From Bacillota bacterium (lineage in GTDB: Bacteria; Bacillota; Bacilli; Alicyclobacillales; Alicyclobacillaceae): a stretch of DNA of 21,257 bases. Below the pieces are notes generated by a model. That model worked only from the letters and a program-made list of their open reading frames with translations, was not told the origin of the DNA and searched no databases. Every line of letters starts with the position of its first letter. Within the stretch, counting starts at the first letter, position 1. Below, piece by piece: positions 1-21,257 of the stretch. The position numbers were made by a program, and so were the translations under genes. The DNA lies in assembly GCA_021816665.1 (NCBI GenBank), contig JAKAXI010000001.1, forward strand, positions 1-21,257, read 5' to 3'.

Positions 1-68
1 GTTGGTTAAAAAGAGGTCGGAGCCACCAGTGACCTGTATCAATGAGAAATGAGTAGGAGGACTATGTG

Positions 69-815
69 ATGCTCCAAGCTCTGTTGAGCGGCGTCCTGTT
101 GGGACTCGCGGCTGGCGTGACACCAGGCCCCCTCCAAGCACTGGTTATTTCGCGCAGTGCCCAATCCGGATGGCGTCAGGGGGTGCTGGTCGCAGTAGCC
201 CCCCTCGTGACAGACGCCGTCATCATCGCAGCCACTGTGTGGTTATTCAGCCATGTTCCAGGCATCGTATTACGGCTGATGACACTAATCGGCTCGCTGA
301 TGATCGCGTACATTGCCTACGACACTTGGCGGACTCAGGCTGGAGCTGCGAGTACGGCTCGAGCGGCGAAGTCCCACAGCGCTCGTCCGACTGTTGCCGG
401 GAGCACTCGATTCGTTGCAATTGCGGGTCACGAGACCGCCGCGAGTTACGCCGCCGTCAGCGCAGAAGCAGCGCAAGGCCCTGTGGTCGCAGCAGCGACG
501 CAACAGCGGAGCCTTCTGCAGGCAGTTCTCCTGAACATTGCCAACCCGCACGCGTGGATGTTTTGGGTGATCGTCGGTTGCCCGATCATCGTGCGGGACG
601 CACACCTGTCTCTGTGGAGCGCGGCAGCGTTTATCTTTTTCTTCTACCTGCTTTTGGTGGGGTCCAAAGTAGTTCTCGCAGTGGGTGTAGATAAAGGGCT
701 GAAATCGGTCGGCAACAACGGCAACGTCTGGGTTCTGCGAGGCACGGCTGTGGCACTTGCGGTGCTTTCCGTGGTGATGCTTGTCTCAGCCATTGTGCAG
801 TTGCTGCATAAATAA
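69..815 (+). CDS. LysE/RhtB-type exporter with Ala-rich loop
   Basis: Polytopic membrane protein of 248 residues, probably exporting an amino acid or similar small metabolite. The N-terminus has the LysE signature: a glycine-rich first helix, then VTPGP at about residues 17-21, then a polar turn and a helix with an acidic residue (LVTDAVII). ATG at 69 is chosen over GTG at 66 because AGGAGG at 55-60 sits 8 nt before it. The family is usually about 200-210 residues. The excess is a hydrophilic Ala/Ser/Gln-rich stretch of roughly 60 residues (about 93-155) between the third helix and the C-terminal helices. The C-terminal half (LLNIANPHAWMFWVIVG) again fits LysE. The gene converges with the aldo/keto reductase. 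The substrate cannot be told from sequence. Family assignment is fairly secure, function is not. Confidence 0.82.
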   Translation: MLQALLSGVLLGLAAGVTPGPLQALVISRSAQSGWRQGVLVAVAPLVTDAVIIAATVWLFSHVPGIVLRLMTLIGSLMIAYIAYDTWRTQAGAASTARAAKSHSARPTVAGSTRFVAIAGHETAASYAAVSAEAAQGPVVAAATQQRSLLQAVLLNIANPHAWMFWVIVGCPIIVRDAHLSLWSAAAFIFFFYLLLVGSKVVLAVGVDKGLKSVGNNGNVWVLRGTAVALAVLSVVMLVSAIVQLLHK

Positions 816-821
816 GAACGA

Positions 822-880
822 GCGAGATCGATGCCGGCACGCAGTGTGGCACAGAGGCCACACCTGACACCTGATCTCGC
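822..880. terminator. Nested inverted repeat between convergent genes
   Basis: Outer arms GCGAGATC (822-829) and GATCTCGC (873-880) match perfectly and enclose a second perfect hairpin, GTGTGGC (844-850) with GCCACAC (857-863). It begins 7 nt after the exporter stop and lies between two convergent genes, the usual place for a shared terminator. No T-run follows on either strand, so termination is inferred from position and symmetry only. Confidence 0.5.
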
Positions 881-929
881 CCATGTTATGGCCTCAGCAG
901 GCCCCAAAACTAGAAGGACCTCCGCTCAC

Positions 930-1907
930 TCACCACGCGTACGCTTCCGGAGCCGGTTTTCCAGGTCCAGGGAAGATCTCGTCGAGCTTTTGCAGCACGT
1001 CAACGGTCAGCTTCACATCCACTACCCGGAGGCTCTCGGTCAACTGCTCGGCCGTGCGCGGGCCGATGATCGGCGCCGTCACAGTGGGGTTCGCGAGCAA
1101 CCAAGCGAGCGCCACGATGTCCTGGGGTTCCCCGATCTCTTGGCACAGAAGGGCGAACTGCTCGAGTTGACTGCGGTGCTTTTGGAATAGTTCTTCTGAA
1201 CGTGTACTGCGAACACCGGTGCGCTCAAGGGCGTGGCGGCCCAGTAATCCACCCATCAGCGGACTCCAGGGAATGACGCCCAAGCCGTGGAACTCTGCTG
1301 ATGGCAACACCTCGTACTCCGGCTCCCGACGAAGCAGGTTGTAGATGTGTTGCTCTGAGACAAGGCCGAGAAAGTGACGTTCCTTGGCCGCCGCTTGGGC
1401 TACAGCGATGTGCCACCCAGCAAAGTTGCTCGACCCGATATAGCCAGCCTTGCCCTGGTTCACAGCGACCTCGAATGCTCCCCACAGTTCATCCCATGTC
1501 GCGTGTCGTTCAATGTGATGCATCTGATAGAGTTCGACGTGATCCGTCTGCAACCGGCGCAAAGAGCCGTCCAAATGGCGGCGGATCTTGTACGCAGATA
1601 AACCGGCCGGGGAGTTTGGCCCATCGTTCGGATCGTCCATGATATTGTAGACTTTCGTCGCCAGGACCACTTTTTCGCGACGGTTTCCACCTTGCTTAAA
1701 CCACCGGCCGACGATCTCTTCCGTTCGTCCACGGTGACCAAGTCCACCGTAAACGTTCGCAGTGTCAAAGAAGTTTATTCCTGCGTCTAGCGCCGCATCC
1801 ATAATGCGGAACGACTCTTGTTCGTCCGTGGTCGGGCCGAAATTCATTGTACCCAAACACAACCGACTCACGCGCAGGCCAGTTCGGCCAAGGTATGTAT
1901 ACTCCAT
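930..1907 (-). CDS. Aldo/keto reductase
   Basis: Cytosolic NAD(P)H-dependent oxidoreductase of 325 residues with the (beta/alpha)8 AKR fold. Seen in order: the beta-hairpin start MEYTYLGRTGLRVSRLCLG; the Asp/Tyr catalytic motif FFDTANVYG; VVLATKV carrying the catalytic Lys; YQMHHIERH with the active-site His; the cofactor-binding GSSNFAGW; IPWSPLMGG; and the C-terminal phosphate-binding IIGPRTAEQLTESL. This resembles the YajO/YghZ-like branch that reduces glyceraldehyde-3-phosphate or other aldehydes, but the substrate is not predictable. A longer reading to 2042 is possible. The start at 1907 is chosen because the family begins there and AAAGGGTG lies 8 nt upstream. It is divergent from the damaged transporter gene. 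Confidence 0.92.
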   Translation of the reverse strand: MEYTYLGRTGLRVSRLCLGTMNFGPTTDEQESFRIMDAALDAGINFFDTANVYGGLGHRGRTEEIVGRWFKQGGNRREKVVLATKVYNIMDDPNDGPNSPAGLSAYKIRRHLDGSLRRLQTDHVELYQMHHIERHATWDELWGAFEVAVNQGKAGYIGSSNFAGWHIAVAQAAAKERHFLGLVSEQHIYNLLRREPEYEVLPSAEFHGLGVIPWSPLMGGLLGRHALERTGVRSTRSEELFQKHRSQLEQFALLCQEIGEPQDIVALAWLLANPTVTAPIIGPRTAEQLTESLRVVDVKLTVDVLQKLDEIFPGPGKPAPEAYAW

Positions 1908-2095
1908 GTCTGTCACCCTTTCCGGCCCACCGTGACAAGGGCCACCCTCTAGTCTATCGTTTCGCCACCCGATTTTCCAACCATGTGCCCGTCTTCTCAA
2001 GCCAACAAATGCCGCTGATAGGTGAAATGGACCAGCCCTCATGAACTAGGAAAAATAGTCGGTTGTACTTATGGAGTGAACAGACAACACACTCC

Positions 2096-2121
2096 TATAC
2101 TCGTCTTACAGGACCTGTAAG
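2096..2121 (+). promoter_or_regulatory. Promoter -10 with overlapping operator palindrome
   Basis: TATACT at 2096-2101 is a good -10 element, but no convincing -35 lies 17 nt upstream. Just after it, CTTACAG (2105-2111) and CTGTAAG (2115-2121) form a perfect 7-bp palindrome around GAC, over the expected transcription start. That placement suits a repressor site for the downstream transporter gene. The half-site resembles GntR-type operators only loosely. No regulator gene is next to it. Confidence 0.4.
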
Positions 2122-2145
2122 CGCTAACAGAGGAGGAGGTTTATT

Positions 2146-3281
2146 GTGAAGGGTGCAAGTCGACTTCATTGCTGTGGTCGCTGTCGATTGGTCTAACCGG
2201 CCTCGCGGTCGGCTTTGCCATGATTTACTTCATGCGCATCATTCTGGGTGTAGCGGAGGGACCGAACTTTCCAGCTATCAACCGTGCAGTCGGTGACTGG
2301 CTGTCAAAGGACGAGCGCGCAACTGCACTCTCAAACTCGCTGGTCGCAGTGCCCCTTGCGCTCGCAATCGGTGCTCCCATCGTAACTCAACTCATCATCC
2401 ACACTTCTTGGCGCGGCATGTTTATTATTCTTGGTATCCTCGGGTTTATTTGGGTGCCAACCTGGTTCTTCCTCTTCCGCGACTTTCCCGAGCACAGCAA
2501 ACACGTCAACGACGCTGAGCTGTTGCACATTCGCGACGGAGCACCACGGTCTTCAAACGTGGACGCGAAGACCATGCGCACGGAACAGTCGAGGAGTGTG
2601 CGAGGACTTTGGAAATTTCTATTCTCGAACCCCACACTGCTCGCCAACGATTGGTCATTTTTTGTGTTTGGTTACTACCTGTTCTTTTTCATGACCTGGT
2701 TGCCGTCCTACCTCAGCGACCAATACCACTTGAATCTCTCCACTGTCGGCATGTTCAGCATCCTGCCGTGGCTGTTGGCTGCGATTCTGCTCTGGCTGGT
2801 CGGATATTTGTCTGACGCAATTCTGAAGCGCACTGGTAGCCTGCGGAAAGCTCGTTCTCACCCAATCTGGATCTCGCAACTGCTCGCAGCCATCTGCGTC
2901 ATTCCTGTCATCTACACACATAACCTTGCGGTAACTCTGGTCTTCATCTCCTTGGCAGTAGGGTTTGGCATGAGTTCGAACTCGACCTTCTACGCGATCA
3001 ACGTTGACGTGGCTCGCGAACGGACAGGTACGGCTCTTGGCGTGATGGATACATTCTTCGCCATCGCAGGCTTCGTCTCTCCGACAATTACTGGCTGGGT
3101 AGTGAAGTCCACAGGCAGCTTTACCGGTGCCTTCTGGCTGTTAGCGATCCTGGCGCTGACATCAGTGCTCGCTGTCCTCTTGTTCCATCGACCGGACCAA
3201 GCCCGAGCCCTGGAGCGAACCAATCCACAGGTGTTCGCCCCGGGAACAACAGGCGACGACTCCGCAGGGGAACGGGTCTGA
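2146..3281 (+). pseudogene. MFS transporter with deleted N-terminal helices
   Basis: From 2169 the reading frame encodes a major facilitator protein of the anion:cation symporter type (ExuT/GudP/NarK-like organic anion carriers). It starts at LLWSLSIGLTGLAVGFAMIYFMRIILGVAEGPNFP, which in the family is helix 3 with the helix 4 motif. The expected first 70-80 residues, with helices 1-2 and the conserved DR loop, are absent. A strong RBS (AGGAGGAGG, 2131-2139) is followed at 2146 by GTG AAG GGT GCA AGT CGA, a plausible family N-terminus, but that frame stops after 16 codons and is +1 relative to the body. The simplest reading is a deletion not divisible by three, making a pseudogene. A TTG at 2169 with no RBS is the only in-frame alternative. 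The remaining ten or so helices to 3281 show no further damage. Confidence 0.7.
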
Positions 3282-3306
3282 GATTGAAATGTCAAGGGCT
3301 ATCGCC

Positions 3307-3339
3307 AAAGGGCTCGACAGCCTTACGCGTTAGCCCTTT
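3307..3339 (+). terminator. Weak hairpin after the MFS gene
   Basis: AAAGGGCT (3307-3314) pairs perfectly with AGCCCTTT (3332-3339) over a 17-nt loop, 25 nt after the stop of the transporter frame. A short TTTT appears several bases later. Plausible terminator, modest support. The rest of the gap up to 3535 shows no supported gene. Confidence 0.35.
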
Positions 3340-3535
3340 CCATCATTTTCTTTCGGCCTGTCCCTGGATACACGGCTCTCCGCCTATCTGCGCACCCCCG
3401 TCCTCGAAGCATGGAACCGCATCGTGCTGTACATACTCCATGTGAACATGACGGATGGTTCCCCAGGGACTCGCGGGATCCAAGCAAATAATGACCGACG
3501 TCCCGGGACACACTGAGCGCGAAAGGAGAAGGAAC

Positions 3536-4129
3536 ATGTCTTTTCCAGTATCCTCGTTTTGGCCTGTAGCGATTGGTTTTCTCGCTCTCTCCATTAACTA
3601 TTTTGTCCAAGGCGGCACAACACTAGCGGGCGGACCAGGGTGGACAAAAGAAAAAGATCGGTATGACCGAACAGTAGGTCTATGGGGGATCTTTCTCGGC
3701 GGGTTCGGGCAGCTGTTAACAGGCACTTATCTTATGGTCGGCCTTTCGTGGTTCCCGGTTTACCGCAATGCAGCACCTCTGTACATGGCAGCAGTAGCAT
3801 TCACCGTGTATGGCATTCACTGGATTGTCATTGGCTGGCGACGCTACACAGGCAGCGATCCAGGACCAGAAGCTTGGATGGCTATTCCGTTGCTAGGCCT
3901 CAGTGTCCTCGGTGCTGTTTCATTTGCGGGCAACGGCGACATTCCGGTGATGATCTTGTTCGTTGGGCTCGTTCTGATCTACATCTCAGAAATTCCGTCC
4001 CGGTTTATGAACAGCAAGTTCTGGGAAAAATCAACCGGGTTATTCCAATTTCTAACTGGCATTTGGCTGTTGTACCTGACCTACGGTGTCACGCTCAACT
4101 TCGCCAATGGGATGCATTGGTGGGTATAA
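3536..4129 (+). CDS. Six-helix acetate/urea-channel-like membrane protein
   Basis: Integral membrane protein of 197 residues with six clear hydrophobic helices. The segment GIFLGGFGQLLTG followed about 25 residues later by FTVYGIHWIVIGW matches the GPR1/FUN34/YaaH (SatP, AceTr) pattern GIFYGG..Q...G then F.SYG.FW. The length (about 195) and the C-terminal HWWV are also reminiscent of AmiS/UreI urea/amide channels. Both families are six-helix small-solute channels. I favour the acetate-transporter-like family but cannot exclude AmiS/UreI. An NPAPLGL motif typical of SatP is not evident. The ATG at 3536 follows AAAGGAGAAGG. It is a single-gene unit with a hairpin 11 nt after the stop. The solute may be acetate or another small carboxylate or amide. 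Confidence 0.6.
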   Translation: MSFPVSSFWPVAIGFLALSINYFVQGGTTLAGGPGWTKEKDRYDRTVGLWGIFLGGFGQLLTGTYLMVGLSWFPVYRNAAPLYMAAVAFTVYGIHWIVIGWRRYTGSDPGPEAWMAIPLLGLSVLGAVSFAGNGDIPVMILFVGLVLIYISEIPSRFMNSKFWEKSTGLFQFLTGIWLLYLTYGVTLNFANGMHWWV

Positions 4130-4139
4130 ACAAAAAGGA

Positions 4140-4180
4140 AGATGAGGCAGGGTCGACATTCTGTCGGTGCCGCCTCATCT
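4140..4180. terminator. Bidirectional intrinsic terminator
   Basis: Perfect arms AGATGAGGC (4140-4148) and GCCTCATCT (4172-4180) with an inner CGACA-TTC-TGTCG stem-loop. It lies between two convergent genes, 11 nt from the plus-strand stop and 21 nt from the minus-strand stop. On the minus strand it is followed by TTCCTTTTTG, a proper U-tract, so it is a strong terminator for the EAL gene and probably also stops the plus-strand transcript. Confidence 0.8.
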
Positions 4181-4200
4181 CCTGATAAGTTCACAGTACT

Positions 4201-5940
4201 TCAAAGGCTCACAGATGTAACGGGCGCTGTACGAAACAAGGCTTCAATTTGGGCCACCGGGAGAGGTTTTGCAAGAAGGAAACCTTGCACCATGTCACAT
4301 CCTCGTGCCTGCAGAAGTTCCAACTGTTTCTGTTCCTCAACCCCTTCGGCCACCACTTTCATGCCGAGACTATGCGCAAGTTGGATCGTTCCTGTAACAA
4401 TCGACAGGGAACTAAAGTCCTCCAACATAGTCCGGACAAACACTTGGTCAATCTTCAAATGCGTTGGCTGGAACCGACGCAGGTATGCCAGCGACGAGTA
4501 CCCTGTGCCAAAGTCGTCAATTGCGATTTTCACGCCAAGTTCGCGAATGTTCTGTAATTCCTGTACGATCGCGAGAGAGTTCTCCATCAGGCATCCTTCG
4601 GTAATTTCAATAGCCAACCACTCAGGTTCCAGTCCTGTTTGGAGAAGCGCCTGCTGAACTTCCTGAAATACATTTCCGGCTTGAAACTGTTTGGGCGAAA
4701 TGTTCACAGATACGACCATCGGCGGATACCCAGAATCCTGCCAGACGCGGCTTTGCGCACAGGCCGTCCGCAAGACGAATCGGCCTAATGGCTCAATCAA
4801 TCCTGTTGTCTCGGCGACGGGGATAAACTCCGTAGGCGAAATCCACTCTCCATTAGAACGTTTCCACCGCAGTAAGGCCTCCACCGAACCAATGCGATTC
4901 CCTTGTTGAACCAGGAACTTCGGCTGGTAGTGCACTTCAAACTCTTGGTTGTCGAGTGCAGTCGGCAAAAGGTCTTCGATGTCCAAGCGCCGCTTGACAT
5001 ACGACGCGTCTGTCGGATGATAAAAATTAATGCGGGTGCCAGGATGAGCAACTGAGTACATCGCCACCGCGGCGTGATTGATCAGTTGCTGAACGTCGGT
5101 AGCGGAATCTGGATACGCAGCCGCCCCCATTCGCGGTGAGACCAGCAACCTTCGTGACTGTATGGTCAGCGGCATGCGAAATGCGTCGAGAAGGCGCTCT
5201 CCCATCATCCGTGCGTCTTCCACACCGTGCAGCCGATGGCTCAGGATCGCGAACTCCTCTTCACCGATCCGAGCTACCTCATCATCTGGATGGAGAACTT
5301 CTTTCAGTCGCTGTGCCACTGAAGCGACAAGTTGTTCGCCAAACGCATAGCCTTCCACATTCGCGAACAATTTTACTTTATCCAGGTGTAAAACAAATGC
5401 GTCGATACGCGGGAACTGTCTATGCCAGTTCGCGAACAACTCGTCGAGATAGCGCCTGGTGTACGTCATCGTGATGGGGTCGCGGTATATCGCTGTTTCG
5501 AGATCAATCGCGTTTGCCAAAAAGCCAGCTGCCGATCGCATCACATTGAGTTGTTCAATGCTCGGGACGGACATTCCATTGTCAATAAAACAAACGGTCC
5601 CAACACGCTGTTGAGACTTATTCTCGATGGGTATCCCCGCGAAGCTCACAGCGCCGAGGGTCTTGGTAATTCCGAGGGCAGACGTTTGCGGGTGGCGGGA
5701 AGCATCGTCGATGACAAGGATGTCATCGGCGGCGCAGACTAATGAACAGTACGTACTAGAGAGAGGCCAAAAACCTTCCGAAATCAGGGACTCTCCTCGG
5801 TTGCGAACTGCTACAACCGCGTTTGTTCCACCGTCGTTGACTGCGACAAACAAAGTGCCGTTCGGAATGAACGAACCAAGTATGTCCAGCATTTGATTAG
5901 CCGCTTGTCTGAAGGTGCCGTTCGCCAGTATACTAAGCAT
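4201..5940 (-). CDS. GAF / degenerate GGDEF / EAL c-di-GMP phosphodiesterase
   Basis: Cytosolic signalling protein of 579 residues. Residues 1-150 look like a GAF sensor domain. About 150-305 is a GGDEF domain whose active site is lost: the signature reads GEEEF (226-230), the metal-site LDxD is LHLD, and the FKxxND..GH..GD stretch reads VKLFANVEGYAFGE. About 325-570 is an EAL domain with its catalytic set in place: VEALLRW (353-359), NISPKQF (413-419), EITEG (445-449), DDFGTGYSSL (475-484), LKID (495-498) and VVAEGVE (529-535). The protein is therefore predicted to hydrolyse c-di-GMP, with the dead GGDEF perhaps binding GTP as an allosteric site. The start at 5940 follows AAGGGAGAAG; a frame extension to 6051 would run into the leader terminator. 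The leader carries a c-di-GMP riboswitch. Confidence 0.93.
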   Translation of the reverse strand: MLSILANGTFRQAANQMLDILGSFIPNGTLFVAVNDGGTNAVVAVRNRGESLISEGFWPLSSTYCSLVCAADDILVIDDASRHPQTSALGITKTLGAVSFAGIPIENKSQQRVGTVCFIDNGMSVPSIEQLNVMRSAAGFLANAIDLETAIYRDPITMTYTRRYLDELFANWHRQFPRIDAFVLHLDKVKLFANVEGYAFGEQLVASVAQRLKEVLHPDDEVARIGEEEFAILSHRLHGVEDARMMGERLLDAFRMPLTIQSRRLLVSPRMGAAAYPDSATDVQQLINHAAVAMYSVAHPGTRINFYHPTDASYVKRRLDIEDLLPTALDNQEFEVHYQPKFLVQQGNRIGSVEALLRWKRSNGEWISPTEFIPVAETTGLIEPLGRFVLRTACAQSRVWQDSGYPPMVVSVNISPKQFQAGNVFQEVQQALLQTGLEPEWLAIEITEGCLMENSLAIVQELQNIRELGVKIAIDDFGTGYSSLAYLRRFQPTHLKIDQVFVRTMLEDFSSLSIVTGTIQLAHSLGMKVVAEGVEEQKQLELLQARGCDMVQGFLLAKPLPVAQIEALFRTAPVTSVSL

Positions 5941-5986
5941 GCACTTCTTCTCCCTTGGAGCGTGCCCGTCAATACCGTATGTAGGT

Positions 5987-6024
5987 AAAAAAAACACCCA
6001 TCTCACGTTAAAATCTGATGGGCG
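5987..6024 (-). terminator. Leader terminator of the EAL gene
   Basis: On the minus strand CGCCCATC (6024-6017) pairs with GATGGGTG (6002-5995), eight pairs with one G-U, and is followed at once by eight U (5994-5987). It lies inside the 5' leader, about 47 nt before the EAL start codon, so it must be an attenuator rather than an end-of-gene terminator. The upstream GGCG (just before the 5' arm) can pair with its CGCC and would break the stem, a likely antiterminator. Confidence 0.85.
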
Positions 6025-6033
6025 TTCCGCCTT

Positions 6034-6114
6034 CTTGCAGCTGGCTGGCATGGCGTCTGAACACCGAAGCCCCTGTAGCTTTGCGCCACTGTGTTTCCAC
6101 AGCTATGCCCGATT
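6034..6114 (-). ncRNA. Cyclic-di-GMP-I (GEMM-I) riboswitch aptamer
   Basis: Read on the minus strand, the leader holds GGGCATAG, then the hairpin CTGTG-GAAA-CACAG (6102-6089) with a GNRA tetraloop. GGCGCAAAGC (6087-6078) follows, then TACAGGGGC, a variable stem, and GCCATGCCAGCCAGCTGC. This order (GGGCA.., GAAA-capped P1b, GCGCAAAGC.aC.GGG.C, then an AGCC-type 3' hairpin) is the GEMM-I c-di-GMP aptamer pattern. GGCAT (6109-6105) can close with ATGCC (6051-6047). It is preceded by a sigma-A promoter and followed by an intrinsic terminator, and it controls a predicted c-di-GMP phosphodiesterase. Assigned by eye without a covariance search. The direction of switching (on or off) is not determined. 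Confidence 0.82.
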
Positions 6115-6161
6115 ATTTTTTTGCTCAAAATTCCAAAAAAATCACCAAATCTATTGCAATA

Positions 6162-6190
6162 ATTCTACCTCCGCATGTACATTCCTGCAA
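6162..6190 (-). promoter_or_regulatory. Sigma-A promoter of the riboswitch/EAL transcript
   Basis: On the minus strand TTGCAG (6190-6185) is followed after exactly 17 nt by TAGAAT (6167-6162). Start of transcription is expected near 6155, some 40 nt before the aptamer. Both hexamers are five of six or close to consensus. Confidence 0.7.
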
Positions 6191-6316
6191 TAGTGACAAA
6201 AATCGACGAGTGACACGATCAAAGACTGTTGATTGGCCGACACCTCTGCTTGGGCCAGTCACCTTGGCACTCTGTCCACACCGCGTCAATCGGCGTGTAC
6301 ATACGATGTACGACCC

Positions 6317-6398
6317 AGGTGGAGAAGAACGTGCCCGTACACCTCCTTTCAGGCGACAGGCGCCAGGCGACGCCCACCGCTCTGGCGCCGCTCCACCT
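6317..6398. repeat. Nested perfect inverted repeats, structured element
   Basis: AGGTGGAG (6317-6324) is matched by CTCCACCT (6391-6398), and inside lie GGCGCCAG (6359-6366) and CTGGCGCC (6382-6389), separated from the outer arm by one base on the right. The heptamer AGGCGAC occurs twice around the inner left arm. It lies 3' of the minus-strand hypothetical gene ending at 6420, so it may be that gene's terminator, though no U-tract follows. It may instead be an unrecognised structured RNA. Between 6191 and 6316 I see no gene or other element. Confidence 0.45.
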
Positions 6399-6419
6399 GT
6401 GTAGGGTGCGTTAGTCACA

Positions 6420-6719
6420 TCACTTGGCTTTTTTCCAGAGCAACAATCTGTCTTTTCGACTCTGTGGATCTATACCTTGTTGTACCAGCCACTGAGCAGC
6501 TTTCCGTCGGTCTGATGGAGTGAGTTCGATGCCCAACGAAGTGGACAAGTCCTCAATCACTCGAGTCGCAGACTCCACTGTAGCTAAATCTTGCTTCGTG
6601 TACTTCGCGATTACCTGGTTCGCCCGTCTCCAGTGCACGGGGTTCGCCATCTTTCGCCGAAAAGCCCGCAACGACGCACTCGCTGATTGTTCCTTTCCCA
6701 CCACACCGCCCCCCATCAA
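6420..6719 (-). CDS. Hypothetical small helical protein
   Basis: Open frame of 99 residues, not recognised. From about residue 24 it is a charged, probably all-helical protein (ANQVIAKYTKQDLATVESAT...) with a basic C-terminus rich in Lys/Arg, lacking membrane segments and cysteines. The first 23 residues are Gly/Ser-rich and may not be translated: the ATG at 6719 has no clear RBS, whereas the internal ATG at 6650 follows a GCGAAAG stretch. It lies 77 bp downstream of the DedA gene on the same strand and may be co-transcribed. I cannot assign a function. The coding call rests on length, sensible composition and lack of a competing frame. Confidence 0.5.
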   Translation of the reverse strand: MMGGGVVGKEQSASASLRAFRRKMANPVHWRRANQVIAKYTKQDLATVESATRVIEDLSTSLGIELTPSDRRKAAQWLVQQGIDPQSRKDRLLLWKKAK

Positions 6720-6741
6720 GTCAGACTACCGACAGCATATT

Positions 6742-6778
6742 CGTACGTACGCCATACGGATGGACGTTCGTGCGTACG
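6742..6778. repeat. CGTACGTACG-type motif pair
   Basis: The self-complementary CGTACGTACG (6742-6751) and CGTGCGTACG (6769-6778) lie in the 77-bp gap upstream of the minus-strand hypothetical gene. The same decamers recur fused at 7856-7870 upstream of the small membrane peptide gene. They could be binding sites of a common regulator. No matching regulator is in the window. Confidence 0.3.
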
Positions 6779-6796
6779 ATTTCGCTGGACAGTTGT

Positions 6797-7414
6797 CTAC
6801 TTCAAAGGCGGTCGGTTGCGGTATGAGCGCCGAGATCGCGCCCACCACAAAACGGTCAGAACCGTCAGGATGACAGCTACACTCCCACTCAACAACCCGT
6901 GTTTTGAAAACACTGGCCACGCGCGTTCCCAGACACCCCCGAGTGACTCTCCGAACGTCAAAAAGGCCGTCACCCAGATGACCGTCCCAATGGTGTTATA
7001 GATGAGAAACGAGCGAATTTGGAGGCGACTTACTCCGGCGAGATAAGGAATCAGTACCTGCACGCCAGGCAGCCACTTTCCGATGATCAAAACCGCTGGT
7101 CCGTATTTTTGAAAACGGTCGTCTGCACCATCCAATTTTTCCTTCGTAATCTTAATGCTCGGGCCAAACTGCTCGAGAAACGGTCGGCCGACCTGGCGCC
7201 CGATGATGTACGCCAACATCGATCCTGCCAGACTCCCTGCCAGAGCTACAGACAGGACCGGCAGTGCCCCGAAGGCACCTCGGTGCACCTGTAACCCTGC
7301 CGCAATCAAGGCCGATTCAGCGAGTGACGGGATCCCCACGATCTCGAGGAAAAGAACAAGAAAGAGGCTCAGGTAACCGTAACTGTGCAACCAGGTCATC
7401 GCAGGCATAACCAT
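6797..7414 (-). CDS. DedA family membrane protein
   Basis: Integral membrane protein of 205 residues of the DedA/SNARE-associated (PF09335) family, members of which act in lipid flipping, membrane potential maintenance and envelope stress. Visible: the re-entrant motif LFLEIVGIPSLAESALIAAG (26-45 region), the ALAGSLAGSMLAYIIGRQVGRPFLEQFG block with the family G-x3-G....Y.iGr..Gr pattern, and FQKYGPAVLIIGKWLPGVQVLIPYLAG. The two arginines usual in this last motif (RF.PGVR) are replaced by Lys and Gln. C-terminal helix followed by a very basic tail. Start: ATG at 7414 lies only 2-4 nt after AAAGGTG, so the ATG at 7408 is equally likely. Same strand as, and 38 bp after, the small two-CxxC protein. 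Confidence 0.88.
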   Translation of the reverse strand: MVMPAMTWLHSYGYLSLFLVLFLEIVGIPSLAESALIAAGLQVHRGAFGALPVLSVALAGSLAGSMLAYIIGRQVGRPFLEQFGPSIKITKEKLDGADDRFQKYGPAVLIIGKWLPGVQVLIPYLAGVSRLQIRSFLIYNTIGTVIWVTAFLTFGESLGGVWERAWPVFSKHGLLSGSVAVILTVLTVLWWARSRRSYRNRPPLK

Positions 7415-7452
7415 TCACCTTTCGACACCCGCGAGGGCAAAGTGAACAGACT

Positions 7453-7671
7453 TTATAACTGTATGTCCACAATGCTGACGTCATGTCGAATGAAAGAAGA
7501 ACTGCCGCTGGCGATAGGATCAGCCTTGAACTGACATGAAACACACACGGTAAGCGGGTAGTTGACTCCACCAATTTGGCGGAAACCGGTGTGAAAGACG
7601 TGTTCACTATGACGGTCGACAAGGGAGTGGCACAGCATACACCAAGCCTGCTCCGGATGGATAACAATCAC
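7453..7671 (-). CDS. Small protein with two CxxC knuckles, likely zinc-binding
   Basis: 72 residues with WCMLC near the start and CVSC about 30 residues later, a spacing typical of zinc ribbons. The connecting stretch HSEHVFHTGFRQIGGVNYPLTV also looks like the beta-hairpin of such a fold. No family is recognised. The start is a problem: GTG at 7671 lies directly against GAGAGG, and the next ATG would remove the first cysteine. Upstream codons before the GTG (C.VDNDCER) also look protein-like but have no start before a stop. A minus-strand -10 (TATTAT, 7739-7734) and DosR-like boxes upstream fit expression of this gene. It is probably followed by the DedA gene in one transcript. Confidence 0.5.
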   Translation of the reverse strand: MIVIHPEQAWCMLCHSLVDRHSEHVFHTGFRQIGGVNYPLTVCVSCQFKADPIASGSSSFIRHDVSIVDIQL

Positions 7672-7733
7672 CCTCTCACAGTCGTTGTCTACGCAACACC
7701 GCCTAGTACCGACTTAAAAATTCCACCAGTCCT

Positions 7734-7739
7734 ATAATA
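7734..7739 (-). promoter_or_regulatory. -10 element between activator boxes and CxxC gene
   Basis: TATTAT on the minus strand, transcription start expected near 7727. No good -35 is present, as in activator-dependent promoters, and the two boxes at 7763-7776 and 7787-7800 would be centred near -42 and -66. The overlapping plus-strand reading TATAAT (7733-7738) also lacks a -35. Confidence 0.35.
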
Positions 7740-7740
7740 C

Positions 7741-7800
7741 AGGCACTCGCCTGTGCCTAACATAGGGCTTTTGCCTCCTGACAGCTGGGACTTTTGTCCC
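7741..7800. promoter_or_regulatory. Cluster of palindromes: DosR/NarL-type boxes
   Basis: Three palindromes in a row. AGGCAC/GTGCCT (7741-7758) is the first. TAGGGCTTTTGCCT (7763-7776) is imperfect. GGGACTTTTGTCCC (7787-7800) is perfect. The last matches the core of the DosR/DevR consensus GGGACTWWAGTCCC, and the second is also close to NreC/NarL-type TAGGG-N4-CCCTA sites. These response regulators answer to hypoxia, NO or nitrate. Their distances fit activation of the minus-strand CxxC gene. Regulation of the plus-strand peptide gene (more distant) is possible. Confidence 0.5.
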
Positions 7801-7879
7801 TGCAGATCGACAGCTTTGACTGCGTAGGTTTCTCAACGTAGACGCAAGGCTTTTCCGTGCGTACGTACGCGTTAGGCGG

Positions 7880-7885
7880 TATACT
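7880..7885 (+). promoter_or_regulatory. Possible -10 for the small-peptide operon
   Basis: TATACT with no recognisable -35; a GCGTACGTACGC palindrome (7859-7870) sits where a -35 or a regulator would bind. Transcription would start near 7892, about 80 nt before the small membrane peptide gene. The rest of 7801-7974 shows no gene. Confidence 0.3.
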
Positions 7886-7974
7886 GGAACTGCACACTAC
7901 GGCGCGCGACTTCGCGCGGTGCGGCACTGTGAGGTGTTGTGTGCGCGTCGTCGAGGCCGGAGGTGACCGTGATC

Positions 7975-8079
7975 ATGTACGAAGAAAAAGAGTTGACTGG
8001 CCGGAAGAAAGTCTGGTTCTTCGTCATCCTGTTTGCCGTCTGCATCTTTTTAGTGCTCGTTGGCATCTTTGTGTTTTGA
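7975..8079 (+). CDS. 34-residue single-helix membrane peptide
   Basis: A short gene: ATG at 7975 is preceded by GGAGGTGAC with ideal spacing. It encodes a charged N-terminus (MYEEKELTGRKK) and then a 22-residue uninterrupted hydrophobic helix ending at the stop. The topology is N-in with the positive RKK at the membrane face. The next gene starts 11 nt later with its own RBS, so the two form a unit. Peptides of this type are often accessory subunits of respiratory complexes (as in small cytochrome oxidase subunits), and the neighbourhood is respiratory, but that role is inference. No family recognised. Confidence 0.72.
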   Translation: MYEEKELTGRKKVWFFVILFAVCIFLVLVGIFVF

Positions 8080-8090
8080 GGGGGAAGCCG

Positions 8091-8318
8091 ATGAAGGTCT
8101 TCAAAGTGTCCCAAAACCTGCTCAACCCCATCCGATTGCCTGGGATGGGCCGCAGCATCGAAGTGTTCGGTTTGTCGGAAGCTGAAGTCGTGGAAATCCG
8201 GTCAGCGTTTGCCCAGCGCGAACTGTTTGTAGAGTTCGAGGAAGAACCTGGACAACAGCTCCCCGTGGTGCAGTTGTGGGCGAACCCGCACGGGTCCGAC
8301 GTGACGCTGTTCGTGTAG
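8091..8318 (+). CDS. Unknown 75-residue protein
   Basis: Small soluble protein starting MKVFKVSQNLLNP, ATG at 8091 after GAGGGGGAAG. It mixes short beta-like segments (SIEVFGLSEAEVVEI, ELFVEFEEE, LPVVQLWANP) with an acidic centre, lacks cysteines and membrane segments, and ends VTLFV. Not recognised. It is 11 nt after the membrane peptide gene and converges, with 19 bp between, on the DUF59 gene of the respiratory module. Probably co-expressed with the peptide. Confidence 0.65.
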   Translation: MKVFKVSQNLLNPIRLPGMGRSIEVFGLSEAEVVEIRSAFAQRELFVEFEEEPGQQLPVVQLWANPHGSDVTLFV

Positions 8319-8337
8319 CGTGCGCGCAACGGATTGA

Positions 8338-8640
8338 TTAGCGAAAACCGAGTTGCTCTTGAGCTTCCTCTGACATCATCTCTGGCGACCAAGGCGGGTC
8401 CCACACGACATCGACATACACCATCCCCACGCCGAACGCCTGCGCGGCTGCCCACTCTACGTTACTGCTGATACTATCGTGCGCGGGGCAGCCAGGAGTG
8501 GTCATCGTCATCTCGATGTGAAGTGTACCTTCTTCCCGCTCTTCCATTTTGTAAATGAGACCTAAATCGACCACATTCACACCAATCTCTGGGTCGTACA
8601 CGTTTCTCAGGTTCTCTCGCACTTCATCGAGATTAATCAT
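8338..8640 (-). CDS. MIP18/DUF59 Fe-S cluster assembly-type protein
   Basis: 100 residues, the usual size of stand-alone MIP18 family (DUF59; SufT/PaaD-like) proteins, which help build or deliver iron-sulfur clusters. Seen: DPEIGVNVVDLGLIY near the N-terminus, the conserved MTTPGCPAHDSI with the single reactive Cys, and the C-terminal VWDPPWSPEMMSEEAQEQLGF typical of the group. The ATG at 8640 overlaps the end of the upstream membrane protein gene by 8 nt, so translation is probably coupled. It is the last gene of the DUF2249-membrane protein-DUF59 operon. It may mature a metal centre of this module or of the nitrate reductase; the client is not known. A longer frame to 8745 is rejected because it lies inside the previous gene. 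Confidence 0.9.
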   Translation of the reverse strand: MINLDEVRENLRNVYDPEIGVNVVDLGLIYKMEEREEGTLHIEMTMTTPGCPAHDSISSNVEWAAAQAFGVGMVYVDVVWDPPWSPEMMSEEAQEQLGFR

Positions 8641-9946
8641 GTTCAAACAGCTCCCTTCTGAGCTTCGTGACTTCCAGCACGCGCAAAATTTGCACACAGA
8701 ACGCTGCAATCGCCAAGGACAAGAGAATGCAGCTGCCGATAACACCCGGTTGCCATCTCCCTGCCGCCGCTGCCGTCAAGGCGACGAGTCCAACTCCGAA
8801 CGCGGTGAGCACCGGCCATGACTGGTTCACGTTGATCAGGTCAGAGATGAGCGTGGGTTTTCCCTTCCCCGGCGTTTTGCTGTAGCGCTTGCTCCATACG
8901 AGAAATGGCACAATCTTATATGCGAACGCCATCACAGTCAGTGTCACGACGCCAAGCAGGTAAAACATGACGACGCCCTGCCAGCCTGCCTCGCCCCCGG
9001 TCCAAAACACCCGTTCAGCGAACAGGCACAAACCCAGAACTCCACCCACGCCAGCCGCTACCACGGCTCGAATGGGCGGTTCGACGCGTTTGCGCATGCG
9101 CTTCTGAATAATGCCGCGCATATCCGCGATCTGACTGACAAACGCAGCGACGCCAAAGGCCGATCCTGCCCATAAAAACGCGTTTAAGTGTGTCCAGATA
9201 CCGACGAGCACGACCCACAGTGCGACGTGTGCCAAAGTGAGCGTCCATTTCTGCCGGCCTGTGGAAAATCCGTGCGACAGCGTAAACATCGGCAGCAGTT
9301 TGAGGCTAAACCCCATGACCAGAAAGGTGAAATAACCACCCATGGCAAGCAATATATGCGTCGCGATCAGCGGCCCCATCCACATGTCGAGCCCTGGCAC
9401 TGCACCGGAGTCTGCAAGCACAAGCAGCAGGGCTACGGTGACAGCGAGAATGAGGTACCCATGAGCTGAAACCACGAACCCAAACATCGGACCACGAATT
9501 TTGGTGCGCAAGAGAGAAACGATCAACACTGTGGCGTAAATATAGACAGCCGCCACCATACACAGTCCGAAAACAAATAACCCGATGCCCCACCACGTCA
9601 CCATGGAAACAAAGAGACCGATGAATGCAAGCAGGTAGAGCCAAAAATTCCAACGGGCGGCTGGTACACTGCTGATTGGAACCAGAAATGCGACGGTCGT
9701 CAGTTGATACACCGCTCCCATCACAAACGACAAAAGTGCACCGAGCGTCAAAGCGTGAGTCAGTGCTACGACATTCGCCGCTCCAGGCACACCCTGCGCC
9801 AGCGATCTCGACTGTAGCGCAAAGTCAACCGCAAAGACACCAAACCCAAGCACGCCGAGCAACATATAGCGCATCGGGACCGCGAACGGCGGCGACTGAC
9901 TCGTCGTGACTCCAGCGCCTGGCACGACACCTACTGGACTCTGCAT
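8633..9946 (-). CDS. Polytopic NnrS/haem-copper-oxidase-I-like protein A
   Basis: 437 residues with about twelve hydrophobic helices. Histidines fall in helix contexts reminiscent of haem ligands: LTHALTLGALLSFVMGAVYQL (H64), SAHGYLILAV (H162), IATHILLAMGGYFTFLVMGF (H197), LSHGF (H225), TLAHVALWVV (H240) and IWTHLNAFLW (H253). The general style is that of NnrS or of divergent subunit-I-like proteins of haem-copper oxidases. The oxidase copper site and Tyr-His motif are not seen, so catalytic oxygen or NO reduction should not be assumed. ATG at 9946 after GAGGTGAGGAG. It lies 13 nt after the DUF2249 gene and overlaps the DUF59 gene. Likely part of anaerobic nitrogen-oxide metabolism given the FNR box and the nar operon. 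It resembles in size and layout the second protein at 10628-11947. Confidence 0.75.
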   Translation of the reverse strand: MQSPVGVVPGAGVTTSQSPPFAVPMRYMLLGVLGFGVFAVDFALQSRSLAQGVPGAANVVALTHALTLGALLSFVMGAVYQLTTVAFLVPISSVPAARWNFWLYLLAFIGLFVSMVTWWGIGLFVFGLCMVAAVYIYATVLIVSLLRTKIRGPMFGFVVSAHGYLILAVTVALLLVLADSGAVPGLDMWMGPLIATHILLAMGGYFTFLVMGFSLKLLPMFTLSHGFSTGRQKWTLTLAHVALWVVLVGIWTHLNAFLWAGSAFGVAAFVSQIADMRGIIQKRMRKRVEPPIRAVVAAGVGGVLGLCLFAERVFWTGGEAGWQGVVMFYLLGVVTLTVMAFAYKIVPFLVWSKRYSKTPGKGKPTLISDLINVNQSWPVLTAFGVGLVALTAAAAGRWQPGVIGSCILLSLAIAAFCVQILRVLEVTKLRRELFEHD

Positions 9947-9959
9947 GACTCCTCACCTC

Positions 9960-10430
9960 TCACTGTGCCCGCCGTATCTTCACTTGTACCGTTTCGTTGC
10001 CCTCATCATTCACTTCGTAAGTAAATCCTCGCTCGTCGAGCTCCGGCAACAGAAGCGCGGGAACTCGGACGTTCCAAATCTCGACTCCCAGGGCACCCGA
10101 CGCGCATGCATCGTGGTCCTCGAGGAACTCGAGCGTGCGGATCATCGGATTCGGCGGATCGAGGTCGCGGTTGTCCAGGTGAAAGAACGGGATCTCGGTA
10201 TCTCCCTGATAAAATTGGACCACAAAGTGCTCGGCCTCTTCTTGTACAACAGCGTGCGTAAAACCCTGCTTGCCAAGAACTCGAATCAATGGGTCAGGCT
10301 GAAAAGTGGCGTGCAGTTCCAGCACGTCATTCGGTTCTAGTTCTTTTACGGCGGACATAATACGGGCAAATGGCTCCTCCTTCGCACGAAGCATTTCCCG
10401 CACATCAAGGACTTCAATTTTTCTTGTCAT
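9960..10430 (-). CDS. Protein with two DUF2249 domains
   Basis: 156 residues made of two DUF2249-like repeats. The first (about 4-75) reads VLDVREML...IMSAVKELEPNDVLELHATFQPDPLIRVLGKQGF. The second (about 82-155) reads LDNRDLDPPNPMIRTLEFLE...LLLPELDERGFTYEV. DUF2249 is a small SirA/TusA-like fold found next to nitrogen-oxide and anaerobic respiration genes; its biochemical role is unsettled. Neither repeat shows the CPxP cysteine of true TusA. The ATG at 10430 follows CAGGAGGGG, and the frame to 10496 is discarded for lack of an RBS. First gene of an operon with the membrane protein and DUF59 gene, and preceded by an FNR-like box. Confidence 0.8.
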   Translation of the reverse strand: MTRKIEVLDVREMLRAKEEPFARIMSAVKELEPNDVLELHATFQPDPLIRVLGKQGFTHAVVQEEAEHFVVQFYQGDTEIPFFHLDNRDLDPPNPMIRTLEFLEDHDACASGALGVEIWNVRVPALLLPELDERGFTYEVNDEGNETVQVKIRRAQ

Positions 10431-10529
10431 TGCAATCCCCTCCTGTTCAACAAACCAACCAGTCCATCCCCTGTATTCTGCGCCCAACATCTGCATCAGA
10501 TAACTGGGTTAGACCCTCTGTTCATTCAC

Positions 10530-10572
10530 AGGGTAGCGCACGCGCCGACGCAGTGCTGTGACGGATATCACG
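10530..10572 (-). promoter_or_regulatory. FNR-like box with class II promoter
   Basis: TGTGACGGATATCACG (10557-10572) fits TGTGA-N6-TCACA in nine of ten arm bases. On the minus strand TACCCT (10535-10530) begins 29.5 bp from its centre, which would place the box at -41.5, the classic FNR activator position, with a start near 10523 and a leader of about 93 nt before the DUF2249 gene. The -10 itself is poor, as expected for an activated promoter. The rest of 10431-10627 holds no gene. Confidence 0.65.
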
Positions 10573-10627
10573 CAGAGTAAGAGGTCGCTTCGATCCACAG
10601 CCAGTGCACGGTGACAGAGGCAGTACA

Positions 10628-11947
10628 TTACACGGCTCTCCTTGAGGTCAGCCACATGAGTAGAAACGCGACGGCGCTCAGTGCAGCCAGCGTCCCACCG
10701 ACAGCCAAGAGAACGAATGACAACTGGGACGCCGCCCAATGTATCGATGCAAATGCCACGACCATCAGCAGAGACCCGATGATGGCACCTGCTGCCTGAA
10801 CAGCGGCAACCGGGCGCGGAGGTTCTCTACGGTGCAAGACATAGGGAAAGAGTGTGTACCCAATGCCGTAGACGAGGTTTGTCCCAAAGCCGAGAAACAG
10901 CAAGTGGAACGCAACGAGGGTAAAAGGACTCAGACCGCCAATGAGGAAAGCACCGAGAACAAGGCAAAAGACCCAGGCTGCCCACCACAGTCCACGGCTC
11001 ACGACAGGAATCGGTAAGCTTGGTTGCCCATTCACACGGCGGCGACTGAGCATCCACAGGTAGGATGCACCAAACCACAAAAACGGCAGGCCCAGGAGGC
11101 GCGACGCCACACCTGCAACAGGAGGTGACCACACCAGCCCTAACACCCCAACAACAACCGCGACGCCCCACACGAGTTGTGCAACGAGTGACCCTCGCGC
11201 ACTCACTCCCGTACCGAGGAAGCGAGGGAACATGTGCAGAGCAACAGCGAAAATTGTCCCTGCTATCCAGCCGTAGTAGAGCAAGAACAACGCGCCTGTC
11301 ATTTGCTCAGGCAGTGTCCCGGGTGAGGTCACAGAGCGGACAAGCATCCACGCAGTTCCTGCGAGCAACAGCATGGCGGACACATCTGTTCCGCGCTGTC
11401 CAACGCGGTCGGTAGCTTGGTACGCACCACCGCGACGCAGCAAAGAAAGTGGGTGTAACGATAGGTCAGGCGTACTTTTACGGACTGCCCCCACCTTCCT
11501 TCGACTGACCACAGCGGAGAGAATATTGGCAAGAAACAGGACCGGGGCAACAAACTGCAACACGAGACCACTCCAGAGAAGCGGTTTGCTCAGCAGCAAA
11601 AGTCCGACTACTACGCCAATCACGCCCAGTTGCGCACCGATGAGTTGCAACCACCCCACCCACGGTTTTGGCGGACGAAGTCCGGCCGCGATCGAAAGTA
11701 CGGCGTAGGTCATACCGTAAATCAACATTGTCAGCCAACCGAATGGATTGATTTCGCCGTGCACTTGGCCGAGTACGGCCCCCGCTGACGGCTGGACTGC
11801 CATCCAGCCCCCGAAGCTAGCGCCAACGATAAAATTCACAAACGCAGCTACAATGAACGCTTTGGGCAACCTGCCGATGAAGGGTTCGTTTACAGTCCGC
11901 GTTTGCGCATCTGGACCTACCGATACTTCTGTCTGTTGTCTCGGCAC
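10628..11947 (-). CDS. Polytopic NnrS/haem-copper-oxidase-I-like protein B
   Basis: 439 residues, about twelve hydrophobic helices, with a polar loop at about 150-190. Helix-embedded histidines: GQVHGEINPFGWLTMLIYGM (H63), VALHMFPRFLGTG (H238) and VAFHLLFLGFGTNLVYGIGY (H348), plus YVLHRREPPRP (H372). The H-x-x-(L/F)-GF/-GW-x-(T/N) pattern repeated in two helices is like NnrS and divergent subunit-I-type proteins. ATG at 11947 lies 3 nt after the stop of the 62-residue gene, so these two are one unit, transcribed from the divergent FNR promoter at 12187-12230. Whether it binds haem or copper cannot be seen from sequence alone. Similar in size, helix number and histidine style to the protein at 8633-9946, but with low sequence identity by eye. 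Confidence 0.72.
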   Translation of the reverse strand: MPRQQTEVSVGPDAQTRTVNEPFIGRLPKAFIVAAFVNFIVGASFGGWMAVQPSAGAVLGQVHGEINPFGWLTMLIYGMTYAVLSIAAGLRPPKPWVGWLQLIGAQLGVIGVVVGLLLLSKPLLWSGLVLQFVAPVLFLANILSAVVSRRKVGAVRKSTPDLSLHPLSLLRRGGAYQATDRVGQRGTDVSAMLLLAGTAWMLVRSVTSPGTLPEQMTGALFLLYYGWIAGTIFAVALHMFPRFLGTGVSARGSLVAQLVWGVAVVVGVLGLVWSPPVAGVASRLLGLPFLWFGASYLWMLSRRRVNGQPSLPIPVVSRGLWWAAWVFCLVLGAFLIGGLSPFTLVAFHLLFLGFGTNLVYGIGYTLFPYVLHRREPPRPVAAVQAAGAIIGSLLMVVAFASIHWAASQLSFVLLAVGGTLAALSAVAFLLMWLTSRRAV

Positions 11948-11950
11948 GTG

Positions 11951-12139
11951 TCAGTCCTCCAACGGACCAAACTCAAGCTCATCCATTTCTTCCACTCCGC
12001 CACTCTGCCAGGCAATGACAAGCGTCCGAAGCAGGCATGCTGGATTTGTCACAACTTCTCGCACCTCACCTTGTTCACCCGTTTGCGGGTGTGTTACGAC
12101 ATCTCCGATCTGTTTTCGCACAAGGCCACCTCCGCTCAT
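11951..12139 (-). CDS. Small unknown protein, SH3/KOW-like strand pattern
   Basis: 62 residues, MSGGGLVRKQIGDVV then THPQTGEQGEVREVV and a very acidic C-terminus (VEEMDELEFGPLED). The GDVV.HP.TGEQGEV.EVV stretch has the alternation of a small beta-barrel (SH3/KOW-like), but no family is recognised. Start: ATG at 12139 with AGGTG 8 nt upstream is preferred to the GTG at 12151 that overlaps that RBS. First gene of the operon with membrane protein B, 3 nt upstream of it, directly downstream of the divergent FNR-like promoter. Confidence 0.6.
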   Translation of the reverse strand: MSGGGLVRKQIGDVVTHPQTGEQGEVREVVTNPACLLRTLVIAWQSGGVEEMDELEFGPLED

Positions 12140-12186
12140 GTCCACGCGCACCTATTCAGAACCGTTGACAAATTTCTTCTGATGAC

Positions 12187-12257
12187 ATTATAGCCACCCT
12201 GGCAGTTGCGCGAACGTGATCGTCATCACGGACAGGTGCGCCACCGCGGCGTAACAT
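12187..12257. promoter_or_regulatory. Divergent promoters around one FNR-like box
   Basis: CGTGATCGTCATCACG (12215-12230) is a perfect 5-6-5 palindrome matching TGTGA-N6-TCACA except for the outermost base of each arm. To the left, on the minus strand, a perfect TATAAT (12192-12187) starts 30.5 bp from the centre. To the right, on the plus strand, TAACAT (12252-12257) starts 29.5 bp from it. So one site can act at about -41.5 for both promoters, driving the 62-residue/membrane protein B operon leftward (start about 12180) and the DUF2249 operon rightward (start about 12264). Confidence 0.72.
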
Positions 12258-12301
12258 TCAATTTGTCGAACAACAAACCGCACCCTGAGGAGGGGAAGTT
12301 C

Positions 12302-12541
12302 GTGAGTGAATTCACGGCCACAGTAAACGCCACAGAGTATCCACCGCACCTGAAACACAAGGTGATCTTCGAGACCTTTGACAAGCTCGTTCCAGGGCAA
12401 GCCATGCTCCTGGTTAACGACCACGACCCACAACCACTCCACTACCAGTTCCAGTTGGAGCGTAAAGGATCATTCTCTTGGGAGTACATCGAGCGTGGGC
12501 CCGAGTCGTTTCGCATTCGCATCGGCCGTGTCGGCAAATGA
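12302..12541 (+). CDS. Single-domain DUF2249 protein
   Basis: 79 residues, almost entirely one DUF2249 domain: IFETFDKLVPGQAMLLVNDH followed by DPQPLHYQFQLERKGSFSWEY and RGPESFRIRIGR, a textbook match to the NDHDP.PL.yQ....g.F.WeY...GPe.w.v.I pattern. This version is the type found with hemerythrins and denitrification genes. The start GTG at 12302 has GAGGAGGGG at ideal spacing; the longer frame from 12206 would begin over the FNR box. Its stop overlaps the next gene (ATGA). The biochemical role of the domain is unsettled. Expression is probably anaerobic, from the FNR-like site upstream. Confidence 0.85.
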   Translation: MSEFTATVNATEYPPHLKHKVIFETFDKLVPGQAMLLVNDHDPQPLHYQFQLERKGSFSWEYIERGPESFRIRIGRVGK

Positions 12542-12945
12542 CAGCCAGAGTCACTTGGCTGCCAGTCGGCCACATTGCTCATGGCTACCGGCGCGTGTTC
12601 GCAATCTTTGAGGGCGAATCGCTGCGACACGTCGTCAACTTGTCGCCGATGCCCTACGAACAGGTGTACGGTGTCATGAGCTTGGCTGGTGACGCGGGCG
12701 TGAAAGACCCCTCCTTGTGGTGGGGTCTTTCCGCGATTGACTCGCTCATCTCAGACGGCACTCTGCTCGGTCCAGAAAATCCGGTGAGCGCCGACGACGG
12801 CTTCATCCATGTGCGGCCGCGCATGCCATGTGAAACGGAATTGCTTCCACTCTCCACGTATCAGGCGATTCTTCGAGAAGGAAGTTGGTCTGTTCCGAAT
12901 CGAAAGGAGGATGTGCAAAGTGGCGGAAATAGACGTCATCAATAA
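12538..12945 (+). CDS. Unknown 135-residue protein of the FNR operon
   Basis: Starts at the ATGA overlap with the DUF2249 gene (ATG 12538), so translational coupling is likely. The sequence is mixed alpha/beta without membrane helices. The N-terminal third (VTWLPVGHIAHGYRRVFAIF) looks like two beta strands, the middle (YEQVYGVMSLAGDAGVKDPSLWWGLSAIDSLISDG) helical, and the C-terminus is charged. The pair of Trp in a loop and a few His are the only notable residues. No family recognised. Its last 26 bases overlap the start of the next gene. Position between a DUF2249 gene and another unknown suggests a shared pathway. Confidence 0.65.
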   Translation: MTARVTWLPVGHIAHGYRRVFAIFEGESLRHVVNLSPMPYEQVYGVMSLAGDAGVKDPSLWWGLSAIDSLISDGTLLGPENPVSADDGFIHVRPRMPCETELLPLSTYQAILREGSWSVPNRKEDVQSGGNRRHQ

Positions 12946-13255
12946 ATCGACAATGAAAATTCGGGTACAGCTTGACGATGCCGTGCGTATGGTCAATGAA
13001 GCGGCTCGCGATATCGCGCTGTACGCCCATGACATTGTGACAATCTACGAGAAGATGCCGGCGTTCGACTACACCAGCTTCTGCTTTTACGCGTACAACA
13101 GCGCCAAACTGTTCGAGTTTGCCTTGGAGACGAACCCAAAAGAGTACACATCTTTTTCCCTAGACGCGCCGGACTCTTTCTTTTACGCGCTCTACGGCGG
13201 GATGGCTGCTCTCTATGAGACGGCAAAAAGTCACATTTTAGAAGAGTCTGCTTGA
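12920..13255 (+). CDS. Unknown 111-residue helical protein of the FNR operon
   Basis: Start GTG at 12920, placed 9 nt after AGGAGG (the ATG at 12911 directly abuts the RBS and is less likely). The protein looks wholly helical and rich in Tyr/Phe: RMVNEAARDIALYAHDIVTI, then AFDYTSFCFYAYNSAKLFEF, and a Tyr/Phe/Ala-rich end (FFYALYGGMAALYETAKSHILEES). One Cys only. No domain recognised. It ends the plus-strand operon and faces the convergent nar-side genes across a terminator hairpin at 13299-13332. Its role is unknown; co-expression with the DUF2249 protein is the only clue. Confidence 0.65.
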   Translation: MAEIDVINKSTMKIRVQLDDAVRMVNEAARDIALYAHDIVTIYEKMPAFDYTSFCFYAYNSAKLFEFALETNPKEYTSFSLDAPDSFFYALYGGMAALYETAKSHILEESA

Positions 13256-13298
13256 TTCCAGATTGCGCCACGGCAATGTGCCCGATGACATCTTAAAA

Positions 13299-13332
13299 TC
13301 AGGCGAAGTCCCGTTCGAGGAACTCCGCCTGA
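13299..13332. terminator. Terminator between convergent operons
   Basis: TCAGGCG (13299-13305) pairs with CGCCTGA (13326-13332), with an inner AGTCC/GGA(A)CT stem and a small loop. On the minus strand it is followed directly by TTTTAAG, a short U-tract, so it suits the end of the nar-TDT-marR transcript. On the plus strand it lies 43 nt after the last gene. The stop codon of the 33-residue ORF lies inside its arm. Confidence 0.7.
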
Positions 13333-13400
13333 CTTGTGTCTGTGGCCGCAAGCGACCGCGACCGCGGATACCCCGCCACGTCGAGACGCTCACGATTCAT
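13299..13400 (-). CDS. Possible 33-residue ORF after marR
   Basis: ATG at 13400 overlaps the final codons of the MarR gene and has a very good RBS (GGAGGGAG) 2-6 nt away. The frame encodes 33 mostly polar residues starting MNRERLDVAGYPRSRSLAA and ends within the terminator arm. The arrangement could be translational coupling of a real small protein, or an accident of the C-terminal Glu-Gly codons of MarR (GAG GGA GAT GAA). No family is recognised. Confidence 0.3.
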   Translation of the reverse strand: MNRERLDVAGYPRSRSLAATDTSQAEFLERDFA

Positions 13401-13830
13401 CTCCCTCCACCACCATAAAAGCCGGAATGTCGCGGACCATGAAGTTCGTGTGCGACAACCCCAGTCGGCGCAACTCCGCCTGGTGCCGAACTGTCAGGCG
13501 CTCGAGGATGTCGCGACCGTGATCGGTCAATTCGATGCACACGCTGCGCCCGTCCGTCGGGTGGTCAAATCGGCGCACCAAATTTAACTTCTCACACCTC
13601 TGAATCAGACCAAGTGCACTGTGGTGGCGCACTTGCAGTCGCTCTGCAATCTCTGTCGGTGTCATCCACGAGCGACTTGGATACCCAGCAATGCTGAGCA
13701 ACAGCTGGTGTTGGTTGGGTGTGATGCCGACGTCGATGGCCGCCTGCTGGCTGAAGTGCAGAAACTTCCTCAAGCGGTAGCGAAACTCGGCCAACTCCTG
13801 GTAATCGCTTTGTGTCGGTTTACCGTCCAT
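13390..13830 (-). CDS. MarR-family transcriptional regulator
   Basis: 146 residues, the usual length for a dimeric MarR winged-helix repressor. Visible are the N-terminal dimerisation helices (YRLRKFLHFSQQAAID), GITPNQHQLLLSIAGYP, the recognition helix region MTPTEIAERLQVRHHSALGLIQRCE (56-80) and the wing with the conserved Asp/Arg pattern FDHPTDGRSVCIELTDHGRDIL (89-109). Two cysteines (79, 98). Start at 13830, the first ATG after AGGGGAGAAGAG; the longer frame to 13956 overlaps the upstream channel gene and is not used. It is the last full gene of the nar operon, 32 bp after the TDT channel gene, so it may autoregulate the operon or sense a substrate such as nitrite or a phenolic. The ligand is unknown. 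Confidence 0.85.
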   Translation of the reverse strand: MDGKPTQSDYQELAEFRYRLRKFLHFSQQAAIDVGITPNQHQLLLSIAGYPSRSWMTPTEIAERLQVRHHSALGLIQRCEKLNLVRRFDHPTDGRSVCIELTDHGRDILERLTVRHQAELRRLGLSHTNFMVRDIPAFMVVEGDES

Positions 13831-13862
13831 CTGTTTCTCTTCTCCCCTATGGTGAATCGCTG

Positions 13863-14930
13863 TTATCGATCCTGCGCCTTTGTCTTTCGGTCCAAAATCT
13901 GCGGCTGGCGCCTCAACAAGAGTGAAGCACAGTATCCCGCCGCTGCCAGTACCCAAGCGAGCACTGCGGCATCAAGACACCAGGGCACGATGGCGTGAAG
14001 AACATGCAGGCCCTTGATTTGGCTCATCGTGTCCGTCGCCGCCGTGTACATGCCGAGCGGGAAGACAATACTCCACAAAGCGGCCTCATAGCGGATGGGC
14101 TCTCGAAACACGATAAACTTCCAGACGCCGATGAGGACGAGAAGCGGGATCCACCAACTCCCCCAAACCCACAACATGAACGTAAAACCCTCGATAAACG
14201 GCTTGGTCAATAACAGAAAACTAGACCAGTGCGGGTATAAGATCAACCTGGACCCCGCGAGTGTCGTGATCGCCATGGCCCCCATGTTGATCCAATACGG
14301 CGGACTCAAGTCGACGGCCTTAATCGAGTGAAAGAAGAAGCGGTACATGATGAGGGCGATGAAGATGAGGTAGATAATGATCCCCAGCCCCCAAAAGGCT
14401 GTCGACGCCAGTAACAGCACGGCGGAATGTGTTGGAAAGGTGTCTGCCATGGCAGACCCGAGAGCCGCAAGTGACTCGACGCCGACGGTCGTCACGAGCC
14501 ATCCGCCGTTCATCGCATGCTGAATCGGTGCCGTGTTGTAAAACACAAGGAACATCAAGATGAAGTACATCAACACGCTCCAGGACGCCACACCGATAAC
14601 GCCGAGCCACAGCGGGATGACGACATGCCCACGGAGCACAAAGTCGGTGCCGAGCACGTCTGTGGCGGCGACAAACGTGAAGTAGCCGAACACCTTGGTC
14701 GCATCCGTAAGGTCACGCCAAACACGTCTCGGAAACCACAAGACACGCAGGAGATAGGCAACGACCAGCACCACATAGAGAGGTGTCGCAATGTCAAACA
14801 TCACGGTTGAAAACAGCAGGTGGCCAGTGAGCCGCAACGCGATCGACACAATTCCTGTGGCCATTACCGCTGCAAAGTAGCCGGTGTACAGTTCTTTCAC
14901 AGAGGACTTGATTTTCGCGATCACGCTCAT
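13863..14930 (-). CDS. TDT/SLAC1-TehA-type anion channel
   Basis: 355 residues, ten hydrophobic helices, TDT family (TehA/SLAC1/Mae1). Seen: YTGYFAAVMATGIVSIA at the start, GYFTFVAATDVLG, GGWLVTTVGVESLAALGS, PPYWINMGAMAITTLAG and WSIVFPLGMYTAAT, which are the family's pore-helix repeats with their Gly/Ala-rich kinks and gating aromatic positions. SLAC1/TehA members conduct chloride and nitrate, others carry C4-dicarboxylates or tellurite. Placed between narI and the MarR gene, where a NarK-type transporter is usual, it plausibly moves nitrate or nitrite across the membrane; this is inference from context. The ATG at 14930 follows AAGGGGGTGG, 34 nt after narI. Confidence 0.88.
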   Translation of the reverse strand: MSVIAKIKSSVKELYTGYFAAVMATGIVSIALRLTGHLLFSTVMFDIATPLYVVLVVAYLLRVLWFPRRVWRDLTDATKVFGYFTFVAATDVLGTDFVLRGHVVIPLWLGVIGVASWSVLMYFILMFLVFYNTAPIQHAMNGGWLVTTVGVESLAALGSAMADTFPTHSAVLLLASTAFWGLGIIIYLIFIALIMYRFFFHSIKAVDLSPPYWINMGAMAITTLAGSRLILYPHWSSFLLLTKPFIEGFTFMLWVWGSWWIPLLVLIGVWKFIVFREPIRYEAALWSIVFPLGMYTAATDTMSQIKGLHVLHAIVPWCLDAAVLAWVLAAAGYCASLLLRRQPQILDRKTKAQDR

Positions 14931-14964
14931 TGTGCCACCCCCTTGAATGAAACGCCGCGTGAGT

Positions 14965-15654
14965 CTACAGCCGCTTGTTCATCGACGCGCGCGTGCGATA
15001 CTGGATTGGCGGCCGCAGTGGGTACGTCACAGGCGCACTCCACAGATGAACCAAGCGCGTGAATGGCGACGCGGCCAGGAGTGCGAACGACGCGATGATG
15101 TGAATCTGGAGCAGTGTCGGAACCGACGTCATCAGGGCAGCTGCCGGGTGGAACGTCACAATGTCGCGGATCCACGGTCCGACTGTCGCGCGGTACTCGT
15201 ACGGTCCGTAGATGTTGTTGGCACCGATTGTGACGGCGTCACCGAGGCCAATCACGATAAACAAGAGCGCAAGCGCGACGAAGTCACCCGCTGACGAGTT
15301 GCCGCGCACCCGCGCATTCGCAATTCGGCGGATCAGGAGAATGGTAACGCCCACAAAGGCAGCAAATCCCGCCAAACCGCCGAATAGGTCAGCCACCTTA
15401 TGGTAAAGTTCGTTCGACACCCCAAGGTCGTGATAGACCGACAAGGGTACGAGAAGGCCCATGACGTGTCCGCCAATGACCAACAGAATGCCCCAATGGA
15501 ACAGCAGGCTCCCATAGCGCAACCACTTTTTCTCCAGCACTTCGCTCGACTTCGATCCCCACTTGCGTTGCCCGTAAATAAAGCGGTAGACGGTTCCGAC
15601 GATCATGAGTCCGAGCGTCAGGTACGGGTAGATGACCCACCAGAATTGTGCCAT
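14965..15654 (-). CDS. narI: Respiratory nitrate reductase gamma subunit (cytochrome b)
   Basis: 229 residues, five helices, the membrane anchor that oxidises quinol and passes electrons to NarH. The four haem-b ligands fall at His53 and His63 (FHWGILLVIGGHVMG) and His185 and His203 (LQIHIIASF...RLVHLWSAP), exactly parallel to the E. coli set 56/66/187/205. The N-terminus WVIYPYLTLGLMIVGTVYRF and the loop with RKWGSKSSEVLEKK are also typical. ATG at 15654 with GGAAGGAT upstream. It is 58 nt downstream of narJ and 34 nt before the TDT gene. No damage seen. Confidence 0.96.
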   Translation of the reverse strand: MAQFWWVIYPYLTLGLMIVGTVYRFIYGQRKWGSKSSEVLEKKWLRYGSLLFHWGILLVIGGHVMGLLVPLSVYHDLGVSNELYHKVADLFGGLAGFAAFVGVTILLIRRIANARVRGNSSAGDFVALALLFIVIGLGDAVTIGANNIYGPYEYRATVGPWIRDIVTFHPAAALMTSVPTLLQIHIIASFALLAASPFTRLVHLWSAPVTYPLRPPIQYRTRASMNKRL

Positions 15655-15712
15655 GCTGATCCATCCTTCCGATGCGTAGAGTGTTTCATCGCCTAGTCAT
15701 GCGCGGCGCTGT

Positions 15713-16360
15713 TCAGTCGTAATGAAGCGGATACGGCAACTCGGCAAGGTCTGCTTCTTCCCTAGCGCCACCACCGCTTTCGGGCGATACCTCTGGCAAC
15801 AAGTCCAGTGCCGCCCGAAGAATCACCCGGTAAAGACTCTCTTCCGCAAGCGCCGCATAGACCTGTCCACACACCCACGCAAGGCGCTGCTCGAGGGACA
15901 GTGTGTTCGAGGTTTCCGGTCTAACCGCCAGGAACTCCAGCAATAGTGGTACATAATCAGGCAACTCGCTGCCTGCCAACTCATAGCCCGCCTCTTCCAG
16001 AAGCTGTTTGCACTCGATGAGGGCAGTGCCGCGCTTGCGGCTGTCTCCAAGTTCATGCGCTGTCAAATACAAGGTTCGCTTATCGCTAAAGTCAAACGTC
16101 TCGACGTAGCGGCGCTGAAGAATAGTCACTGGGGTGCGCAGAAACTCATCCAGTACAGGCCTGAGCAGCGAAGCGACATCTGTGGGCGCCGCCGCCAGGT
16201 CATTTTGCAACTCAAAAAGCTCATCCCGCCACGTGCCCTCCTGTGGGTATGTCAACAGCCAGGACACGGCTGCAACACCTACCGAACGTGCCTCTTGTTC
16301 AGCAGGCGAGTACTCTGCTGCCGACTTCACTTCCGACATCTGCTCGGTCGCGTCTCCCAT
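15713..16360 (-). CDS. narJ: Nitrate reductase assembly chaperone
   Basis: 215 residues of the NarJ/TorD-type chaperone family, which binds the NarG signal region and assists molybdenum cofactor and Fe-S insertion. Diagnostic are YVETFDFSDKRTLYLTAHELGDSRKRGTAL and the ELPDYVPLLLEFLA block. ATG at 16360 overlaps the TGA of narH (TGATG), so translational coupling is likely; GTG at 16363 is the alternative start. Acidic C-terminus. Placed in the canonical G-H-J-I order. Confidence 0.95.
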   Translation of the reverse strand: MGDATEQMSEVKSAAEYSPAEQEARSVGVAAVSWLLTYPQEGTWRDELFELQNDLAAAPTDVASLLRPVLDEFLRTPVTILQRRYVETFDFSDKRTLYLTAHELGDSRKRGTALIECKQLLEEAGYELAGSELPDYVPLLLEFLAVRPETSNTLSLEQRLAWVCGQVYAALAEESLYRVILRAALDLLPEVSPESGGGAREEADLAELPYPLHYD

Positions 16361-17850
16361 CACACGCGCACCCCCTTGCGTGCGAGCGGTGGGATGACGC
16401 CTTCCGGGGGCGCGAGGTCTTCCAAACTGCAGGCGCCTTGCTCGTAGGCGAGGTCCGGGTCCATCTCGCGACGGCCGGTCGGAATCACGAAGCGTTCGTT
16501 GTACTTGGCGACACCGAACAGACGCGCCATCTCCTCGACCTGCTTCGCAGTGAGCCCAGCCTCTTTCAACAGTTCGGAACGCGCCAGGTCTGCCTCATTG
16601 CGTGCGCGCATGTAGGCGCGCATCGACACGAGGCGCAGCAGTGTCTTGCGGATCACGCCGACATCACCCGCGCTGAGAATCGAGGCTAAGTACTCCATCG
16701 GGATCCGCATCGAATCCACAGTCGGGATGTAGCTGTCGGCGGCAAACGTGTCCTCGTCGACGTGCGACATCATTGGGGAGAGCGGCGGCACGTACCACAC
16801 CATCGGCAATGTCCGGTACTCCGGGTGCAGCGGCAGTGCTACGCCCCACTCAATGGCCATTTTGTAGACCGGCGAGTTCTGCGCAGCTTCGATCCACGCC
16901 TCGGTGATGCCGGCCGCGCGCGCTGCGGCGATCACTTCCGGGTCGTGTGGGTTCAGAAACGTGTCCAACTGTGCAGGGTATAGGTCCTTTTCATCCTCGA
17001 CAGACGCGGCGGCCTTCACCTTGTCCGCGTCATAGAACATGACGCCGAGGTAGCGAATGCGCCCGACACAAGTCTCCGAGCAGACAGTCGGCAGCCCGGC
17101 CTCAATGCGCGGGTAGCAGAAGTGACACTTCTCCGCCTTGTGCGTGTTCCAGTTGAAGTACACCTTCTTGTACGGACAGGCGCTGACGCAAAAGCGCCAA
17201 CCGCGGCAGGCGTCCTGGTCAACCAGGACGATGCCGTCTTCGTCCCGCTTGTAGAGCGCGCCGGACGGACAAGCCGCGACACACGCCGGGTTCAGGCAGT
17301 GCTCGCAAATGCGCGGCAAGTACATCATGAAGGTCTGCTCATACGTAAACGCTACGTGCTCCTGCAGTTCTTTGAAGTTGGGGTCGCGCGGTGCGATCTC
17401 AGACCCGCCGGCCAAGTCGTCGTCCCAGTTCGGCCCCCATGTCGGCTGGTCCATCATCTTTCCTGTCAGAAGCGAGCGCGGCCGCGCCACAGGCTGGTGT
17501 TCGCGCTTCGGGCTGTCGATCAGGTTCTCGTAGTCGTACGTCCACGGCTCATAGTAGTCGTCGATCGTCGGCTGGTCCGGATTGTGAAAGATGTTTGCGA
17601 GTTTCGAGATCGCGCCGCCTGCACGCAGCTTCAGCTTGCCGTTTTGCAGGTGCCAGCCACCGCGGAAACGCTCTTGGTCCTCCCACTCGCGCGGGTAGCC
17701 AGGGCCTGGACGGGTTTCGACGTTGTTGAACCAGGCGTACTCGACGCCGGGGCGGTTGGTCCAGGTGTTCTTGCAGGTCACACTGCAGGTGTGACAGCCG
17801 ATACATTTGTCCAGGTTCATCACCATGGCGACTTGCGCTTTAATGTTCAA
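16360..17850 (-). CDS. narH: Respiratory nitrate reductase beta subunit
   Basis: 496 residues; carries three [4Fe-4S] and one [3Fe-4S] clusters and links NarI haems to NarG. Cysteine sets visible: 16/19/22/26, 182/185/190/194, 215/221/225 with Trp218 replacing a Cys (CRGWRFC, the mark of the [3Fe-4S] cluster), and 242/245/257/261. These agree with E. coli numbering minus two. It starts with TTG at 17850, overlapping the narG stop by 11 bp, with GAGGTG upstream. The family motif MVMNLDKCIGCHTCSVTCKN is intact. Cytoplasmic face of the membrane. Confidence 0.97.
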   Translation of the reverse strand: MNIKAQVAMVMNLDKCIGCHTCSVTCKNTWTNRPGVEYAWFNNVETRPGPGYPREWEDQERFRGGWHLQNGKLKLRAGGAISKLANIFHNPDQPTIDDYYEPWTYDYENLIDSPKREHQPVARPRSLLTGKMMDQPTWGPNWDDDLAGGSEIAPRDPNFKELQEHVAFTYEQTFMMYLPRICEHCLNPACVAACPSGALYKRDEDGIVLVDQDACRGWRFCVSACPYKKVYFNWNTHKAEKCHFCYPRIEAGLPTVCSETCVGRIRYLGVMFYDADKVKAAASVEDEKDLYPAQLDTFLNPHDPEVIAAARAAGITEAWIEAAQNSPVYKMAIEWGVALPLHPEYRTLPMVWYVPPLSPMMSHVDEDTFAADSYIPTVDSMRIPMEYLASILSAGDVGVIRKTLLRLVSMRAYMRARNEADLARSELLKEAGLTAKQVEEMARLFGVAKYNERFVIPTGRREMDPDLAYEQGACSLEDLAPPEGVIPPLARKGVRV

Positions 17851-20800
17851 GCCACTTCACCTCTTTGAGCGGTCGAATCAGGGTCATCACGTCACGCTGA
17901 TGGCCGGTCGGCCCGTAGTAGTTAAACCCGAAACTGAGCTGTGCGTAGCCGCCAATCATGTGCGTCGGCTTCGGAATGATGCGCGTGACGCTGTTGTGCG
18001 TACCGCCGCGGTCCTGCGTAATGGCACTGGCAGGCACCCCCACCGTCCGGTCCTGCGCGTGGTACATCATCGCGATCCCCATCGGCAACCGGTAGGTGAC
18101 GACCGCGCGACAGGCAATCGCGCCGTTGCGGTTGTAAACTTCGACCCAGTCGTTGTCCTTAATCCCGATGCGATTCGCGTCTTCTTCGCTCATCCAGATC
18201 GTCTGACCGCCGCGAAACAGCGTCAGCATCCGGTGGTTGTCGGAGTAGGTGGAGTGAATCCCCCACTTTTGGTGCGGTGTCAGATAGCGCACCATGACCG
18301 TCTGTGTATCGCCGCCGTCCACCGTCGGGTCGCCTTCACTGAACGGCGCAATTCCAAGCGGCGGCCGGTACAGCGGCAGCCCTTCTCCGAAGTCGAGCAT
18401 CATCTCGTGGTCGAGGTAGAAGTGCTGGCGGCCCGTCAGCGTGTGCCAGGGAATCAGGTACTCGACGTTCGACGTAAACGGCGAGTATCGCCGGTCCTTC
18501 CCTTCAAGTCCGCTCCACACCGGCGTCGCGAGCGACAGCCGAGGTTGCACGGTGATGTCGTCAAACGTGTAAGCTTCTTCCTTGCGCCCCACCTCGACGT
18601 TCGCGATGTCGAGGCCCGTCACCTTGGCCAAGGCCCCCCATTCCTCTTGCGCACGCTCGCCGTTCGACGCGCCTGACAGCGTGAGAATGGCTTCCACCGC
18701 GTGAATCGCCTCATCCAGCCGCGGTCGCCCGAACCCTGGGCCGTCTCGGTCCGATACGCCGTTGCGCTCGGCTAACTCGTGACTCGCTCGCTCACCTGAG
18801 ATTTGAATCCCCTTCGCGCCGTACGACTTCTCCACCAGCGGCCCAAGGGTCGTCATCTGGTTGAACAGGTTCGGGTAGTCGCGGTGCACCGTGATGAACT
18901 TCGGCATCGTCCGACCCGGGATGGCGTCCACTTCCCCCTTGCGCCAGTCCCGCACCTTACCGCGGTCCAGTGCCAGTTCGTCTGCCGAGTCGTGCGCGAG
19001 CGGTGCCATGACAACGTCGTCCTGAGCAGGTAAGTAGTCTTTGGCAAGGCGCGAGAACGTCTCGGCGATTGACCGGAACGCGTTCCAGTCCGTTCGCGTC
19101 TCCCACGGCGGTGAAATGGCCGGGTTGAACGGATGGATAAACGGGTGCATGTCGGTGGAGCTCAGGTCGTGCTTCTCGTACCACGTCGCCGCAGGCAGCA
19201 CGATGTCCGAGTAGAGCCCGGTGCCGGTCATGCGAAAGTCAATGTCAATGAGCAGGTCGAGCTTGCCGCGCGGCGCCTCGTCGCTCATCTTGATGTCGGA
19301 GGGCTGCCAGGACGCCTGTTCGTCCCCCAGCACGTGACCGCTCGTGCCAAGCAAGTGCTGCAAAAAATACTCATGTCCCTTCGAACTTGACCCGAGTAGG
19401 TTGGAACGCCAGACAAAGAACACCCTCGGGAAGTTTCTCGGGTTGTCCGGGTTTTCGATCGCGAACTGAATCTTGTCTTGTTTCAGTTGCTCTGCGACGT
19501 AACTCGCGACCTTCTCCGGTGTATCTGCGCCGGCTTGCCGCGCGTGCTGTAGAACTTCAAGTGAGTTTTGTGTCCACTGCGGGAACGACGGGAGCCAACC
19601 AAGTCGAGCCGACAGGGCGTTCACGTCTGCCGGGTGCATGTGGTGGAATCGGCCACCGGTTGGCGAGCCGAGTGTCTTTGTGTCCAACTCTTCATAGCGG
19701 TATTGATCGGTGGCAAAGTAAAAGAACGACGTCCCATTCTGCTGCCGCGCCGGACGCACCCAGTCACTCGCAAACGCCACAGTCGACCAGCCTTCGAGCG
19801 GCCGCACCTTCTCCTGGCCGACGTAGTGAGCCCAACCGCCGCCGTTCACCCCTTGGCAGCCCGTAAGTAGCACCAAGTTGATGATCGCGCGGTAGATCAT
19901 GTCGCTGTGGTACCAGTGGTTCGTCCCGGCGCCGAGCGCGATCATGCACTTGCCGTGCGTGCGCTCGGCCGTCTCAGCAAATTCGCGGGCGATGCGAATG
20001 ACATCTTCGCGCTTGACGCCCGTGATGGCTTCCTGCCAGCCTGGCGTGTAGGGAACCTCGTCGTCGTAGTCTTTTGGGTAGTCCCCCTGCAAGCCCCGGC
20101 CGACGCCCACGTGCGCGAGCATGAGGTCAAGAACGGTGGTCACGTACACCTCAGACCCATCCACCTTTTGCAGCTTGCGGACAGGGACGCCGCGCGTGAG
20201 CACGCTTGGCTCGCGCCCGCCAAAGTACGGGAACTGCACCATCACGACGTCGTCAACGCCTTCCAGGCAGCTGAGCGCCGGGACAATCGCGCTGCCGTCT
20301 TCCGTCTCAAGGCGCAGGTTCCACTGATTTGCGCCGTCGTAGCGGGATCCGATAGAGCCCCTGGGGATAGCAACTTGACCCGTGGTTTCGTCCCATACGG
20401 CAGTCTTCCAGGCACCCTTCTCGACGTCCGAGCAAATGTCGTCCGCTCTCAGGAAGGGACCGGGTGCGTACGCTTCACCGTGAGCGTCCAGCGTGACGAG
20501 GAACGGCAGGTCCGTGTACTGGCGGACATAGTCGAAGAAGTACGGCGTCCTCTGGTCGACGTAAAACTCCTTGAGGATGACGTGCGTCATCGCCATCGCG
20601 AGGGCGGCGTCCGTGCCCGCCTTCGCGGGCAACCACTGGTCCGCGAACTTGATGTACTCCGCGTAGTCCGGGCTCACGCCGACGACCTTTGTGCCCTTGT
20701 AGCGCGCCTCGACCATGAAGTGTGCGTCCGGCGTGCGCGTCATCGGGAGGTTGGTGCCCCAGATGATGAAATACTCCGAGTTGTACCAGTCGGCGCTCTC

Positions 20801-21257
20801 CGGCACGTCAGTCTGGTCGCCCCAGATCTGCGGCGATGCCGGTGGAAGGTCGGCGTACCAGTCGTAGAAGCTGAGGATGGTGCCGCCAAGCAGGGACAAA
20901 AAGCGGGATCCGGCAGCGTAACTCACCTGCGACATCGCAGGGATGGGGCTGAACCCGACAACGCGGTCCGGACCGTACTCTTTGATTGTGTAAATGGAAG
21001 CTGCCGCGATGATCTCGGTGACTTCGTCCCACGTCGCGCGCACCAGACCGCCTTTGCCGCGGGCGTTCCAGTAGCGCAGGCGCTTTTCGTCATCGGTGAC
21101 GATGTTCTTCCACGCCTCGATGGGGCCTTCGGTGCGGCTGCGCTCTGCTCGCCACAGGTCGATGAGGTCGCCGCGAACGTACGGGTACTTCACGCGCAGC
21201 GGGCTGTACTCATACCACGAAAAGCTGGCGCCGCGCGGGCAGCCGCGCGGTTCGTAC
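17840..21257 (-). CDS. narG: Respiratory nitrate reductase alpha subunit, 5' end cut by window
   Basis: Molybdenum bis-MGD catalytic subunit that reduces nitrate to nitrite in the cytoplasm. 1138 residues are in the window and the open frame runs into the right edge. In-frame codons before the GTG at 21193 (YEPRGCPRGASFSWYEY...) match the family, so that GTG is not the start. About 90 residues, including the His/Cys cluster FS0 motif, must lie outside. Visible: FYDWYADLPPASPQIWGDQT with the Mo-ligand Asp (E. coli Asp222), FIIWGTNLPMTRTPDAHF, the MIALGAGTNHWYHSD region and C-terminal YAQLSFGFNYYGPTG. The promoter is not in the window. Confidence 0.97.
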   Translation of the reverse strand, partial: YEPRGCPRGASFSWYEYSPLRVKYPYVRGDLIDLWRAERSRTEGPIEAWKNIVTDDEKRLRYWNARGKGGLVRATWDEVTEIIAAASIYTIKEYGPDRVVGFSPIPAMSQVSYAAGSRFLSLLGGTILSFYDWYADLPPASPQIWGDQTDVPESADWYNSEYFIIWGTNLPMTRTPDAHFMVEARYKGTKVVGVSPDYAEYIKFADQWLPAKAGTDAALAMAMTHVILKEFYVDQRTPYFFDYVRQYTDLPFLVTLDAHGEAYAPGPFLRADDICSDVEKGAWKTAVWDETTGQVAIPRGSIGSRYDGANQWNLRLETEDGSAIVPALSCLEGVDDVVMVQFPYFGGREPSVLTRGVPVRKLQKVDGSEVYVTTVLDLMLAHVGVGRGLQGDYPKDYDDEVPYTPGWQEAITGVKREDVIRIAREFAETAERTHGKCMIALGAGTNHWYHSDMIYRAIINLVLLTGCQGVNGGGWAHYVGQEKVRPLEGWSTVAFASDWVRPARQQNGTSFFYFATDQYRYEELDTKTLGSPTGGRFHHMHPADVNALSARLGWLPSFPQWTQNSLEVLQHARQAGADTPEKVASYVAEQLKQDKIQFAIENPDNPRNFPRVFFVWRSNLLGSSSKGHEYFLQHLLGTSGHVLGDEQASWQPSDIKMSDEAPRGKLDLLIDIDFRMTGTGLYSDIVLPAATWYEKHDLSSTDMHPFIHPFNPAISPPWETRTDWNAFRSIAETFSRLAKDYLPAQDDVVMAPLAHDSADELALDRGKVRDWRKGEVDAIPGRTMPKFITVHRDYPNLFNQMTTLGPLVEKSYGAKGIQISGERASHELAERNGVSDRDGPGFGRPRLDEAIHAVEAILTLSGASNGERAQEEWGALAKVTGLDIANVEVGRKEEAYTFDDITVQPRLSLATPVWSGLEGKDRRYSPFTSNVEYLIPWHTLTGRQHFYLDHEMMLDFGEGLPLYRPPLGIAPFSEGDPTVDGGDTQTVMVRYLTPHQKWGIHSTYSDNHRMLTLFRGGQTIWMSEEDANRIGIKDNDWVEVYNRNGAIACRAVVTYRLPMGIAMMYHAQDRTVGVPASAITQDRGGTHNSVTRIIPKPTHMIGGYAQLSFGFNYYGPTGHQRDVMTLIRPLKEVKWLEH

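Follow-up and report, generated by a model that had tools for sequence, protein, structure and literature searches.

Architecture of the locus

The window, by which we mean the whole 21,257-nucleotide stretch of DNA analysed here, carries on its minus strand a GAF-GGDEF-EAL gene (4201-5940), preceded in order by a predicted promoter (6188-6162), a c-di-GMP-I (GEMM-I) riboswitch aptamer (6119-6033), an intrinsic terminator (6027-5987) and a ribosome binding site (5956-5950). Across the window, the aptamer is the sole gathering-level Rfam match: in a covariance search, RF01051 scored 65 bits (gathering score 35; E 6.2e-11) over the full length of the model (1-87), covering both the GAAA loop and GCGCAAAGC. 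An earlier note, made from the letters of the DNA, had claimed a c-di-GMP-I aptamer at this place and had named a minus-strand search with RF01051 as its check; the match bears it out. The aptamer is located in the 5' leader of the gene and adjoins an expression platform (the terminator, followed by the ATG at 5940). On sequence grounds this is a genuine riboswitch of the known class RF01051, with c-di-GMP as its predicted ligand. The whole leader (6132-5941) is of ordinary stability (z -0.80; 37 of 200 shuffles were as good).

The terminator, listed in the earlier note as a U8 terminator, folds into a hairpin of 11 pairs (6027-5992) that contains a small inner stem and is followed by the eight U (5994-5987); the hairpin has a folding energy of -16.4 kcal/mol and a z of -4.47, and none of 200 shuffles was equally good. 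It was absent from the list of a pattern scanner for the window; the scanner's rule admits only loops of 3-8 bases. Translation likely starts at the ATG at 5940, preceded by AAGGGAG (5956-5950, read by eye); the mechanical open reading frame start at 6051 falls inside the aptamer and was rejected in favour of this ATG. The protein (P0001) contains EAL (E 7e-69), GGDEF (8e-20) and GAF (8e-5) domains that clear the Pfam cut-offs, the GAF domain barely (23.6 against 22.4 bits), in agreement with the domain composition first read from the sequence. Its best PDB relative, 5m3c (E 5e-77), was deposited as a diguanylate cyclase; further relatives are 4rnh (Motility regulator, 3e-76; presumably MorA), MucR 5m1t (3e-60) and DosP (1e-56).

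The promoter had been read as TTGCAG-17-TAGAAT. These letters are present; however, a sigma-A assignment is less well supported, as the -35 element matches TTGACA at three of six positions and the promoter was unlisted by a sigma-70 scan. A sigma-H assignment fits better, with GCAGGAATG (6188-6180) as -35 and GTAGAAT (6168-6162) as -10 element, giving AGGA-17-GAAT, the SigH pattern and spacing described in PMC12456013.

Conservation of the leader and its targets

A protein search of 59 genomes of the order yielded seven genes at E 1e-100 or better, six of them with RF01051 in the leader: the window gene, those of Alicyclobacillus sp. ALC3 (NZ_CP066784.1; L036/L065), of genomes G049 (L037) and G041 (L039), and two of genome G037 (L038; C2:112625-112713), called G037a and G037b below. 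Protein identity to the window ranges from 92-93% in ALC3, the nearest named relative (93% in the matched protein), down to 41% in G041, where the match begins at residue 80, though the N-terminus aligns. The match of the seventh gene (G013) is confined to residues 122-568, and RF01051 was not seen up to E 1 in about 2 kb upstream of it. Among 29 relatives' loci (L036-L064), which reach down to E 5e-83 to 1e-80, RF01051 is present in five, namely four of the aptamer-led orthologues and L060; no more than 1500 bases flank the matched part in these loci, and the count may therefore lack leaders that belong to long proteins. In each of the six leaders, a terminator-like hairpin with a U-tract separates the aptamer from the start (located by eye, then folded). 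The P1 strand reads UGCA instead of UGCC, the second C being absent, in the window, ALC3, G049, G037a and G041, a point against the switch proposed below. Computation establishes the presence of aptamer and terminator, the family of the gene and the conserved order of these parts.

In ALC3 the neighbouring genes are mostly kept. An MFS transporter gene of the window (2169-3281, plus strand), situated between the genes of a 224-aa protein and an aldo/keto reductase, has no counterpart among ALC3 open reading frames of at least 150 aa at the same place (L065). At the far end of the window (13863-21193, minus strand) there is a respiratory nitrate reductase cluster, narGHJI, with narG cut by the window end, and downstream of it a TDT-like transporter gene that scores below the model cut-off; no gathering-level Rfam match occurs in 13863-21193.

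The EAL motif residues are kept in all six orthologues, as are the positions that correspond in P0001 to E355, N414, E446, D476/D477, K497, E533 and Q553, the metal and substrate residues of the EAL domain. The GGDEF site is degenerate in the window and in ALC3 (GEEEF), departing from the intact GG[DE]EF of a diguanylate cyclase; it reads GGDEF in G049, G037a and G037b and NGDEF in G041. P0001 resembles the GGDEF-EAL phosphodiesterases 4rnh, MucR and DosP in the GGDEF-EAL or EAL part, but has a GAF domain in front and, like its ALC3 orthologue, the GEEEF site. With the EAL residues kept and the GGDEF site altered, P0001 is most probably a phosphodiesterase whose GGDEF domain is silent, whereas certain orthologues may be bifunctional.

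The sigma-H-like pattern recurs in the related leaders. AGGA-17/18-GAAW, a pattern chosen after looking and with GAAW widened to take in two of the leaders, is found in all six orthologous leaders, compared with two of the 48 further c-di-GMP-I leaders in these genomes (shuffles expect 0.08 of six); since the window and ALC3 are near relatives, and G049 and G037a as well, only about four of these lineages are independent. AGGA-17/18-GAAT is present in four of the six (window, ALC3, G041, G037b) and in none of the 48 (shuffles 0.07 of six). The strict sigma-H consensus, RNAGGAWWW-N11/12-RNNGAAT, is matched by G037b only (0 of 48 others), the window having G at the last W. A sigH gene above the family cut-off was detected in five of six genomes; the genome of the window, an incomplete assembly (73% complete, 319 contigs), gave a partial match of 34 residues and weaker ones. 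The element is thus a predicted promoter that fits sigma-H better than sigma-A. TGTCGAA, a Spo0A-box-like sequence, occurs near or in the promoters of four of the six leaders (L037, L038, L105, L039) and not in those of the window or ALC3; a literature search for pdeH together with Spo0A found no paper.

RF01051 is common in the clade, as at least one match was obtained in 59 of 61 genomes searched, the window's own genome, with four matches, included. Targets that make or break c-di-GMP are reportedly known for c-di-GMP riboswitches already (Weinberg 2007, Sudarsan 2008). We assembled 54 c-di-GMP-I matches from six genomes (four from the window's own and 50 from the others) and searched the 1500 bases downstream of each, except L001, for same-strand frames that match local profiles of EAL and GGDEF. 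Such a frame follows 15 of the 54 riboswitches, with EAL at 12 loci (in two frames at L085) and GGDEF only at three. Six of the 15 belong to the orthologue group of the window gene, and because five of the six genomes were picked for carrying this group, 9 of the 48 others is the fairer figure. Control of c-di-GMP metabolic genes by c-di-GMP riboswitches is described as rare (PMC6366702); the gene is an uncommon target for a known riboswitch class. Among literature titles and the starts of abstracts, which leave subscription papers mostly uncovered, we found no c-di-GMP riboswitch that turns off a phosphodiesterase. Folding of the leaders of the nine other riboswitch-led EAL or GGDEF genes gave no clear sign for their switches.

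The same survey brought up several further arrangements. In the genome of the window (L002, contig C194), a c-di-GMP-I riboswitch (311-385) precedes a gene (441-1376) with an intact GGDEF site (RFGGDEF; TIGR00254, E 3e-27), likely a diguanylate cyclase, and both the making and the breaking of c-di-GMP may therefore be riboswitch-controlled in this organism. At L128 (riboswitch 1501-1592, gene 1885-2214), and likewise at L129, the riboswitch stands before a short SinR/SlrR-like regulator (SlrR model, E 8.5e-20 at L128, well under the curated cut-off); in G049 and G037 the phosphodiesterase gene is about 7 kb away. Tandem c-di-GMP-I aptamers, 95 bases apart, lie before a small secreted-looking protein at L080/L104 (G002 C1:3796259-3796526), and c-di-GMP-I riboswitches before proteins like DegS-type sensor kinases (by eye) were noted at L100, L088, L096 and L126, in four genomes of two genera.

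Folding of the leader and the sign of the switch

We calculated terminator probabilities for the full-length leaders with an energy model, leaving the RNA free or forcing the aptamer. Forcing raised the terminator from 0.016 to 0.642 in G049, from 0.003 to 0.825 in G037a and from 0.053 to 0.713 in G041, i.e., in three of six leaders the ligand-competent fold promotes termination, as expected of an OFF switch; in the window (0.964 free, 0.981 forced), ALC3 (0.984 in both) and G037b (0.889, 0.898) it was without effect at equilibrium. In none of the six did the forced aptamer lower the terminator. When platforms were shuffled 150 times per leader with the terminator kept, the shift was matched by 10 shuffles in G049, one in G037a and four in G041, and by 24 in the window, 57 in ALC3 and 45 in G037b. 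In these models, the OFF reading is supported by three leaders and the ON reading by none, the other three being neutral.

The candidate antiterminator consists of the 5' strand of P3 (GGUGUUC, 6059-6065, minus strand) as its 5' half and GAACGCC (6021-6027, minus strand), the start of the terminator 5' arm, as its 3' half. In transcripts without the terminator 3' arm, this pairing is strong in G049, G037a and G041, and in the window, given a 20-base upstream flank, it reaches a probability of about 0.5. With a 5-base flank, however, the partner of the terminator 5' arm in the best fold of the window is not P3 but GGGC, close to the aptamer 5' end; pairing of the arm with aptamer bases then drops from 0.46 to 0.11 on forcing the aptamer, a drop matched by 12 of 150 shuffles (125 in ALC3, 89 in G037b). 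Between the window (GGUGUUC) and ALC3 (GGCGUUC) a U-G pair with GAACGCC is changed to C-G, which keeps the antiterminator; the change preserves P3 equally and therefore says little about it. A plain duplex test was weak, the pairing being equalled in 96 (window), 14 (ALC3), 336 (G049), 210 (G037a), 12 (G037b) and 172 (G041) of 1000 shuffles. A matrix of cognate against swapped antiterminators was set aside, as cognate pairs do not beat swapped ones and the aptamer strands are nearly identical.

The earlier note had instead seen the switch in the GGCG that precedes the terminator and can pair with CGCC in its 5' arm. This pairing exists, and in ALC3 it is the main partner of the arm (0.4-0.45), but its role as the switch found less support: the hairpin lies wholly outside the aptamer and was seen by eye in the window and ALC3 only, the remaining four leaders being without it (in G037b, GGCGCC occurs with no loop), and it therefore cannot by itself report the ligand. 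Better supported than GGCG/CGCC is the pairing of P3 with the terminator arm, which stands out in three orthologues but in the window is weak and varies with the construct. In G037b there is a long alternative pairing of UUCGGCAA with UUGCCGAA and neighbours, and before completion of the terminator the forced aptamer costs 10 kcal/mol; this would fit a kinetic OFF switch, yet the terminator wins in the full-length leader and the shuffles are unsupportive. For the window itself, we infer the sign from homology and from the construct-dependent fold before the terminator.

An ON switch, in which c-di-GMP would favour read-through and the phosphodiesterase would be induced by its own substrate in a homeostatic loop, appears unlikely. 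Riboswitches typically give feedback on the pathway of their own ligand (PMC6366702), and an ON platform is described for pilM, a related GEMM-I switch (PMC9262584); in the window and ALC3, competition with the terminator could come from the local GGCG/CGCC hairpin. But with four pairs this hairpin is weaker than the terminator with its 11, and it lacks a counterpart by eye in the remaining leaders, the aptamer match and the terminator of the window do not overlap, and no leader lost terminator probability on forcing the aptamer.

The aptamer might also bind its ligand with hardly any effect of c-di-GMP on expression, owing to a locked-on terminator or a leaky switch in this genome, a reading to which we give little credence. 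It would agree with the terminator probability of 0.96 in the window even without the aptamer, and with Bc1, a c-di-GMP-I switch of Bacillus thuringiensis reported as seemingly locked OFF (PMC11218506). Against it, equilibrium folding ignores the order of transcription, and before the terminator is made the antiterminator pairing of the window stands near 0.5. Finally, a ligand of another kind, as in the cGAMP-type GEMM-I variants, is very improbable, because the G of the GGGCA segment, which we take to be G20 in Vc2 numbering, is kept in the window and the regulated gene is a member of a c-di-GMP enzyme family. This is so although cGAMP-sensing switches were first annotated as c-di-GMP-sensing and the position equivalent to Vc2 G20 is described as a selectivity factor (PMC9262584).

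A proposed positive feedback loop

The leader is thus probably a c-di-GMP OFF switch that acts by transcription termination on an EAL-type phosphodiesterase gene and is started by sigma-H, forming a positive loop. RNA polymerase with sigma-H would start the leader; without ligand, the 5' strand of P3 would re-pair with the terminator 5' arm and transcription would continue, whereas with c-di-GMP bound the aptamer would hold the P3 strand, the terminator would form and the gene would be off. A c-di-GMP aptamer and a terminator in the leader of a predicted phosphodiesterase gene are the direct feedback proposed in the earlier note, and the short loop it described is supported; its sign had not been stated there. 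As the enzyme would remove the ligand that represses its own gene, the loop would be positive (double-negative) and not homeostatic: at low c-di-GMP the enzyme would be made and c-di-GMP would stay low, and high c-di-GMP would block the enzyme. With a sigma-H promoter, the loop would be primed as cells pass into stationary phase or sporulation and would there favour one of two c-di-GMP states, low or high. In C. difficile, sporulation is reduced when c-di-GMP is raised (PMC8653836).

The closest known switch is Cd1, an OFF switch of Clostridioides difficile, which has the same aptamer class and an intrinsic terminator, likewise uses an aptamer strand in its antiterminator, with ligand leading to termination, and is also without a regular P1 (PMC9262584). 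Cd1, however, controls flagellar genes, whereas the target here is a predicted c-di-GMP phosphodiesterase, and the OFF sign was measured for Cd1 and is predicted here. In its logic, though not by membership, the proposed loop works like PdeL, the trigger phosphodiesterase of Escherichia coli, where c-di-GMP also acts negatively on its own phosphodiesterase gene and the positive loop likely gives a steep switch (PMC5052742); PdeL, however, is a protein that regulates its own gene and is inhibited by high c-di-GMP, whereas here an RNA would do the sensing. We consider it conceivable, though rather doubtful, that the leader and its enzyme form a sigma-H-driven bistable RNA latch, a riboswitch counterpart of PdeL conserved in the six orthologous genes of the order, with each cell keeping the c-di-GMP state in which it entered stationary phase or sporulation. 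Two points go beyond the first reading of this locus, the sigma-H-like promoter that all six leaders share and the positive sign predicted for the loop. Should the sign be OFF, a single RNA and a single enzyme would together form a positive-feedback switch that ties c-di-GMP to the stationary-phase and sporulation programme.
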